NCBI GenBank assembly: GCA_902615435.1
Contig: CACMOZ010000003.1
Span: 62,001-126,000 of the forward strand
Reading direction: 5' to 3'
Source: an uncultured Pelagibacteraceae bacterium
GTDB taxonomy: Bacteria > Pseudomonadota > Alphaproteobacteria > Pelagibacterales > Pelagibacteraceae
DNA length: 64,000 bases
In this document: in pieces, positions 1 to 64,000 of the stretch
Layout of the letters: every line of letters starts with the position of its first letter
Numbering within the stretch: the first letter of the stretch is position 1
Program-made: the position numbers and the translations under genes
Notes under the pieces: model-generated
The model's input: only the letters and a program-made list of their open reading frames with translations
Database searches by the model: none
Told to the model about the DNA's origin: nothing

Positions 1-227
1 CTGAAGGTGGTGCTTTGGGTTTAGGTGTTTCACAAGACAATTTCACGTCAGCGAGATCAGTCGGAACTTTTTTAACAAAATTAACGTCTATAGTAGCTGC
101 GTTGTTTATAATTTGCAGTATAGCTATAGTTGCTATTTCACGAGATGAGTTCCGTGAAACACAATCAGTTCTTGAAAAGGAAGAAGAGGAAAACTCAAAC
201 CTTCCACAAATACCTCAATCTAAGTAA
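1..227 (+). CDS. secG: SecG, preprotein translocase subunit (3' part)
   Basis: C-terminal part of SecG, the small inner-membrane subunit of the SecYEG channel that assists SecA-driven export. The reading frame is open from the window edge (first full codon at base 3), so the true start lies upstream. Visible are the Gly-rich cytoplasmic loop EGGALGLGV, the conserved segment SARSVGTFLTKLT and one membrane helix (about VAALFIICSIAIVAI), followed by a charged, Glu-rich tail. Its position just before pyrG is a common alphaproteobacterial arrangement, with a 44-base gap to pyrG. The tail beyond the helix is species-specific. Identification rests on the loop plus helix pattern and on context. Confidence 0.85.
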   Translation, partial: EGGALGLGVSQDNFTSARSVGTFLTKLTSIVAALFIICSIAIVAISRDEFRETQSVLEKEEEENSNLPQIPQSK

Positions 228-262
228 TTAAGACTTTGTATTTAAGATAATATAAAGTATAA

Positions 263-1893
<1,631 letters not shown>

Positions 1894-1894
<1 letters not shown>

Positions 1895-2715
1895 TGACAA
1901 ACCATAAAGTTAAATGTTCTAATTTTGAGATAGCCAATGATAAGCCTTTTACTTTGATTGCTGGGCCATGTCAGTTAGAAAACGAGGAACATGCTTTAAA
2001 AATTTCTTCAGAACTAAAAACAATCACTACTCAGCTTGGAATTAATTTAATTTATAAAACCTCATTTGATAAAGCCAACAGAACAAGTCTTAAAGGTAAA
2101 AGAGGTATGGGTCTTGATAAATCATTGCCAATTTTTGATAAAATAAGAAATGAAGTTGGCCTACCTGTTTTAACTGATGTTCATACAGCGGAGCAATGTT
2201 CAATAGTGGCTGATCATGTTGATGTTTTGCAAATCCCAGCATTTCTTTGCCGTCAAACAGATTTATTAATTGCTGCTGCTAAAACTGGAAAAATAATTAA
2301 TGTAAAAAAAGGTCAGTTTCTTGCCCCATGGGATATGGCTAATGTTATAAAAAAAATCGAGGACTCTGGAAATAAAAATATATTAATTACAGAACGAGGA
2401 GCTAGTTTTGGTTACAACACACTTGTATCGGATATGAGATCTTTGCCAATAATGTCAAGATTTGGTTTCCCAATTGTTTTTGATGCGACACACTCAGTTC
2501 AGCAACCTGGGGGTATGGGTGAAAAAAGTGGCGGGCAAAGAGAATTTGTACCCTATTTAGCACGTGCAGCAATAGCCGTTGGTGTTGGAGCAATCTTTAT
2601 GGAGACACATGAGGATCCTGATAATGCGCCATCAGATGGTCCAAATATGGTGCCATTAAATGAGGTAAAAACATTATTAAAAAAATTAACTGAAATTGAT
2701 AAGTTAATAAAATAA
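1894..2715 (+). CDS. kdsA: 3-deoxy-8-phosphooctulonate (KDO-8-P) synthase
   Basis: Condenses phosphoenolpyruvate with arabinose-5-phosphate to KDO-8-phosphate, the precursor of the inner-core sugar of lipopolysaccharide. The 273 residues form a single TIM barrel. Visible motifs are LIAGPCQLE (22-29), [11 protein letters not shown] (55-65) and [11 protein letters not shown] (197-207). Cys26 in GPCQLE is in the position that in the metal-dependent (class II, Aquifex-type) enzymes ligates the metal; the metal-independent E. coli enzyme has Asn there. His200, Glu237 and the Asp in the SDGP motif would complete the site, so a metal-dependent enzyme is inferred. The start overlaps the pyrG stop by one base and eno follows after 8 bases. 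Confidence 0.96.
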
Positions 2716-2723
2716 AAAAAAGA

Positions 2724-3980
2724 ATGGCTAAAATCAAAGATGTTAAAGGCCGTCAAGTATTTGATAGTAGAGGGAATCCTACTATTGAAGCAGAAATCTT
2801 CTTGGATGACGGTTCGTCAGCTACAGCAATATCACCATCTGGTGCATCTACAGGCGCATTTGAAGCTCACGAGTTAAGAGACAAAGATCAAAATAAATTT
2901 TTAGGCAAAAGTGTTAATACTGCAGTTCAAAATATTAATAACCAAATTTCAAATAAACTAAAAAATTTAGACACTAACCAACAAGAAAAAATCGATAAGA
3001 TTTTATTAGAATTAGATGGTAGTGAAAATAAGACTAACCTGGGCGCGAATGCAACTTTAGCAGTTTCACTCGCTAATGCAAAGTGTGCAGCGATCACAAA
3101 CAATCAATCACTTTATAAAAACTTAGGAAAATCTTACTCTCTTCCTATACCATTAATGAATATCATTAATGGAGGAGCTCATGCTGATAATGATCTAAAT
3201 ATTCAAGAATTTATGATAAGGCCTGATTCTGCTCAAAATTTTACTGATGCAATTGAAAAATGTTTTTTAGTAATACAAAATCTAAAGAAATTATTACAAT
3301 CCAAAAAAATGCTTACTAATGTGGGAGATGAAGGTGGTTTTGCTCCCTCAATAAATTCTAACGAAGAAGCCTTAGACTTAATAGTTCAAGCTATAGAAAA
3401 ATCAAAGCTAAAACCAGGCAAAGATATCGTGATTTGCTTAGACGTAGCTGCAAATGAATTAATGAATAAAAAAGGAGAATACTCAGTTCAATCATCAAAT
3501 TTTATGCCAGCAGATGATGTTGTTAACTATTATAAAAAATTAACATCTAATTATCCAATTAAATCCATTGAAGATCCATTTTCTGAAGAAGACTGGCAAT
3601 CATGGAAAAAAATTACTACCGCAATAGGAGATGGTGTTCAAATAGTTGGTGACGATTTATTTGTAACAAATTCTAGAAGGCTTGATAAAGGCATTAAGGA
3701 AAAATCTGCCAATAGTATTTTAGTCAAACCTAACCAAATAGGTACTTTAACTGAAACTTTAGAAGTTATTTCAATTGCAAAGAAAGCAAATTTTAAGACT
3801 ATTATTTCGCATAGATCTGGTGACACAGAGGATACATTTATAGCTGATTTGGCAGTAGCCACTATGTCATCTCAAATTAAAACAGGTTCATTAGCAAGAT
3901 CTGAAAGAGTAGCTAAATACAATAGATTATTACGCGTCGAAGAAGAACTTGGCAATCAAGCTAAAATGGCTAGAATCTAG
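2724..3980 (+). CDS. eno: Enolase
   Basis: Interconverts 2-phosphoglycerate and phosphoenolpyruvate in glycolysis and gluconeogenesis. The 418 residues are close to the usual 420-430. The N-terminal cap carries GRQVFDSRGNPTIEAEI, the flexible loop SGASTGAFEAHELRD, then GGAHADNDLNIQEFMI, the general acid Glu203 in VGDEGGF, the metal-ligand region CLDVAANE, SIEDPFSEEDW, the catalytic base Lys335 in VKPNQIGTLTE, and SHRSGDTEDTFIADLAV near the end. Position in a pyrG-kdsA-eno-ftsB run is the conserved proteobacterial order. It supplies PEP both for pyk further along this window and for kdsA just upstream. Confidence 0.98.
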   Translation: MAKIKDVKGRQVFDSRGNPTIEAEIFLDDGSSATAISPSGASTGAFEAHELRDKDQNKFLGKSVNTAVQNINNQISNKLKNLDTNQQEKIDKILLELDGSENKTNLGANATLAVSLANAKCAAITNNQSLYKNLGKSYSLPIPLMNIINGGAHADNDLNIQEFMIRPDSAQNFTDAIEKCFLVIQNLKKLLQSKKMLTNVGDEGGFAPSINSNEEALDLIVQAIEKSKLKPGKDIVICLDVAANELMNKKGEYSVQSSNFMPADDVVNYYKKLTSNYPIKSIEDPFSEEDWQSWKKITTAIGDGVQIVGDDLFVTNSRRLDKGIKEKSANSILVKPNQIGTLTETLEVISIAKKANFKTIISHRSGDTEDTFIADLAVATMSSQIKTGSLARSERVAKYNRLLRVEEELGNQAKMARI

Positions 3981-3983
3981 TAA

Positions 3984-4277
3984 ATGAAACTAATTAAAAG
4001 TTTAAAAACAAAGAAATTTATTTTATTTAATATCTTCTTTACCCTTTATATTGGCATAAATCTAATTGGAGGAGAAAGAGGACTGCTTTCTTATTTTGAT
4101 AAAAAAAATACTTATAAAGAAATGATTTTAAAGGAAAGATTATTAACAATGAAATTAGAAGATCTTGACCATCAAATTTCATTGATAAATAAAAATGATC
4201 AAGATTATTTAGACATGTTATATAGGCAAAAATTTAACTATGTTACTGAGGACGAAATTATAATAAAATTAAAATGA
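3984..4277 (+). CDS. ftsB: FtsB/DivIC-family septum formation initiator
   Basis: Small bitopic membrane protein of the divisome (FtsB/DivIC family), expected to work with FtsL and FtsQ. The 97 residues have a short basic cytoplasmic N-terminus ([11 protein letters not shown]), one membrane helix at about 12-29, then a predicted coiled-coil rich in Lys, Glu and Leu (about 40-75, including [16 protein letters not shown]), and a short tail [16 protein letters not shown] matching the family's conserved C-terminal region. It sits 3 bases after eno, the standard place of this gene in alphaproteobacteria, and its last codons overlap lipA by 4 bases (ATGA). Sequence identity in this family is always low, so context carries weight. 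Confidence 0.82.
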
Positions 4278-5218
4278 GCGAAAAACCGAGACATCCAGAA
4301 AAAGTAAATAAACCAATTAATCCCATTAAGAAAAAACCTGATTGGATAAGATCTAAAATCGTAGACTCCCAAGTATTTTTTCAAACTAAAAAAGTTGTAA
4401 ACCAGAACAATCTTGTAACAGTTTGCCAGGAAGCAAATTGCCCAAATATTACCGAATGTTGGAGTAAAAAACATGCAACATTTATGATTATGGGTGACAC
4501 ATGTACTAGAGCTTGCGCATTTTGTGATGTCAAAACTGGTAAACCAAAAGACCTTGATATTTTCGAACCAACAAAAATATCTAAGGCAGTAAAAGATCTA
4601 AATTTAAAACATGTAGTAATAACATCTGTTGATAGAGATGATCTTGATGATGGTGGTTCAGAACATTTTTATAAAGTTGTTAAAGCTACTAGAGAAAAAA
4701 ATCCAAAAACTTCAATTGAAGTTCTAACACCAGACTTTTTAAGAAAAGGTGATGCTTATAAAAAAGTTTTAAAAGCAGACTTAGATGTTTTCAATCACAA
4801 TATCGAAACAGTTCCTAGACTTTATACAAAAGTAAGACCTGGTGCACGTTACTTTGCTTCATTAGAATTACTTAAAAATGCGAAAGCCTTTAATAAAAAA
4901 GTTTTTACTAAGTCAGGGATCATGGTTGGCTTAGGCGAAACTAAAGAGGAAGTAATACAAGTAATGGATGATTTAAGATCGGCAGAAGTTGATTTTATTA
5001 CAATAGGTCAATACCTTCAACCTTCAGCAAAACATCATCCTTTAGATCGATATTATCATCCGGATGAATTTAAAGAATTTGAGAATATTGCAAAAACAAA
5101 AGGCTTTTTACTTGTTTCTTCTTCACCTTTAACTAGATCATCATATCACGCTGATGAAGACTTTAGAAGATTACAGGACGCAAGAAATAAAAAGCTTGAA
5201 TGTCATCCGCAACACTAA
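4274..5218 (+). CDS. lipA: Lipoyl synthase
   Basis: Radical-SAM enzyme that inserts two sulfurs into octanoyl groups on carrier proteins to make lipoyl cofactors for 2-oxoacid dehydrogenases and the glycine cleavage system. The 314 residues show both Fe-S clusters: the auxiliary cluster C51-C56-C62 ([13 protein letters not shown]) and the radical-SAM cluster C77-C81-C84 (CTRACAFC). The family's terminal RSSYHADE motif is present. In many alphaproteobacteria the genes between the ftsB-like gene and lipA encode pyruvate dehydrogenase (pdhABC, lpd); here lipA overlaps ftsB directly by 4 bases and those genes are missing from the locus. The next gene starts within lipA (19-base overlap). Confidence 0.98.
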
Positions 5219-5643
5219 AAAAAATTATTCCTTGTAAAAAAAATCAACTTGTCGAGATGGTTCTTGATATTGAAAAATATCCTGAATTCGTTCCTTGGTG
5301 TATTGAAGGAAAGATTTTCGACAAGAAAGAAAGTTTAGATTTAATTACATTCAATGGAGATCTAAAAGTTGGTAAAAGTATCTTAAATGAAACTTTTTCA
5401 AGTCATGTTTCATATCATAAGGAGAGTGATAAAATTATTGTTACGAATTTAGATGGTCCCTTAAAGCATTTAAAAAATGAATGGCATTTCAAAGAAATAA
5501 ATAACAATACACAATTAGAATTTTTTATTGATTTTGAATTGAAAAATCCAATTTTAAATGGAATAATGAAAAAATCTTTTGAGCTTGGTTTGAATAAAAT
5601 TGCCAAAGCTTTTGAAGAAAGAGCAATCAAATTATATAAATAA
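5200..5643 (+). CDS. RatA/COQ10-like START-domain protein
   Basis: A single START-like (SRPBCC, polyketide cyclase fold) domain of 147 residues, of the family annotated as ubiquinone-binding COQ10 or ribosome-association toxin RatA. The diagnostic segment is [17 protein letters not shown] (about 21-37), followed by alternating beta-strand pattern and a long C-terminal helix ([22 protein letters not shown]). In alphaproteobacteria this gene usually follows lipA, as here, and a role in quinone chaperoning or respiration fits that context better than a toxin; no antitoxin gene is adjacent. The start overlaps lipA by 19 bases and the stop shares one base with the next start. Confidence 0.8.
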
Positions 5644-5954
5644 TGTTTACAATATCTTCTTTACTAATTTTATTTATTTTAACCTTCAAATTTTTATCCT
5701 CATATATTAAAACTATTAGAACCGGCGATCCCAACGAAAGTAATCTGACCTATTGGATGTTTTCATATGATTTTAAGTCTCAAAACAAAGAGTGGGTTCC
5801 TGAAGATAAAAAATTATTAAAAAGAAAAAGGGCCAGAAATTTTTTAGTTTTTATACTTTATATAATAGCTTTCAGTATTTTCTTACTACTTAACAGTTTT
5901 ACTGCCCATCTTTTGGACGTAATAGTTAATCCAGAGTTTAGCTATCCCGTTTGA
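5643..5954 (+). CDS. Small two-helix membrane protein, unknown
   Basis: I do not recognise this 103-residue protein. It has a hydrophobic helix at the N-terminus (about 4-22), a polar middle with YWMFSYDFKSQNKEWVPEDKKLLKRKRARN (about 38-67), and a second membrane helix (about 68-90). The basic KRKRAR segment before the second helix suggests that the middle loop is cytoplasmic. It is coupled to the upstream START-domain gene (TAATG, one-base overlap) and its 3' end overlaps the convergent pncC by 17 bases. Codon usage matches the neighbours, so it is likely a real, conserved accessory member of this operon. Confidence 0.7.
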   Translation: MFTISSLLILFILTFKFLSSYIKTIRTGDPNESNLTYWMFSYDFKSQNKEWVPEDKKLLKRKRARNFLVFILYIIAFSIFLLLNSFTAHLLDVIVNPEFSYPV

Positions 5955-6417
5955 TTAATTGCGCTAATAAATTAAGAGTTTTTTTAATAGTTTGCTTTTG
6001 AATAAAAATTCTTCCTTTATTTTTAAAATTACATTTATTTACAACAACCTTTTTTCCAACTCTAATTCCAATATAAACTAAACCAACTGGTTTTTGTTTA
6101 GATCCGCCTTTAGGACCAGCTATCCCTGTTATTGAAACACATACTTTTGATTTACTAATTTTACTTAGGTTATTAACCATAGCCACACAACATTGAACAC
6201 TTACAGCGCCATACTTTTTTATTATTTTTTGAGGCACTTTTAAAATACTTGTTTTGGCTTGATTTGAGTAAGTAACTAAGCCCATCGTAAATACTTTTGA
6301 TGAGCCACTTACACAGGTAATAGTGCTAGACAGCATTCCTCCCGTACATGACTCAGCAATTGCAAGTTTCATCTTTTTTCTTTTGATTAAAGAAATTATT
6401 TTTTTATTTAAACTCAT
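5938..6417 (-). CDS. pncC: CinA C-terminal family nicotinamide-nucleotide amidase (PncC)
   Basis: Stand-alone CinA C-terminal domain, 159 residues, the size of PncC, which deamidates nicotinamide mononucleotide to nicotinate mononucleotide in pyridine-nucleotide recycling. Motifs are LAIAESCTGGMLSSTIT, with the likely catalytic Ser23, MGLVTYSNQAKTSIL and VSITGIAGPKGGS. There is no N-terminal MoaB-like domain as in full CinA, so this is the short form. It abuts pgpA (stop and start share base 6417), a pairing common in alphaproteobacteria. The 3' end overlaps the convergent membrane-protein gene by 17 bases. Confidence 0.92.
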   Translation of the reverse strand: MSLNKKIISLIKRKKMKLAIAESCTGGMLSSTITCVSGSSKVFTMGLVTYSNQAKTSILKVPQKIIKKYGAVSVQCCVAMVNNLSKISKSKVCVSITGIAGPKGGSKQKPVGLVYIGIRVGKKVVVNKCNFKNKGRIFIQKQTIKKTLNLLAQLIKRDS

Positions 6418-6920
6418 TAGAAAAATTTTGATTTAATAACCATAAAAATTATCAATGTAAGGACTACATATAAGCTAGCAACCACATCATCCATTATTAC
6501 TCCGAAACTATTTTTAAATTTTTTATCGAAAAAACTGACCGGGAAAGGTTTTTTAATATCAAAATATCTAAACAAAATGAAAATATATAAATAAGATAAA
6601 ACTGCTTCATTTGTGTCTTTCGCACTTCCATGAGCAATTTCATATAAATAAATTGGAATAGATTGCCCGATGAATTCATCTACAACAACTTCTTTAGGAT
6701 CTTTGTTTTCATTATATTTTATATATTCAGACACGGCATAAAAAGAATAAATAAAAACTATTAGTAAAATAATCAAAATTGTGATGTTAGGTAAATTAAT
6801 TATATGAAATAAGCTGTATAGAAAAACAGTAGTTATAAGAGAAGTTATTGTTCCAGGAGCAAATTTAAATGATCCAATTCCAAAACATGTTACAAATAAA
6901 TAATTGAAAGTTTTAATCAT
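6417..6920 (-). CDS. pgpA: Phosphatidylglycerophosphatase A
   Basis: Integral membrane phosphatase that dephosphorylates phosphatidylglycerophosphate to phosphatidylglycerol. The 167 residues have the family start TCFGIGSFKFAPGTITSL, several hydrophobic helices, the acidic motif VVDEFIGQSIP (about 75-85) and a late segment SFGVIMDDVVASLYV with the conserved MxDD; these acidic residues are the expected metal ligands. It lies between pncC and ispDF on the minus strand with 1-base and 8-base overlaps, so the three genes are almost certainly one transcript read leftwards from around 8060. Confidence 0.95.
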   Translation of the reverse strand: MIKTFNYLFVTCFGIGSFKFAPGTITSLITTVFLYSLFHIINLPNITILIILLIVFIYSFYAVSEYIKYNENKDPKEVVVDEFIGQSIPIYLYEIAHGSAKDTNEAVLSYLYIFILFRYFDIKKPFPVSFFDKKFKNSFGVIMDDVVASLYVVLTLIIFMVIKSKFF

Positions 6921-8058
6921 ATTTTATAACTGAACATATAACTTCACATGCTATTGCCTTTTCTTTACCTATCACACCAAGTTTTTCAGTAGTTTTTCCT
7001 TTAATATTTATTTGGTCTTTCGAAATCTCACAAAGTTTAGCAATATTATTGATCATTTTGTTTTTATAATTTTTGATTTTAGGTGTTTGAGTAATAATAT
7101 TAATATCAATATTATTTATGAAATAGCTATTAAATTTAATTTTTTCTACCACCTTTTGAAGTAAAATTGTGGATCTTATGTTTTTAAATTTTTTATTTTT
7201 ATCAGAAAACATTTGACCAATATCACCCATTTTACAAGCGCCTAAAATCGCATCAGTCACTGAGTGGAGAACAGGGTCCCCATCTGAATGACCAAGTGTT
7301 CCTAGTTTTGATTTAATCTTTAAACCAGCTAAATAAAGTTTCCTTTTTGGTACTAATCTGTGAACGTCAAATCCAATTCCTACACTCTGTTTAGATTTAT
7401 AAATATTCTTAAGATTTTCAAAATCTGATTTCTCAGTAATTTTTAAGTTGCTCTTTTCTCCTTCAATAAATTTAACTTTATTAAGATCCATATATAAAGA
7501 AATATCATCATCTTTATACTTACCTGAATTTGTTTTATGTAAATGATATATTTCTTTTAAATTAAAAGCTTGAGGTGTTTGTGTCAAAAAAAGATTATCT
7601 CTTTTTTTTCCAACTATGTATTCATGCTTACTAGAGTCGAATATTTGTTTTATTGCATCCTGCACTCTTATTTTTGGAATTACGGCTCTAGAATTTTTCA
7701 TATTTTTTATGATTGAACCAAACAATTTTGATGAAAAATTAGGCCTAGCTACATCATGAATTAAAACTTTTGAAATTCTTTTTTGATTTTTTAAATACTT
7801 CAAAGCATTGTAAGTTGATTGTTGCCTATTAATTCCACCATTTATTAATTTAACATTTTTGATTTTAAGTGATTTGACGCGTTTGGCGTCTTTTTTATTA
7901 TAAACTATAATAATTTTTTTAATTTGTTTGAATTTACGTGCTTTAATAACGTTTAATTCAATTAATGATTTGCCTGCTAATTTTTGATAAGGTTTGCCAA
8001 CTTTAGACCTAAATCTATGGCTATTACCTCCAGCTAGAATGATTAAACTAAAACTCAT
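6913..8058 (-). CDS. ispDF: Bifunctional IspD/IspF isoprenoid enzyme
   Basis: Fusion of two methylerythritol-phosphate pathway enzymes: 2-C-methyl-D-erythritol 4-phosphate cytidylyltransferase (IspD, about 1-222) and 2-C-methyl-D-erythritol 2,4-cyclodiphosphate synthase (IspF, about 225-381). IspD shows ILAGGNSHRFRSKVGKPYQKLAGKSL, IHDVARPN and FLTQTPQAF. IspF shows GIGFDVHRL, GHSDGDPVLHSVTDAILGA with the zinc-binding Asp/His residues, and a terminal TTEKLGVIGKEKAIACE. At 381 residues it matches the alphaproteobacterial fusion form. The start is only 48 bases from the divergent ntrY start. Confidence 0.97.
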   Translation of the reverse strand: MSFSLIILAGGNSHRFRSKVGKPYQKLAGKSLIELNVIKARKFKQIKKIIIVYNKKDAKRVKSLKIKNVKLINGGINRQQSTYNALKYLKNQKRISKVLIHDVARPNFSSKLFGSIIKNMKNSRAVIPKIRVQDAIKQIFDSSKHEYIVGKKRDNLFLTQTPQAFNLKEIYHLHKTNSGKYKDDDISLYMDLNKVKFIEGEKSNLKITEKSDFENLKNIYKSKQSVGIGFDVHRLVPKRKLYLAGLKIKSKLGTLGHSDGDPVLHSVTDAILGACKMGDIGQMFSDKNKKFKNIRSTILLQKVVEKIKFNSYFINNIDINIITQTPKIKNYKNKMINNIAKLCEISKDQINIKGKTTEKLGVIGKEKAIACEVICSVIKYD

Positions 8059-8106
8059 GATGTTAATTTACATTATATTTATAAAAATATTTAATGGTTA
8101 TTTAAG

Positions 8107-9885
8107 ATGTTTAAGATAATTAAAAATTTTAATTGGATTATTTTGTCCTCATTTTTATGTATTTTTATGGGGATTGTTACTTTTTTAACCTTTATTAATG
8201 AAGGATTTGTTAAATTAACAGATAAAAATTTACAAACATTGTTAATAATTGATATTATTTTACTATTAATCTTTTTCACACTAATTTTTAAAAACTTTTA
8301 CAGATTTTATTATACAGGTAAAAAGAATAAAAAAGGAGCTCAAACAAATTTAAAATATATTTCTGTTTTCTCTCTTTTCACAGTTATACCCTCGTTGGTG
8401 GTAGCAATATTCTCACTTTTTATATTTAATTTTGGAGTACAAAACTATTTTGATAAACAAATTACAAAAGCAGTAAATAATTCTTTTGATGTAGCTAAAA
8501 ACTATTTGGAAGAGAGTAAAGATAACGTTTTATCAGATGTTATACTTATGAGCGTTGGTTTAAATCGTGCCTCGAGTCTATATTATTCAAATCCAAAACG
8601 TTTTAAACAGATAATGAGATCAGAAAAAATTCTAAGAAGAGTTGATGATGTGTATCTGATTGACAGTCTGGGAAATATTTTAATTTCTGATGTTAGAGAT
8701 ATTACCGAAGAATTTATAATACCAGCCGATGAAGATTACGACCTTGCTTTAGAGGGTAAGCCAGTTTTTATAACAGATAATTTAGATAATAAAACTACTG
8801 TGATGACAAAATTAAACGCTTTAGTTGACACTTATTTATATATTTCAAGAAATATAGATCCTGAAATACTAAGATATTTAAATGAAACAGAACAAGCAGT
8901 AAGCTTTTATTACTCTGTTGAAAATAGTCAAACTGGAATTAAAGTTACCTTTGCAATCATTTATATAATAGTTGTTACTTTATTATTATTTTTATCAACT
9001 TCTGTAGCTATTACATTTGCCTCTCGATTAACAAAACCTATTATTAATTTGATAAGTGCATCTGACTCTATAAGTAAAGGAGCTCTTGATGTTAAAGTAC
9101 CTGAGCTTGAAACAGATGATGAGCTTAAACTTCTTAATAAAAATTTTAATCAGATGATAGAAAGATTAAAAGAACAACAAGACAAATTGTTAATTACTGA
9201 GAGATATGAGGCATGGGAGAGTGTTGCAAGAAAGTTAGCTCATGAAATTAAAAACCCTTTAACACCAATACAGCTTTCAATTGATAGTTTAAGAGAAAAA
9301 TACAAAAACAAGTTAACTCAGGACGGAAAAAATTTTGAAAAATATTTAGAAACAATAAATAGGCAAATAAAAGATATTGAAAAACTTGTTAATGAATTTT
9401 CAAATTTCGCAAGAATGCCAAGGCCTATATTTAAAAAATTAGATTTGGCTCGGATGATAAATAAGTCTTTAGATTTTATAAAACTTACATCAAAAAATTC
9501 AATTTCCTTAAAGAATATAACCGATGACAAATTTATTAATGGGGATGAAGATCAACTTAATCGAGTTTTTATTAATTTAATTAAAAATTCGGAAGAATCT
9601 TTTGAAGATTTGAAGCAGAAAGACCCGGATTTTAAAGGAAATATAGACATAGAAATAGCTAGTAATAATGACTATATAATCATAAATATTAATGATAATG
9701 GCTCAGGTATTACAGATGCTAAAAAAGCAATGACACCTTATTTTACCACAAAAAAAACAGGAACAGGTCTAGGACTTCCAATAGTAACAAAGATAATAAA
9801 CGAACATAATGGAAATTTTTCAATTAAAAGTAAGAAAAACAATAAAGGAACTGTAGTCACAATCTCGCTACCTAAATATGTTTAA
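8107..9885 (+). CDS. ntrY: NtrY-like sensor histidine kinase (short, no PAS)
   Basis: Membrane sensor kinase of the NtrY/NtrX two-component pair. In order there are N-terminal membrane helices (about 10-30, 42-60 and 85-110), a periplasmic sensor region (about 115-275), another helix (about 280-300), a HAMP domain (about 300-355), a HisKA dimerisation helix with the phospho-acceptor His379 in LAHEIKNPLTPIQLS, and a HATPase domain (INDNGSGITDA; KTGTGLGLPIV). Typical alphaproteobacterial NtrY is over 700 residues with a PAS domain between HAMP and HisKA; here HAMP runs straight into the HisKA lead ERYEAWESVARKLAHE at 592 residues, so PAS is missing. It overlaps ntrX by 8 bases. Confidence 0.92.
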   Translation: MFKIIKNFNWIILSSFLCIFMGIVTFLTFINEGFVKLTDKNLQTLLIIDIILLLIFFTLIFKNFYRFYYTGKKNKKGAQTNLKYISVFSLFTVIPSLVVAIFSLFIFNFGVQNYFDKQITKAVNNSFDVAKNYLEESKDNVLSDVILMSVGLNRASSLYYSNPKRFKQIMRSEKILRRVDDVYLIDSLGNILISDVRDITEEFIIPADEDYDLALEGKPVFITDNLDNKTTVMTKLNALVDTYLYISRNIDPEILRYLNETEQAVSFYYSVENSQTGIKVTFAIIYIIVVTLLLFLSTSVAITFASRLTKPIINLISASDSISKGALDVKVPELETDDELKLLNKNFNQMIERLKEQQDKLLITERYEAWESVARKLAHEIKNPLTPIQLSIDSLREKYKNKLTQDGKNFEKYLETINRQIKDIEKLVNEFSNFARMPRPIFKKLDLARMINKSLDFIKLTSKNSISLKNITDDKFINGDEDQLNRVFINLIKNSEESFEDLKQKDPDFKGNIDIEIASNNDYIIININDNGSGITDAKKAMTPYFTTKKTGTGLGLPIVTKIINEHNGNFSIKSKKNNKGTVVTISLPKYV

Positions 9886-11245
9886 AGAAATTTTAGTAAT
9901 TGACGATAATCCAGACATTAGATTTTTAGTTTGTAATATTTTAGAAGAACAAAATTTTAAAGTAAGAACAGCTGCAAATTATGATCAGGCAGTTTTAGAA
10001 ATTAATAAACGTCTTCCTGATTTAGCAATAGTAGATATCAAACTGGATAAACCAGATAAAGATGGTATTGACTTGTTGAAATTAATTATTAAAAAAAATA
10101 AAAATACTCCAGTAATTATGATTTCCGGTCATGCAACCGTAAAAGTTGCTGTTGAAGCTATAAGGTTAGGTGCTTATGAATTTATTGAAAAACCTTTTTC
10201 AAAAGAAAAAATAATTAATTACGTTAATAGAGGTCTTGAGTCTTCACTGCTTAAAAAAGAAAAAGATATTATAGAAAATAAATTATTTCATTCTTTCGAT
10301 TTAGTTGGTAAAAGTTCAGACATAATAAAAGTAAAAAAAGTTATTGATAAATTATCAACATCAGAAAGTAGAGTATTAATAACAGGACCAACTGGATCTG
10401 GAAAAGAGCTGGTAGCTAGAAAAATCCATAAAAATTCAACAAGGACAAAAGAACCTTTTGTTATAATAAATGCAGCTCTTCTTAAAGAGAAGACATATGA
10501 AAAAGAGCTCTTTGGAGAAGAGTTTGAAGATGGGAATATTTCATTCGGTGCGTTAGAGCGAGCTAATAGAGGAACATTATTAATAGACGAAGTTTCTGAA
10601 ATCCCGTATGAAACACAAGCAAATGTTTTAAGAGTCCTTATTGATCAAAAATTCAAACGTGTGAACGGGTCTAAAGATATTAATGTAAATATAAGACTTA
10701 TTTCTTCAACTTCAAAAAACTTAAATCAACTAGTCAAAGAAAACAAATTTAGAGAGGATCTTTTTCATAGATTAAATGTAATGCCGATAGAATTGACCTC
10801 TCTTTCATCAAGAACTGAGGATATTCCGTTATTAATAAAATATTTTAAATCTAAACTTTCAGAAATAAACGGAGTTCAAGAGCCTGATATAGATATAAAA
10901 AACGATAGTTTATACACGTATAATTGGCCCGGCAATGTTAGGGAATTAAGGAATTTAATAGAGAGAATTACAATTTTATCATCTAATGAGAGCAAACAAA
11001 AAATAAATAAATTAATAGATGATATATTAAATCCTTCATCGAAAATTTCGGAGGAAAATAATATTTTGACTAAATCTTTTCAGTCTCCATTAAAAGAAGC
11101 TAGAGAACACTTTGAAAAAGAATATTTAACAACTCAGCTAAAAAAACATCACGGGAATATATCAAAAACTGCAGATTTTATTGGAATGGAAAGATCTGCT
11201 CTTCACAGAAAACTTAAATCTTTAGGAATTAAAGGAATTAATTAA
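9878..11245 (+). CDS. ntrX: NtrX-like response regulator
   Basis: Partner regulator of NtrY. It has a receiver domain (1-120, phospho-acceptor Asp53 in AIVDIKLD, Lys in FIEKPF), an AAA+ sigma54-activator-like domain (about 140-375; Walker A GPTGSGKE 170-177, Walker B GTLLIDE) and a C-terminal Fis-type helix-turn-helix (GNISKTADFIGMERSALHRKLKSL). The GAFTGA loop that contacts sigma54 in true activators is absent: its place after ELFGEE is taken by an unrelated linker leading to FGALERANRGTL. That is typical of the NtrX subfamily, so direct sigma54 activation is unlikely. No ntrB, ntrC or rpoN is visible nearby; trkA follows after 2 bases. Confidence 0.93.
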   Translation: MFKEILVIDDNPDIRFLVCNILEEQNFKVRTAANYDQAVLEINKRLPDLAIVDIKLDKPDKDGIDLLKLIIKKNKNTPVIMISGHATVKVAVEAIRLGAYEFIEKPFSKEKIINYVNRGLESSLLKKEKDIIENKLFHSFDLVGKSSDIIKVKKVIDKLSTSESRVLITGPTGSGKELVARKIHKNSTRTKEPFVIINAALLKEKTYEKELFGEEFEDGNISFGALERANRGTLLIDEVSEIPYETQANVLRVLIDQKFKRVNGSKDINVNIRLISSTSKNLNQLVKENKFREDLFHRLNVMPIELTSLSSRTEDIPLLIKYFKSKLSEINGVQEPDIDIKNDSLYTYNWPGNVRELRNLIERITILSSNESKQKINKLIDDILNPSSKISEENNILTKSFQSPLKEAREHFEKEYLTTQLKKHHGNISKTADFIGMERSALHRKLKSLGIKGIN

Positions 11246-11247
11246 AA

Positions 11248-12621
11248 ATGAATATAATAATATGTGGAGCCGGTAAAGTTGGCTTTTCAATAAGCAAACA
11301 ATTATCAGCGCAAGGTCATTCGGTAACCGTTATTGATCAGTCATCTGAAGATATTAAGAAAATTAATGATACGCAAGATGTCAAAGGAATAGTAGGTAGA
11401 GCATCATTACCTTCAGTATTAGAAAATGCCGGTGCTGAAAAAGCAGATATGATTATTGCAGTAACGAGAAATGATGAGACTAATATGATTGTTTGTCAGC
11501 TAGCTAGTTCTTTGTTTAATGTATCAAAAAAAATTGCCCGTATAAGGACTAAAGATTTTTTAGAAGGTAAATGGGGAAAACTATATAACAAATCAAATAT
11601 ACCCATTGATGTAATTATTTCCCCAGAGCTTGAGGTCGCTAAATCTTTATACAGAAGGTTAGAAGCTCCAGGCGCATTAGATAATGTACCTTTCGGAAAA
11701 AACAAAGTAAAAATGCTAGAAATTTCAATTGAAAAAAATTGCCCAATTAAGAATATACCTCTTAAAAAATTAACTGAGAAATTTCCAGATTTCAAAGCAA
11801 ATATTTTAGGGGCCGTTAGAAAAGACAAATTTATTTATCTTAAAAAAAATGATCAAATGTTAGAAGATGACAATGTTTATGTAGTTATAAGTAGCGATCA
11901 ATTAAATCCAATATTAAAAGCCTTTGGACATGAAGAAAAAATTGCAAAAAATGTTCTAATTATAGGCGGTGGTAATATAGGTCTTCAACTTGCAAAAATG
12001 TTAGAGGAAAATTTTGAAGATGTAAGAGTTAAAATAATTGAAAAAAATAAACAGAGAGCCGAAGAGATAGCTAACGAACTTTCAGCATCAATTGTTATTA
12101 ACGGAGATGCTTTAGATGAAGAAATCTTAAAAGAGGCTAATCTTGAAGGTTCAGAAACAGTTTTAGCTTTAACTAACGATGATGAAAATAATATGATGGC
12201 TTGTGTTTTAGCAGAAAAAACAGGATTAAAAAAAAGAACAATCGCAATTGTTAATAAAACTAATTATAATCTTTTACAAGATTCTCTTAACATAGATGAC
12301 CTAGTTGATCCACGAATGACAACTGTTTCCAGAATAATGGAACATGTTCATAGAGGTAGCATTGGATCAGTATATTCTTTATTAGATGGAGCGTATGAAT
12401 TTATCGAAGCAAACATTTCTGAAAAATCAGAATTAGTAAATAAAAAAATTCGAGAATCAAATTTACCTGAAGATATTAGAATAGGTGCAGTTATAAGAAA
12501 AGAAAAAGTTATAATTCCTAGATCTAATTTTATCTTCGAGAAAAATGACCTTGTTGTATTTCTTGCCAAGAGAGAAGAGTTGAAAGCTGTTGAAAATATT
12601 TTTAGTCTAGGCGAAATTTAA
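11248..12621 (+). CDS. trkA: TrkA, regulatory NAD-binding subunit of K+ uptake
   Basis: Peripheral cytoplasmic subunit that gates the TrkH potassium channel. The 457 residues contain two tandem Rossmann/RCK modules, each with a nucleotide loop (IICGAGKVG from residue 3 and IGGGNIG around 239-245) and a TrkA-C subdomain. In alphaproteobacteria trkA typically follows ntrX and precedes hfq and hflX. Here the order up to trkA is kept but hfq/hflX are replaced by trkH, so the gene is placed directly with its channel partner. Confidence 0.96.
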   Translation: MNIIICGAGKVGFSISKQLSAQGHSVTVIDQSSEDIKKINDTQDVKGIVGRASLPSVLENAGAEKADMIIAVTRNDETNMIVCQLASSLFNVSKKIARIRTKDFLEGKWGKLYNKSNIPIDVIISPELEVAKSLYRRLEAPGALDNVPFGKNKVKMLEISIEKNCPIKNIPLKKLTEKFPDFKANILGAVRKDKFIYLKKNDQMLEDDNVYVVISSDQLNPILKAFGHEEKIAKNVLIIGGGNIGLQLAKMLEENFEDVRVKIIEKNKQRAEEIANELSASIVINGDALDEEILKEANLEGSETVLALTNDDENNMMACVLAEKTGLKKRTIAIVNKTNYNLLQDSLNIDDLVDPRMTTVSRIMEHVHRGSIGSVYSLLDGAYEFIEANISEKSELVNKKIRESNLPEDIRIGAVIRKEKVIIPRSNFIFEKNDLVVFLAKREELKAVENIFSLGEI

Positions 12622-12626
12622 AATCA

Positions 12627-14039
12627 ATGAATTTTAAAAGAATTAGTTTTTATCTAAGCTTATTTTGTTTTCCTGTAAGTATGCTATCTTTTATAAATAT
12701 TTTATATGCGTCTTATTTTGATTATTTTCTAAGCATAAATACTTATTTTATAACTTTAATTGCCTCTCTTTTTCTCGGATTAAGTCTTTTTTATTATGGA
12801 AAAGAAAGCCCAAAAAATATAAATTTTATTGAACAATTAATTTTAATTATTTGTTCTTATGTTTTAATTTCGCTTTTGATTTCTATTCCTTTCTATTTAA
12901 GTAATTATCAAGTTACATTTTTAAATTCTATTTTTGAGTCAGTCTCAGGATTAACAGGAACAGGATTTTCAATTTTTAAAGATATTAAATATCTTGATCC
13001 GACGTTAATCCTTTGGAGGTCTTCTTCTCAATGGATAGGTGGTTTATTTTTTTTATTTTTTTTAATAATAATTTTTTCAAATAAATCTTTTAATTATAAG
13101 ATGACTAATATAACTTTTCCTGGAGATAACAATTTCAATTCTGAGATTAATATTAAGGGTAATTTAATAAAAATATTTTTGTTGTATTCTTTACTTAGTA
13201 TTTTAATTTTAAGTTTATTAAATTTATCAGGTGTTAGATTATTTAATTCACTTAATCTAAGTATGACGTTGATTTCTGGAGGAGGTTTTCTTCCTATAGA
13301 AAATATAAGTAAGATTATTTCAACAAATTTTCAAAAAATAATTTTAATATTTTCATTAATTATCTCTATGCTCAATTTTTATTTACTTTTTAATATTTTC
13401 AATAAAAATATTTTAATCAAAGAACATAAAGAAGATCTTTATTTGATACTAATGGCTATTGTTTTCTGTAGTTTGATATATTTAAATAATTATGGAGGTT
13501 TGGATATAATTATAAGTGTAACAAGTAGTCTCGCGAACTCTGGTCTCACACTAATGAAGCCGGATAGTAACTTAAGCTTATATTTTTTATTTATTTCAAT
13601 TATTGGCGGATCTTTAATTTCTAATTCATCAGGAATTAAACTAACTAGATTTTATATATTATTGAAAATAACCTCACTTGAAATTATCAAACTTATAAGT
13701 CCTAATAGTATTATTAATAAAACAATATTTGGTTCAGATAGAAAAATTTCGGACGATCATGTAAAAATATCTTTTTTGTTATTTATTTCCTTTTTTTTAA
13801 GTCTTTTTATTTTATCTAGTCTTTTAGTGGTTGATGACATTGGATTCGAGAAATCATTTAAATTGTCAATATTAACTCTAACGAACACAGTTAACTCTGA
13901 AATGTTTAATATGCAAAATTTAAATTTTACTAATCTATTAACATCTTCAAAAATTAGTTTAATATTATTTATGATAATTGGTAAAATTGAGCTAATATCA
14001 ATTTTTTTAATTTTCAAAAAAATATTATTTAGAGATTAA
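12627..14039 (+). CDS. trkH: TrkH-family potassium channel subunit
   Basis: Polytopic membrane protein (470 residues, around 10 helices) forming the Trk potassium uptake channel regulated by TrkA. The first pore-loop signature SVSGLTGTGFSIF (about 107-119) and RSSSQWIGGLFFLFF are clear; later repeats include MTLISGGGFLP, SSLANSGLTLM and a final NTVNSEMFN. All four selectivity-filter-like loops are thus recognisable, although the last (VNSEMF) departs from the usual glycine-rich form. Start is 5 bases after trkA. The stop shares a base with the next gene (TAATG). Confidence 0.93.
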   Translation: MNFKRISFYLSLFCFPVSMLSFINILYASYFDYFLSINTYFITLIASLFLGLSLFYYGKESPKNINFIEQLILIICSYVLISLLISIPFYLSNYQVTFLNSIFESVSGLTGTGFSIFKDIKYLDPTLILWRSSSQWIGGLFFLFFLIIIFSNKSFNYKMTNITFPGDNNFNSEINIKGNLIKIFLLYSLLSILILSLLNLSGVRLFNSLNLSMTLISGGGFLPIENISKIISTNFQKIILIFSLIISMLNFYLLFNIFNKNILIKEHKEDLYLILMAIVFCSLIYLNNYGGLDIIISVTSSLANSGLTLMKPDSNLSLYFLFISIIGGSLISNSSGIKLTRFYILLKITSLEIIKLISPNSIINKTIFGSDRKISDDHVKISFLLFISFFLSLFILSSLLVVDDIGFEKSFKLSILTLTNTVNSEMFNMQNLNFTNLLTSSKISLILFMIIGKIELISIFLIFKKILFRD

Positions 14040-15085
14040 TGTCAAAAATTGTAATTATTGGTGCAGGTGCTATGGGTTCAGCTTTTGCTTTACCTTGTCT
14101 GGATAATAATCATGATATTAATATTGTTGGCACTCATTTAGAAAACGATTTTATAGATCAACTAAAAAAAAGTAATAATTTACACCCAGGGTTAAATACC
14201 GTTATTCCTCAAGAAATAAATATTTTTAAATTTGAAAAATTTGATGAGCTATTAAAAGCTAATGTTGATCTAATTGTTCTTGGTATAAGTTCAAAAGGAA
14301 TAGAGTGGGTTGCTGATCAATTAAGCAGACTTTATAAAGATAATAAAATCCCAAAATTATTGATGCTTACAAAAGGTCTAAGCATTCACAATAATCAATA
14401 TGAATTATTAGTTGATAAACTTGAAAGACTACTAGGGGATAGAGAAATAAAAAAAGTTGATATTTCAGCTGTAGGCGGGCCTTGTTTGGCCGCAGGTTTG
14501 GCTAATAGAGTTCATTCCAGTGTCGTTATTGCAAATAAAGATATTCAAACTTCAAAAAAGATAGCTGATATGCTCAATACAAATTATTATCATACTTCGC
14601 ATTCAGATGATTTAAACGGTGTTGAAGTATCTGCAGCTATTAAAAATATTTTTTCAATGGCTGTTGGAGCAGCAAAGGGCTTATGTAGTAAAAATATTTC
14701 CAATGAAGTAAGAGAAAAAAATTATTTAAATACAGCATCTGCCTTAATCAAACAATCAATTCATGAAATGGAAATTTTTGTTGAACACTTAAAAGGTAAA
14801 AAAGAAACTGTTAAAGGGCTAGCAGGTTTAGGGGATCTTTATGTAAGTTCAGGTGGTGGAAGAAATGCAAGAATGGGATCTTATATTGGTGAAGGATTAA
14901 CTTTTTCTGAAGCTAAAAAAACTAAGATGGAAAAAGTTACAATTGAAGGCGCAGATCTAGCAAAAGAAATCGCAAAAAAGGTTAATGAAGATTTTGATCA
15001 AAAAAAATTACCTTTAATGCTTGGTATGATCAATGCTATTGTAGATGATAAAAAACTAGAGTTAGATTGGGAGTCATTTAGATGA
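14039..15085 (+). CDS. GpsA-like glycerol-3-phosphate dehydrogenase, divergent
   Basis: NAD(P)-dependent dehydrogenase of the GpsA fold interconverting glycerol-3-phosphate and dihydroxyacetone phosphate. An N-terminal Rossmann domain (VIIGAGAMGSAFALP, 5-19) precedes a helical catalytic domain with conserved Lys112 (LTKGL), Lys202 (AAIKNIFSMA) and the substrate loop GLAGLGDLYVSSGGGRNARMG (260-280). It departs from housekeeping GpsA at several hallmark places: VSGPSFA is replaced by VGGPCLA (145-151) and the region around GLGDNARAALITRG by SNEVREKNYLNTASALI. It overlaps glpK by 4 bases and heads the glycerol uptake cluster; no FAD-dependent glpD is seen, so it probably runs in the oxidative, catabolic direction. 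Confidence 0.82.
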   Translation: MSKIVIIGAGAMGSAFALPCLDNNHDINIVGTHLENDFIDQLKKSNNLHPGLNTVIPQEINIFKFEKFDELLKANVDLIVLGISSKGIEWVADQLSRLYKDNKIPKLLMLTKGLSIHNNQYELLVDKLERLLGDREIKKVDISAVGGPCLAAGLANRVHSSVVIANKDIQTSKKIADMLNTNYYHTSHSDDLNGVEVSAAIKNIFSMAVGAAKGLCSKNISNEVREKNYLNTASALIKQSIHEMEIFVEHLKGKKETVKGLAGLGDLYVSSGGGRNARMGSYIGEGLTFSEAKKTKMEKVTIEGADLAKEIAKKVNEDFDQKKLPLMLGMINAIVDDKKLELDWESFR

Positions 15086-16563
15086 AAAAATTTATAATCT
15101 CAATTGATGCTGGGACTACTTCTAATCGATCAATATTATTTGACTTGAAAGGCAAACCAGTTTTTTCTTCACAAAAAGAATTTACACAGTATTTTCCTAA
15201 AAGTGGTTGGGTTGAGCATAATCCAGAAGAGATTTGGAGAACAACTTTAAAAACTTTAAAAGATGTTATTCAAAGAGCAAAAAGATTAAGAGGTGAAATT
15301 TTAAGTATAGGTATCACAAATCAAAGAGAAACTACTGTTTTGTGGGACAAAAAAACAGGTAAGCCGGTTTATAATGCTATTGTCTGGCAAGATCGTAGAC
15401 AAGAGGAGTTTTGTAAAAAATTAAGAAAACAAAACAAAGATACTATGATTTTTAACAAAACAGGTCTTTTAATCGACTCATACTTTTCAGGAACAAAAAT
15501 TAAGTGGATATTAGATAATGTTTCAAAAGCTAAACAACTAATGAACAAAAAACAATTATTGTTTGGAACAATTGATAGCTTTTTAATTTGGAGATTAACT
15601 CGAGGAAAAATACACGCAACAGATGCTACAAATGCAAGTAGGACAATGATTTATAATATTAGTTCAAATAAATGGGATGATACGATTTTGAATTTATTAA
15701 AGATCAAAAAACACATTCTTCCTGAAGTAAAAGATTGTGCAGATGATTACGGTCAAACTCATTCATCTATAACAGGAAAGTCTATACCAATAAATGGCGT
15801 AGTAGGGGATCAGCAATCAGCTACTATTGGTCAATGTTGTTTTGAACCAGGGTCTCTTAAAAGTACGTATGGTACGGGAGCATTTGTTCTACTTAATACA
15901 GGTAGTAAAAAAATTTATTCAAAAAATAGATTATTAACTACAATAGCATATAGAATTAATGGTAAGACAACATATGCTATGGAAGGATCAATTTTTATAG
16001 CTGGTGCAGGTGTTCAATGGCTAAGAGATAAAATGAAATTTTTTAAGAAAGCTCCAGAGACAGAAAAAATTGTGAAATCTTTAAAAGATAATAATAATAT
16101 TTATCTAGTACCAGCTTTCACAGGGCTAGGAGCTCCTTACTGGGATGCAAATGCTAGAGGAGTTTTGAGCGGAATTACAAGAGATACAAGCCCAAAAGAA
16201 ATAGTGAGAGCTACAATTGAAGCAGTTGCCTACCAGACATACGATTTATTTGAAGCTATGAAACATGATGGTTTAAGACCAAAAATTGTAAAAGTTGATG
16301 GAGGAATGGTAATGAACAATTGGTTTTCACAATTTTTATCTGACATAGTTAATGTAAAAGTTTTAAGACCAAAAGTTCAAGAAACTACTGCGCTAGGCGC
16401 TGCATTTATGGCTGGATTACAAATTGGGATTTATAAATCTTTAAAAGATATTTCAAAAAATTGGCATTTAGATAAAAAATTTTCACCAAAGATGAAGAAC
16501 CCTTTAAGAAACAAACTTTTAAAAGGTTGGTCAGCAGCAATTAAAAAAACTTTAAGCAATTAA
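15082..16563 (+). CDS. glpK: Glycerol kinase
   Basis: FGGY-family kinase that phosphorylates glycerol to glycerol-3-phosphate with ATP in the cytoplasm. The 493 residues match the family. Motifs are the phosphate-binding start SIDAGTTSNRSILFD, the GITNQRETTVLWDKKTG segment, NAIVWQDRR, GVVGDQQSATIGQ, KSTYGTGAFVLLNTG and the late FGGY signature region KVDGGMVMNNWFSQFLSD, EPxxx-equivalent RPKVQETTALGAAFMAGL. Overlap with the upstream dehydrogenase (ATGA) and the downstream ABC genes make a self-contained glycerol catabolic unit. The 86-base gap after it may hold the promoter for the binding protein. Confidence 0.97.
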   Translation: MKKFIISIDAGTTSNRSILFDLKGKPVFSSQKEFTQYFPKSGWVEHNPEEIWRTTLKTLKDVIQRAKRLRGEILSIGITNQRETTVLWDKKTGKPVYNAIVWQDRRQEEFCKKLRKQNKDTMIFNKTGLLIDSYFSGTKIKWILDNVSKAKQLMNKKQLLFGTIDSFLIWRLTRGKIHATDATNASRTMIYNISSNKWDDTILNLLKIKKHILPEVKDCADDYGQTHSSITGKSIPINGVVGDQQSATIGQCCFEPGSLKSTYGTGAFVLLNTGSKKIYSKNRLLTTIAYRINGKTTYAMEGSIFIAGAGVQWLRDKMKFFKKAPETEKIVKSLKDNNNIYLVPAFTGLGAPYWDANARGVLSGITRDTSPKEIVRATIEAVAYQTYDLFEAMKHDGLRPKIVKVDGGMVMNNWFSQFLSDIVNVKVLRPKVQETTALGAAFMAGLQIGIYKSLKDISKNWHLDKKFSPKMKNPLRNKLLKGWSAAIKKTLSN

Positions 16564-16664
16564 CACACCTTCAAGTTGCATAATTAATTAATAAACCTCT
16601 GTACAGAATGGGTTAATTTTGGTTCAATAATATATCATTAAAAACAACAATGGGGGAAACAACA

Positions 16665-18395
16665 ATGTTTAAAACATTAAAAACTTTCTTAGCTATTGCT
16701 GTGTCATTTTCAATCGTAACTATTTCTAGTGCATTTGCAGACGGTCATATGGCTGCAATCAAGAAATGGTCTAATGGAGAATTTAGTCTTTCAACTTTAT
16801 CTGCTAAAGAAAGAGAGAAAGAACTAGAGTGGTTCCACAATGCTGCAAAGCCATTTAAAGGAATGTCTATTAAAGTATTGTCTGAAACTATTCCAACGCA
16901 CGAGTATGAATCAAAAGTTTTAACAAAAGCTTTTGAAGAAATTACTGGGATTAAAGTTAATCACCAGTTACTTGGTGAAGGTGATGTTGTAATGGCTGTG
17001 CAAACACAAATGCAAACTAACGTAAGTATTTACGATGCGTACATCAATGACTCAGATTTGATTGGTACTCATGCTAGAATGCAACAAGCAGTTAATTTAA
17101 CAAAATGGATGGCTGGAGAAGGTAAAGACGTAACTTTACCAACTTTAGATTTAAATGATTTCATCGGTAAACAGTTTACTACTGGACCAGATGGGGATTT
17201 ATATCAACTTCCAGACCAACAATTTGCAAACCTTTATTGGTTTAGAAAAGATTGGTTTGACAGGCCTGAAATTAAAAAAGGGTTTAAAAAGAAATACGGT
17301 TATGATTTAGGTGTTCCTTTAAACTGGTCTGCTTATGAGGACATCGCTAAATATTTCTCAGAAGATGTGAAGAATATTGACGGTGTAAGAATTTACGGTC
17401 ATATGGACTACGGTAAAAGAGCTCCTGACTTAGGTTGGAGAATGACTGACGCGTGGTTATCTATGGCTGGAGCAGGTGACGTTGGAAAACCTAATGGTAT
17501 ACCAGTGGACGAGTGGGGAATAAGAATGGAAAAAGGTTCTTGTAACCCAGTTGGCGCTTCTGTAACAAGAGGTGGAGCTGCTAACGGTCCAGCTGCAGTA
17601 TATGCAATCAGAAAATGGGATGAGTGGTTAAGAAACTACGCACCTCCAGGTGCAGCGGCTATGGACTTCTATCAGTCTTTACCGTCTCTATCTTCTGGAA
17701 ACGTTGCTCAGCAAATTTTCTGGTACACAGCGTTCACAGCTTCTTTAGTAGGAAAAAATCCTAACAACAAAGTTGTTGATGCTAACGGTAAACCGTTATG
17801 GAGAATGGGTCCATCACCAAAGGGACCTTATTGGGAAGAAGGCATGAAGCTTGGATATCAAGATGCTGGATCATGGACTTTATTTAAGTCTACACCAGTT
17901 AAAAATAGAAAAGCTGCATGGTTGTATGCTCAATTCGTTGTATCAAAAACAGTAGACCTTAAGAAAAGTCATGTTGGTTTAACTATTATAAGAGATAGTT
18001 CAATCGATCATAAATCATTCACTGATAGAGCAGGTGATTTAGGTGGACTAGTTGAGTTCTATAGATCAAACAACAGAAATATTTGGTCACCAACAGGTGT
18101 AAACGTTCCGGATTATCCGAAACTTGCACAAATCTGGTGGCAACAAATTGGAGATGTAAACTCAGGTGCGTTTACTCCACAACAAGCTATGGATCGTCTT
18201 GCAGAAGAGATGGACTTAGTAATGTCTCGTATGGAAGCTGCTGATAAAGGTAGTAATGCATACGGTGGATGTGGACCAAGACTTAATAAACCAAGAGAAG
18301 CTTCTTATTGGTTAAATAAAAAAGGTTCACCAAAAGCTAAACGTAACGAGAAACCTCAAGGAAAAACTGTTCCATACGCGAAAGCTTGGAAATAG
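16665..18395 (+). CDS. Glycerol ABC transporter substrate-binding protein (GlpV-like)
   Basis: Periplasmic solute-binding protein of the large (about 570-residue) GlpV type found with GlpSTPQ glycerol importers. A Sec signal peptide (MFKTLKTFLAIAVSFSIVTISSAFA) ends in a clear AxA-type site. The start at 16665 is preferred to the in-frame ATG at 16650 because a strong Shine-Dalgarno-like GGGGG lies 7 bases upstream of it and the signal peptide begins there. The mature part has an extracellular-binding-protein fold and conserved aromatic-rich stretches (YWFRKDWFDRPE, FWYTAFTASLVG). Codon use looks more biased than in neighbours, consistent with high expression. A terminator follows directly. 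Substrate is inferred from glpK next door. Confidence 0.85.
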   Translation: MFKTLKTFLAIAVSFSIVTISSAFADGHMAAIKKWSNGEFSLSTLSAKEREKELEWFHNAAKPFKGMSIKVLSETIPTHEYESKVLTKAFEEITGIKVNHQLLGEGDVVMAVQTQMQTNVSIYDAYINDSDLIGTHARMQQAVNLTKWMAGEGKDVTLPTLDLNDFIGKQFTTGPDGDLYQLPDQQFANLYWFRKDWFDRPEIKKGFKKKYGYDLGVPLNWSAYEDIAKYFSEDVKNIDGVRIYGHMDYGKRAPDLGWRMTDAWLSMAGAGDVGKPNGIPVDEWGIRMEKGSCNPVGASVTRGGAANGPAAVYAIRKWDEWLRNYAPPGAAAMDFYQSLPSLSSGNVAQQIFWYTAFTASLVGKNPNNKVVDANGKPLWRMGPSPKGPYWEEGMKLGYQDAGSWTLFKSTPVKNRKAAWLYAQFVVSKTVDLKKSHVGLTIIRDSSIDHKSFTDRAGDLGGLVEFYRSNNRNIWSPTGVNVPDYPKLAQIWWQQIGDVNSGAFTPQQAMDRLAEEMDLVMSRMEAADKGSNAYGGCGPRLNKPREASYWLNKKGSPKAKRNEKPQGKTVPYAKAWK

Positions 18396-18415
18396 TAAGA
18401 GGTTAATCTAAATTG

Positions 18416-18445
18416 AAAAGGGGGCACTAGCTGCCCCCTTTTTTT
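18416..18445 (+). terminator. Rho-independent terminator after the binding-protein gene
   Basis: Strong hairpin: AAAAGGGGGCA (18416-18426), loop CTAGC, then TGCCCCC and a run of seven T. It lies between the binding-protein stop (18395) and the first ATPase start (18464). Placed inside an operon, it should end most transcripts after the binding-protein gene and let a minority read into the transporter genes. Confidence 0.92.
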
Positions 18446-18463
18446 AAAACTAAATTTTAAATT

Positions 18464-19528
18464 ATGAGTCTAGAATTAAAAAATGTAGAAAAAAAAGTTG
18501 GAATTGATACTCATATTTATCCTACAAGCCTTAAATTAGAGAAAAATACTATAAACGTGCTTCTTGGCTCGACACTTGCGGGCAAAACAACTTTAATGCA
18601 AATAATGGCAGGATTAGATAAGCCTACAGCAGGCGAGATTTGGTTCAATGGAGAAAATGTTACAGGTATGAAGGTTCAAAAAAGAAATTGCTCCATGGTA
18701 TATCAACAATTTATAAATTATCCAAACTACACAGTTTATGAAAATATTGCATCACCTTTAGTAATAACCAGAGTTAATACAGATGAAATTAAACAAAGGG
18801 TTGGTAAAGTAGCTGAACTTTTAAAATTATCAGCAATGTTAAACAAAAAACCTGATGAATTGTCAGGAGGACAACAACAAAGAACAGCTTTAGCAAGAGC
18901 CCTAGTTAAAGATTCTGATTTAATTTTATTAGACGAACCTCTTGCAAATTTAGACTTTAAATTAAGAGAGGAATTAAGAGAAGAGTTACCAAAATTATTT
19001 GAAGATAGAGATTGTATTGTTGTATATGCAACAACAGAACCATCAGATGCCTTAATGATAGGAGGAAATACAGCAACATTATTAGAGGGTAAAGTAATTC
19101 AATATGGGAAAACTTTAGAAGTTTATAATAAACCAGAAAATTTAATTTCAGCTAAAGTTTTTAGCGATCCGCCAATGAACATAGCTGAGATCATAAAAAG
19201 TGGAGATAATTGTAAATTTACAGATAATAGTATTCAATGGAAATCATCAGCAAAAATTAAGGATGGTACTTATAAAATAGGTATAAGACCCCATAATATC
19301 ACTACTTATAAAGAAGGAAATAACTCAGTAGAAATTAATGGTAAAGTTCAAATTTCTGAACTTAGCGGATCGGAGAGTTTAATACACTTTACAAATGGAA
19401 ACTTAAATTGGGTTTCGTTGTCTAATGGAACTCAACAAAAAAATGTTGGAGAAGATACTAAATTATACATGAACACAGATGAGTTTTTGTATTTTGATCA
19501 AAATAACAGATTGGTAAATAATGGCTAA
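18464..19528 (+). CDS. Glycerol ABC transporter ATPase 1 (GlpS-like)
   Basis: Cytoplasmic ATPase of the glycerol importer, 354 residues: nucleotide-binding domain (1-235) plus a C-terminal TOBE/OB regulatory part (about 240-354). Walker A is the variant GSTLAGKT (35-42), signature LSGGQQQR (133-140) and Walker B LILLDE (153-158) are canonical, but the H-loop histidine is replaced by Thr191 in VYATTEP. The TLAGKT Walker A and ATTEP are features I associate with the GlpS family. It overlaps the second ATPase gene by 8 bases, so a heterodimer is expected. Confidence 0.88.
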   Translation: MSLELKNVEKKVGIDTHIYPTSLKLEKNTINVLLGSTLAGKTTLMQIMAGLDKPTAGEIWFNGENVTGMKVQKRNCSMVYQQFINYPNYTVYENIASPLVITRVNTDEIKQRVGKVAELLKLSAMLNKKPDELSGGQQQRTALARALVKDSDLILLDEPLANLDFKLREELREELPKLFEDRDCIVVYATTEPSDALMIGGNTATLLEGKVIQYGKTLEVYNKPENLISAKVFSDPPMNIAEIIKSGDNCKFTDNSIQWKSSAKIKDGTYKIGIRPHNITTYKEGNNSVEINGKVQISELSGSESLIHFTNGNLNWVSLSNGTQQKNVGEDTKLYMNTDEFLYFDQNNRLVNNG

Positions 19529-20585
19529 GATAACTTTAAAAGATTTGAGTCACAGTTATTTAGAAAAGCAAAACAACAATTCTGATTGGGCTTTGAGAGA
19601 CGTAAATATTGATTGGAAAGACGGTGGAGCATATGCACTTTTAGGCCCTTCTGGTTGTGGAAAAACAACTTTATTAAACATTGTTTCTGGTTTGTTAAGA
19701 CCAACAAAAGGCACTGTTTTGTTTGATGACAAGGATATGACATTACTTAATCCAGTTGAAAGAGATATTGCGCAGATATTTCAGTTCCCAGTTATTTATG
19801 ACACCATGTCTGTATATGACAACTTAGCTTTTCCATTAAAAAATAGAGGTCTTTCAGACTCAGAGGTTGCATCTAAGGTAAAAGAAATTGCTGAGATGCT
19901 AGAGTTAACATCTACATTAAATAATAGAGCATCAGGTTTAACGGCTGACGGAAAACAAAAAATTTCTTTAGGTAGAGGACTTGTAAGATCAGACGTAAAC
20001 GTAATTATGTTTGATGAACCTTTGACTGTTATAGACCCTCACTTAAAATGGGTTCTAAGATCTAAATTAAAGGAGTTACATCAAAAAATTAACCGTACAA
20101 TGATTTATGTTACTCACGATCAAACAGAAGCTTTAACTTTTGCAGACCAAGTTGTTGTTATGCATGAGGGTCAAATTGTTCAAACCGGAACTCCCGTTGA
20201 ACTTTTTGAGAAACCTAAACACACATTCGTTGGACATTTCATTGGTTCGCCTGGTATGAATATACTACCGTGCAAAATAAAAAACGGAGAAATTAATTTT
20301 GGCGGTCAGAAAATAACTAGTCATAAAACAATTAAAAAATTCAATTTTAGTAAAACTCAAATTGGTATCAGACCAGAGTTTATTAATTTTTCTAAGGAAG
20401 GAATTCCAGTAAAAATTAAAAGAGTAAGTAATACAGGAAGACACAAAATTATTGATACAGAGTCTAATGGAGGAAATATCAAAATATTATCAAATGCATC
20501 TTCTGAAATTCCAAGTGGAAGTGCTCATATTACCTTTAACCAGAAATACACTTACGTTTACGGAGATAATTGGATCATAGAATGA
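19521..20585 (+). CDS. Glycerol ABC transporter ATPase 2 (GlpT-like)
   Basis: Second ATPase of the importer, also 354 residues with a C-terminal TOBE/OB region. Walker A GPSGCGKTT (42-50), Walker B VIMFDE (161-166) and H-loop His199 (YVTHDQ) are canonical, but the ABC signature is degenerate: LTADGKQ (140-146) instead of LSGGQQQ. This is the mirror image of the defect in the preceding ATPase. The two are expected to pair as a heterodimer beneath the permeases. The stop overlaps the permease start in an ATGA. Confidence 0.88.
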   Translation: MAKITLKDLSHSYLEKQNNNSDWALRDVNIDWKDGGAYALLGPSGCGKTTLLNIVSGLLRPTKGTVLFDDKDMTLLNPVERDIAQIFQFPVIYDTMSVYDNLAFPLKNRGLSDSEVASKVKEIAEMLELTSTLNNRASGLTADGKQKISLGRGLVRSDVNVIMFDEPLTVIDPHLKWVLRSKLKELHQKINRTMIYVTHDQTEALTFADQVVVMHEGQIVQTGTPVELFEKPKHTFVGHFIGSPGMNILPCKIKNGEINFGGQKITSHKTIKKFNFSKTQIGIRPEFINFSKEGIPVKIKRVSNTGRHKIIDTESNGGNIKILSNASSEIPSGSAHITFNQKYTYVYGDNWIIE

Positions 20586-21448
20586 ATAAAACAATAAATC
20601 AAAAAGCTTGGTATTTTGTTATTCCTGTATTTGTTCTTGTAGCATTTAACGCTGCTATTCCATTAATGACTGTAGTAAATTACTCCTTTCAAGAAACATT
20701 TGGAAACAACGTATTTGCTTGGGAAGGGACGAGGTGGTTTAAACAAATACTATTGTCTGATAGATTTCATGCTGCATTAGGAAGACAATTTGCTTTTACT
20801 TTTATAATTCTTCTAATCCAAATACCTCTAGGTATTGGAATTGCTTTAACGATGCCAAAAAAAGGTTGGGGTGTACCAGTTTGTTTAATTTTAATGTCTA
20901 TGCCACTTCTTATACCTTGGAATGTTGTTGGTGCTATGTGGAATATTTTTGCCCTTCCAGATATTGGTTTTCTTGGTCATACATTAAACTCAGTAGGTTT
21001 TGACTATAATTTTACTCAGCAACCCGGTGATGCGTGGTTTACAACTATTCTTATGGATGTTTGGCATTGGACTTCTTTGGTTGTTCTTTTATCTTATGCA
21101 GGACTTAATTCAATTCAGCCAGCTTACTATCAAGCAGCTGAGATAGACGGCGCAAGTAGGTGGGCTATTTTTAGATATATTGAATTACCAAAAATGAAAA
21201 AAGTTTTAACCTTAGCTATCCTACTTAGATTTATGGATAGTTTTATGATTTATACAGAACCATTTGTTTTAACAGGAGGTGGTCCAGGTAATACTACTGC
21301 ATTCTTATCAATTGATTTAGTAAAAATGGCTTTAGGTCAATTTGATCTAGGACCAGCAGCTGCAATGTCTTTAATATATTTCTTTATAGTGCTGTTAGTT
21401 TGTTGGGTATTTTATAGTTTAATGATGAAAAATGAGGCACGATCATGA
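20582..21448 (+). CDS. Glycerol ABC transporter permease (GlpP-like)
   Basis: Inner-membrane permease of the MalF/UgpA type with 6 predicted helices in 288 residues. The EAA loop YYQAAEIDGASRWAIFRYIELPKM contacts the ATPases. The ATG at 20582, overlapping the stop of the ATPase gene (ATGA), is chosen over an in-frame TTG at 20570 because the hydrophobic N-terminus begins right after MNKTINQKAW and coupling by ATGA is used repeatedly here. It overlaps the next permease gene by 4 bases. Confidence 0.88.
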   Translation: MNKTINQKAWYFVIPVFVLVAFNAAIPLMTVVNYSFQETFGNNVFAWEGTRWFKQILLSDRFHAALGRQFAFTFIILLIQIPLGIGIALTMPKKGWGVPVCLILMSMPLLIPWNVVGAMWNIFALPDIGFLGHTLNSVGFDYNFTQQPGDAWFTTILMDVWHWTSLVVLLSYAGLNSIQPAYYQAAEIDGASRWAIFRYIELPKMKKVLTLAILLRFMDSFMIYTEPFVLTGGGPGNTTAFLSIDLVKMALGQFDLGPAAAMSLIYFFIVLLVCWVFYSLMMKNEARS

Positions 21449-22245
21449 AAAAATATAAATGGTTAGTACCTACGATATATATAATTTTTTTAATGTTACC
21501 GATTTATTGGTTGATAAACATGTCATTTAAAACAACAACTGAAATTATTAATACTTATTCGTTGTGGCCACAAAAATTTACAATAGAAAATTATGTTAAA
21601 ATTTTTACCGATAGCACCTGGTACATGGGCTATGTTAATTCAATTACGTATACGGTATTTAATACAGTTATATCTGTAGCAGCAGCTTTACCAGCTGCTT
21701 ATGCATTTTCTAGGTATAAATTTTTGGGAGATAAACACTTATTCTTTTGGCTGTTAACTAACAGAATGGCTCCTCCAGCAGTCTTTGCTTTGCCGTTTTT
21801 TCAGTTTTATTCTTCTGTAAATTTATTTGATACTCATATCGCAGTGGCTTTATCACATTGCTTATTTAATATTCCTTTGGCAGTTTGGATATTAGAAGGT
21901 TTTATGTCTGCGGTTCCTAAAGAATTAGACGAAACAGCATATGTAGATGGGTATTCATTTGGTAGATTTTTCTTTAAAATATTTGTTCCAACTATTGCAG
22001 CTGGTATAGGTATAACTATGTTTTTCTGTTTTATGTTTTCTTGGGTTGAACTTCTATTAGCGAAAACACTCACTGCTACGGCTGCAAAACCAATAGCTGC
22101 CACTATGACTAGAACTGCCAGCACCTCTGGATATGAACTTGGTTTATTAGCTGCAGCAGGAACTTTAACAATAATTCCAGGGGCAATTGTAATTTACTTC
22201 GTAAAAAATTATATTGCTAAGGGTTTTGCGATGGGAAGAGTTTAA
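21445..22245 (+). CDS. Glycerol ABC transporter permease (GlpQ-like)
   Basis: Second permease, MalG/UgpE type, 266 residues with 6 helices: about 9-29, 68-92, 102-122, 137-156, 181-206 and 235-257. The EAA loop is VPKELDETAYVDGYSFGRFFFKIFVPTI. The N-terminus KYKWLVPTIYIIFLMLPIYWLINMSFK and the terminal AKGFAMGRV are typical of the family. Its start overlaps the previous gene by 4 bases and its stop shares a base with the small membrane-protein gene. Confidence 0.88.
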   Translation: MKKYKWLVPTIYIIFLMLPIYWLINMSFKTTTEIINTYSLWPQKFTIENYVKIFTDSTWYMGYVNSITYTVFNTVISVAAALPAAYAFSRYKFLGDKHLFFWLLTNRMAPPAVFALPFFQFYSSVNLFDTHIAVALSHCLFNIPLAVWILEGFMSAVPKELDETAYVDGYSFGRFFFKIFVPTIAAGIGITMFFCFMFSWVELLLAKTLTATAAKPIAATMTRTASTSGYELGLLAAAGTLTIIPGAIVIYFVKNYIAKGFAMGRV

Positions 22246-22598
22246 TGTTTACAAAATTATATTCAGCTACCTGGGGTGATGTCGGTAAAGCAAAAGAAAA
22301 AGGTTTTTTTGATTTTGATTTATTTTCATGGATGGCATGGACATGGCAAACTGCAGCTTTTTTCATTTTCATAGCTCTTTGTATTACAGCAATGCTAATT
22401 TGGGAAAAAAAAGTACCGGGAGGCTCTCCAAGAAAAGGTATTTTAGGTTTAGATACAACTAGAGGTGATAGACTATTTGTTTCTTTATTGGGTAGTGCTT
22501 TTATTCATCTTTTTTGGTTAGCTCTTGTAGGAAGCGTTCTATGGATAGCAACAATAATTTGTATTGGTTATGCAGTTATTGTTTTTAGGTACGTATAA
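22245..22598 (+). CDS. DUF2160-like small membrane protein of the glycerol ABC operon
   Basis: Predicted integral membrane protein of 117 residues with three hydrophobic segments (about 31-50, 80-97 and 96-115). Motifs DLFSWMAWTWQTAAFFIF, VPGGSPRKGILGLDTTRGDRLFVSLLGSAFIHL look like the DUF2160 family, which I know from glycerol GlpSTPQV operons as an accessory protein of unknown role. It is the last gene of the cluster here, coupled to the second permease. A part in stabilising or tuning the importer is only inferred from linkage. Confidence 0.8.
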   Translation: MFTKLYSATWGDVGKAKEKGFFDFDLFSWMAWTWQTAAFFIFIALCITAMLIWEKKVPGGSPRKGILGLDTTRGDRLFVSLLGSAFIHLFWLALVGSVLWIATIICIGYAVIVFRYV

Positions 22599-22642
22599 AA
22601 AAATTATAATAGACTTCTGAGTTTTTGAAATAATAATTAAGA

Positions 22643-23839
22643 TTAATTTATTAATTTAAAAAATATTTTATCAAACAAAAAAGAAAAATCTTTTTCACAA
22701 CAATGTGGCACTGACCAAAAAAACCCATAAAAAAATATTATTAAGCAAAACAAAATTAAAGGAATTTTAGAATTAATAATTAAATTTCCACCTTTGAATT
22801 TGAATAGTTTTAGTTGAATTACTTTCAAATATATTAAAAGATAAAACATGTACTGCCATTGTATATATCTTCCATAATCTGCACCTAGGAAAAATACAGG
22901 AAAGGTAAAAAAAGTTGAAGCTATTAAAATTAATATTAAATATTTTACTTTAAAATTTTTACCATCTTTTAAATTAAAAAGGGCAAAATAAATTGGAGCA
23001 AAAGCCAGAACGTAGTATATGGGATATTTAATTATATAATTGTTAATATAAAACTTATTGATAATTTTAAATATGTCATTAAAAGAATATGTAAATACTC
23101 TTACATATGTTTCTTCTGGACATTGTTTTGTAAATTCTTTTATACTTTCACACAAAAGTGAAATATCTGGTTTAGAATAAATAGTTACATATAATAATGA
23201 GAAACATATTGTTAATCCAGCGATTAAAACAGGTAACATTTGCTGAATAATACTTTTAGGAGTCTGGCGGTAATAAAAAAAAATAAAGAATAAAACTAAA
23301 AAAGGAAAATAAAAAACAAATCCGAAATGAGTTAAACTTGTCAATAAAAAAATAAAAATTAACCAGTATTTTACATTTTCAAATTTAATTTTTTCAAACT
23401 TATAAAAAAATATCGTTATTAAAAGAAATAGTAAAATTTCCTTTCGACCAGCTAAAGTTTTTGAAGTAGCAAGATATATAAAAGATAATGGAGAAAAGAT
23501 AATTAATGAGTTTAAAAAGTTAAGTTTAGCTTTATCTAAAATTTTAAATAAAAAATAAAAAAAAAAAATATATAAAGACATTACAAATATATAAACAAGT
23601 AAGTCCAATCTAATAGTTGTGATACTATATAAAATATAAAGAAATTCACCTATAAGACCTCTTCTGGTAAAACCCCCTTGATAATTAATTAACCAATCAG
23701 AGTATTCGTAATAACTCCTTTCTATGAGCCACTCGTAAAAATTTATTGAAATAATTAATAATGAAACAAAAAAAACAAATTTTAAGAAAAATTTATTTAG
23801 ATTGAAATCTTTTTCAAATATGCTATTAAATAAATACAT
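22643..23839 (-). CDS. Polytopic membrane protein, unknown (EpsG/glycosyltransferase-like topology)
   Basis: 398-residue integral membrane protein with about 9-11 hydrophobic helices and very high Phe, Ile, Leu and Lys content; I do not recognise the family. The pattern of helices separated by short basic loops, a conserved-looking GGFTRRGLIGEFLY motif in the first extracytoplasmic loop (about 54-67) and TSKTLAGRKEILLF (about 125-138) recall polysaccharide polymerase/EpsG-like or GT-C proteins, but no catalytic motif is certain. It is a single-gene insertion between the glycerol operon and gap, even more AT-rich than its surroundings. Its start lies only 22 bases from the divergent gap start. 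Confidence 0.65.
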   Translation of the reverse strand: MYLFNSIFEKDFNLNKFFLKFVFFVSLLIISINFYEWLIERSYYEYSDWLINYQGGFTRRGLIGEFLYILYSITTIRLDLLVYIFVMSLYIFFFYFLFKILDKAKLNFLNSLIIFSPLSFIYLATSKTLAGRKEILLFLLITIFFYKFEKIKFENVKYWLIFIFLLTSLTHFGFVFYFPFLVLFFIFFYYRQTPKSIIQQMLPVLIAGLTICFSLLYVTIYSKPDISLLCESIKEFTKQCPEETYVRVFTYSFNDIFKIINKFYINNYIIKYPIYYVLAFAPIYFALFNLKDGKNFKVKYLILILIASTFFTFPVFFLGADYGRYIQWQYMFYLLIYLKVIQLKLFKFKGGNLIINSKIPLILFCLIIFFYGFFWSVPHCCEKDFSFLFDKIFFKLIN

Positions 23840-23861
23840 AATTTTCTAATTAAACATTATC

Positions 23862-24866
23862 ATGATTAAAATTGGTATCAACGGATTTGGCAGAATAGGT
23901 AGATTAATTCTTAGATCAATCTTAGAGAATTATAAAAATAAGATACAAGTTGTAGCTATAAATGATCTAGGATCAATAGAGGCAAATGCTCATCTGATAA
24001 AATATGATAGTACTCATGGAACTCTTAACCACGACGTTAAGACTTCAAGTGATGGATTTTTAATTGATGATCAAAATATAAAGGTTTTTTCTGAGCGTGA
24101 TCCAGCTAAATTATCTTGGGGGAAAATAGGTGTTGATATCGTTTTAGAGTGTACTGGCTTTTTTTTAGACAAAGTTTCGGCCGGTAAACACTTAGAAGCT
24201 GGATCAAAAAAAGTTATTATTTCAGCACCAGCTAAAGAAGTTGATTATACAGTTGTCCAAGGTGTTAATAGTAAAGGCTTAAAAAAAGAGCATAATATTG
24301 TTTCTAATGGATCATGTACTACCAATTGTTTGGCTCCGGTAGCAATGGTTTTGGAAAATACATTTGGAATTGAATATGGCTATATGACTACAATTCACAG
24401 TTATACTGGTGATCAAAAATTACTGGATACATTTCACAAAGATTTACGAAGAGCCAGAGCTTCGGGAGATTCAATGATTCCAACCTCAACAGGGGCTGCT
24501 AAGGCCATGAGTTTAGTTTTACCAAGTCTTAAGGGTAAATTAGATGGAACCGCCATAAGAGTTCCAACTCCAAATGTTTCATTAATAGATCTCACATTTG
24601 TGCCTAAAAAAGATGTAACCGCTGAAAGTATAAATGAAGCAATGAATAAAGCTGCACACGGACCATTAAAAGGTATTCTTGCTACAAATTCAGCTTCACT
24701 AGTATCCAAAGATTTTAATCACAATCCACATAGCTCAATATTTGATTTAACTCAAACCCAAGTGATTAACGGTAAGTTTAGTAGAGTATTGTCTTGGTAT
24801 GATAACGAATGGGGTTTTTCAAATAGGATGTGCGATACTACAATTCAAATTTCAACACTTATTTAG
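23862..24866 (+). CDS. gap: Glyceraldehyde-3-phosphate dehydrogenase
   Basis: Converts glyceraldehyde-3-phosphate to 1,3-bisphosphoglycerate with NAD and phosphate. The 334 residues show the Rossmann start GINGFGRIGRLILR, Asp of AINDLGS (marks NAD preference), ECTGFFLDK, catalytic Cys152 in NGSCTTNCLAP, THSYTGDQ-equivalent IHSYTGDQKLLD and the terminal SWYDNEWGFSNRM. It is followed tail-to-tail by a small gene and pyk on the other strand. Its stop overlaps the small gene's stop by 8 bases. With pyk, pfk and eno in the same window it supports a functional lower glycolysis. Confidence 0.97.
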   Translation: MIKIGINGFGRIGRLILRSILENYKNKIQVVAINDLGSIEANAHLIKYDSTHGTLNHDVKTSSDGFLIDDQNIKVFSERDPAKLSWGKIGVDIVLECTGFFLDKVSAGKHLEAGSKKVIISAPAKEVDYTVVQGVNSKGLKKEHNIVSNGSCTTNCLAPVAMVLENTFGIEYGYMTTIHSYTGDQKLLDTFHKDLRRARASGDSMIPTSTGAAKAMSLVLPSLKGKLDGTAIRVPTPNVSLIDLTFVPKKDVTAESINEAMNKAAHGPLKGILATNSASLVSKDFNHNPHSSIFDLTQTQVINGKFSRVLSWYDNEWGFSNRMCDTTIQISTLI

Positions 24867-25032
24867 TTTCTTCAGCTTCTTCAATCAATTTTAAAGTATG
24901 TTTTGGAACCTCTGAATAATCTTTCTTTACAGGGAGTGTCGTAGCTATATTGCTTTTCACTTCTTTCTTTTTGTTTTGAATTTCATCCACAGCAGATAAA
25001 ATTTCGTCAATACTATAATTTTGATCAATCAC
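24859..25032 (-). CDS. 57-residue protein translationally coupled to pyk, unknown
   Basis: A short minus-strand frame running from a GTG at 25032 to a TAA at 24859. The GTG overlaps the pyk stop in a GTGA (25029-25032), the coupling pattern used by real genes in this window. The peptide starts VIDQNYSIDEILSAVDEIQ, then has a Lys-rich stretch (NKKKEVKSN), a Pro/Val linker and a terminal acidic helix (LIEEAEETK). Codon use looks coding. The IDEILSAVDEI segment faintly recalls the N-terminal MEEILASIRRI of PopZ/DUF2497 proteins, but the conserved C-terminal region of that family is absent. No function assigned. Confidence 0.6.
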   Translation of the reverse strand: MIDQNYSIDEILSAVDEIQNKKKEVKSNIATTLPVKKDYSEVPKHTLKLIEEAEETK

Positions 25033-26441
25033 GTGCCAATTTTATAAAGTCTAATCATATTTGTCATTCCAGCTTTACCAAAAGGTAAACCTGCAGTAAT
25101 AACTACAAAGTCATTCTTTTTTATAAATTTTAATTTTTTAATGATCTCCTTTGAAATAGACATCATATCTTTCCATCCATTTGCATCACGACTATTAATA
25201 GATTGAACTCCCCAAAGCAAGGAGACTTGTCTTGATACATTTATATTAGGTGAGATAGTAAGAATTTTAGCGGCAGGCCGCATAGCCGAAACTAATTTTG
25301 CTGACTTTCCTGAATTGGAAAAAACAATGATTGCTTTAACATCAGGATTATATGCAATATCTTTTACAGATAGTAAAATTGATTTGACCGGGTCTTTATT
25401 TGAAATAATAGAATTCTTAAAATCTTCAATATGTTGTCTTTTATATTTTTCTGTAGAAAGAATAGTTTGTGTCATAGTAGAAACTGCTTGAGCTGGGAAT
25501 TTACCAATAGCAGCTTCTGCAGATAGCATTACAGTATCAGCTCCTTGAAAAATAGCTGTGGCAATATCGTTTATTTCCGCTCTTGTAGCTGTATTATTTT
25601 CAATCATACTTTCTAACATTTGAGTAGCAACAATTACAGATTTAGAATATTGAGAACATTTTTTTATTAAACTAAGCTGAACTTTTGGAACTTCACTATG
25701 TCCAATATCAATTGCTAAATCTCCTCTAGCAATCATAATTGAGTCTGTGGCTTTAATTATACTCACAATATTTTTCAAGGCATGTTTATTTTCAATTTTG
25801 GAAATAATTCCCATATCTTTTTTTATTAATTTTCTAGTTTCGTGTATAATTTTATCATTTTGCAGATAGGAGAGAGCAATCCAATTACAACCTAATTTAG
25901 ATGCAATTTTGATATCCTTTTTATCTTTGGAAGTTAATTTGTTAAAAGACACATCAAAATTAGGAATATGAATACTTTTGTTACTTCTCATGACGCAATT
26001 TTGGCTTTTGCAAATTGTTGTAACTGATAATCCATTTTTAGCTGAAACTACAAAAAGAAATTTTCCATCATCAACTAAAATTTTATTTCCTTTTTTTAAT
26101 TTTTTTAAAATTTTTGGATAAGGAAAATTTATTCTTGATTTATCCCCAATTTTTTTATTTAAATCAAAAATATATTTTTGATTATATTTTATCTTTTGAC
26201 TATCATCTTTAATTTTGCCAACGCGGAGTTTAATACCTTGAAGATCACCAATTAAAGATATTTTTTTATTTGTAGTTTTTTCTATTTTTCTAATTTTGGA
26301 TACTATTTTATTTAACCCAATGGTATTATGACTAAAATTTATTCTAAAAGCATCAACACCAAGGTTTACAAGTTTTTTGAGTTTTGAAGTGCTATAAATA
26401 GCTGGACCTAGAGTGGCAATGATTTTTGCTTTTTTTTCCAT
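25029..26441 (-). CDS. pyk: Pyruvate kinase
   Basis: Transfers phosphate from PEP to ADP, making pyruvate and ATP. The 470 residues show ATLGPAIYSTSKL, the substrate loop DAFRINFSHNT, IGDLQGIKLRVG, the active-site ISKIENKHAL, IMIARGDLAIDIG, VATQMLESMIENNTATRAEINDIATAIFQGADTVMLSAE and a complete C-terminal domain. Length and motifs are normal. It diverges from pfk with 64 bases between starts and is coupled at its 3' end to a 57-residue gene. Many SAR11-type genomes are described as using other glycolytic routes, so a pyk next to pfk is worth noting. Confidence 0.97.
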   Translation of the reverse strand: MEKKAKIIATLGPAIYSTSKLKKLVNLGVDAFRINFSHNTIGLNKIVSKIRKIEKTTNKKISLIGDLQGIKLRVGKIKDDSQKIKYNQKYIFDLNKKIGDKSRINFPYPKILKKLKKGNKILVDDGKFLFVVSAKNGLSVTTICKSQNCVMRSNKSIHIPNFDVSFNKLTSKDKKDIKIASKLGCNWIALSYLQNDKIIHETRKLIKKDMGIISKIENKHALKNIVSIIKATDSIMIARGDLAIDIGHSEVPKVQLSLIKKCSQYSKSVIVATQMLESMIENNTATRAEINDIATAIFQGADTVMLSAEAAIGKFPAQAVSTMTQTILSTEKYKRQHIEDFKNSIISNKDPVKSILLSVKDIAYNPDVKAIIVFSNSGKSAKLVSAMRPAAKILTISPNINVSRQVSLLWGVQSINSRDANGWKDMMSISKEIIKKLKFIKKNDFVVITAGLPFGKAGMTNMIRLYKIGT

Positions 26442-26505
26442 TATGAAATTTTTATGTTATAACATTTTTATCTCAAAAAAGAATATTTTAGAAAATTAAA
26501 ATTAG

Positions 26506-27594
26506 ATGGTTAATAAAAAAATTGGAATTTTAACAAGTGGTGGAGATTGTGGCGGTCTTAATGCTGCTATTAGATCAATTTTTTATAGAGCAAAAAACAA
26601 ATATAATATGGATGTTTTTGGCATAAAAGATGGAACCGCTGGATTAATGAAAAGGCCAGTTGCTGCTGTTCAGTTGACCCATAAAACTTTTGGAGGATAT
26701 CTTTTAAGGCAGGGTGGCACTTTCCTAGGATCAACCAACAAAGGAAATCCTTTTAAATTTCCCACTAAAGATGGAAAAAAAATAGATAGATCTAAAGAGA
26801 TTATTGAAGGTTATCATCAAATGAAATTAGATGGTTTAATAATCATAGGTGGTGACGGTAGTATGCAAATTTTGAAAAAATTAGCTAAAGAGGGAAATAT
26901 GAAAATTGTAGCTATACCCAAAACAATAGATAATGATGTTGGTGCAACAGAGAGTTCTATAGGTTTTCATACGGCTGTAGATGTAGCCACTCATGCATTA
27001 GATAATTTGCAATCAACTGCCGCGAGCCACAGACGGTCTATGATTTTAGAAGTTATGGGTAGGGATGCTGGCCATATAGCTTTGAACGCCGGTATAGCTG
27101 GAGGTGCAGATGTTATCTTAATTCCTGAAATAAAATATTCTATAGATGGTATTATCCAAAAATTAAATTCTATGAAAAAACATGACATACAGCATTCTCT
27201 TATTATTGTAGCCGAAGCTGTAAAAAAAGAGGACGGTAGCACAGTTCTGCATAAGTATATGGATGGTGAACAAAGATTAGGTGGAATCGGAGATTATATT
27301 GCACAAGAATTAATGAAAAAAACTGATGTTGAATGTAGAGTTACTTCTTTAGGACACGTACAGAGAGGAGCACCACCAACAGCAAGTGATAGAATTCTAG
27401 CAAGTGCATTTGGTGTGTATGCTGTTGATTTATTAAATCAACAAAAATTCGATCGAATGGTTGCCTGGAGAGATAGAAAAGTTGTCGATGTACCAATTGA
27501 TGAGGGTATTAGCACATATAAAAATGTTGAAAGAAAAGACTCTTTAGTAGAAACTGCTTTATCCTTGGATATTTATATTGGAGATGAAATTTAA
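26506..27594 (+). CDS. 6-phosphofructokinase, donor uncertain (ATP or PPi)
   Basis: Phosphorylates fructose-6-phosphate to fructose-1,6-bisphosphate. The 362 residues fit the PfkA superfamily: ILTSGGDCGGLNAAIR (8-23), GGDGSMQ (115-121), PKTIDNDVGATESSIGFHTA (138-157) with catalytic Asp142, VMGRDAGHIALNAG, and LGHVQRGAPPTASDRILA. The two donor-diagnostic positions disagree: Gly118 (GGDGS, ATP-like) and Lys139 (PKTIDND, PPi-like). This combination occurs in the so-called mixed or group III enzymes. It could therefore be ATP- or PPi-dependent. Stop and start are shared with the following hydratase (TAATG). Confidence 0.93.
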   Translation: MVNKKIGILTSGGDCGGLNAAIRSIFYRAKNKYNMDVFGIKDGTAGLMKRPVAAVQLTHKTFGGYLLRQGGTFLGSTNKGNPFKFPTKDGKKIDRSKEIIEGYHQMKLDGLIIIGGDGSMQILKKLAKEGNMKIVAIPKTIDNDVGATESSIGFHTAVDVATHALDNLQSTAASHRRSMILEVMGRDAGHIALNAGIAGGADVILIPEIKYSIDGIIQKLNSMKKHDIQHSLIIVAEAVKKEDGSTVLHKYMDGEQRLGGIGDYIAQELMKKTDVECRVTSLGHVQRGAPPTASDRILASAFGVYAVDLLNQQKFDRMVAWRDRKVVDVPIDEGISTYKNVERKDSLVETALSLDIYIGDEI

Positions 27595-28370
27595 TGGTTG
27601 ATAAAATTTTGAACAAATATTCAGATAAAATGGTAAACGCATTTTTAAATAATAAAGTCATTTCACCACTTCCTGAAAAATATACAAAAAAAATTTTTGC
27701 GGCACAGAAATTTAGGAAATTATGTGAAAGTAAGATAAAAAAACCTATAATTGGATTTAAAGCTGCTGGAACTGGAATTTCAGTTTTAAAAAAGCTTAAA
27801 GAGAAAGAACCTTTTTACGCAACTGTTTATAAACATAACGTGATAAAAAATAAAAGAAATGTAAAAATAAATAAATTTGCTTTAGGAATAGAACTTGAAG
27901 TTTGTTATTTAATTAAAAAAGATTTTTTTAATCTTAAAAAAAAAGTTACAAAAAAAAATATAAAGAAGTTAATCACACATATAGCTCCTAGTATTGAAGT
28001 TGTAGGATATAGACAAAAAAAACAAGGAATAAAAAGTTTAGGTGATCTTTGTTCAGATTTCGGTGCTAATGTAAAATTTGTTCTCGGACCTAAAAAAAAA
28101 TTTAAAAATCAAAATGTTAAAAATCTTGAAACTAAAATATCAAATTTAAAGATTAACCAATCTGTAAAGGGAAATACAAATACTGTTTATGTAAATCCAA
28201 TGAATTCACTAAAATTTGTTCTTAATAAATTACAAAAAGATAAAATAAAACTTAATAAAAATTTTTATGTTTTTACAGGTTCATCAGTAGGAGTGGTACC
28301 AATTTTAGCTAAAGGTATTTACAAAGGTACAATTAATAAGTTGGGATCTGTTTCAACAAAGATTAATTAG
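27594..28370 (+). CDS. 2-keto-4-pentenoate hydratase (MhpD/FAH-superfamily) homologue
   Basis: 258-residue protein of the 2-keto-4-pentenoate hydratase / 4-oxalocrotonate decarboxylase branch of the FAH superfamily. Expected metal ligands are visible: the ExE pair in LGIELEVCYLI and the later Glu in APSIEVVGYR, with a C-terminal FTGSSVGVVPI matching the family's conserved TGS segment. It is highly Lys-rich. It is translationally coupled to pfk (one-base overlap), an unusual partner for an enzyme family best known from aromatic ring meta-cleavage, and no ring-cleavage genes are present, so the true substrate is unclear. Confidence 0.75.
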   Translation: MVDKILNKYSDKMVNAFLNNKVISPLPEKYTKKIFAAQKFRKLCESKIKKPIIGFKAAGTGISVLKKLKEKEPFYATVYKHNVIKNKRNVKINKFALGIELEVCYLIKKDFFNLKKKVTKKNIKKLITHIAPSIEVVGYRQKKQGIKSLGDLCSDFGANVKFVLGPKKKFKNQNVKNLETKISNLKINQSVKGNTNTVYVNPMNSLKFVLNKLQKDKIKLNKNFYVFTGSSVGVVPILAKGIYKGTINKLGSVSTKIN

Positions 28371-28578
28371 ATAAAAAATAACCACCAATTAAAATTATTG
28401 ATAAAATGCATAAAAATTTTATATTTTTTGCTAGTTTAGTTTTTTTCTCACTATTAAATTTTCTTTTCGAGAGAAAATAAATATTTGTTTCAGCTTTTTG
28501 TCTAAATTTTGGTCTCAATGGACTAGGTATAGTCTTATTTTTAATTTCTTTAAATTTTTTTGGATTTATTTGATGCAC
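28363..28578 (-). CDS. Small basic single-helix membrane protein, unknown
   Basis: 71-residue minus-strand frame with a GTG start at 28578; no in-frame ATG is available and a stop lies just upstream. The N-terminal two-thirds are strongly basic (KKFKEIKNK, RPKFRQKAE, KRKFNSEKKTKLAK) and the end is one membrane helix (about 52-70, FLCILSIILIGGYFL), the profile of a tail-anchored cytoplasmic protein. Its 3' end overlaps the convergent hydratase gene by 8 bases and it points away from the iron operon. I do not recognise it; coding nature is judged from the helix and codon pattern. Confidence 0.5.
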   Translation of the reverse strand: MHQINPKKFKEIKNKTIPSPLRPKFRQKAETNIYFLSKRKFNSEKKTKLAKNIKFLCILSIILIGGYFLSN

Positions 28579-28654
28579 TCTTCATATAACTCTATTTTAT
28601 AAACCTAAGCAACATATAGGTGTAATCTTGCTTCAAATACCCACTGCGACATTA

Positions 28655-28683
28655 TTGCAAATGATAATCATTCTCATTATATT
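28655..28683 (+). promoter_or_regulatory. Sigma70-type promoter of the iron operon
   Basis: TTGCAA (28655-28660), exactly 17 bases, then TATATT (28678-28683): good matches to -35 and -10 boxes at ideal spacing, 46 bases upstream of the iron-binding protein start. A Fur box fills the spacer and a second one covers the expected transcription start, giving textbook repression geometry. Confidence 0.75.
28657..28675. promoter_or_regulatory. Fur box 1
   Basis: The 19 bases match the classic enterobacterial Fur consensus at 16 positions, with the core AATGATAATCATT intact. It lies between the -35 and -10 elements. Together with box 2, centred 27 bp away, it predicts iron-dependent repression of the downstream Fe(III) transporter. 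Confidence 0.85.
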
Positions 28684-28702
28684 GTAAATGATAATCATTA
28701 TC
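28684..28702. promoter_or_regulatory. Fur box 2
   Basis: The 19 bases match the Fur consensus at 17 positions (AATGATAATCATTATC is perfect). It starts one base after the -10 box and so covers the transcription start. It is the better of the two boxes. Confidence 0.88.
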
Positions 28703-28729
28703 AATTTACGAGGAAAATTTGGGTAATAA

Positions 28730-29749
28730 ATGAACAAAACTATTGTGATAAGCTGTATATTTTTATTTGCTTTCACAAGCACTCTATTTGCGAATGAGGT
28801 GAATATATTTAGCGCTAGGCATTATGATTCTGATGTTCAACTTTACGAAAAATTTACTGCAAAAACGGGAATTAAAGTAAATGTTGTATCAGGCAAATCT
28901 GGTGCTTTAGAAAAAAGAATAATCGAAGAAGGTGCTGATAGCCAAGCTGATCTTTATATTACAGCAGATGCAGGAAGACTGGGTGCTTTTGAGGGAAATC
29001 TGCAGGGAGGACTTACAAGTTCAACTATAAAAAATGCTGTACCAAGTAACTTTAGAACTTCGAAATGGACTGGAATAGCAAAGAGAGCTAGAATTGTATA
29101 CTTTGCTCCAGAAAGAGTAAGCGGTTCAGAATTATTTGGTTTAACTTATGAGAGTTTAGCTGACCCTAAATGGAAGGGTAGATTAGTAATAAGAGCTTCA
29201 AATAATATCTACAATCAGTCACTAGTAGCGTCATTAATTAAAAATAATGGAAAAGAAAAAGTAGCAAAGTGGTCTAAAGGTGTAGTTTCTAATATGGCAA
29301 GGTCGCCTAAAGGAAATGATAGAGCTCAAATACTTGCTGTTGCTGCAGGAGAAGCAGATATAGCCGTGGTTAATACTTATTACTTGGCACTTATGCTTTC
29401 AGGAAAAAAAGGTCCTGAACAACAAGCAGCTGCCAAAAAAGTAAAACCTTTCTTTCCCAATCAAGATGGTAGAGGAACTCATATGAACATTAGTGGTGCA
29501 GGACTTGTAAAAGGTGCACCGAATAAAGCTAATGCAATAAAATTAGTTGAGTTCTTATTAAGTGAGGAGGCTCAAAACCACATAGTAAATAATACTTTTG
29601 AGTATCCAATGATAAAAGGTGTATCTCCTCATCCACTTGTTGTAAACATGGGATTAGATTTTAAACAAGATCTTAAAACCAAAGTTGTTAATTACGGAAA
29701 AGGACAAGCAGATGCTTTAGAGGTAATGACAGCTGCAGGCTGGAAGTAG
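28730..29749 (+). CDS. Fe(III) ABC transporter substrate-binding protein (FutA/IdiA type)
   Basis: Periplasmic ferric-iron binding protein, 339 residues. A signal peptide (MNKTIVISCIFLFAFTSTLFA) is followed by EVNIFSARHYDSDVQLYEKFTAKTGIKV, the FutA/IdiA/FbpA N-terminal pattern. The conserved double tyrosine NTYYLALML (about 218-226) supplies the usual iron ligands, and the His-Tyr of SARHY may add to the site. It is the first gene after two Fur boxes and a good promoter. The permease and ATPase follow after an insert that holds a micropeptide frame and an inverted repeat. Confidence 0.93.
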   Translation: MNKTIVISCIFLFAFTSTLFANEVNIFSARHYDSDVQLYEKFTAKTGIKVNVVSGKSGALEKRIIEEGADSQADLYITADAGRLGAFEGNLQGGLTSSTIKNAVPSNFRTSKWTGIAKRARIVYFAPERVSGSELFGLTYESLADPKWKGRLVIRASNNIYNQSLVASLIKNNGKEKVAKWSKGVVSNMARSPKGNDRAQILAVAAGEADIAVVNTYYLALMLSGKKGPEQQAAAKKVKPFFPNQDGRGTHMNISGAGLVKGAPNKANAIKLVEFLLSEEAQNHIVNNTFEYPMIKGVSPHPLVVNMGLDFKQDLKTKVVNYGKGQADALEVMTAAGWK

Positions 29750-29765
29750 ATTTTAATTAATTTAT

Positions 29766-29936
29766 ATGAGGCAAACAAGCAAAAATAATATTAACTTAAA
29801 TAAGTTAAATAAAGGCTGTTCGCCTTGTATGTCAGAGGCAAAAAAAATGGAAAAAAAGATTTCAAATAGAAAAGTCTCTGAAATTAAAATTGAAGAAGTA
29901 AAAGCAATAGTTTCTTCAATGTTTCGAAAAAATTAA
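29766..29936 (+). CDS. Putative 56-residue CxxC micropeptide in the iron operon
   Basis: Short open frame from ATG 29766 to TAA 29936, 16 bases after the binding-protein gene. The peptide has a polar Asn-rich start (KNNINLNKLNKG), a CSPC motif (18-21), then a Lys/Glu-rich helix (MSEAKKMEKK) and an amphipathic C-terminal segment (VSEIKIEEVKAIVSSMF). Codon composition looks coding, but no Shine-Dalgarno is evident before the first ATG; an internal start at 29829 would leave a 35-residue form without the CxxC. A metal- or redox-related accessory role is suggested only by the CxxC and the location. Confidence 0.45.
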   Translation: MRQTSKNNINLNKLNKGCSPCMSEAKKMEKKISNRKVSEIKIEEVKAIVSSMFRKN

Positions 29937-29940
29937 AAGT

Positions 29941-30009
29941 TTGACGTCAATTTCCCTGGTTTAAATGCTAGCTAAATTCTACACTCAAGCCGCTTTAACC
30001 AGGGAATTT
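29941..30009. repeat. Long imperfect inverted repeat with adjoining palindrome before the iron permease gene
   Basis: A perfect 10-bp palindrome TTGACGTCAA (29941-29950) runs into a 16-bp inverted repeat: AATTTCCCTGGTTTAA (29949-29964) and TTTAACCAGGGAATTT (29994-30009), pairing at 14 of 16 positions with two symmetric T-T mismatches around a CCCTGG/CCAGGG core, and a 29-base loop containing GCTAGC. There is no T-run after it, so it is not an ordinary terminator. It ends 22 bases before the permease start. It may be an mRNA processing/stability hairpin, an operator, or a structured leader. Confidence 0.7.
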
Positions 30010-30031
30010 AATATGATAACAGGGTCAAATA

Positions 30032-31648
30032 ATGACAAAATATAATGTTTGGTTTTTAAGCTCTTTAATAGTAGCTCTAATCGTTGCTCTTCCAATTATT
30101 ACAGTTTTTTTTAGCTTTTTTAATGAAACAAGTAATTATTTTACAGTTTTAAAGAACACATTCCTGTTTGACTATATTTTAAATTCAATAGTCATATTAT
30201 TGTTTGTGATTGTAATTACTTTTGTTTTAGGAGTCACTTCTGCATATTTTGTATCGTTTTATGATTTTCCTTTGTCTAATTTTTTTAGTTGGGCTTTGAT
30301 ATTAGCTTTTGCAGTTCCAGGATATATTTATGCGTTTTCAATAATTGCGTTTTTTGAAAATTACGGAACTGCATTTTCAATATTAACCTATTTTTTTGGG
30401 GAAAATAATTATAATTTTTTTATACCTAAAATCGATGGAATTACTGGAGCAATTTTAGCAATTTCTTTTTCACTTTTTCCTTATGTGTACGTTTTATCTC
30501 GAGCCTCTTTTCATTATCAGTCTAATAATTATATTGAGGTTGGAAAGAATTTAGGTCTTACTTCTAAAGAGACATTTTTTAAAATAATTTTACCTTCAGC
30601 TAGACCAGCTATTATAGCTGGATTAGCACTAGTATCGATGGAGTGTTTATCAGACTTTGGTACTGTATCTTTCTTTAGTGTTAATACTTTAACCACAGGA
30701 ATCTATAATTCCTGGCTTTCTTTCGATGATTTAAACACTGCAAATCAGATATCTTTTATATTATTACTATTTATTCTTTTTCTATTTTCTGTAGAAATTT
30801 ATTCTAGAAAAGAAGCAAGATACCATCAACCGGGTAGAGGCTTTAAGCCTATTACTAAAATAAAATTAAATGGAAGAAAAAGCATATTACCATTAATTAT
30901 CTGTTCATTAATACTGTCAATTAGTTTCATTTTTCCAGTTTCACAAATGATTTATTGGACAATTAAATTCCCTAAATATTTTCAAGATATAAATATTATT
31001 GATATAAACATTAATACTTTGTTTTTAGTATTACTAGCTAGCATATGTATTGTTATAACTTCTCTATTTATAAATTACGGAAGCAGGATTTCAAAAAGTA
31101 AAATTTTAAACTATTTAACAAACTTCTCAGTTTCCGGATACGCTATACCAGGTGTAATTCTTGCAGTTGCTTTTATAACTTTTTTTTCAAATTTGAGTGA
31201 TTTTCTTTCTGATAATTTAGGCATGAATAGTTCCAAAGGCATTTTCATAGGATCTATATTAGGATTAATTTTAGCCTATTTTGTAAGATTTTTTTCACTT
31301 TCTTTTAATGGAATTAAATCTAGTTATGAAAAAATTAATAATTCAATAGATGAAAGTGCTTATCTTTTAGGATACTCAAAAATTAAAACATTTTTAAAAA
31401 TTCATGTTCCTTATTTAAAAACAAATGTTATTTTAATCATGCTTCTCATTTCATTAGAAGTTATAAAAGAGTTACCGATCACTTTGATACTTAGACCTTT
31501 TAATTTTGAAACATTTGCAACTCAAGCGTACATTTATGCATCTCAAGATTTAATTGAAGCTGCTGCCTTACCATCACTTTTTCTTATATTCTGGTCTACA
31601 ATATTAATTCTACTATCATCTAAATATATACTTTCTAAAAAAAACTAA
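30032..31648 (+). CDS. Fe(III) ABC transporter permease (FbpB/AfuB type)
   Basis: Inner-membrane permease of 538 residues made of two fused permease halves with about 12 helices. Each half has an EAA-type loop: NYIEVGKNLGLTSKETFFKIILPSARPAI (first) and DESAYLLGYSKIKTFLKIHVPYLKTN (second). This double-domain form is standard for ferric iron importers. A Shine-Dalgarno-like AGGG lies about 7 bases upstream of the ATG at 30032. The ATPase follows after 12 bases. Confidence 0.93.
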   Translation: MTKYNVWFLSSLIVALIVALPIITVFFSFFNETSNYFTVLKNTFLFDYILNSIVILLFVIVITFVLGVTSAYFVSFYDFPLSNFFSWALILAFAVPGYIYAFSIIAFFENYGTAFSILTYFFGENNYNFFIPKIDGITGAILAISFSLFPYVYVLSRASFHYQSNNYIEVGKNLGLTSKETFFKIILPSARPAIIAGLALVSMECLSDFGTVSFFSVNTLTTGIYNSWLSFDDLNTANQISFILLLFILFLFSVEIYSRKEARYHQPGRGFKPITKIKLNGRKSILPLIICSLILSISFIFPVSQMIYWTIKFPKYFQDINIIDININTLFLVLLASICIVITSLFINYGSRISKSKILNYLTNFSVSGYAIPGVILAVAFITFFSNLSDFLSDNLGMNSSKGIFIGSILGLILAYFVRFFSLSFNGIKSSYEKINNSIDESAYLLGYSKIKTFLKIHVPYLKTNVILIMLLISLEVIKELPITLILRPFNFETFATQAYIYASQDLIEAAALPSLFLIFWSTILILLSSKYILSKKN

Positions 31649-31660
31649 TATAATCAAAAG

Positions 31661-32731
31661 ATGGCTAAGAATTTTTTTGAAATTCAGAACGGTAACTTTA
31701 CTGCGAGTGAAAAAAATAAAGTAAATAATGTAAATTTAACAATTAAAGATCAAGGAGAAATAATATCACTATTAGGCCCTTCCGGTATAGGAAAAACAAC
31801 TATTTTAAGAACTATAGCTGGATTACAAAAATTGAGCACTGGTAAAATTTTCTTAAAAAATAAAATTTTAGCTTCGAATGACATTCATATCGAACCAGAG
31901 GATAGAAACATTGCTTTATCTTTTCAGGACAATTCTCTTTTCCCAAATTACAAGGTTATTGATAATATTAATTTTGGAAAAAAACGATTAAATGGAAGTG
32001 TTTCAGCTTTAGATTCTGACGAGATAATAAAATTATTAAGAATTGAACCAATTTTAGATAAATTCCCACACCAAATTAGTGCTGGTGAGGCTCAACGAGT
32101 TTCACTTGCGAGATCTTTAATGTCTAAACCAGATTTATTGCTTTTAGATGAACCTTTTTCTAATATAGATCAGAGTTTAAAAGAGGAAATACAAGTTTCA
32201 GTAAAAAAACTTTTAAAAAGAATTAATTTAACTACCATAATTGTTACACACGACTCTTACGAAGCTTTTTCCATGGCAGATAAATGCGGGATAATTTTAA
32301 ACCAAGAATTAAAACAATATGACATACCTTATAATGTACATCACGAACCTAACTCTATTGATGTGGCAAATTTTTTAAATAAAGGAATTTTCATTGATGT
32401 ACAAGTAGTTGATAGCGAATGTGCAGTTCATAGATTAAAACACGATGAATTAGGTGAAATAAGAGGTAAGCTTTCTAATAATTTTCCATCTGGCTCTAAA
32501 GTAAAATTACTTTTACAACCTGAAGATCTTATCCACGATGATCAAAGCAAGTTAAAACTAGAAGTGGTAGACAGAAAGTTTAGAGGAACAAATTTTATTT
32601 ATACTTTAAAAACAAAAAAAGGTGAGCATTTGCCAGTATTTGTCCATTCTCATCATATTCATCAGCATGAAAAATCTGAGCAATTTGGAGTAAAGTCTCC
32701 GATTTTTATTGACCATTTAGTATGTTTTTAA
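31661..32731 (+). CDS. Fe(III) ABC transporter ATPase (FbpC/FutC type)
   Basis: Cytoplasmic ATPase, 356 residues. Walker A GPSGIGKTT (about 41-49), signature ISAGEAQRVSLARSL (a common FbpC variant of LSGGQ), Walker B LLLLDEPFSNID and H-loop VTHDSYEAF are present, followed by a C-terminal OB/TOBE-like regulatory region (about 245-356) that ends in the His-rich stretch VHSHHIHQHE. The His cluster (6 His near residues 336-345) could bind metal, an idea based on composition only. It closes the iron operon. Confidence 0.92.
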   Translation: MAKNFFEIQNGNFTASEKNKVNNVNLTIKDQGEIISLLGPSGIGKTTILRTIAGLQKLSTGKIFLKNKILASNDIHIEPEDRNIALSFQDNSLFPNYKVIDNINFGKKRLNGSVSALDSDEIIKLLRIEPILDKFPHQISAGEAQRVSLARSLMSKPDLLLLDEPFSNIDQSLKEEIQVSVKKLLKRINLTTIIVTHDSYEAFSMADKCGIILNQELKQYDIPYNVHHEPNSIDVANFLNKGIFIDVQVVDSECAVHRLKHDELGEIRGKLSNNFPSGSKVKLLLQPEDLIHDDQSKLKLEVVDRKFRGTNFIYTLKTKKGEHLPVFVHSHHIHQHEKSEQFGVKSPIFIDHLVCF

Positions 32732-32750
32732 GTAAATATAACGATACTTA

Positions 32751-32827
32751 GCGCCCTTAGCTCAGCTGGATAGAGCATCGGTTTTCTAAACCGAGGGTCG
32801 TAGGTTCGAATCCTTCAGGGCGCGCCA
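32751..32827 (+). tRNA. tRNA-Arg (anticodon TCT)
   Basis: Full cloverleaf: acceptor stem GCGCCCT/AGGGCGC, D arm GCTC/GAGC, anticodon stem TCGGT/ACCGA with loop TTTCTAA (anticodon TCT, reads AGA/AGG), T loop TTCGAAT and encoded CCA (32825-32827). The T stem GTAGG/CCTTC contains one T-T mismatch. AGA is a heavily used Arg codon in this AT-rich sequence. Confidence 0.96.
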
Positions 32828-32836
32828 AATCGAAAT

Positions 32837-33904
32837 ATGAAAAGTTACAAAATAGCATCAATAGCAGGAGATGGAATAGGTAAGGAAGTATTGCCTGAAA
32901 GTTTAAAGATTTTAAAAGAAACTGCTAAAAAACATCAATTTAAAATTCAATTTGATGATTTTGAATTTGCGTCATGTGATTATTATCAAAAACACGGAAA
33001 GATGCTTCCTGATGATTGGAAAGAAAAAATAGGATCTCATGATGCAATTTTTTTTGGAGCAGTCGGTGATCCAGCTAAGGTGCCAGATCATATTAGTTTA
33101 TGGGGATCTTTACTAAAATTTAGAAGAGAATTTGATCAGTATATCAATTTAAGACCTGTAAAATTATTTAATGGAGTACCTTGTCCGTTAGCAAATAAAA
33201 AAGCTGGTGATATAGATATGTTAATCGTAAGAGAAAACACTGAAGGAGAATACTCTTCAGTAGGAGGCAGAATGTTTAAAGATACAAATAGAGAGATAGC
33301 TATTCAAGAAACTATAATGTCTAAACATGGTGTAGATAGAGTACAAAAATATGCTTTTGAATTAGCAAAATCTAAAGGAAGAAAAAAAGTTACTAACGCT
33401 ACCAAATCGAATGGTATCTCTATTACGATGCCATTTTGGGATGAAAGATTTGAAATAATTAAAAAATCTTATCCAGAGATCAAAACTGATCAATTTCACA
33501 TTGATATACTAACTGCTAGATTTGTTTTGACCCCAGAATGGTTTGATGTGGTTGTTGCATCAAATTTGTTTGGTGATATTTTATCTGATTTGGGCCCAGC
33601 ATGCACTGGCACCATAGGTATCGCGCCATCTGGAAATATTAATCCAGAAAATAAATATCCATCTTTATTTGAGCCTGTACATGGCTCAGCACCTGATATA
33701 GCTGGAAAAGGTATTGCTAACCCTATTGGACAAATATGGTCAGGAGCTTTAATGCTTGATCATTTAGGGGAAAAAGAAGCAGCAAAATCAATATTAAATT
33801 CAATTGAAAAAACTTTATCAGTAAAAGAAAATCGAACGAAAGATCTTCAGGGCACAAGTAATACAGCGCATTGTGCAAAAGCTGTTTTAGACAACATAAA
33901 TTAA
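32837..33904 (+). CDS. Tartrate/D-malate dehydrogenase-like oxidative decarboxylase
   Basis: 355-residue member of the isopropylmalate/isocitrate dehydrogenase superfamily, closest by motif to tartrate dehydrogenase / D-malate dehydrogenase (decarboxylating). Supporting segments are SIAGDGIGKEVLPE, SLWGSLLKFRREFDQYINLRPVKL (about 86-109, with the Ser-Leu-Trp-Gly substrate loop), GVPCPLANKK, VRENTEGEYSSVGG, the catalytic Lys in NATKSNGI and the metal-binding Asp residues in SNLFGDILSDLGPA. NAD is the expected acceptor. It is not leuB proper, since leuCD are not nearby and the loop differs. It follows the tRNA by 9 bases, so its promoter must overlap the tRNA region. Confidence 0.82.
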   Translation: MKSYKIASIAGDGIGKEVLPESLKILKETAKKHQFKIQFDDFEFASCDYYQKHGKMLPDDWKEKIGSHDAIFFGAVGDPAKVPDHISLWGSLLKFRREFDQYINLRPVKLFNGVPCPLANKKAGDIDMLIVRENTEGEYSSVGGRMFKDTNREIAIQETIMSKHGVDRVQKYAFELAKSKGRKKVTNATKSNGISITMPFWDERFEIIKKSYPEIKTDQFHIDILTARFVLTPEWFDVVVASNLFGDILSDLGPACTGTIGIAPSGNINPENKYPSLFEPVHGSAPDIAGKGIANPIGQIWSGALMLDHLGEKEAAKSILNSIEKTLSVKENRTKDLQGTSNTAHCAKAVLDNIN

Positions 33905-34939
33905 ATGTCAAAAAAAAAATTACAAAATTCATTTGAGGAATTTTGTAAACAAAATGATTTTGAAATAAATCATCAACAACTAGAAATTATTAATTTATTA
34001 GACAAATTTTTTTACCAAAAAGAAAACTTTTTGAGCAGGATTTTTAAAAAAAAAGAAAAACTTTGTTTTTACTTATATGGAAAGGTAGGTGTAGGAAAAA
34101 CGATGATTTTAAATTTCGTTTACGATAAGTTAACAATAAGAAAACACAGAATGCACTTTAACGAGTTTATGATAAGCTTTCATGATTTTAGACATGAAAA
34201 AAAAGATAATACATCTATTATTTCATTTGTAAAAAACCTGAAAAAAAAATGCGATCTAATATATTTAGATGAGTTTCAAGTAACTAATATCGTTGACGCT
34301 ATGATATTAGGTAAATTATTCGAGATAATTTTTTCTGAAAATATTAAAATTATAATTACTACAAATACAAAATTAAATGATCTTTACATGGATGGATTAC
34401 AACGAGATCAATTTCTACCTTTTATATCGATTATAAAAAATTGTTCAATTCAAAAGGAGTTGAAATTAAAAGATGATTACAGACTTAAAGGCCTAAAAGA
34501 ACAAAGAATATTTTTTCCACTAAATCAAAATACATTATTTATGATTAATAAAAGTTTTCGAGAATTTACTAAAAATAAAAAATTACAGACAAAGAAAATT
34601 ACCACTAAAGGACGAGAATTTACAATTAACAATTTTTATGATGGCATCTTGAGATTTAAATTTAGAGATTTATGTGATGAAAATTTGGGAGCCGAAGATT
34701 ATATAAATATTGCAAAAATAAGTAATCATATTTTTATTGAAGAAATTCCTATTTTCAATGATGAAAATTCTAATCAACAATTAAGATTTATTACTTTAAT
34801 AGATATCCTTTATGAGAAAAAAATACTGCTTTCTTTATCCCTTGCACATGATCTTAATAATATAGGTTCATCTAAAAAACATTTACTATCTTTTAAAAGG
34901 ACTACCAGTAGGTTAATAGAGTTGACCAAAAAAACTTAA
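33905..34939 (+). CDS. zapE: ZapE/AFG1-family ATPase
   Basis: AFG1-like P-loop ATPase, 344 residues, the family that includes the bacterial division-associated ZapE and the mitochondrial protease-linked LACE1/AFG1. Walker A is YGKVGVGKTM (58-67), Walker B LIYLDEFQVTNIVDAMILGKLFE, sensor region IIITTNTKLNDLYMDGLQRDQFLPFI and RLKGLKEQRIFFP. Length is a little short for the family but complete. It starts immediately after the dehydrogenase stop. Cell-division or respiratory quality-control roles are known for the family; nothing here decides between them. Confidence 0.88.
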   Translation: MSKKKLQNSFEEFCKQNDFEINHQQLEIINLLDKFFYQKENFLSRIFKKKEKLCFYLYGKVGVGKTMILNFVYDKLTIRKHRMHFNEFMISFHDFRHEKKDNTSIISFVKNLKKKCDLIYLDEFQVTNIVDAMILGKLFEIIFSENIKIIITTNTKLNDLYMDGLQRDQFLPFISIIKNCSIQKELKLKDDYRLKGLKEQRIFFPLNQNTLFMINKSFREFTKNKKLQTKKITTKGREFTINNFYDGILRFKFRDLCDENLGAEDYINIAKISNHIFIEEIPIFNDENSNQQLRFITLIDILYEKKILLSLSLAHDLNNIGSSKKHLLSFKRTTSRLIELTKKT

Positions 34940-35055
34940 AAATCTTAGTTGTATTTTTATATATGTAGATAAAAATATATTTCTGTCACTATATTTATTT
35001 ATAATTAAATAATGTACAATTGTATTTTAATTTAAAAAAGATCATACTAAAAACG

Positions 35056-35091
35056 TTTTGAAACTTCGTTTCAAAAATATTGTTAACAATA
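35056..35091. promoter_or_regulatory. Hairpin and palindrome in the aapJ leader
   Basis: Two adjacent symmetrical elements upstream of the binding-protein start: a perfect 9-bp hairpin TTTTGAAAC-TTC-GTTTCAAAA (35056-35076) and a perfect 14-bp palindrome TATTGTTAACAATA (35078-35091). They end 26 bases before the ATG. Another 10-bp palindrome (TACAATTGTA, 35015-35024) lies further up. They could be a leader structure and an operator for the amino-acid transporter; short AT-rich palindromes also arise by chance. Confidence 0.45.
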
Positions 35092-35117
35092 ATAAAACTA
35101 AAGAGGATTATAATAAT

Positions 35118-36164
35118 ATGATCAAATCAATCAAAACTTGGATTTTAGTTGGATTTGCATCTTTGCTTTTAGTCGCTTGCGGCCAAGGTGGAGGAGGAGC
35201 TGGTTCAAAAAAATCTAAAACTTTAGACAATACTAAGAAAGCTGGTTTTGTGAAATGTGGAGTTTCACAAGGTCTTCCTGGTTTCTCTAATGCTGATGCA
35301 TCAGGAAATTGGTCTGGTATTGACGTAGACGTATGTAGAGCTGTCGCTGCAGCTGTATTAGGTGATGCAGACAAAGTTAAATATACTCCGTTAAGTGCTA
35401 AAGAAAGATTTACGGCATTAACATCAGGTGAAATTGATGTACTTGCACGTAACACTACTTGGACATTATCAAGAGATGCTGACATTGGTTTAACTTTTGT
35501 TGGTGTAAACTTTTACGATGGTCAAGGTTTCATGGTAAGAAAAAATTCAGGAATTAATTCTGTGAATGATTTTAAAAACGGTATTTCTGCTTGTACAAAC
35601 ACAGGTACGACTACCGAGCTTAACATGAGAGACTTTTTTAATTCTAAAAACATAAGTTACGAACCAATTGCGTTTGAAAAAGCAGACGAAGTTGTTCAAG
35701 CTTATGATGCTGGAAGATGTGATACTTACACTACAGATAAATCTGGTTTAGCGGCACAAAGAACTAAAATGTCAAATCCAGATGAGCACAAAGTATTACC
35801 TGAAACGATTTCTAAAGAACCATTAGGTCCTGTTGTAAGACAAGGGGATGCAGTATGGGAAGATATCGTAAGATGGTCTCTAAATACTATGATCGAAGCT
35901 GAAGAATATGGTGTAAATTCATCAAACGCTTCAAGCCTTAAAGACTCTGAAAACCCTGCAATCAAAAGATTAGTAGGATCTGAAGGAGAATTAGGTGCAG
36001 CATTCGGTTTAGATAACGAGTGGAGCTTAAGAATTATCGAGCAAGTTGGTAACTACGGTGAAAGCTATAAAAAACACATAGCTGATACTGGAATTTTACC
36101 TAATAGAGGTCCTAATCAATTATGGACTAAAGGTGGAATTCTTTACGTACCACCAGCAAGATAA
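35118..36164 (+). CDS. aapJ: General L-amino acid ABC transporter substrate-binding protein
   Basis: Solute-binding protein (SBP family 3) of the AapJ/YhdW type. The chosen start (348 residues) gives MIKSIKTWILVGFASLLLVACG, a lipoprotein signal with lipobox LVAC; the in-frame extension upstream from TTG 35058 would bury this signal. A Gly-rich linker and KCGVSQGLPGFSNADASGNWSGIDVDVCRAVAAAV follow, typical of AapJ, as are the RNTTWTLSRD and TTDKSGLAAQR segments. Most AapJ proteins are soluble periplasmic; a lipid anchor is a small departure. Codon use is biased, suggesting strong expression, and a terminator follows directly. Confidence 0.92.
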   Translation: MIKSIKTWILVGFASLLLVACGQGGGGAGSKKSKTLDNTKKAGFVKCGVSQGLPGFSNADASGNWSGIDVDVCRAVAAAVLGDADKVKYTPLSAKERFTALTSGEIDVLARNTTWTLSRDADIGLTFVGVNFYDGQGFMVRKNSGINSVNDFKNGISACTNTGTTTELNMRDFFNSKNISYEPIAFEKADEVVQAYDAGRCDTYTTDKSGLAAQRTKMSNPDEHKVLPETISKEPLGPVVRQGDAVWEDIVRWSLNTMIEAEEYGVNSSNASSLKDSENPAIKRLVGSEGELGAAFGLDNEWSLRIIEQVGNYGESYKKHIADTGILPNRGPNQLWTKGGILYVPPAR

Positions 36165-36180
36165 TTGCTAATAAAATTAA

Positions 36181-36211
36181 AAAGGGCTGGATTTATCTGG
36201 CCCTTTTTTTT
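36181..36211 (+). terminator. Rho-independent terminator after aapJ
   Basis: Stem AAAGGGC (36181-36187) / GCCCTTT (36200-36206) with a 12-base loop, continuing into a T-run to 36211. It lies between the binding-protein stop and the first permease start (36224), the same position as the terminator in the glycerol operon. Confidence 0.88.
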
Positions 36212-36223
36212 ACTCTCAAAATA

Positions 36224-37399
36224 GTGATTTTTAAAAAATTAAATATTGAAAACAAAAAAGCAAGAGATTTAATCCCTCAAGCAATAACTATTTTAGCTTT
36301 ACTCTCTGTAATTATTTATTTTGCAACTAATGCTCAAATTAACATGGGCAACAGAGGAATATCATTTGGTTTTGGGTTTTTAAATCAAGAAGCATCATTT
36401 GATATTACATTTTCAATGATCGAGTATGATGGTTCGCACTCGTATGGGAGAGCATTTTTAGTAGGTTTATTAAATACAATTTTAGTCTCAGTAATAGGAA
36501 TATTTTTTGCAACAATCATTGGAGTAGTAGTAGGAGTATCTAGATTGTCTGATAACTATTTAATAGCTAAAGTAGCTGAGTGGTATGTAGAAATCTTTAG
36601 AAATATACCTTTGATTTTACAAATTTTTTTCTGGTATTTCGCTGCTTTACGAGCACTTCCTTTGCCTGAAAACGGTATAAGTTTTAATGATATATCATTT
36701 TTAACGATTAAAGGCTGGTATGTACCAAAATTTATATGGACTAATTTTAATATTTTTCTTTTATCAGTTATAGCTGCGTTTATTGCAATTTATTTTATAA
36801 ATTCTTACGCAACTAAACAAAGAGAACAATTTGGAAAACAGCTGCCAGTAACATCTATCTCTTTAGCGACATTGATATTGATACCTTTAATTACATTTCT
36901 TTTTCTAGGAGTCTCTCTCACTTTTGAATATCCAGTTTTAAAACAATTATCATCAACAGTTTATACTTATGAAGGGGGGGTAAGTATTATTCCAGAATTA
37001 ATTGCATTAGCTTTAGCTTTATCAATGTACACAGCAACATTTATTGCTGAAAATGTAAGAGCTGGAATTTTGGGAGTTGGCAAAGGTCAAAAAGAAGCTG
37101 CAGCAAGCATAGGATTAAATAAAAATCAAATTTTAAAACTCGTAGTGATGCCTCAAGCATTAAGAATAATTATTCCACCGACTACAAATCAGTATTTAAA
37201 TCTTACAAAAAATTCTTCATTGGCAGCCGCTATTGCTTACCCAGATATAGTGTTAGTTTTTGCGGGGACTGCTTTAATGCAAACAGGAAGAGCTATTGAA
37301 ATAATTTCAATCACAATGCTTACTTATTTGACTTTAAGTATCTCAATTTCAATGTTTATGAATTGGTATAACAAAAAAATGGCTATTAAGGAAAAATAA
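36224..37399 (+). CDS. aapQ: General L-amino acid ABC transporter permease
   Basis: Permease of the HisM/AapQ type, 391 residues, starting with GTG 13 bases after the terminator. Helices occur at about 18-36, 80-105, 115-140, 170-190, 205-230, 260-285 and 340-375. The EAA loop is KGQKEAAASIGLNKNQILKLVVMPQALRIIIPPTTNQYL. The long region between the first helix and the permease core and the ending MFMNWYNKKMAIKEK fit the AapQ subfamily. It shares its stop with the start of aapM (TAATG). Confidence 0.93.
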   Translation: MIFKKLNIENKKARDLIPQAITILALLSVIIYFATNAQINMGNRGISFGFGFLNQEASFDITFSMIEYDGSHSYGRAFLVGLLNTILVSVIGIFFATIIGVVVGVSRLSDNYLIAKVAEWYVEIFRNIPLILQIFFWYFAALRALPLPENGISFNDISFLTIKGWYVPKFIWTNFNIFLLSVIAAFIAIYFINSYATKQREQFGKQLPVTSISLATLILIPLITFLFLGVSLTFEYPVLKQLSSTVYTYEGGVSIIPELIALALALSMYTATFIAENVRAGILGVGKGQKEAAASIGLNKNQILKLVVMPQALRIIIPPTTNQYLNLTKNSSLAAAIAYPDIVLVFAGTALMQTGRAIEIISITMLTYLTLSISISMFMNWYNKKMAIKEK

Positions 37400-38652
37400 T
37401 GAATTTAATTGCAAAACCTTCAAAAGATAATATTAAAACTTATGTTCCTATAGGTTTATTTCTTGTCTCTTTAAGTTTTTTAGATGTTTTTATAAATGCT
37501 TTTTTTAATTTTAACTTAATGGGTTTTTTGCCTTCTCAATTAAGCTATTTTTTACCACTAATATTAGGTTTTGTTGGTTTTTACCTTATCAGAATTGAAT
37601 TTAGCGGTGTTCGTTCTTTAGATGTTTTAAATAAAAATATAAATTCCAATAATTTTAACGCTTTATTAACACTTTTCACAATTTTTATTATTATAAAATC
37701 AATCCCTCCGATGTTGGAATGGTTTATTTTAGAGGCTAATTTTGTAGGCAATTCAAAAGATGATTGTACAGGTGATGGTGCTTGTTGGGTTTTTATAAAA
37801 GTTTGGTTTAACAGATTTATGTATGGTCTTTATCCTGACGCAGAGCAATGGAGAATAAATACAGCTTTTTTAATCTTATTTGCTGTTGTTGGAGTTTCAT
37901 TTTTTGTATCAGAAAAACTTAAAAAATACTTTATTTTATTTCTGGTATTTGTTTTCCCATTCTTAGGAATTAAACTTATTTCAGGTGGAAGTTTTGGGCT
38001 TGAGTACGTGGAAAGTGCGGCTTGGGGCGGCCTATCATTAACTTTTATTATTTCTGCTTTTGCAATACTTTTTTGTTTTCCAATTGGAGTAATTTTAGCC
38101 CTTGGAAGAAGGTCATCTTTGCCAGCAATTAAATATATTTCTATTGGTTTTATAGAACTTTGGAGAGGAGTTCCTCTAATTACAGTTCTATTTATGTCAG
38201 CTGTAATGTTTCCTATGTTTTTACCAGATGGTACTTTTATTGATAAGTTAATTAGAGTTTTAATAGCAATTACATTATTTGAAGCTGCATACATGGCAGA
38301 AGTTGTAAGAGGAGGTTTACAAGCTTTGCCAAAAGGTCAATATGAAGCTGCTAAATCCTTAGGAATGGGTTATTGGAGAATGAATGCACTTATTATATTA
38401 CCTCAAGCTCTTAAATTAGTGATACCTGGAATAGCTAATACTCTTCTTGCTTTAGTGAAAGATACACCATTAATTTTCGTTGTAGGGTTGATGGAATTAG
38501 CAGGTATGATAGGTTTAGCAAAAACTAATCCTAAATGGCTTGGAATGGCAATGGAAGGATATGTTTTTGCAGGTTTAGTTTTCTGGGTAATATGTTATGC
38601 AATGAGTAGATACAGTCAGAATTTAGAGAAAAAATTAAGCACGGAAAGATAA
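37399..38652 (+). CDS. aapM: General L-amino acid ABC transporter permease
   Basis: Second permease, AapM type, 417 residues with about 8-9 helices; the extended N-terminal part (helices near 18-37, 43-60 and 85-105) precedes the core. The Cys-containing loop [26 protein letters not shown] (about 118-143) is characteristic of AapM. The EAA loop is [39 protein letters not shown]. It lies between aapQ and aapP with 1-base overlap and 2-base gap. Confidence 0.93.
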
Positions 38653-38654
38653 TA

Positions 38655-39386
38655 ATGGGAAAAATAATTGAACTGAAAAAAGTTAATAAATGGTTTGATA
38701 AATTTCAAGTTTTAAAAGATATCGATCTTGAAGTATCTCCTCAAGAGAAGATTGTTATTTGCGGACCATCAGGATCTGGGAAGTCAACATTAATTAGATG
38801 TATTAATAGATTAGAAGAACATCAAGAAGGAAATATTATTGTTGATGGTACAGAACTTTCTGAGAGCACAAAAAATATCGAAAAAATAAGGGCTGAAGTT
38901 GGAATGGTGTTTCAACAGTTTAATTTATTTCCTCACTTATCTATTTTAGATAATTGTTCCTTGGCACCTATATGGGTAAAAAAACTTCCAAAAAAACAAG
39001 CTGAGGAAATAGCAATGAATAATTTGAAAAGAGTTCAAATTGATGATCAGGCTTTAAAATTCCCTGGACAACTTTCAGGAGGTCAACAACAACGTGCTGC
39101 AATTGCAAGAGCATTGTGCATGGAACCTAAAATAATGTTATTCGATGAACCAACATCTGCGTTAGACCCAGAAATGATTAAAGAAGTTTTAGATGTAATG
39201 GTTGATTTAGCAAAAGGTGGAATGACTATGATAGTTGTAACACACGAAATGGGGTTTGCTAAAGAAGTTGCCGATTACATGATTTTCATGGATGAAGGTA
39301 AAATTGTAGAAAGAGCTAAAACAAAAGAATTTTTTGAAAGTCCAAAATCTGAGAGAACTAAGCTTTTCTTAAGTCAAATTTTATAA
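38655..39386 (+). CDS. aapP: General L-amino acid ABC transporter ATPase
   Basis: ATPase of the polar amino-acid uptake family, 243 residues. Walker [10 protein letters not shown] (about 36-44), signature [15 protein letters not shown], Walker [16 protein letters not shown] and H-loop VVTHEMGFA are all canonical, unlike in the glycerol ATPases, so both composite ATP sites of the homodimer should work. It completes the aapJQMP set. Its 3' end overlaps the convergent cysteine synthase gene by 6 bases. Confidence 0.96.
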
Positions 39387-40376
39387 CCATTTAGGTATTG
39401 GTAAATTTTTACTTTTTAAGAAATCTTTATTAAAAATTTTACTAGCATACCTTTTGCCATGATCACAAAGAATCGTTACTATGGTTTTTCCTGGACCCAT
39501 CTGTTTAGCAAGTTTTATAGCTCCAGCTATATTAATTCCAGAAGATCCTCCCAAAACTATTTTTTGCTTGTCTATTAAATCATATACTAAATTTAATGCT
39601 TCAATGTCATCGGTTTGAAATGCATCATCAACTAGAGCTTTATCAAAATTTTTAGTAATTCTTCCAGTACCAATCCCTTCAGTTATTGAACTTCCAGTAC
39701 TTTCAAGTTTATTATTTTTTAAGTGAGAATAAAGAGATGAGCCCATAGGATCTGATAAAGCAATTTTAATATTTTTGTTTTTATTCTTTAAGCCAATTGA
39801 AACACCAGCTAAAGTTCCACCCGTTCCAACTGCACAAGTAAACCCATCTACTGAACCAGCAGTTTGATTCCATATTTCTTCAGCAGTTGTCTGAATATGA
39901 GATTCAGCGTTTACAATATTATCAAATTGGTTAGCCCAATAAACACCATTTGAATTTGTTTTGTTTAAATCTTCTGCAATTTGTTTTGATTGCTTAATAT
40001 AGTTTTTTGGATCTGCATAAGGTACAGCATCAACCTCAATAAGTTCAGCGCCTAATTCTTTTAAAGTTTCTTTTTTTTCAATAGATTGGGTTTTAGGAAT
40101 AACAATTTTTAAATTTAAACCGTATTGTTTACAAACTATTGCTAAACCAATACCTGTATTTCCTGCAGTTCCTTCAACTATAGTCCCACCTTTTGATATT
40201 AACTTTCTTTTAAGAGCATCTTGTACAATAAATAGAGCAGCTCGATCCTTGACTGACTCCCCTGGATTGAAATATTCAGCCTTACCATATATATGGCAAC
40301 CTGTTAATTCTGAGGCTTGTATTAATCTAACTAATGGTGTATTTCCAATTTGTGAAATAACTGAGTTTGTTTCCAT
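39381..40376 (-). CDS. cysK: Cysteine synthase (O-acetylserine sulfhydrylase family)
   Basis: PLP enzyme making cysteine from O-acetylserine and sulfide, 331 residues. The PLP lysine is Lys43 in [23 protein letters not shown] (68-79) binds the substrate carboxylate, in place of the EPTSGNTG of E. coli Cys[11 protein letters not shown] binds phosphate and [11 protein letters not shown] is near the end. The EGTAGNTG variant with the long C-terminus marks the alphaproteobacterial/mitochondrial-like cysteine synthase subgroup, so activity is probable but substrate choice not certain. The start codon is only 12 bp from the divergent start of the next gene. Confidence 0.88.
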
Positions 40377-40388
40377 ATCATTAAATAT

Positions 40389-41072
40389 ATGAAAAAACTT
40401 TTACTTTCAATTTTTATATTTTCTATAATAAGTTTTGAAACATTTGGCCATGTTGAACATTATGCTAAATATAGCTATTTGGAATATGAGTTGTTTAGAA
40501 ATAACAAGCCTATTGGATATCACAAATATGATTTTAAAAGAGAGGGTAAAAATTTAACCATTTATAATGAAGTAAGTTTTAAAATAACTAAATTAGGAAT
40601 AGATTTATATAAGTATTACGCATCGGGAACAGAGCAATATATCGATGGTGTTTTCTCTGGTTTTAATTCAGAAACAAATCAAAATAAAAAAGAAAAATAT
40701 GTAAATATTTCTATTGACGAAAAAGACAAAAATTTAGTTATCGATGGTTCATCTTATAAAGGAAAAGCTGATAAAGACATTATTATTGGAACTTGGTGGA
40801 ACCATGAGATTGTTCAAAAGAAAGCTCAAATTAGCGCTGTTTCAGGAAGAATAATTGAGCAAAAAGTTGAGTTTTTAGGAAAAGAAGACGTAAAAATAGG
40901 GGACAAAACTTATAAAACATTAAGATTTAATTTTAGTTCATCTGATCCAAGTTTATCTAAAGATAAAAAACTAAATACAGATATATGGTACGAGGAAGAT
41001 ACATATCTTTGGGTTAAAGCTGCTTTTGATAAAACAGGATATTGGGAGTACAGGATTAAAAAATTTAATTAA
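40389..41072 (+). CDS. Secreted DUF6134-like protein, unknown function
   Basis: 227-residue exported protein. The signal peptide MKKLLLSIFIFSIISFETFG supports the start. The mature part is beta-rich with repeated Tyr/Lys strands: FRNNKPIGYHKYDFKREGKNL, DLYKYYASGTEQYIDG, IIGTWWNHEIVQ (about 133-144) and a terminal YEEDTYLWVKAAFDKTGYWEYRI. The alternation resembles DUF6134/DUF3108 periplasmic beta-sheet proteins. Function is unknown. It faces cysK with a 12-bp gap, and a weak hairpin (AATAGG/CCTATT, 41107-41125, then four T) may end its transcript. Confidence 0.72.
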   Translation: MKKLLLSIFIFSIISFETFGHVEHYAKYSYLEYELFRNNKPIGYHKYDFKREGKNLTIYNEVSFKITKLGIDLYKYYASGTEQYIDGVFSGFNSETNQNKKEKYVNISIDEKDKNLVIDGSSYKGKADKDIIIGTWWNHEIVQKKAQISAVSGRIIEQKVEFLGKEDVKIGDKTYKTLRFNFSSSDPSLSKDKKLNTDIWYEEDTYLWVKAAFDKTGYWEYRIKKFN

Positions 41073-41106
41073 CTACAATATTGGTCATAAATTATAATAT
41101 AAAGTC

Positions 41107-41127
41107 AATAGGAAATTTACCTATTTT
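41107..41127 (+). terminator. Weak terminator-like hairpin
   Basis: Stem AATAGG (41107-41112) and CCTATT (41120-41125) around a 7-base loop, followed by only two further T. It lies 35 bases after the secreted-protein gene. It could end that transcript, but the stem is short and the T-run weak. Confidence 0.35.
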
Positions 41128-41213
41128 ATGGTTTTTTTTCATCTAAATTATTTTTTTTTATGTATTGATAAAATGTTCATTTTGAGGTTCTATTAAAAAA
41201 AAAGGGAGTTCTA

Positions 41214-41579
41214 ATGGAAGATAATTTCAATATTCATCTTGGAAAAAAATTGAGAATGAGAAGACTATCTTTAGGATTGACGCAAACAAAAGTTGCACAA
41301 GCAATAAACGTAACATTTCAACAAATTCAAAAATATGAAAAAGGCACAAATGGTGTTAGCTCAAACAGATTGATGCAATTATCACAATTTTTACAAGTGC
41401 CTATAATTTATTTTTTTGAGGATTATAAAGAATTTAAGGATGTAAATTCCAGCGATAACATAAATGAGGATTTAAATTATTCTTTTTTAAGCAGAACTTT
41501 TTCTTCTTTGTCTAAACTACAAAAAGAGAAAATTTTACAAATTTTAAATAATACTTCTAAATTTGAAAAAGTAGGATAG
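41214..41579 (+). CDS. XRE-family transcriptional regulator
   Basis: 121-residue DNA-binding protein. An HTH_XRE domain spans about 10-65: LGKKLRMRRLSLGLTQTKVAQAINVTFQQIQKYEKGTNGVSSNRLMQLSQFLQVP; the recognition helix is near TFQQIQKYE. The C-terminal part (80-121) is a helical, Ser/Lys/Leu-rich tail (LSRTFSSLSKLQKEKILQIL), probably for dimerisation. A good Shine-Dalgarno (AAAAGGGAG) precedes the ATG. Alphaproteobacteria commonly carry such stand-alone XRE regulators; targets are not evident. The stop is one base from the encoded CCA of the convergent tRNA-Asn. Confidence 0.88.
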   Translation: MEDNFNIHLGKKLRMRRLSLGLTQTKVAQAINVTFQQIQKYEKGTNGVSSNRLMQLSQFLQVPIIYFFEDYKEFKDVNSSDNINEDLNYSFLSRTFSSLSKLQKEKILQILNNTSKFEKVG

Positions 41580-41580
41580 T

Positions 41581-41656
41581 TGGCTCCTCGGGCAGGACTC
41601 GAACCTGCGACCAATTGATTAACAGTCAACTGCTCTACCAACTGAGCTACCGAGGA
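41581..41656 (-). tRNA. tRNA-Asn (anticodon GTT)
   Basis: On the minus strand the cloverleaf reads acceptor TCCTCGG/CCGAGGA, D arm GCTC/GAGC, anticodon loop CTGTTAA (anticodon GTT), T arm GCAGG-TTCGAGT-CCTGC and an encoded CCA at 41581-41583. Length 76 bases. Confidence 0.97.
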
Positions 41657-41702
41657 ATGAGGGCAACATACTTTTTTTAGTCAAATAAAACAACTTAATT
41701 TT

Positions 41703-41776
41703 TGGAGGCCACGCCCAGAATCGAACTGGGATAAAAGGATTTGCAATCCTCTGCGTAACCATTCCGCCACGTGGCC
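41703..41776 (-). tRNA. tRNA-Cys (anticodon GCA)
   Basis: On the minus strand: acceptor GGCCACG/CGTGGCC, anticodon stem AGGAT/ATCCT with loop TGCAA core (anticodon GCA), T arm CCCAG-TTCGATT-CTGGG and encoded CCA at 41703-41705. Length 74 bases. It lies 46 bases upstream of tRNA-Asn on the same strand, so the two are probably one transcript. Confidence 0.97.
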
Positions 41777-41890
41777 AATCTTATAAAATAATTATTTAAT
41801 AAAGCATTTAATTATTTTAATAAAGAAAAATCTAACTATTTAGGGTTGTAGGCTTATGGATATAAAGTAAATTAGACATTATTCAAAATT

Positions 41891-44536
41891 ATGGAATTTA
41901 AGAAATACGACCATTTAAAGGAAGAAAAAATAATCACTGATTATTGGATTAAGAATAATTGTTTTAAACCTATAAAGGGTAAATTAAATAAAAGATTTTC
42001 AGTTGTTATACCTCCACCTAATGTTACTGGCAGATTACATATGGGTCATGCTTTAAATAATAGTCTTCAAGATGTGTTGGTCCGTTTTAAGAGAATGATG
42101 GGTTTTGAAACCTTATGGCAACCAGGCACTGATCATGCTGGGATAGCGACTCAAGCAGTTGTTGAAAAAAATTTAGAGAAAGAAAATTTGAATAAAAATC
42201 AATTAGGGCGAAATGATTTTATAAGTAAAGTTTGGGAGTGGAAAGAAGAATCTGGGGGAATAATATTAGATCAGTTAAAGAAATTAGGCTGTTCTTGTGA
42301 TTGGTCAAGAACCAGGTTTACCATGGATAAAGATTTGTCCAAAGCTGTTATTAAAGTTTTTGTTGATCTATATAATAATAATCTTATTTACAAAGATAAA
42401 AAATTGGTAAATTGGGACACTAAACTTCAAACTGCTATTTCAGATTTAGAAGTTGTGCAAAAAGATGTTCAATCTAATTTATATTATATAAATTATCCAA
42501 TTGAAGGTTCTTCGGATAATATAACGATTGCAACAACCAGACCCGAAACCATGATGGGTGACACAGCTGTAGCAGTCAACCCAAAAGATGAAAGATTTAA
42601 ATCACTAATTGGAAAAAATGTTTTAATACCATTGGTTAATAGAACTATTAAAATAATTGCTGATCATTACGCTGATCCTGAGCAAGGATCTGGAGCAGTA
42701 AAAATTACTCCTGCACATGACTTTAATGATTACGATGTAGGGAAAAGAAATAAACTCGAAATAATTAATATTTTCGAAAAAAATGGTTTAATAAATAAAA
42801 ATGGAATTAAAGAATTTGTTGGATTAGATCGATTTGAAGCTAGAAAATTATTAACAAAAAAACTAAAAGAAAACGGGTATCTTGTAAAAATAGAAAATAT
42901 AAAAAATAAAGTTCCTTACGGGGATAGATCTAATTCGATTATCGAACCCCTATTAACAGAACAATGGTTTGTAGATGCGAAAAAATTAGCAAAAAAACCT
43001 ATTAAAATTGTCAAAGAGGGAAAAACTTCCTTTTATCCTGATTCTTGGACAAAAACTTTTTTTCAATGGATGAAAAATATTGAACCTTGGTGTGTTTCTC
43101 GTCAAATCTGGTGGGGACATAGAATCCCAGCTTGGTATGATAAGCATAATAATATTTATGTAGCTGAAAATGAAAATGATGCATTAAAATTAGCAAAGAA
43201 AAAAAATAAAAGTAATATTAAATTAAAACAAGAAACAGACGTACTAGACACTTGGTTTTCGTCCGCTTTATGGCCATTTGCAACATTAGGTTGGCCAAAC
43301 AAAACTAAAGAACTATCAAAATTTTATCCTACATCCGTATTAGTTACTGGTTTCGACATCATTTTTTTTTGGGTTGCAAGAATGCTTATGATGGGAAATT
43401 TTTTTAAAAATAAAACTCCATTTAATAAAGTTTATGTTCATGCGCTAGTAAGAGATGAAAAAGGGCAGAAAATGTCCAAATCAAAAGGTAATGTAATTGA
43501 CCCATTAGAATTAATAAACAAATATGGAGCGGACAGCTTAAGGTTTACTTTAATCTCTATGGCATCACCGGGCAGAGATGTAAAATTAGCAAAAGATAGA
43601 GTAATAGGTAATAGAAACTTTATAACAAAAATTTGGAGTGCTAATAATTTTTTACAATTAAATAAATGTAAATATGATAAGAAAATAAATATAAATTCAA
43701 TTAAATTATCAATTAATCAATGGATTTATAATGAGTTTATTCTAACTCAAAATCTTGTAACTAAAAGTCTAGAAATTTTCAGGTTTGATGAAGCTGCTAA
43801 GTGTATCTATCAGTTTGTGTGGCATTATTACTGTGATTGGTATTTAGAATTTTTAAAACCAATTTTTAACTCCAAAAACAAAACAGAATTAAATGAAGCC
43901 AGATTATTCTCTTCATTTATGATGTCAAATATACTTAAGTTATTACATCCATTTATTCCTTTTTTTACTGAAACAGTTTGGAGAAAAAATAACTATAAAA
44001 AAATTATTAAAAGTAACTTAATATTATCAGAGTGGCCTAAATATAAAACTATGAGCAAATTCAAAAAAAATTGCTCAGACATCAATGAAATGATCAAATT
44101 TATCTCAAGCCTTAGATCTTCAAAAGCAGAATTAAAGATTACCCCTAAATTATATTGTGATATTCATTTTTTAGAAAAATCTTCTAAATTAAATAAGATT
44201 ATACAAAAAAACCTAATTTTAGCTAAATATGTAGGTAGAATTAGAAATATCTTAAAATTAAGTAAAATTGATAAAAATACTTTTGAAATTTTATCTCAAA
44301 ATGAAAAAATTTCTCTAAATTTTAATGAAAATATTGATTTAGCCTCTCAGAAAATTAGAATTTTACAAAAAATAAAGAATTTAAATAAAGAAATTACTGC
44401 TTTAAACAGTAAACTTAAAAATAGAGCTTATGTAAAAAATGCTCCCAAAGAAATTGTTCAAAATGATAAAAGATTTCTTAAAGAATTAACTATTGAAGAT
44501 AGTAAATTAAGAAGTATTGTATCCAGTATTAATTAA
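41891..44536 (+). CDS. valS: Valyl-tRNA synthetase
   Basis: Class I aminoacyl-tRNA synthetase charging tRNA-Val. The 881 residues contain the HIGH-type motif HMGH (50-53, in [16 protein letters not shown]), a CP1 editing domain with [17 protein letters not shown] (about 217-233), [11 protein letters not shown], the KMSKS loop (527-531, [14 protein letters not shown]), the anticodon-binding helical domain (about 620-790) and a C-terminal coiled coil ([35 protein letters not shown] in outline, about 815-855). Size is near the compact bacterial form. ilvD, the valine/isoleucine pathway gene, starts 2 bases downstream. Confidence 0.97.
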
Positions 44537-44538
44537 AA

Positions 44539-46257
44539 ATGGCTAAGTTTAACAAAAAAAAATTACCAAGTCGTCATACTTCTTTAGGGCCTGATAGAGC
44601 TCCACATAGATCATTTTACTATGCAATGGGTGAAACAGAACAAGATGTTGCAAAACCTTTTGTAGGAGTTGTCTCTACTTGGAACGAAGCTGCTCCTTGC
44701 AATACAGCTTTAATGAGACAAGCTCAATCAGTAAAAAAAGGAGTAAAAAATAGTGGAGGAACACCAAGAGAATTTTGCACAATCACTGTTACTGACGGTA
44801 TAGCAATGGGCCATGAGGGTATGAAATCATCTTTAATTTCAAGAGAGATAATTGCTGACTCAGCTGAACTTACTGTAAGGGGTCATTGTTACGATGCATT
44901 AGTTGGAATTGCAGGATGTGATAAATCTTTACCAGGTTTAATGATGTCAATGCTAAGATTAAATGTCCCTAGCGTTTTTATATATGGTGGATCAATCTTG
45001 CCTGGAAAATTTAAAGGTAAAGATGTTACAGTTGTCGACGTGTTCGAAGCTGTAGGTAAACATTCATCTGGAAAAATGTCATCTGATGAATTAAGAGAAT
45101 TAGAATTAGTTGCCTGCCCAAGTGCCGGAGCTTGCGGCGGACAATTCACAGCCAATACTATGGCTTGTGTTTCAGAAGCCATTGGTCTTGCGTTACCTTA
45201 TTCAGCTGGAACACCTGCACCCTACGAAGAGAGAGATAAGTATGCTTTCGAAAGCGGTCAAGCTGTAATGAATTTATTAGAAAAAAATATTAAACCACGT
45301 GATATTGTTACAAAAAAAGCATTAGAAAACGCAGCAACGATTGTAGCAGCTACTGGAGGTTCTACTAATGCTGCACTTCATCTTCCCGCTTTAGCAAATG
45401 AAGTAGGAATAAAATTTGACCTGATGGATGTTGCAAAAATTTTTAAAAAAACACCTTATCTTGCAGATTTAAAACCGGGTGGAAAATATGTTGCTAAAGA
45501 TATGTGGGAGGCTGGTGGGGTCCCTATGCTATTAAAAACTTTGTACGATGGTGGATATATTCATGGTGAATGTATGACAGTGACAGGTAAAACCATGAAA
45601 GAAAATTTAGTAAATATTAAATTTAATTCCAATCAGAAGGTTTTAAGAAAATATAATAACCCACTTTCTCCAGATGGTGGTGTTGTTGGATTAAAAGGTA
45701 ATTTAGCACCAGATGGAGCTATAGTAAAAATCGCAGGTTTAAAAAAATTACAATTTACAGGTAAAGCAAGATGTTTTGACAATGAAGAAGATGCGATGAA
45801 AGCAGTACAAACAAAAAAATACAAAGATGGAGATGTTATAATAATTAGATACGAAGGTCCAAAAGGTGGCCCGGGTATGAGAGAAATGCTTTCAACTACA
45901 GGAGCTATTTATGGTCAAGGAAAAGGGGAAAAGGTTGCTCTTATAACCGATGGAAGATTTTCAGGAGCTACCAGAGGTTTTTGCGTTGGTCATGTAGGTC
46001 CAGAAGCTGCAATGGGAGGCCCAATTGCTCTACTTAAAAATGGAGATATTATAGAAATCGATGCAAAAAAAGGATTAATAAATGTTAGACTTACAAATTC
46101 TCAATTAAAAGCTAGAAGAAAAAAATGGAAAGAAAAAAAATCTAGTTTCGGATCAGGAACAATTTGGAAATACGCTCAAACAGTGGGACCTGCTTATCTA
46201 GGTGCTCCAACACATCCAGGTAAGAAAAAAGAAGTTAAAGAATACTCAAAAATTTAA
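44539..46257 (+). CDS. ilvD: Dihydroxy-acid dehydratase
   Basis: Fe-S enzyme that dehydrates dihydroxy acids in valine and isoleucine synthesis. The 572 residues match the IlvD family. Conserved cysteines Cys54 (AAPCNTALM), Cys127 (AGCDKSLPG) and Cys199 ([17 protein letters not shown]) are placed as expected for cluster ligands; the later [45 protein letters not shown] and [13 protein letters not shown] are all present. Linked to valS upstream, so valine production and its tRNA charging are adjacent. The stop shares a base with manC. Confidence 0.97.
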
Positions 46258-47459
46258 TGAAAATACGTCCAGTTATTTTATGTGGCGGTTCCGGTACAAG
46301 ACTTTGGCCTGATCAAAAACATCATCAACCAAAACAGTTTATTGACTTTGGAAACTGGACATTATTTGGAAAAACTTTAGATAGAATAAAAAACTCTATA
46401 TTTGATTATCCAATAATAAGTACCAATAAAAAATATATTAGAGATATTAAAAATCATTTAAAGGTAAAAGGTTTCAATAAATATAAGATTATCCTTGAAC
46501 CAGCAAAAAGAAATACAGCATCTGCTATGCTCAGTTCAGTATTAATTAAAGAAATATCAGAAAATCAACCTTTAATTTTTTTAACTTCAGATCATTTAAT
46601 TGAAAAAATAAATTTATTTAATAAATCTTTAAAAAAATACAAAAAGTATTTGACCGATAAAAATATTTTTATTTTTGGAATTAAACCTTCTAATCCTTCC
46701 TCTGAATTTGGTTATTTTTTATCAAAAAAAATAAAAAATAAAAATAAAGTTACAAAATTTATTGAAAAACCTAATGAAAAAAAAGCAAGGAAGATCATAA
46801 AAAAAAACGCTTATTGGAATTCTGGTATGTTTTTTTTGACTAAAAAATCAATCATTTATAATTTTAGAAAATATCAAAAAGTCAATTTTAGACATTGTTC
46901 AAATTCAGTAAAAAAATCAAAATTGAAAAATAATATTTACAATCTAAATAAAAATGATTTTTTAAAATGTACATCTGTTTCATTTGATTATGCAATATTA
47001 GAAAAATCAAAAGATATAAATGCTATAAAATTAAATATTCCTTGGTCTGATTTAGGAAGTTGGAAAGAAATCTGTAAATTATATGATAAATTAAAACACA
47101 AATATAAAAAAAAGAGAAATATTTTTTTTAGACCTTGGGGTAAATATATAAATTTATATAATGGTAAAAATTTTTTAATAAAAGAACTCTATGTAAACCC
47201 AAAGGGTGTATTGAGCCTTCAAAAACATTTTCATCGTTCTGAGCACTGGGTAGTAACTCAAGGGACGCCAAAAGTTACACTTAATAAAAAAAAATTTATT
47301 TTAAAACCTAGAGAGACTATCTTTATACCTGTTAATTCTATTCATAGAATTGAGAATCCATATAAAAAGACAGTAAAAATAATTGAAGCACAATTAGGAT
47401 CTATTTTAAAAGAGACAGATATTGTTAGATATCAAGATATATATGGAAGAGTTAAATAA
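46257..47459 (+). CDS. manC: Mannose-1-phosphate guanylyltransferase (ManC-like, with cupin domain)
   Basis: Makes GDP-mannose from mannose-1-phosphate and GTP for surface polysaccharide. The N-terminal nucleotidyltransferase (about 1-290) has LCGGSGTRLWPDQKHHQPKQF, EPAKRNTASAM, LTSDHLI, FIEKPNEKKARKII, YWNSGMFFLT and SFDYAILEKS. The C-terminal cupin (about 295-400) has RPWGKYINL, KELYVNPKGVLSLQKHFHRSEHWVV and a His/Glu metal site of the type II phosphomannose isomerase. At 400 residues it is shorter than the usual 470, with a compact linker. It shows high Lys content and converges on xthA (8-base overlap). Confidence 0.9.
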   Translation: MKIRPVILCGGSGTRLWPDQKHHQPKQFIDFGNWTLFGKTLDRIKNSIFDYPIISTNKKYIRDIKNHLKVKGFNKYKIILEPAKRNTASAMLSSVLIKEISENQPLIFLTSDHLIEKINLFNKSLKKYKKYLTDKNIFIFGIKPSNPSSEFGYFLSKKIKNKNKVTKFIEKPNEKKARKIIKKNAYWNSGMFFLTKKSIIYNFRKYQKVNFRHCSNSVKKSKLKNNIYNLNKNDFLKCTSVSFDYAILEKSKDINAIKLNIPWSDLGSWKEICKLYDKLKHKYKKKRNIFFRPWGKYINLYNGKNFLIKELYVNPKGVLSLQKHFHRSEHWVVTQGTPKVTLNKKKFILKPRETIFIPVNSIHRIENPYKKTVKIIEAQLGSILKETDIVRYQDIYGRVK

Positions 47460-48228
47460 TCTCTAACTCAATAGGCGTATGATCAGATGACTTAACTTTC
47501 GATCTTGGTTTTTTATTAATGTTAATAGATTTTATATTTTCAGTTAAACTATTTGATAATAAAAAATGATCTATCCTCATCCCGTAATTTTTTTGCCATG
47601 AACCGGCAAAATAGTCCCAAAAAGTATATTCTTGTTTTGTTTTATTTTTCAAACGGTAAACATCTTTAAAACCTAAGTTAATAAGTTCTCTATATTTTTT
47701 TCTTATTTCTAATCTACCTAAAGCATCATTCTCATATCTTTTAAAATCATAAACATCTATTTCATCTGGTATTATATTAAAATCACCGGCAATAAGGATA
47801 TTTGAATTTTTCTGAATTCTTTTTTTTATATTAATTAAAAATCTTTTTAACCATTCTTTTTTATATTCATACTTTTCTGTATCTACAGGATTTCCATTAG
47901 GCACATAAATATTTATTAATTCTATTATTTTTTTTTTAAATTTTAATTCAGCAGTTATTACACGTGATTGTTTTAAATCATCTTTAATAAAATTATTATT
48001 TATATTGTTTAATTGATGTTTCGAAATAATCGCAACACCATTGTAACTTTTTTGGCCAAATACGTATGAAGTATAGCCAAACTTTTTAAAATCATCATTC
48101 GGAAAGTTTTCATTTTGTGTTTTAATCTCTTGCAATAAAAGTATATCTGGAGAAGACTCCTTTATATAATATTTTATATTTTCTATCCTTGCTCTTACGG
48201 AGTTAACATTCCAGGATATGATCTTCAT
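47452..48228 (-). CDS. xthA: Exodeoxyribonuclease III
   Basis: AP endonuclease / 3'-5' exonuclease of base excision repair, endonuclease/exonuclease/phosphatase fold, 258 residues. Motifs are MKIISWNVNSVRARI (start), DILLLQEIKTQNENFP, the YNGVAIISK segment, INIYVPNGNP, IAGDFNIIPDEIDVYD, LINLGFKDVYR, YTFWDYFAGSW and the terminal SSDHTPIELEI with catalytic Asp-His. The start at 48228 is chosen over a longer in-frame frame because homology begins there and because its ATG overlaps the erpA stop by one base (TAATG). Confidence 0.94.
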   Translation of the reverse strand: MKIISWNVNSVRARIENIKYYIKESSPDILLLQEIKTQNENFPNDDFKKFGYTSYVFGQKSYNGVAIISKHQLNNINNNFIKDDLKQSRVITAELKFKKKIIELINIYVPNGNPVDTEKYEYKKEWLKRFLINIKKRIQKNSNILIAGDFNIIPDEIDVYDFKRYENDALGRLEIRKKYRELINLGFKDVYRLKNKTKQEYTFWDYFAGSWQKNYGMRIDHFLLSNSLTENIKSININKKPRSKVKSSDHTPIELEII

Positions 48229-48542
48229 TAAACTGAGAAAGAAAGACCACAACCACACGAAGCGGTAGCTTTAGGATTATCAATTATAAATGACTCACCA
48301 ATCATTTCTTTTTTAAAATCAACTACAGACCCTGAAATAATATCAAGAGAGGATTTATCTATAATTGCTTTTCCAAAAATTATATCATCTTCATTTAACT
48401 TTGTGTCAAACCCAAATTTATATTTGAATCCAGAACAACCACCACCCTGAACAGTGATTCTAAAAAATTTATTTTTTTCACCTTTTGTAATCAAATTTAT
48501 TTGATTTAGAGCTTGATCAGTGAAATTTAATTTCTTTTCCAT
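48228..48542 (-). CDS. erpA: Iron-sulfur cluster insertion protein, ErpA/IscA type
   Basis: A-type carrier that delivers Fe-S clusters to apo-enzymes. The chosen start MEKKLNFT gives 104 residues; the longer frame to 48578 adds a non-conserved MLHRLYTRYISF. The three cluster-binding cysteines are Cys36 (VQGGGCSGFKY), Cys96 and Cys98 (TASCGCGLSFSV). ErpA rather than IscA is inferred because no isc/suf genes are adjacent. It is co-transcribed with xthA. Client enzymes in this window would include LipA and IlvD. Confidence 0.92.
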   Translation of the reverse strand: MEKKLNFTDQALNQINLITKGEKNKFFRITVQGGGCSGFKYKFGFDTKLNEDDIIFGKAIIDKSSLDIISGSVVDFKKEMIGESFIIDNPKATASCGCGLSFSV

Positions 48543-48580
48543 AAATGATATATATCTAGTATATAATCTATGTAGCAAGC

Positions 48581-49720
48581 ATGCAAAAAAAATTAATTGG
48601 AAACTTATCTAAATTTGCTGTTCCCCTGAAGTCTAAAGGAAGGTTATTTAAGGAAAAAAAAAACGATTTAAGAAACGACTTCCAAAGAGATAGGGACAGA
48701 ATCATCCACTCAACGGCTTTCAGAAGATTAAAGCATAAGACACAAGTGTTTGTGAACACATCAGGAGATCATTTCCGAACACGAATTACTCATTCTCTTG
48801 AAGTATCTCAAATAGCTAGAACCCTATCTAAGTATTTTAATTTGAATGAAGATTTATCTGAAACACTTAGCTTAGCTCATGATTTAGGGCATACTCCGTT
48901 TGGTCATGCAGGAGAGGAAGCTTTAAATTATTGCATGAAAGACTATGGTGGATTTGACCATAACATACAAACATTAAGAATTATAACCATTTTAGAAAAT
49001 AGATATTATGAATTTAAAGGACTAAATCTTTCAATTGAGACATTAGATGGTCTCATAAAACATAATGGGCCAATCAAAGATTTATCGAAATTCAATAAAA
49101 TTTTAGGAAATAATTTTTTTAAAAAAAAGATAAATTTTAATATAAATTCATCTTTAGAAGCCCAAATAGCTTCAATATCAGATGATATAGCTTACAACAG
49201 CCATGATCTTGAAGATGGATTAAAATCTAATTTATTTAATTTAGATAATTTAAAAAATATACCGGTACTTAATAAAATTATACTTAAACATATTAAAAAA
49301 TTAAAAAAAAATTCTATAGATCTAGTAATTAGGCAGATTATAAGACAAATAATCAATGATATGGTTAGCGATGTTATCGAGACGACACAGAAAAATATAA
49401 AACTTTTTAAGATTAAAAATTTAAACGACATATATAAAACCGAAAATAAATTGGTAGCTTTCTCTGAGAAAATGCAAAAATTTGATAAGAAAATAAAAAG
49501 TTTTTTGAAACAAAAAATGTATTTTCATAAAGACGTTCACTCAAAAACTAATTATGGTAGAAAAGTAATAATAAAACTATTTTATCAAATAAAAAAAAAT
49601 CCAAAAAAATATATAAATATCAGAAAATATGGAAATACAAATATAGAGCGTATAATATGTGATTTTATTGCTGGAATGACTGATAGATATGCAATAAATC
49701 TATATAACCAAATAAAATGA
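48581..49720 (+). CDS. dgt: dGTP triphosphohydrolase-like protein
   Basis: HD-domain deoxynucleoside triphosphate triphosphohydrolase of the type-2 Dgt family, 379 residues, releasing tripolyphosphate from dGTP. The HD metal site is assembled from RRLKHKTQVF, THSLEVSQIARTLS, LAHDLGHTPFGHAGEEAL and SDDIAYNSHDLEDGL. In alphaproteobacteria dgt directly precedes argS, exactly as here (4-base overlap), and diverges from an A-type Fe-S carrier gene, also as here with 38 bases between starts. Cellular role is dNTP pool control. Confidence 0.93.
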   Translation: MQKKLIGNLSKFAVPLKSKGRLFKEKKNDLRNDFQRDRDRIIHSTAFRRLKHKTQVFVNTSGDHFRTRITHSLEVSQIARTLSKYFNLNEDLSETLSLAHDLGHTPFGHAGEEALNYCMKDYGGFDHNIQTLRIITILENRYYEFKGLNLSIETLDGLIKHNGPIKDLSKFNKILGNNFFKKKINFNINSSLEAQIASISDDIAYNSHDLEDGLKSNLFNLDNLKNIPVLNKIILKHIKKLKKNSIDLVIRQIIRQIINDMVSDVIETTQKNIKLFKIKNLNDIYKTENKLVAFSEKMQKFDKKIKSFLKQKMYFHKDVHSKTNYGRKVIIKLFYQIKKNPKKYINIRKYGNTNIERIICDFIAGMTDRYAINLYNQIK

Positions 49721-51441
49721 ATATATTTGAATACCATTTAACTGAAATACATAATCTACTAGAAGCTAATAAAAAAACTTTAAACCTAGATAAAATCGAT
49801 AATTTCAAAAATGTAAATTTAGAAGTTCCTCCTGAAAAATTTAATTTTGATTTGTCTTGCAACGTAGCTATGGTTTTAGGCAAATTAAATAAAACCAGCC
49901 CAAATAAACTTGCTGAAAAATTTAAAAATTTATTTTTAAAAGAGATTGAAAATTTTTCAGAAATTGAAATAGCAGGCCCCGGCTTTCTAAATATCAAACT
50001 CTCCAAAAAAGCACTTATTCACAATATAAATTCAATTTTAAAAGATAATAAATCTTATGGATCAAATAACTCTAATGATACTTATAATATTGAATTTGTT
50101 TCAGCTAATCCAACCGGACCGATGCACGTAGGCCACTGTAGAGGAGCAATTTACGGTGATGTTTTATCAAATTTATTAAAGTTTAACGGAAATAAAGTTA
50201 CCAAAGAGTATTATATAAATGATTACGGCGAACAAATTAAAAATTTTGTAAAATCTGTATTTTTTAGGATCAAAGAAATTAAATACAAATCTAAGTTTCC
50301 TAACCAAGAAAATCTTTATCCAGGTCTTTATGTAAAAGATATTGCTTTAAAAATAATAGAGAGTAATAAAAATCAAGATTTTGATGATTTTGAAAAAAAT
50401 TTTGATTTTTTAAAAACTAAGGCATTAGATGAGTCTATGGATTTGATTAAAAATGACTTAAAAAAACTTGGTATATCACATGATAATTTTTTTTCTGAAA
50501 CACAAATAGTAAATAATGATTTGGTCAATAAAGCAGTAGAAAAATTAAAAAATAAAAATTTTGTTGAGGAGGGTTTTCTTCAACCACCTAAAGGAGAAGC
50601 AAATACAAATTGGAAAAAAACCAAAAGATTAATTTTTAAATCAACATTATTTGGTGATGATACTGATCGAGCTTTACAAAAAAACGATGGAACATGGACT
50701 TATTTTGCTAATGATGTTGCATATCACATGGATAAGGTTAGCAGAAAATATAAAAATCTAGTGAATGTATTAGGATCTGATCACATTGGATATATAAAAA
50801 GAATCACTGCTGCTGTTTCAGCTTTATCTGAAAATAAAATAAAACTTAACTGTAAAGTTTGCCAACTTGTAAAGCTTTTTAAAAGCGGTGAACCTTTTAA
50901 AATGTCTAAAAGAGCTGGTGATTTTATCTCAGTTCAAGATCTTCTTAATCAAGTTGATAAAGATCCAATTAGATTTATGATGCTTAATAGAAGTAATGAT
51001 GTCGAACTTGATTTTGATTTTGATAAAGTAAAAGAAAAAACAAAAGATAATCCTGTTTTCTATGTCCAATATGCTTATGCAAGAATTAATTCAATTTTTA
51101 GAACACTTGATTTAAATTTTATAAAAAATTCAGAATTGGAGGAAAATAAATTTTATTTAAATTCAATTGAAGAAAAAATTGTAAGAAAAGTTTTTGAATG
51201 GCCTAAAATTATCGATTCAACATCTAGAAAATTCGATTTACATAAAATTCCATTTTATTTATATGAATTATCAACATTATTTCACGCATATTGGAGTAAA
51301 GGAAATGAAGATAAAGATTACAAGTTTATTGAAAATAATAAAATAAAAAGAAAAGAGGCTTTTATAATAATTAACCTAGTTGGTATTGTAATTCGAAATG
51401 GTATGCAAATTCTTGGCGTGTCTCTACCAGATAAAATGTAA
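49717..51441 (+). CDS. argS: Arginyl-tRNA synthetase
   Basis: Class I synthetase for tRNA-Arg, 574 residues. It has the N-terminal Add-1 domain (about 1-105), the HIGH variant HVGH (137-140, in SANPTGPMHVGHCRGA), the KMSKR loop (395-399, KMSKRAGDFISVQDLL) and a DALR anticodon-binding domain ending VVIRNGMQILG-type (here VIRNGMQILGV). YVQYAYARINSIFR is also typical. It is the first gene of the conserved argS-(SPOR)-nagZ-scpA-scpB-tatABC-serS block. Its cognate tRNA-Arg(TCT) lies at 32751 in this window. Confidence 0.97.
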   Translation: MNIFEYHLTEIHNLLEANKKTLNLDKIDNFKNVNLEVPPEKFNFDLSCNVAMVLGKLNKTSPNKLAEKFKNLFLKEIENFSEIEIAGPGFLNIKLSKKALIHNINSILKDNKSYGSNNSNDTYNIEFVSANPTGPMHVGHCRGAIYGDVLSNLLKFNGNKVTKEYYINDYGEQIKNFVKSVFFRIKEIKYKSKFPNQENLYPGLYVKDIALKIIESNKNQDFDDFEKNFDFLKTKALDESMDLIKNDLKKLGISHDNFFSETQIVNNDLVNKAVEKLKNKNFVEEGFLQPPKGEANTNWKKTKRLIFKSTLFGDDTDRALQKNDGTWTYFANDVAYHMDKVSRKYKNLVNVLGSDHIGYIKRITAAVSALSENKIKLNCKVCQLVKLFKSGEPFKMSKRAGDFISVQDLLNQVDKDPIRFMMLNRSNDVELDFDFDKVKEKTKDNPVFYVQYAYARINSIFRTLDLNFIKNSELEENKFYLNSIEEKIVRKVFEWPKIIDSTSRKFDLHKIPFYLYELSTLFHAYWSKGNEDKDYKFIENNKIKRKEAFIIINLVGIVIRNGMQILGVSLPDKM

Positions 51442-51704
51442 TGAAAAAGATTTTAAATTTTCTTTTTTTGATTTTGATTGTAATTTTTTTTTTAAAAACT
51501 TATCAATATTATTCTTCGAAAAATAATATTGAGGCCAGAAATTACAACAGAACAAATATCAATGAAATTATAGACAAAAAAATAATTAATATTCCGGTAC
51601 TTGAAAATGATACTGAGAACGTAATTGAGTTTAATGATGGATTCTCAACTGAAATTGAAAATGAAAAATCTAGAAAATTTTGGAATTTATTAAATTTTAA
51701 ATGA
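51441..51704 (+). CDS. Small single-helix protein at the SPOR-protein position
   Basis: 87-residue protein with an N-terminal membrane helix (about 4-22) and a short periplasmic tail rich in Asn, Ile and Glu, without detectable domain. In other alphaproteobacteria the slot between argS and nagZ holds a larger SPOR-domain protein that binds denuded peptidoglycan. Here the helix and the place are kept but no SPOR repeat follows, so this is probably a shrunken remnant of that gene. It is coupled to argS (TAATG) and to nagZ (ATGA), which argues it is still translated. Confidence 0.6.
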   Translation: MKKILNFLFLILIVIFFLKTYQYYSSKNNIEARNYNRTNINEIIDKKIINIPVLENDTENVIEFNDGFSTEIENEKSRKFWNLLNFK

Positions 51705-52645
51705 AAAAAAAAGCTATTATAATAAGCATTAAAGGCTTGAAACTTAGTAAAAGAGAAAAAATACTTTTGTCTAAAGGAAAACCATGGGGACTTATTTTAT
51801 TTAAACGAAACATTAAATCCCTTAATCAAGTAAAAAGTTTAATAAAAAATATTAAAAAAGCTGCTAATGATAAAAAATTTCCAATTTTGATTGATGAGGA
51901 AGGTGAAAGCGTTTCTAGATTAAGAAATATTCTCTATCAGAATATTGATGCAAATTTCTTTGGCAAACTCTATAAAATTGATAAAAAATTCACTTTACAT
52001 TTATATAAAGAATATCTTAAGACTTTATGTAATCAACTAAAAATAATTGGAATAAATATAAATACAATTCCCGTCTTAGATGTTTTACATAAGAATACCA
52101 ATAAGATAATTTTAAAGAGAAGCTTTTCCAAAAATAAAAAAATTGTGAAAACATTAGGTGAAGTTACAATTAAAATTTGCCATGATAATAAAATAGCTGC
52201 AGTTATAAAACACATACCAGGACATGGATGCTCTGATATAGATAGTCATCTAGATTTACCAAGAGTTAATATAAGTGAAAAAGATTTAAATAAAAAAGAT
52301 TTTTATCCTTTCAAACAATCTTCGGCAAAATTGGCTATGACTGCTCATATAATATATTCAAAAATTGACCCAACAAATGTAGCAACATTTTCAAAGAAAA
52401 TAATCAAAGATATTATCCGTAAAAAAATAGGATTTAAGGGAATTTTAATGTCTGATGATATTTCAATGAAAGCTTTAAAATTTGATATTATTTCTAATGC
52501 AAAAAAATCTTTAGAGGCTGGTTGTAATTTGGTTTTGTATTGTTCAGGAAATATTAATGAGAACTTAAAATTGATAAAATCTGTACCATACATAGATAAA
52601 TTTACTTCAAAAAAAACATCAGAAATTTATAAAATTTTGAGGTAA
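51701..52645 (+). CDS. nagZ: Beta-N-acetylhexosaminidase (GH3)
   Basis: Cytoplasmic GH3 glycosidase that removes GlcNAc from anhydromuropeptides in peptidoglycan recycling, 314 residues. Motifs are WGLILFKRNI, the substrate loop DEEGESVSRLR, IGININTIPVLDV, the diagnostic KHIPGHGCSDIDSHLDLP with the catalytic His, and LMSDDISMKAL with the nucleophile Asp. The family's RSF motif is present as KRSFSKN. Very Lys-rich for the family. It lies before scpA as in other alphaproteobacteria. No other recycling genes (ampG, nagK) are visible here. Confidence 0.92.
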   Translation: MKKKAIIISIKGLKLSKREKILLSKGKPWGLILFKRNIKSLNQVKSLIKNIKKAANDKKFPILIDEEGESVSRLRNILYQNIDANFFGKLYKIDKKFTLHLYKEYLKTLCNQLKIIGININTIPVLDVLHKNTNKIILKRSFSKNKKIVKTLGEVTIKICHDNKIAAVIKHIPGHGCSDIDSHLDLPRVNISEKDLNKKDFYPFKQSSAKLAMTAHIIYSKIDPTNVATFSKKIIKDIIRKKIGFKGILMSDDISMKALKFDIISNAKKSLEAGCNLVLYCSGNINENLKLIKSVPYIDKFTSKKTSEIYKILR

Positions 52646-52653
52646 AATTAATA

Positions 52654-53388
52654 ATGGAATCAAATAATACAAATCAAATATCAATTAGTATCCCAAATTT
52701 TAGTGGTCCACTTGAAGTTTTATTAGACTTAGCCAAATCACAGAAAGTTGATTTAGCTGAAATATCAATTACAAAACTAGCAGACCAATTTTTACAGTAT
52801 ATTAAAGAAAATAAAAATTTAAACTTAGAAACAGCTTCAGAATATCTTCTTATGGCTACATGGATTACTTATTTAAAATCCAAACTTCTTTTGCCTGAAG
52901 ATGATGAAGATGATTTTAAAGCATTAGAAGTAGCTGAAAAATTAAAATTACAACTAAAAAAATTAGAATTGATTAGAATTCTTTCAGATCAAATGTTGCA
53001 AAAAAAAAGATTGGGTGTTCATATTTTTACAAGAGGTATGAAAGGCGGAATAAGATCCATTAATACTCCTGTATATGATGTTTCTTTATATGAATTACTT
53101 AAAAGTTACTCAAATTTACAAATGCAAAAAACTTTTCAAAATATTACTATTCCAAAACTTCCAGTTTTAACCACAGAGGAAGGAATAAAACAAATTAAAA
53201 ATAATCTAGATAAAATTAATGATTGGAGAAATATTTTTGAATTTATTCCTAAATTTTATTTAAATAATGAAATGAAAAGAACGGGCATTGCTGGAATTTT
53301 TGCTGCAAGTTTGGAGGTGACAAAGGAAGGTTTAACAAAAGTTTCTCAAAATAAATTATTTGATAAAGTAATGATAAAAAAAACTTAA
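52654..53388 (+). CDS. scpA: Segregation and condensation protein A
   Basis: Kleisin subunit of the SMC-ScpAB condensin that organises the chromosome. The 244 residues begin SIPNFSGPLEVLLDLAKSQKVDLAEISI, a strong ScpA signature, and continue with YLLMATWITYLKSKLLLPE. The C-terminal winged helix (about 170-244) has IFEFIPKF and GIAGIFAASLEVTKEGLTKV. It is separated from scpB by one base, so a stoichiometric pair is expected. The acidic stretch EDDEDDFKALE is usual. Confidence 0.95.
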   Translation: MESNNTNQISISIPNFSGPLEVLLDLAKSQKVDLAEISITKLADQFLQYIKENKNLNLETASEYLLMATWITYLKSKLLLPEDDEDDFKALEVAEKLKLQLKKLELIRILSDQMLQKKRLGVHIFTRGMKGGIRSINTPVYDVSLYELLKSYSNLQMQKTFQNITIPKLPVLTTEEGIKQIKNNLDKINDWRNIFEFIPKFYLNNEMKRTGIAGIFAASLEVTKEGLTKVSQNKLFDKVMIKKT

Positions 53389-53389
53389 T

Positions 53390-54079
53390 ATGCCTAATAA
53401 AAAAAAAAATAATATTATAAAATTTCCATCAGCTCCATCAAAACTTGAGCGTCAAGTCGAGGCTATATTATTCGCAGCTTCTGAACCATTAGATATTGAA
53501 ACTATTGAAAAAAGGTTACAAACAAATACTAATATTAAGAAAATTTTAAATAATATAAAGGAAATTTATAAAAATCGTGGAATTAATTTAGTTAGTATTA
53601 AAAATAAATGGTCTTTTAGAACAGCAGAAGATTTATCTAAATTAATGGCTCTGCAAAAATCTACTCAAAAAAAATTATCTAAAGCTACAATTGAAACATT
53701 GGCTATAATTGTTTATCATCAACCTGTTACTAGAGCAGAAATTGAGGAAATTAGAGGTGTAACTTTTGCTACCAATACTTTAGAAACTCTTCTTGAATTA
53801 AATTGGGTGAGGCCGGCTGGCAGAAAAGATGTACCTGGTAAACCAATACAATATGCCACAACAGAAAATTTTTTAAATCATTTTAATGTTCAAAAATTAT
53901 CTGATTTACCGACTATTGATGAACTTGGTTCCGCTGGTCTTATTGATACTACGAGCATCGATAAATCAATTTTTGGTACAGGTAAATTTTTTAAAGAACA
54001 GTCAATTAGCGAAAAGCAAAATGATATTTACGAAGATATAGACGAAGCTATAAAAAAAGCCCCAGAAGAAGATAAATAA
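53390..54079 (+). CDS. scpB: Segregation and condensation protein B
   Basis: ScpB partner of ScpA, 229 residues with two winged-helix domains (about 18-95 and 100-175). Motifs are LERQVEAILFAASEPLDIETIEKRL, WSFRTAEDLSKLM, ATIETLAIIVYHQPVTRAEIEEIRGV and LLELNWVRPAGRKDVPGKPIQYATTENFLNHF. The last 50 residues are low-complexity and acidic. It follows scpA by one base and precedes tatA by 40 bases. Confidence 0.96.
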   Translation: MPNKKKNNIIKFPSAPSKLERQVEAILFAASEPLDIETIEKRLQTNTNIKKILNNIKEIYKNRGINLVSIKNKWSFRTAEDLSKLMALQKSTQKKLSKATIETLAIIVYHQPVTRAEIEEIRGVTFATNTLETLLELNWVRPAGRKDVPGKPIQYATTENFLNHFNVQKLSDLPTIDELGSAGLIDTTSIDKSIFGTGKFFKEQSISEKQNDIYEDIDEAIKKAPEEDK

Positions 54080-54119
54080 ACGTGTTTATTTAAGATAAAT
54101 TATTGTATATAAATCTATT

Positions 54120-54320
54120 ATGGGAAATATTGGTTGGACAGGTATTATAATTATCGCAATTTTAATTGTCATCCTTTTTGGTAAAGGAAAAATATCAAGT
54201 ATTATGGGTGATTTAGCAAAAGGAATAAAAAGTTTTAAAAAAGGAATGTCCGATGAAAATTCATCAGATAGTGATAACCCCAACAATAATTCAGACAATT
54301 CAAATTCTGAAAATAAATAA
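54120..54320 (+). CDS. tatA: Sec-independent translocase TatA
   Basis: Pore-forming subunit of the twin-arginine translocase, 66 residues: an N-terminal membrane helix (GWTGIIIIAILIVILFGKGKI), the hinge FGKGKISSIMGDL and an amphipathic helix AKGIKSFKKGM. The tail is Ser/Asn/Asp-rich (DSDNPNNNSDNSNSENK), a low-complexity form. tatB follows after 6 bases and tatC overlaps tatB, so a complete TatABC set is encoded. Confidence 0.95.
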   Translation: MGNIGWTGIIIIAILIVILFGKGKISSIMGDLAKGIKSFKKGMSDENSSDSDNPNNNSDNSNSENK

Positions 54321-54326
54321 CCTTAT

Positions 54327-54566
54327 ATGCCTCAAATTGGTTGGTTGGAGATTTTAGCAATTGTTATTGTTGCAATTTTAGTTTTAGGCCCAAAAGAATT
54401 TCCTATTGCACTTAAAAAAATTGGATCATATTTTGGAAAATTAAAAAATGCTCTTGGAAATTTTCAAAAAGAAATAAATACAGTATCTGAAGAAATCGAT
54501 GTTGAAAATAAGATTGATAATAAAAAAGATATCAAATTAGAAAGAAATAAAAAAGATCATGAGTGA
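54327..54566 (+). CDS. tatB: Sec-independent translocase TatB
   Basis: Receptor subunit of the Tat translocase, 79 residues. It starts MPQIGWLEILAIVIVAILVLGPKEFPIALKK, with the Glu in the helix and the GPKEFP hinge typical of TatB, followed by an amphipathic helix and a short polar tail. It is much shorter than the 150-plus residues of many TatB proteins, with the C-terminal extension trimmed. It overlaps tatC by 8 bases. Confidence 0.93.
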   Translation: MPQIGWLEILAIVIVAILVLGPKEFPIALKKIGSYFGKLKNALGNFQKEINTVSEEIDVENKIDNKKDIKLERNKKDHE

Positions 54567-55326
54567 TCAAAATTCATTTACTAGTCACTTTATTGAATTG
54601 CGTTCAAGATTGATCAAATCGATAGTTTTTATTTTTGTTACTTTTGTTGTTTCTTACACTTTTGCTGAGCATATTTATTCATTTTTGGTAAATCCATATG
54701 CTGAGGCTGTAAAAGACGATCCAACTTCAAGACGTTTGATTTTTACAGCACTGCATGAAACTTTTATCACGTATTTAAAGGTAGCTTTTTTTGCAGCTAT
54801 TTTTATAGGAAGTCCGGTTTTACTTATTCAAATTTATAAATTTATTGCTCCAGGATTATATAAAAATGAAAAAAAAGCATTACTACCATACTTAATATCA
54901 ACACCTATTCTATTTTTATTTGGGGGAATGCTTGTTTACTATTTAGTAATGCCATTAGCTATAAAGTTTTTTTTGTCATTTGAGACAATGGGCTCCAATT
55001 CGACTCTACCTATTCAATTAGAAGCGAAAGTTAATGAGTACTTATCGTTAATCATGAGATTAATCTTTGCTTTTGGTATAAGTTTTCAGTTGCCAATTAT
55101 ACTAAATTTATTAGCTAGAGTTGGTGTAGTTAATTCAGAATACCTAAAAAAAACAAGAAGATATTTTATTGTAATAATTTTTACATTAGCTGCTATTTTA
55201 ACACCTCCTGATCCAATTACACAAGTAGGTCTAGCAATACCTCTTTTATTACTTTATGAGTTATCTATAATAACTGTAAGGTTTACAGAAAAAAAAAATA
55301 AAAAAGAAAGTCTAGAAGATGCATAA
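54559..55326 (+). CDS. tatC: Sec-independent translocase TatC
   Basis: Six-helix membrane receptor for twin-arginine signal peptides, 255 residues. Conserved segments are FTSHFIELRSRLIKS at the start, FTALHETFITYLKVAFFAAIFIGSPVLLIQIYKFIAPGLYKNEKK in the first loop and following helix, FGISFQLPIIL, RRYFIVIIFTLAAILTPPDPITQ. It overlaps tatB (8 bases) and serS (8 bases). Length and topology are normal. Confidence 0.97.
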   Translation: MSDQNSFTSHFIELRSRLIKSIVFIFVTFVVSYTFAEHIYSFLVNPYAEAVKDDPTSRRLIFTALHETFITYLKVAFFAAIFIGSPVLLIQIYKFIAPGLYKNEKKALLPYLISTPILFLFGGMLVYYLVMPLAIKFFLSFETMGSNSTLPIQLEAKVNEYLSLIMRLIFAFGISFQLPIILNLLARVGVVNSEYLKKTRRYFIVIIFTLAAILTPPDPITQVGLAIPLLLLYELSIITVRFTEKKNKKESLEDA

Positions 55327-56566
55327 TCTTAAAGAATTAAGAAATAATTTAGAAAATTATAAAAAAAAATTTCAAGATCGAAATGTAAATTTTGATATAG
55401 ATGATTTCAATAAAAAAGATTTAATTAACAGGGATTTAATTAATAAAAAAGAAAAACTTGAACATGAAAAAAAAACCTTATCAAAGTCAAGAGATCAATC
55501 TAATTTTGCAAAATCAAAAAAAATATCTGAAGAAATTACAAAAATTGAAAAAGAACAGAATATCAGTCAAACAAATTTAGATGAAATAATTTTTTCTCTT
55601 CCAAACCTAGCACTTAGTGATGTTCCAATCGGTAAAGATGAAAAATCAAATAAATTTATTAAAAAAAATGGTGATATAAAAAATTTCTCATTCAAATTAA
55701 AATCACATGTAGAATTAGGAGAAAAAGATAAAAACATTGACTTTGATACTTCGATAAAATTATCAGGTTCCAGATTTGTTGTTTTAAAAGATAAATTTGC
55801 ATTATTAGAAAGAGCATTAATTAATTTCATGCTAGATACACATGTAAACGAATTTAAATACACAGAAATTTCTCCTCCACTAATTGTTAATGAAGATGTA
55901 ATGTTTGGAACTGGTCAATTACCTAAATTTGAAGATGACCAATTTGAGATTAAATTTGATAACTCAGAACAGAGAAAATTTTTAATACCCACCGCTGAAG
56001 TCGTTCTAACTAATTTAGTAAGAAAAACAATATTAGAAAAAAATTCTCTACCTAAAAGATTTGTTGCATCAACTCCATGTTTTAGAAAAGAGGCTGGTAG
56101 TTATGGTAAAGACACAAAAGGAATTATCAGACAACACCAATTTTATAAAGTTGAACTTGTAAGTATAGTTGAACCAAATAAATGTATTTCAGAATTAAGC
56201 AGAATGTTAAATTGTGCTGAAACAATATTAGAAAAATTAAAAATTCCCTATCAGGTGATTTTATTATCTTCTGGTGATATGGGTTTTAGTGCTGAAATGA
56301 CATATGACATAGAAGCTTGGATACCATCAGAAAAAAAATATAGAGAAATATCAAGCTGTTCGTCATGCGGGACATTTCAAGCAAGACGTATGGGCGCAAA
56401 ATTCAAATCAGAGAATGGAAACGAATTTGTTGGGACTTTAAACGGTTCTGGCCTAGCAGTTGGTAGACTTATGATAGCTTTGTTGGAAAACAATCAAAAC
56501 GAAGATGGATCAATTAATATCCCCGATGTACTAAAAAAATATATGAATAATCTAGAAAAAATTTAA
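55319..56566 (+). CDS. serS: Seryl-tRNA synthetase
   Basis: Class II synthetase for tRNA-Ser, 415 residues. The N-terminal long coiled-coil arm (about 1-105) is very Lys/Glu-rich (KKEKLEHEKKTLSKSRD). The catalytic core shows motif 2 (STPCFRKEAGSYGKDTKGIIRQHQFYKVELV) and motif 3 (LNGSGLAVGRLMIALLENNQNEDGSINIPDVLKKYM) with EISSCSSCGTFQARRM between them. Terminal gene of the conserved argS-to-serS block. yajC starts 47 bases downstream. Confidence 0.97.
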   Translation: MHNLKELRNNLENYKKKFQDRNVNFDIDDFNKKDLINRDLINKKEKLEHEKKTLSKSRDQSNFAKSKKISEEITKIEKEQNISQTNLDEIIFSLPNLALSDVPIGKDEKSNKFIKKNGDIKNFSFKLKSHVELGEKDKNIDFDTSIKLSGSRFVVLKDKFALLERALINFMLDTHVNEFKYTEISPPLIVNEDVMFGTGQLPKFEDDQFEIKFDNSEQRKFLIPTAEVVLTNLVRKTILEKNSLPKRFVASTPCFRKEAGSYGKDTKGIIRQHQFYKVELVSIVEPNKCISELSRMLNCAETILEKLKIPYQVILLSSGDMGFSAEMTYDIEAWIPSEKKYREISSCSSCGTFQARRMGAKFKSENGNEFVGTLNGSGLAVGRLMIALLENNQNEDGSINIPDVLKKYMNNLEKI

Positions 56567-56613
56567 ATATAATTTACTTGTTAATCTAAAGTTTTTCATA
56601 TAATTGTTTTTTA

Positions 56614-56898
56614 ATGAGCGGACAAGGAATTGCACAATTTATACCTTTAATATTAATTTTTGTTATTTTTTACTTCTTTTTAATAAGACCTCAACAAAAA
56701 AGAGTTAAAGATCATAAAGCAATGGTAGAATCCTTAAAACGAGGGGACGAAATTATTACTTCAGGGGGAATTATAGGTGTAGTTGATCGTATTATGGAAG
56801 ACGATCGTATTGAGGTTATCATTGGAGAAAGTACTAAAGTCCAAATAATAAGATCAACTATTACTAGTTTACTTAAAAAAGAAGAAGTTAAAAAATAA
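56614..56898 (+). CDS. yajC: YajC, SecDF-associated subunit
   Basis: Small bitopic protein of the SecDF-YajC complex, 94 residues. A single helix (IPLILIFVIFYFFLIRPQQKR) is followed by a cytoplasmic YajC domain with DHKAMVESLKRGDEIITSGGIIGVVDRI and a Lys-rich end. It lies 9 bases before secD, in the standard order. Confidence 0.96.
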   Translation: MSGQGIAQFIPLILIFVIFYFFLIRPQQKRVKDHKAMVESLKRGDEIITSGGIIGVVDRIMEDDRIEVIIGESTKVQIIRSTITSLLKKEEVKK

Positions 56899-56907
56899 TT
56901 CTTTTTC

Positions 56908-58452
56908 GTGTTAAATTTTTCAAAAATAAATATTCTTATAATCTACCTAATATTTTTTTTTATATCAATTTTTTCAATTTTAAATTTTCAAGACAAAGAT
57001 AAACAAATTATAAACAAAAAAATTAATTTAGGATTAGATCTTCAAGGAGGTTCATATTTATTATTAGAAATTAATTCAGATAGTTTGGTTGAAGAAAAAA
57101 TTCAGTCAAAAGTTATACCTATAAAAAAAATGTTAAAAGAGAATGAGATTAGTTATAATAATTTTAAGATTAATAAGACGACTTTATCATTTGATATAGA
57201 TAACATTGACAAATTTGATCTTTTATTCACTGCTAGAAAAGATAATTTGATAAATCCATATATTGATACATATAGATCTTACGAGTTAGAATACAGCAAT
57301 ATTGGGAACAATAGAATAGAAATATTTTTTTCAAAATTTGGTTTATTAACAATAAATAATTCTGCCCTTAAACAGTCTATAGAAATTGTTAGACGAAGAA
57401 TTGATGATGTTGGAACAAAAGAGCCGACAATATTACAAAGAGGTGAAAAAAGAATTTTAGTAGAACTACCCGGTTTAAAAGACCCTGAAAGAATAAAAGC
57501 GTTACTGGGAAAAACCGCTCAATTAAATTTTAGACTTGTGAAAGATAATACAGAATTTGGAACTGAGGAACTTATCTCAGATAATGGGGAGAAATTAAAT
57601 GTAAGTAAAAGAATAGTTATGAGCGGTGAAAATTTAATTGATGCTCAACCAAGTATACAGAATCAAAATAATGAACCTACAGTATCATTCACTTTAGATC
57701 GCTTAGGTTCACAAAAATTCGGGAGAACTACAACAGATAATGTTGGAGAAAGATTAGCAATTGTTTTAGATGGAGAAATAGTGAGCGCACCGAATATAAA
57801 TGAACCAATTACCTCAGGTAATGGTATGATTTCTGGAAATTTTACTTTTCAAGAGGCTACTGATTTAGCATTACTTTTAAGATCAGGAGCTTTACCTACG
57901 CCATTATTGGTTGTTGAGGAGAGGACTGTTGGTCCGGATTTAGGCGAAGACTCTATAAAATCGGGAATAACATCTTTAATAATAGGTTTTATATTAGTTA
58001 TTTTATTTATGTTATTTAAATATAAAATTTTTGGATTAATCGCTAATACTGCACTAATTGCAAATTTATTAATGCTAACAGGTGTACTAACAATATTAGA
58101 GGCAACATTAACACTTCCTGGAATCGCTGGAATAATTTTAACAGTCGGTATGGCAGTAGATGCTAATGTTCTAATTTTTGAGAGAATAAGAGAGGAATTA
58201 AAAACGGAAAAATCAATTATTCACGCTTTTGACTCAGGTTATACTAGAGCCAAAATTACAGTTTTAGATGCAAATATTACAACTCTTATAGCTGCAATTA
58301 TATTATTCGCATTTGGCTCAGGCCCGGTAAAGGGTTTTGCAATCACACTAGGAATTGGAATAGTTACAACACTTTTTACTGCATACTTTTTAGCAAGACA
58401 TTTAACTTCAATAATTGTCCTAAATAATAAAAAAGAGGAAATAAAAATCTAA
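56908..58452 (+). CDS. secD: Protein translocase subunit SecD
   Basis: Membrane subunit using the proton gradient to aid late steps of Sec export. The 514 residues start with GTG. There is a first helix (about 5-25), motif GLDLQGGSYLLLEI, a large periplasmic P1 region (about 60-335) containing VEIVRRRIDDVGTKEPTILQRGEKRILVELPG, and five C-terminal helices with VGMAVDANVLIFERIREEL. It is shorter than E. coli SecD (615), mainly within P1. The stop shares a base with secF. Confidence 0.96.
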   Translation: MLNFSKINILIIYLIFFFISIFSILNFQDKDKQIINKKINLGLDLQGGSYLLLEINSDSLVEEKIQSKVIPIKKMLKENEISYNNFKINKTTLSFDIDNIDKFDLLFTARKDNLINPYIDTYRSYELEYSNIGNNRIEIFFSKFGLLTINNSALKQSIEIVRRRIDDVGTKEPTILQRGEKRILVELPGLKDPERIKALLGKTAQLNFRLVKDNTEFGTEELISDNGEKLNVSKRIVMSGENLIDAQPSIQNQNNEPTVSFTLDRLGSQKFGRTTTDNVGERLAIVLDGEIVSAPNINEPITSGNGMISGNFTFQEATDLALLLRSGALPTPLLVVEERTVGPDLGEDSIKSGITSLIIGFILVILFMLFKYKIFGLIANTALIANLLMLTGVLTILEATLTLPGIAGIILTVGMAVDANVLIFERIREELKTEKSIIHAFDSGYTRAKITVLDANITTLIAAIILFAFGSGPVKGFAITLGIGIVTTLFTAYFLARHLTSIIVLNNKKEEIKI

Positions 58453-59348
58453 TGAATAATTTTAACTTTTCGTCCAAATTCAGATTTGCAAATATTTTTT
58501 CTATAATTTTATTCATTATAAGCTTACTTTTGATAGGATTTAAAGGGTTAAATTATGGGATAGATTTTAAAGGAGGAACTTTAATTGAGTTAAGATCTTT
58601 AAACATAAAAGCTTCAGAAATTAGAGATATTCTTAAAAATATGAATTTAGGTGACGTAAATGTAAAAAAATTTGGAAAGGATGGTGATTTCTTAATCAAA
58701 GTCGAGCAAACTGGAGATAATAATAAACTTATCCCAGAAATTAAAAAAAAACTTTCTGACAATTTGAATTCTGAAATTAATTTTAGAAGAGTAGAAAATG
58801 TCGGTCCAAAAGTAAGTTCTGAGCTTTTACAATCGGGAATTATTGCTATTTCACTATCATTAGCAGCAATGCTTTTTTATATTTGGGTAAGATTTGAATG
58901 GCAATTTAGTATCGGCTCAATAATAGCATTATTTCACGATGTATTAATTACACTTGGGATATTTTCATTTTTATCATTAGAGATAAATTTATCCATAATT
59001 GCTGCAGTACTTACAATAGTTGGATATTCGATGAATGATACAGTAGTTATTTACGACCGGATAAGAGAAAACCTTAACAAATATCATAGACTTAATATTA
59101 CAGACATTGCAAACTTATCTATTAACGAAACACTTGCTAGAACAATAATTACTTCTGTAACAACATTGCTTGCATTATTTTCTATATTTATATTAGGTGG
59201 TGAAATTTTAAGAGGATTTTCTTTTGCTATGATATTGGGCGTGTTTATTGGAACTTATTCCTCTATATTTGTCGCTGCACCAATTCTAAAATATTTTAAA
59301 GTTAGTTACAAAACTCTTGAAAAAGAAAAAGAAAAAATACTTCCGTGA
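58452..59348 (+). CDS. secF: Protein translocase subunit SecF
   Basis: Partner of SecD, 298 residues with six helices: the N-terminal helix and GIDFKGGTLIELR, a small periplasmic domain, then RVENVGPKVSSELLQSGIIA, WVRFEWQFSIGSIIALFHDVLITLGIF, VVYDRIRENL (here VVIYDRIRENL) and FALFSIFILGGEILRGFSFAMILGVFIGTYSSIFVA-type end. One base separates it from the convergent membrane protein gene. Confidence 0.97.
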   Translation: MNNFNFSSKFRFANIFSIILFIISLLLIGFKGLNYGIDFKGGTLIELRSLNIKASEIRDILKNMNLGDVNVKKFGKDGDFLIKVEQTGDNNKLIPEIKKKLSDNLNSEINFRRVENVGPKVSSELLQSGIIAISLSLAAMLFYIWVRFEWQFSIGSIIALFHDVLITLGIFSFLSLEINLSIIAAVLTIVGYSMNDTVVIYDRIRENLNKYHRLNITDIANLSINETLARTIITSVTTLLALFSIFILGGEILRGFSFAMILGVFIGTYSSIFVAAPILKYFKVSYKTLEKEKEKILP

Positions 59349-59349
59349 A

Positions 59350-59952
59350 CTAGTAAAGATTTTGAGCTGCTACCATTGTTAGCAACATTGGTAAGGAGAG
59401 AAGGGTATTAGTTCTGGAAAATAACATTGCTGTTTTTGCTGAAGTAGCTTTTTGTTCCGGAGTCACTTCAACCATGCCCAAGGCTTTCTTTTGATTTGGC
59501 CAAATTACAAACCAAACATTATAAGCCATTATTAAACCTAACCACATTCCTATACCTATGGCAGTATTTTTGCCTCCCGATCCATCTAAACCTAATATCA
59601 TCGCACTGTGAACATATCCATTAAGCCATGCTAAAATTAATCCAGATAATACTGTTATTGCTGCCGCCCATCTAAAATAAAATAATGCAGCAGGAGCGAT
59701 AACTTTACCAATTGCGGGTTTTTGTTCATCAGGAATTTTAGCCATATTTGGAATTTGAACAAAGTTAAAATACCACAATAAGCCGATCCACATTATAGCA
59801 ACAACAACATGAATAAATCTAAACAACCAACTCCAAAAGAGAGTATCAAATGCAAATCCATCACCAAAAAAGTGCAATCCTAAAAATAGTAAAATTGCTA
59901 TTCCTAGTGAAATGTGAACTGTTTTTGATAAAGATTGCAGTATATTTACCAT
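59350..59952 (-). CDS. PuuD-type (urate hydroxylase N-terminal) membrane protein
   Basis: 200-residue integral membrane protein with about five helices, matching the membrane part of the urate hydroxylase PuuD family (DUF989): LFRFIHVVVAIMWIGLLWYFNFVQIPNMAKIP, VIAPAALFYFRWAAAITVLSGLILAW, GIGMWLGLIMAYNVWFVIWPNQKKALG and AMLFSRTNTLLSLPMLLTMVAAQ. The C-terminal cytochrome c domain of true PuuD is missing here. Conserved His/Trp in RFIHVVVAIMWIG may bind haem. Whether it acts on urate is doubtful without the cytochrome; no purine catabolism genes are nearby. Confidence 0.75.
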   Translation of the reverse strand: MVNILQSLSKTVHISLGIAILLFLGLHFFGDGFAFDTLFWSWLFRFIHVVVAIMWIGLLWYFNFVQIPNMAKIPDEQKPAIGKVIAPAALFYFRWAAAITVLSGLILAWLNGYVHSAMILGLDGSGGKNTAIGIGMWLGLIMAYNVWFVIWPNQKKALGMVEVTPEQKATSAKTAMLFSRTNTLLSLPMLLTMVAAQNLY

Positions 59953-59980
59953 GATTCTATTATAACATAATTTTTCTACA

Positions 59981-62860
59981 TCAGGCAGTTTTTTTCATTG
60001 GGTTTTCACCCATAATTTCTTTAATAAATTTGCCAGTATAACTCTCTTTTACTGTTGAAACTTTTTCAGGCGTTCCTTCTGCAATTATATTTCCGCCGTT
60101 TACACCACCCTCTGGTCCCATATCAATTATATGATCTGCTGTTTTTATTACATCTAAATTATGCTCAATAACAACAACAGTATTTCCTGTATTTGCAAAT
60201 GCCTGAAGAATTTCTAATAATTTTTTAATATCATGGGAATGCAATCCTGTTGTCGGTTCATCAAGTATGTACAAAGTTCTTCCAGTTGGTCTTTTTGACA
60301 ATTCTTTTGCTAATTTAATTCTTTGAGCTTCACCTCCTGATAATGTAGTAGCTTGCTGACCTATTTTCATATAACCCAAACCTACATGTTTTAGTGTAAT
60401 TAATTTAGATCTTATTGATTGTATATTTTCAAAAAATTCACAACCTTCATCGACTGTCATATCTAAAACGTCTGCAATATTTTTATTTTTGAATCTAATC
60501 TCTAATGTTTCTCTATTATATCTTGCTCCTTTACACGTATCACAAGGAATAAATACGTCTGGTAAAAAATGCATTTCATAAGTTATCACACCATCACCCT
60601 CGCATGTTTCACATCTTCCACCTTTTACGTTAAATGAGTATCTACCAACTTTATATCCTCTTGCTTTTGACTCAGGTAAACCCGCAAACCACTCTCTAAT
60701 CGGTCCAAAAGCACCTGTGTAAGTAGCAGGATTAGATCTAGGCGTTCTTCCAATCGGTGACTGATCTATATCTATTATTTTATCTATTAATTCAGTTCCT
60801 TTGAAACCCGTGAAAGCTTTAGGCACTTTACGACTTTTATTCTTATTTAACATTAAATTAAATGCATTATATAAAGTATGTAATATCAAAGTTGATTTAC
60901 CGCTACCTGAAACACCGGTCACACAAGTGAAAGTTCCAACTGGAATTTTTAAATTTACTTTTTTTAAATTATTTCCACTTGCACCACTAATTTCAATAAA
61001 TTTTCCATTCTTTGCAGATCTTCTTTTTTTTGGAATGGCTATAAATTTCTTTCCAGATAAATAATCGCCTGTTATACTTTTTTCATTAGAGATAATTTCT
61101 TTAACAGTTCCATTAGCTACTATTTGTCCTCCGTTCAATCCAGCTTCTGGACCTATATCAATAATGTGATCTGAATTTTCCATTGTTTCAATATCGTGCT
61201 CAACGACAATCACAGTGTTTCCTAGATCTCTTAATTTTTTTAGAGCTTTTATTAATTTTTTATTATCTCTTTGATGTAAACCGATTGAAGGTTCGTCTAG
61301 CACATATAACACGCCTGTAAGGCCTGACCCAATTTGTGAAGCTAATCTTATTCTTTGCGCTTCCCCTCCAGACAAAGTTCCTGACTCCCTTGATAAAGTT
61401 AAATAATTTAATCCAACGTTTAAAAGGAAGTTTAACCTTTCATTAATTTCTTTTAAAATATGTTGTGCTATTTTATTTTCTCGTTCAGTTAATACGTTTT
61501 GTAAATTTTCAAACCATTTTTGCGCATCATCAATTGATTTTTCAGTAACTTCACTAATGTTTAAAGAGTTAATTTTTACACATAGCGCTTCATCTTTAAG
61601 CCTCATCCCTTTACATTTTTCACAAGCTGTTTCACTTTGGTATTGTGATATTTCATCACGTTTCCACTCACTATCAGTTTCTAAATATCGTCTCTCAAGG
61701 TTATTAACTACACCTTCAAAAGTTTTTTTAGTTGTATAAGCTTCATAGCCGTCATCGTATGAAAATTTAATTTCTTCTTCGTCGGATCCATATAGTATTA
61801 CATCCTGAATTTTCTTTGGAATTTTTCTCCATGAATCCGTCAAAGAAATTTTATAGTGTTTAGCTATTGATGCTAAAGTCTGTGCATAATATAGAGATGT
61901 TGATTTAGCCCAAGGTTCAATCACTCCATCCTGAAGACTTTTTTTTGGATCTGAAACTACTAAATTTGGATCAACATTTAAATTATGCCCAATTCCTTCA
62001 CATTCTTCACATGCACCGTATGGTGAATTAAAAGAAAATAATCTAGGTTCAATTTCTTCAATAGTAAAGCCACTTTCAGGACAAGAAAATTTTGATGAAA
62101 AGATAATACTTTCAAGTTTTCTAAATTTTTTAGGCAATGTTTCATTTTCATATTCAACAACGAGCAAACCGTTTGATAGATTTACCGCTGTTTCTACACT
62201 ATCAGCTAATCTATTTCCAACGTTGGAATTAAGAACAATTCTATCAACGATTATTGATATTTCATGTTTAATTTTTTTATTTAAATTTGGAAATTCTTCT
62301 ATATTTAAATATTTTCCATCAACTTTAATTTTTGTAAAACCTCTTTTTTTATAATTTAAAATTTCTTTTTTGTATTCTCCCTTTCTTCCTCTAACGATTG
62401 GAGCAAGCAAATAGATAGTGCTATCTTTAGGCAGTCTTTTAATTTTATCTACCATTTCACTTATAGATTGTGATACTATTGGTTTTCCTGTGAAAGGTGA
62501 GTATGGTATACCAACTCTTGCAAACAAAACTCTCATATAGTCATATATTTCAGTAACTGTAGCAACAGTTGATCTTGGATTTTTAGACGTATTTTTTTGT
62601 TCAATCGAAATAGCAGGACTTAATCCCTCAATCAAATCCACTTTAGGTTTTTTCATCTTATCTAGAAATTGTCTGGCATAAGACGACAAACTTTCAACGT
62701 ATCTTCTTTGTCCTTCAGCATAAATAGTATCAAATGCTAATGATGATTTACCTGATCCAGAAAGGCCTGTAATTACAATTAGTTTCTCTTTGGGTATTTC
62801 AAGAGAAACATTTTTTAAGTTGTGTTCTTTAGCGCCTTTTACAACGATTTTTTTCAACAT
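59981..62860 (-). CDS. uvrA: UvrABC excinuclease subunit A
   Basis: Damage-recognition ATPase of nucleotide excision repair, 959 residues with two ABC modules. N-terminal Walker A is [15 protein letters not shown] (31-45), the first signature [16 protein letters not shown], the second Walker [15 protein letters not shown] and signature [16 protein letters not shown]. The first zinc module has Cys260, Cys284 and Cys287 but Ser263 in place of the second Cys (CPES), as I recall for alphaproteobacterial UvrA, so it likely does not bind zinc. The second module is intact (CETCEGDG ... CDTCKGARY). The divergent ssb starts 101 bases away. Confidence 0.97.
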
Positions 62861-62961
62861 ATTTTTTCTTTAAAATAACATTCATCTTATAATTATTAAT
62901 TAATTATGATATAAAATATTGCTTTTATAAAATAAATAATCAAAATTTATTCAAAAATATT

Positions 62962-63420
62962 ATGGCAGGAAGTTTAAATAAAGTACAATTAATAGGTCGT
63001 TTAGGCGCAGATCCAGAAATTAAGCAAATGGTAAATGGCAAAAATGTAGCTAGACTTAGCATAGCAACAAGTCAAAGTTGGAAAGATAAATCAAGTGGCG
63101 AAAAAAAGGAAAAAACTGAGTGGCATAGAGTTGTCATATTTAATGAAGGATTAGTTAACGTAGTCCAACAGTATGTAAAAAAAGGCGCTAATGTTTATAT
63201 AGAAGGACAATTAAGCACTAGAAAATGGAAAGATGAATCAACAGGTCAAGATAAATATTCAACAGAAATAGTTCTTCAAGGTTATAATTCAAGTTTAACA
63301 ATGTTGGATAGTAGGGGAAACAACAATGGAAATTCTAATCTTGTTTCGGAAAAAAGCACGCTGCCAAAAGATAACCTCAATCAAGATACGTCTGATTTAG
63401 ACGATGAAATTCCATTTTAA
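62962..63420 (+). CDS. ssb: Single-stranded DNA-binding protein
   Basis: OB-fold protein covering single-stranded DNA in replication and repair, 152 residues. It starts [21 protein letters not shown], continues [55 protein letters not shown] and ends in the protein-interaction tip DLDDEIPF. The linker is Asn/Ser-rich. It lies divergent to uvrA and 6 bases upstream of gyrA, a standard alphaproteobacterial order. Confidence 0.97.
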
Positions 63421-63426
63421 ATTTTC

Positions 63427-64000
63427 ATGGAAAAAAATACTGTAGAGAATAATAAATCATTTAAACCTATTTTTGTACAAGATGAAATGAGTTCTTCGTA
63501 CTTATCGTACGCAATGAGTGTTATTGTTAGTAGAGCTCTACCAGATGTAAGGGATGGATTAAAACCTGTGCATAGAAGAATTATTTACGCGATGTACAAA
63601 GGCGGGTATGATTGGTCAAAACCTTTTAGAAAGTCTGCTAGAATAGTTGGAGATGTAATTGGTAAGTACCATCCTCATGGCGATCAATCAGTTTATGATG
63701 CTTTAGTAAGATTAGTCCAAGATTTTTCAATGAGTGTGCCTTTAATTTCTGGTCAAGGAAACTTTGGTTCTATCGATGGTGACCCACCTGCAGCAATGAG
63801 ATATACAGAGACTAAACTTGGAAGAATTGCACAATTTTTAACCGAAGATTTGGAAAAAAATACAGTAAATTATAGAAGCAATTATGACGAGACCGAGAAG
63901 GAACCTGAAGTATTGCCATCACAATATCCAAATATTCTAGTTAATGGAGCAGGAGGTATTGCAGTTGGAATGGCAACAAGTATACCACCTCATAATTTAG
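63427..64000 (+). CDS. gyrA: DNA gyrase subunit A (5' part)
   Basis: Start of GyrA, cut by the window end after 191 codons. The catalytic Tyr126 is seen in PAAMRYTET, at the expected distance from the start. The region around the E. coli quinolone site reads [15 protein letters not shown], with Gln87 where E. coli has Ser83, and Asp91 matching Asp87. Other motifs are [29 protein letters not shown] and [19 protein letters not shown]. Start ATG at 63427 follows ssb closely. Confidence 0.97.

Follow-up and report, generated by a model that had tools for sequence, protein, structure and literature searches.

A conserved structured RNA between the binding-protein and permease genes of a Pelagibacteraceae iron-transport operon

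In a 64-kb stretch of DNA from an uncultured Pelagibacteraceae bacterium (64,000 nucleotides in all, referred to here as the window), the genes for a periplasmic iron-binding protein and for the permease of the same ABC transporter are separated by a small gene and by a palindrome that runs into a long hairpin. What is such a structure doing in the middle of an operon? SAR11 bacteria, which rank among the sea's most abundant cells, possess a small set of regulators and little DNA to spare. A first reading of the window by itself (the sequence-only reading) had offered several answers: an RNA structure with a protective or processing role for the upstream mRNA, an RNA switch responding to iron, a binding site for a dimeric regulator and a weak internal promoter.

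The operon is on the + strand and runs in the order Fur-box-like sites, sfuA, small CxxC gene, element, sfuB and ATPase gene. The two tandem Fur-box-like sites ahead of sfuA are AATGATAATCATTCTCA (28660-28676) and AATGATAATCATTATCA (28687-28703). Between 28656 and 28705 there are six overlapping matches, counted on both strands and with up to two mismatches, where 0.35 would be expected; none of 100 shuffles reached six. The sites at 28660-28703 resemble Fur boxes, and it is plausible that they already provide iron control of the operon. PMC2864753 describes the Fur box as several GATAAT hexamers.

The gene sfuA (28730..29749) encodes a ferric-iron periplasmic binding protein of the FutA/FbpA type (Pfam SBP_bac_6/1/8/11), and the matches of its product in the PDB include the iron-binding proteins 2pt1 (E 5.9e-91) and 7li0 (E 1.2e-70). 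We call the binding-protein gene sfuA throughout; the papers on strain HTCC1062 use sfuC. The permease gene sfuB (30032..31648) was identified as an open reading frame with a BPD_transp_1 match (E 1.1e-16), and its substrate is presumably iron, judging from the binding protein. The final gene (31661..32731), likewise an open reading frame, belongs to ABC transporter ATPase families; it matches the ferric ABC ATPase PRK11432 with E 1.1e-52, and among the best 25 of 199 families none reached the cut-off. The genome assembly to which the window belongs comprises 1.04 Mb and is rated 87% complete.

The small gene (29766..29936) has 56 codons and a CxxC motif, is rich in K and R by eye, and has no assigned family: its product gave no Pfam or NCBIfam match over the cut-off. 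Judged by its sequence variation it is under protein-level selection, because pN/pS is 0.22 (300 random pairs from 39 full-length copies) and both cysteines of the motif are invariant in 39 of 39 full-length copies. In one relative (genome G025, locus L022), the flavodoxin ends in a CxxC tail that by eye resembles the small protein, which suggests flavodoxin as a possible partner of the latter. Flavodoxin is an iron-free electron carrier.

The element itself is 68 nt long (29939-30006, + strand) and consists of UUUGACGUCAA followed by a bulged hairpin. Its first part is a conserved single strand, UUUGACGUCAAU (29940..29951), located 3 nt past the stop codon of the small gene; it contains the palindrome TTGACGTCAA, which is a perfect 10 bp at 29941-29950, just as first described. 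The long inverted repeat is also present, with arms of 16 nt at 29949-29964 and 29994-30009 that are 88% complementary and have 29 nt between them. The sequence-only reading had taken these 29 nt to be a loop; the spacing is correct, but they are not all loop. Folding gives an outer stem (29952-29961/29997-30006), then AAA/UUU pairs (29963-29965/29994-29996), GC/GC pairs (29967-29968/29992-29993) and, beyond an unpaired C at 29991, GCU/AGC pairs (29971-29973/29988-29990), and leaves a terminal loop of 14 nt (29974-29987). The 3' side of the internal loops, AGCCGCUUUA (29988..29997), is the best-conserved part of the hairpin. The hairpin as a whole (29952..30006) is supported by folding, by covariation in alignments of 10 and 48 rows, and by a covariance model that scores 92.4 bits in the window.

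Could a hairpin of this kind arise by chance? The 68-nt element has a folding z of -3.36, with one of 200 shuffles folding equally well, and the region 29930-30030 has a z of -2.80, again with one of 200. The element is the sole place in the window with at least 14 of 16 positions paired, at least five G-C pairs and a loop of 3-40; among 20 order-1 Markov sequences of the same length, a hairpin of this grade occurred at one place in 5 and nowhere in the other 15. The patchy distribution among relatives described below would suit a neutral relic or a chance structure without function, but it is scarcely credible that the element is either, since compensatory changes and conserved motifs contradict it.

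The hairpin drawn from a single sequence holds up in homologous loci: compensatory stem changes, whose absence the sequence-only reading would have counted against it, are found there. Of the 53 known copies, 48 (45 distinct) were entered in a MAFFT alignment; the other five (L067, L069, L070, L071 and L099) are identical to entered rows in the matched stretch and were added back as duplicates for the test on a tree. In this alignment the 15-pair structure has 96.9% of its cells paired, compared with at most 54.3% for structures slid along it. Two-sided changes occur in 22 cells distributed over six pairs, where shuffled alignments have a mean of 6.4 and none of 500 was equally high. On an sfuA tree of 53 tips there are eight cases in which both sides of a stem pair change on one and the same branch, and all eight preserve the pair; with changes placed at random, weighted by branch length, the mean was 1.8 and the highest of 2000 trials reached 7. 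A further statistic, the number of additional pair types, is neutral: it was equalled in 307 of 500 shuffles for the 10-row alignment of the element (A2), in 254 of 500 for the 48-row alignment (A4) and in 385 of 500 for a 12-row alignment (A5) of another hairpin, discussed below. RNAalifold, run on the MAFFT alignment, recovered the outer stem unaided, along with both inner G-C steps, and missed AAA/UUU. The inner pairs do not covary and are nearly invariant, so it is folding that speaks for their pairing. The element is thus an RNA structure kept by evolution. The excess of G-U cells (25) over A-C cells (11) favours an RNA read from the + strand.

Conservation is uneven along the element. 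With a gap treated as one more state, the columns of the 45 distinct copies have a mean identity of 97% for UUUGACGUCAAU, 98% for AGCCGCUUUA, 89-92% for the stems and for the internal-loop side AUGC, and 72% for the terminal loop. In other words, the palindrome and AGCCGCTTTA are 97-98% conserved and the loop is variable. The palindrome TTGACGTCAA is intact in 39 of the 45 distinct copies, and the other six carry changes on one side.

The covariance model, built from 10 carrier loci of the same genus, was searched against genomes of the family. At E <=0.01 it found one copy each in 53 of 397 genomes, always at the same junction and all within one of 14 genera. A draw across the order gave matches in nine of 297 genomes, each of them one of the 53. 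The filters in both searches were strict and may have passed over weak copies; one weak member (L111, 26.9 bits) is known, and a match set containing reverse-strand and chance matches (A3) was left out of the counts. A separate pattern scan returned 48 named records, 43 of them from Pelagibacteraceae or Pelagibacterales. Thirteen of the 48 loci were put to the covariance model, and all eight from Pelagibacteraceae among them matched; the five matches outside SAR11 (L113, L118, L121, L122 and L153) gave no covariance-model match at E 0.1. On this distribution the window's own genome is probably of the SAR11 type. No sfuA relative was confirmed in viral contigs, and no exact match to the element pattern was found in them.

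Within the genus the element is not universal. Among 25 loci with the binding-protein gene, including the one in the window's own genome, 10 carry the element, 13 lack it, one is cut by a contig end and one has a decayed remnant. In this last locus (L023, genome G002), TTTGACGT is still 3 nt past the stop of the small gene and the hairpin is gone. Presence and absence require 11 parsimony changes on a 68-tip tree of one gene, the binding protein, to which 43 tips were added as element carriers; shuffled labels give a mean of 12.9 and a minimum of 9. We read these changes, which are not clearly fewer than for shuffled labels, as repeated losses. The element is therefore dispensable on an evolutionary time scale, and the operon works without it.

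Where it is present, its surroundings are nearly constant on one side. All 53 carriers have sfuA and the small gene upstream, and either sfuB or a flavodoxin gene plus sfuB downstream. The palindrome starts 3 nt after the small-gene stop in 44 of the 53 and 1 nt after it in six; in the remaining three (L065, L075 and L100) the frame or the length of the small gene differs, the small gene of L075 being frame-broken. The distance to the next start codon ranges from 7 to 27 nt (12-27 nt in 49 of 53), and the next gene is flavodoxin in eight carriers (L064, L068, L072, L073, L074, L078, L079 and L080). Because the stop distance is nearly fixed while the start distance and the next gene vary, the element appears to belong to the end of the upstream gene. 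None of the 53 carriers has the element without small-gene sequence.

Several other features of this junction were considered. The first codons of the flavodoxin gene are ATG ATA in six of the eight carriers that have it, and many other carriers retain ATGATA at the flavodoxin position. In the window, a mini-ORF, ATGATAACA, begins at 30012 in the gap between hairpin and sfuB, and by eye it is common in relatives with the short form; together with ATGATA it may be what is left of a flavodoxin gene since deleted. The mini-ORF was rejected as a leader peptide, its start codon being lost in some relatives and its codons unconserved (by eye). Two further candidates were set aside, both by eye: in the window the palindrome is predicted to pair with the sfuB leader, but the partner GTCAAA is not conserved, and read-through of the small-gene stop codon would meet a frame that closes 12 codons on in the window and is not preserved in relatives, whose spacer is 3 or 1 nt.

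Does the palindrome act as DNA? The suggestions of an operator for a dimeric regulator and of an internal promoter with TTGACG as its -35 can be considered together, and singly or combined they now look very improbable. It is true that the palindrome is perfect over 10 bp and usually intact, that TTGACG resembles a -35, and that TAAAAT follows at spacing 18 in nine of 45 copies. However, the exact 11-mer TTTGACGTCAA occurs once in the 1.04-Mb, 87%-complete assembly, both strands included, and a palindrome with no other exact copy cannot, in that exact form, be an operator shared by a regulon. The one-sided changes, in variants such as TTTGATGTTAA and TTTGATGTCAA, also disrupt the symmetry of the DNA. 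As for the promoter, the spacing of the best downstream hexamer varies from 14 to 18: in 33 of 45 copies the best -10-like hexamer lies at 14 or 15, and in just 10 of 45 do at least four of six positions match at spacing 16-18, the window not being among the clear ones. This drift argues against a promoter, and a promoter scan gave no + strand site at the element.

The sequence-only reading had also held that the hairpin is no standard terminator, since no T-run follows it, and this is correct for the window, which has GAATTTAATATG after the stem, and for most relatives. A weak intrinsic terminator between the genes is accordingly most unlikely. TTTT does occur within 10 nt past the stem in six of the 53 carriers, and in four of these (L019, L072, L092 and L106) it starts within 2 nt; in the other 47 it is lacking at that distance, and T-runs, unlike the stem, are not conserved. 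The element is absent from a terminator scan that was limited to loops of 3-8. Nor does the element behave as a REP or mobile repeat, there being one match per genome in 53 and one place in its own genome for the arm-to-arm pattern. Pattern, covariance-model and exact 11-mer searches found no further copies in that genome. A trans-acting sRNA that uses the palindrome as its base-pairing seed is likewise not indicated, the 11-mer having no other exact copy on either strand.

If the element works as RNA, one possibility is a regulatory RNA, a switch bound by a protein or a ligand, that controls translation or transcription of flavodoxin or sfuB. The near-invariant unpaired and internal-loop bases do resemble a binding site. 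In addition, the final bases of the 3' arm in L019, L092, L097 and L106 are GAGG or GGAGG, a Shine-Dalgarno-like sequence 8-13 nt before the sfuB start; Shine-Dalgarno cores are found at eight of 51 ORFs and at none of 51 control positions, that is, at a minority of genes. The window, however, has CAGGGAA at 25 nt from the sfuB start, most carriers have 12-27 nt to the next start codon, and the downstream gene differs among carriers. The element is also a single locus and no regulon, and neither the consensus fold nor the window fold holds a conserved alternative structure. Neither in the window nor in seven related loci did any Rfam 15 family exceed its gathering score at the element, and the matches that overlie it are at chance level. 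For a switch responding to iron in particular, the Fur-box-like sites ahead of sfuA already offer a plausible control. We regard a switch as a tentative alternative, worth keeping in mind but on balance unlikely.

Another possibility is that the small CxxC protein binds the element at the 3' end of its own gene and so tunes the operon. Small-gene sequence is present in 53 of 53 carriers, with the element 1 or 3 nt past its stop in 50, and the protein is conserved, CxxC included. Against this, the small gene is kept without the element in several relatives (G011, G031, G015, G019 and G024, by eye), the frame-broken copy of L075 is in a carrier of the element, and no RNA-binding family was recognised in the small protein. 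Such autoregulation seems improbable.

This leaves the suggestion that a structured RNA protects or processes the upstream mRNA. Its structural part is borne out by the compensatory changes and its positional part by the tie to the upstream stop codon; the function is what we infer. Our preferred reading, to which we assign about as much belief as doubt, is an intercistronic mRNA 3'-end element, similar to that between malE and malF of Escherichia coli, which would divide the binding-protein mRNA from the permease mRNA. Endonucleolytic decay or partial termination downstream of the hairpin would come first. The hairpin would then form the 3' end of an mRNA comprising sfuA and the small gene, where it would bar 3'-5' exonucleases, and the binding protein would be produced in excess over the permease. 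In this mechanism UUUGACGUCAA, near-invariant and single-stranded, would act together with AUGC/AGCCGCUUUA as the site recognised by an RNA-binding protein or RNase, and the bound factor would set the cut or hold the structure.

Some observations do not suit a plain exonuclease barrier. Such a barrier needs neither an invariant 11-nt single strand nor specific bases in its internal loops, and the near-invariant UUUGACGUCAA and internal-loop bases, being more than it requires, call for a specific partner; the element is therefore probably recognised by a protein. The patchy presence, with 13 of 25 same-genus loci lacking the element, also counts against a 3'-end barrier. So does the fact that most of the protective structures mapped in E. 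coli are inside coding sequence, the one at malE being intergenic (PMC5927463).

The junction itself is informative beyond this genus. In genus g2 of f2, a different family of the same order, a hairpin of unrelated sequence directly follows sfuA. It has the form GAGGTAATTTG...CAAATTACCTC with the near-invariant loop CACCGTCTCTTCTTCTCATTAGTATC, and it is complete in 19 of 20 loci (L161-L168, L170-L175, L177 and L028-L031), the twentieth (L169) having lost the 3' arm. The 26-nt loop was found once in each of six g2 genomes (nine genomes searched), always beside sfuA. In 12 aligned rows, 15 stem cells have two-sided changes, compared with 7.4 in shuffled alignments (0 of 500 equally high); by the number of pairs that show such changes, the alignment does not exceed shuffled ones (225 of 500 equally high). 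No Rfam match was obtained in the three loci L162, L166 and L171. Two loci from other f2 genera (L027 and L176) have yet other hairpins after sfuA. Unrelated structured RNAs at the same junction are the best argument that the junction has a function, for example in the ratio of binding protein to permease. Together, the conserved RNA described here and the g2 RNA suggest that this ratio is set by RNA structure and not by an extra promoter.

Several individual f2 loci have further features. In L170 (G038), GGATACTAATTTTTA past the hairpin can pair with the loop part ATTAGTATCC and is followed by T's, an arrangement seen by eye in one genome that can be read as an attenuator-like alternative fold. 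Five g2 loci (L029, L030, L161, L162 and L164) have, by eye, a peroxiredoxin-like gene between the hairpin and sfuB. Several loci among L171-L177 have sequences like TTAGAACTATTCTAAA past the hairpin, which to us recall the Irr/ICE box.

A bolder reading is also conceivable. The element could represent an undescribed class of SAR11 regulatory RNA, located 1-3 nt past a stop codon, that a dedicated factor reads and that links the end of small-gene translation to expression of the redox or permease gene that follows; SAR11 lineages would then have evolved unrelated RNAs, this one and the g2 hairpin, independently for the same junction. We consider this rather unlikely. Should it hold, candidates for the factor would be the CxxC protein encoded next to the element, cold-shock proteins or a redox or iron ligand, though each is put forward with the same reserve.

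How does the element compare with what has been described? It appears neither in Rfam nor, by title, in the literature searched. Candidate RNAs from Pelagibacter ubique HTCC1062, also found by comparative analysis, include other SAR11 hairpins, some of them bulged single hairpins (Meyer et al. 2009, PMC2704228); among these is the rhtB element, roughly half of whose examples have a U-tract (PMC2704228). In the accessible text of that study, the region near sfu is the sfuC-SAR11_1239 intergenic region, for which it names no RNA and which is not the junction between binding protein and permease (PMC2704228). The sfu operons of HTCC1062 and HTCC7211 correspond to the one here; these are different strains, and neither is known to have the element. 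Under iron limitation, the mRNAs for binding protein, permease and ATPase of HTCC1062 are induced 16.0-, 10.4- and 5.0-fold (PMC2864753), and sfuA and sfuB are induced in HTCC7211 (PMC13271415). The falling induction in HTCC1062 is compatible with our preferred reading, a 3'-end element, and is not evidence for it, because that strain may have no such element and because fold changes do not give mRNA abundance. The RNA-level proposal made for HTCC1062 concerns cold-shock proteins (PMC2864753). PMC2864753 proposes the iron-binding protein as an indicator of iron limitation in the field, so the interpretation of metatranscriptomes depends in part on what determines its mRNA level compared with that of the other operon genes.

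The closest known counterpart is in E. coli, where a protective structure in the malE-malF intergenic region is reported to stabilise malE, and where, in the decay-regulated ABC operons described in the available part of PMC5927463, the stabilised gene is invariably that of the binding subunit. In both systems a stable hairpin comes straight after the binding-protein part of an ABC importer and before the permease (PMC5927463). The element shares with its counterpart the position at this junction, in 53 of 53 carriers (with flavodoxin in between in eight), and a stable fold under selection, and by this likeness it would also share a role in mRNA decay. Unlike the malE-malF hairpin, it is a single-copy, genus-specific structure with near-invariant single-stranded and internal-loop bases and a near-fixed distance from the upstream stop codon.
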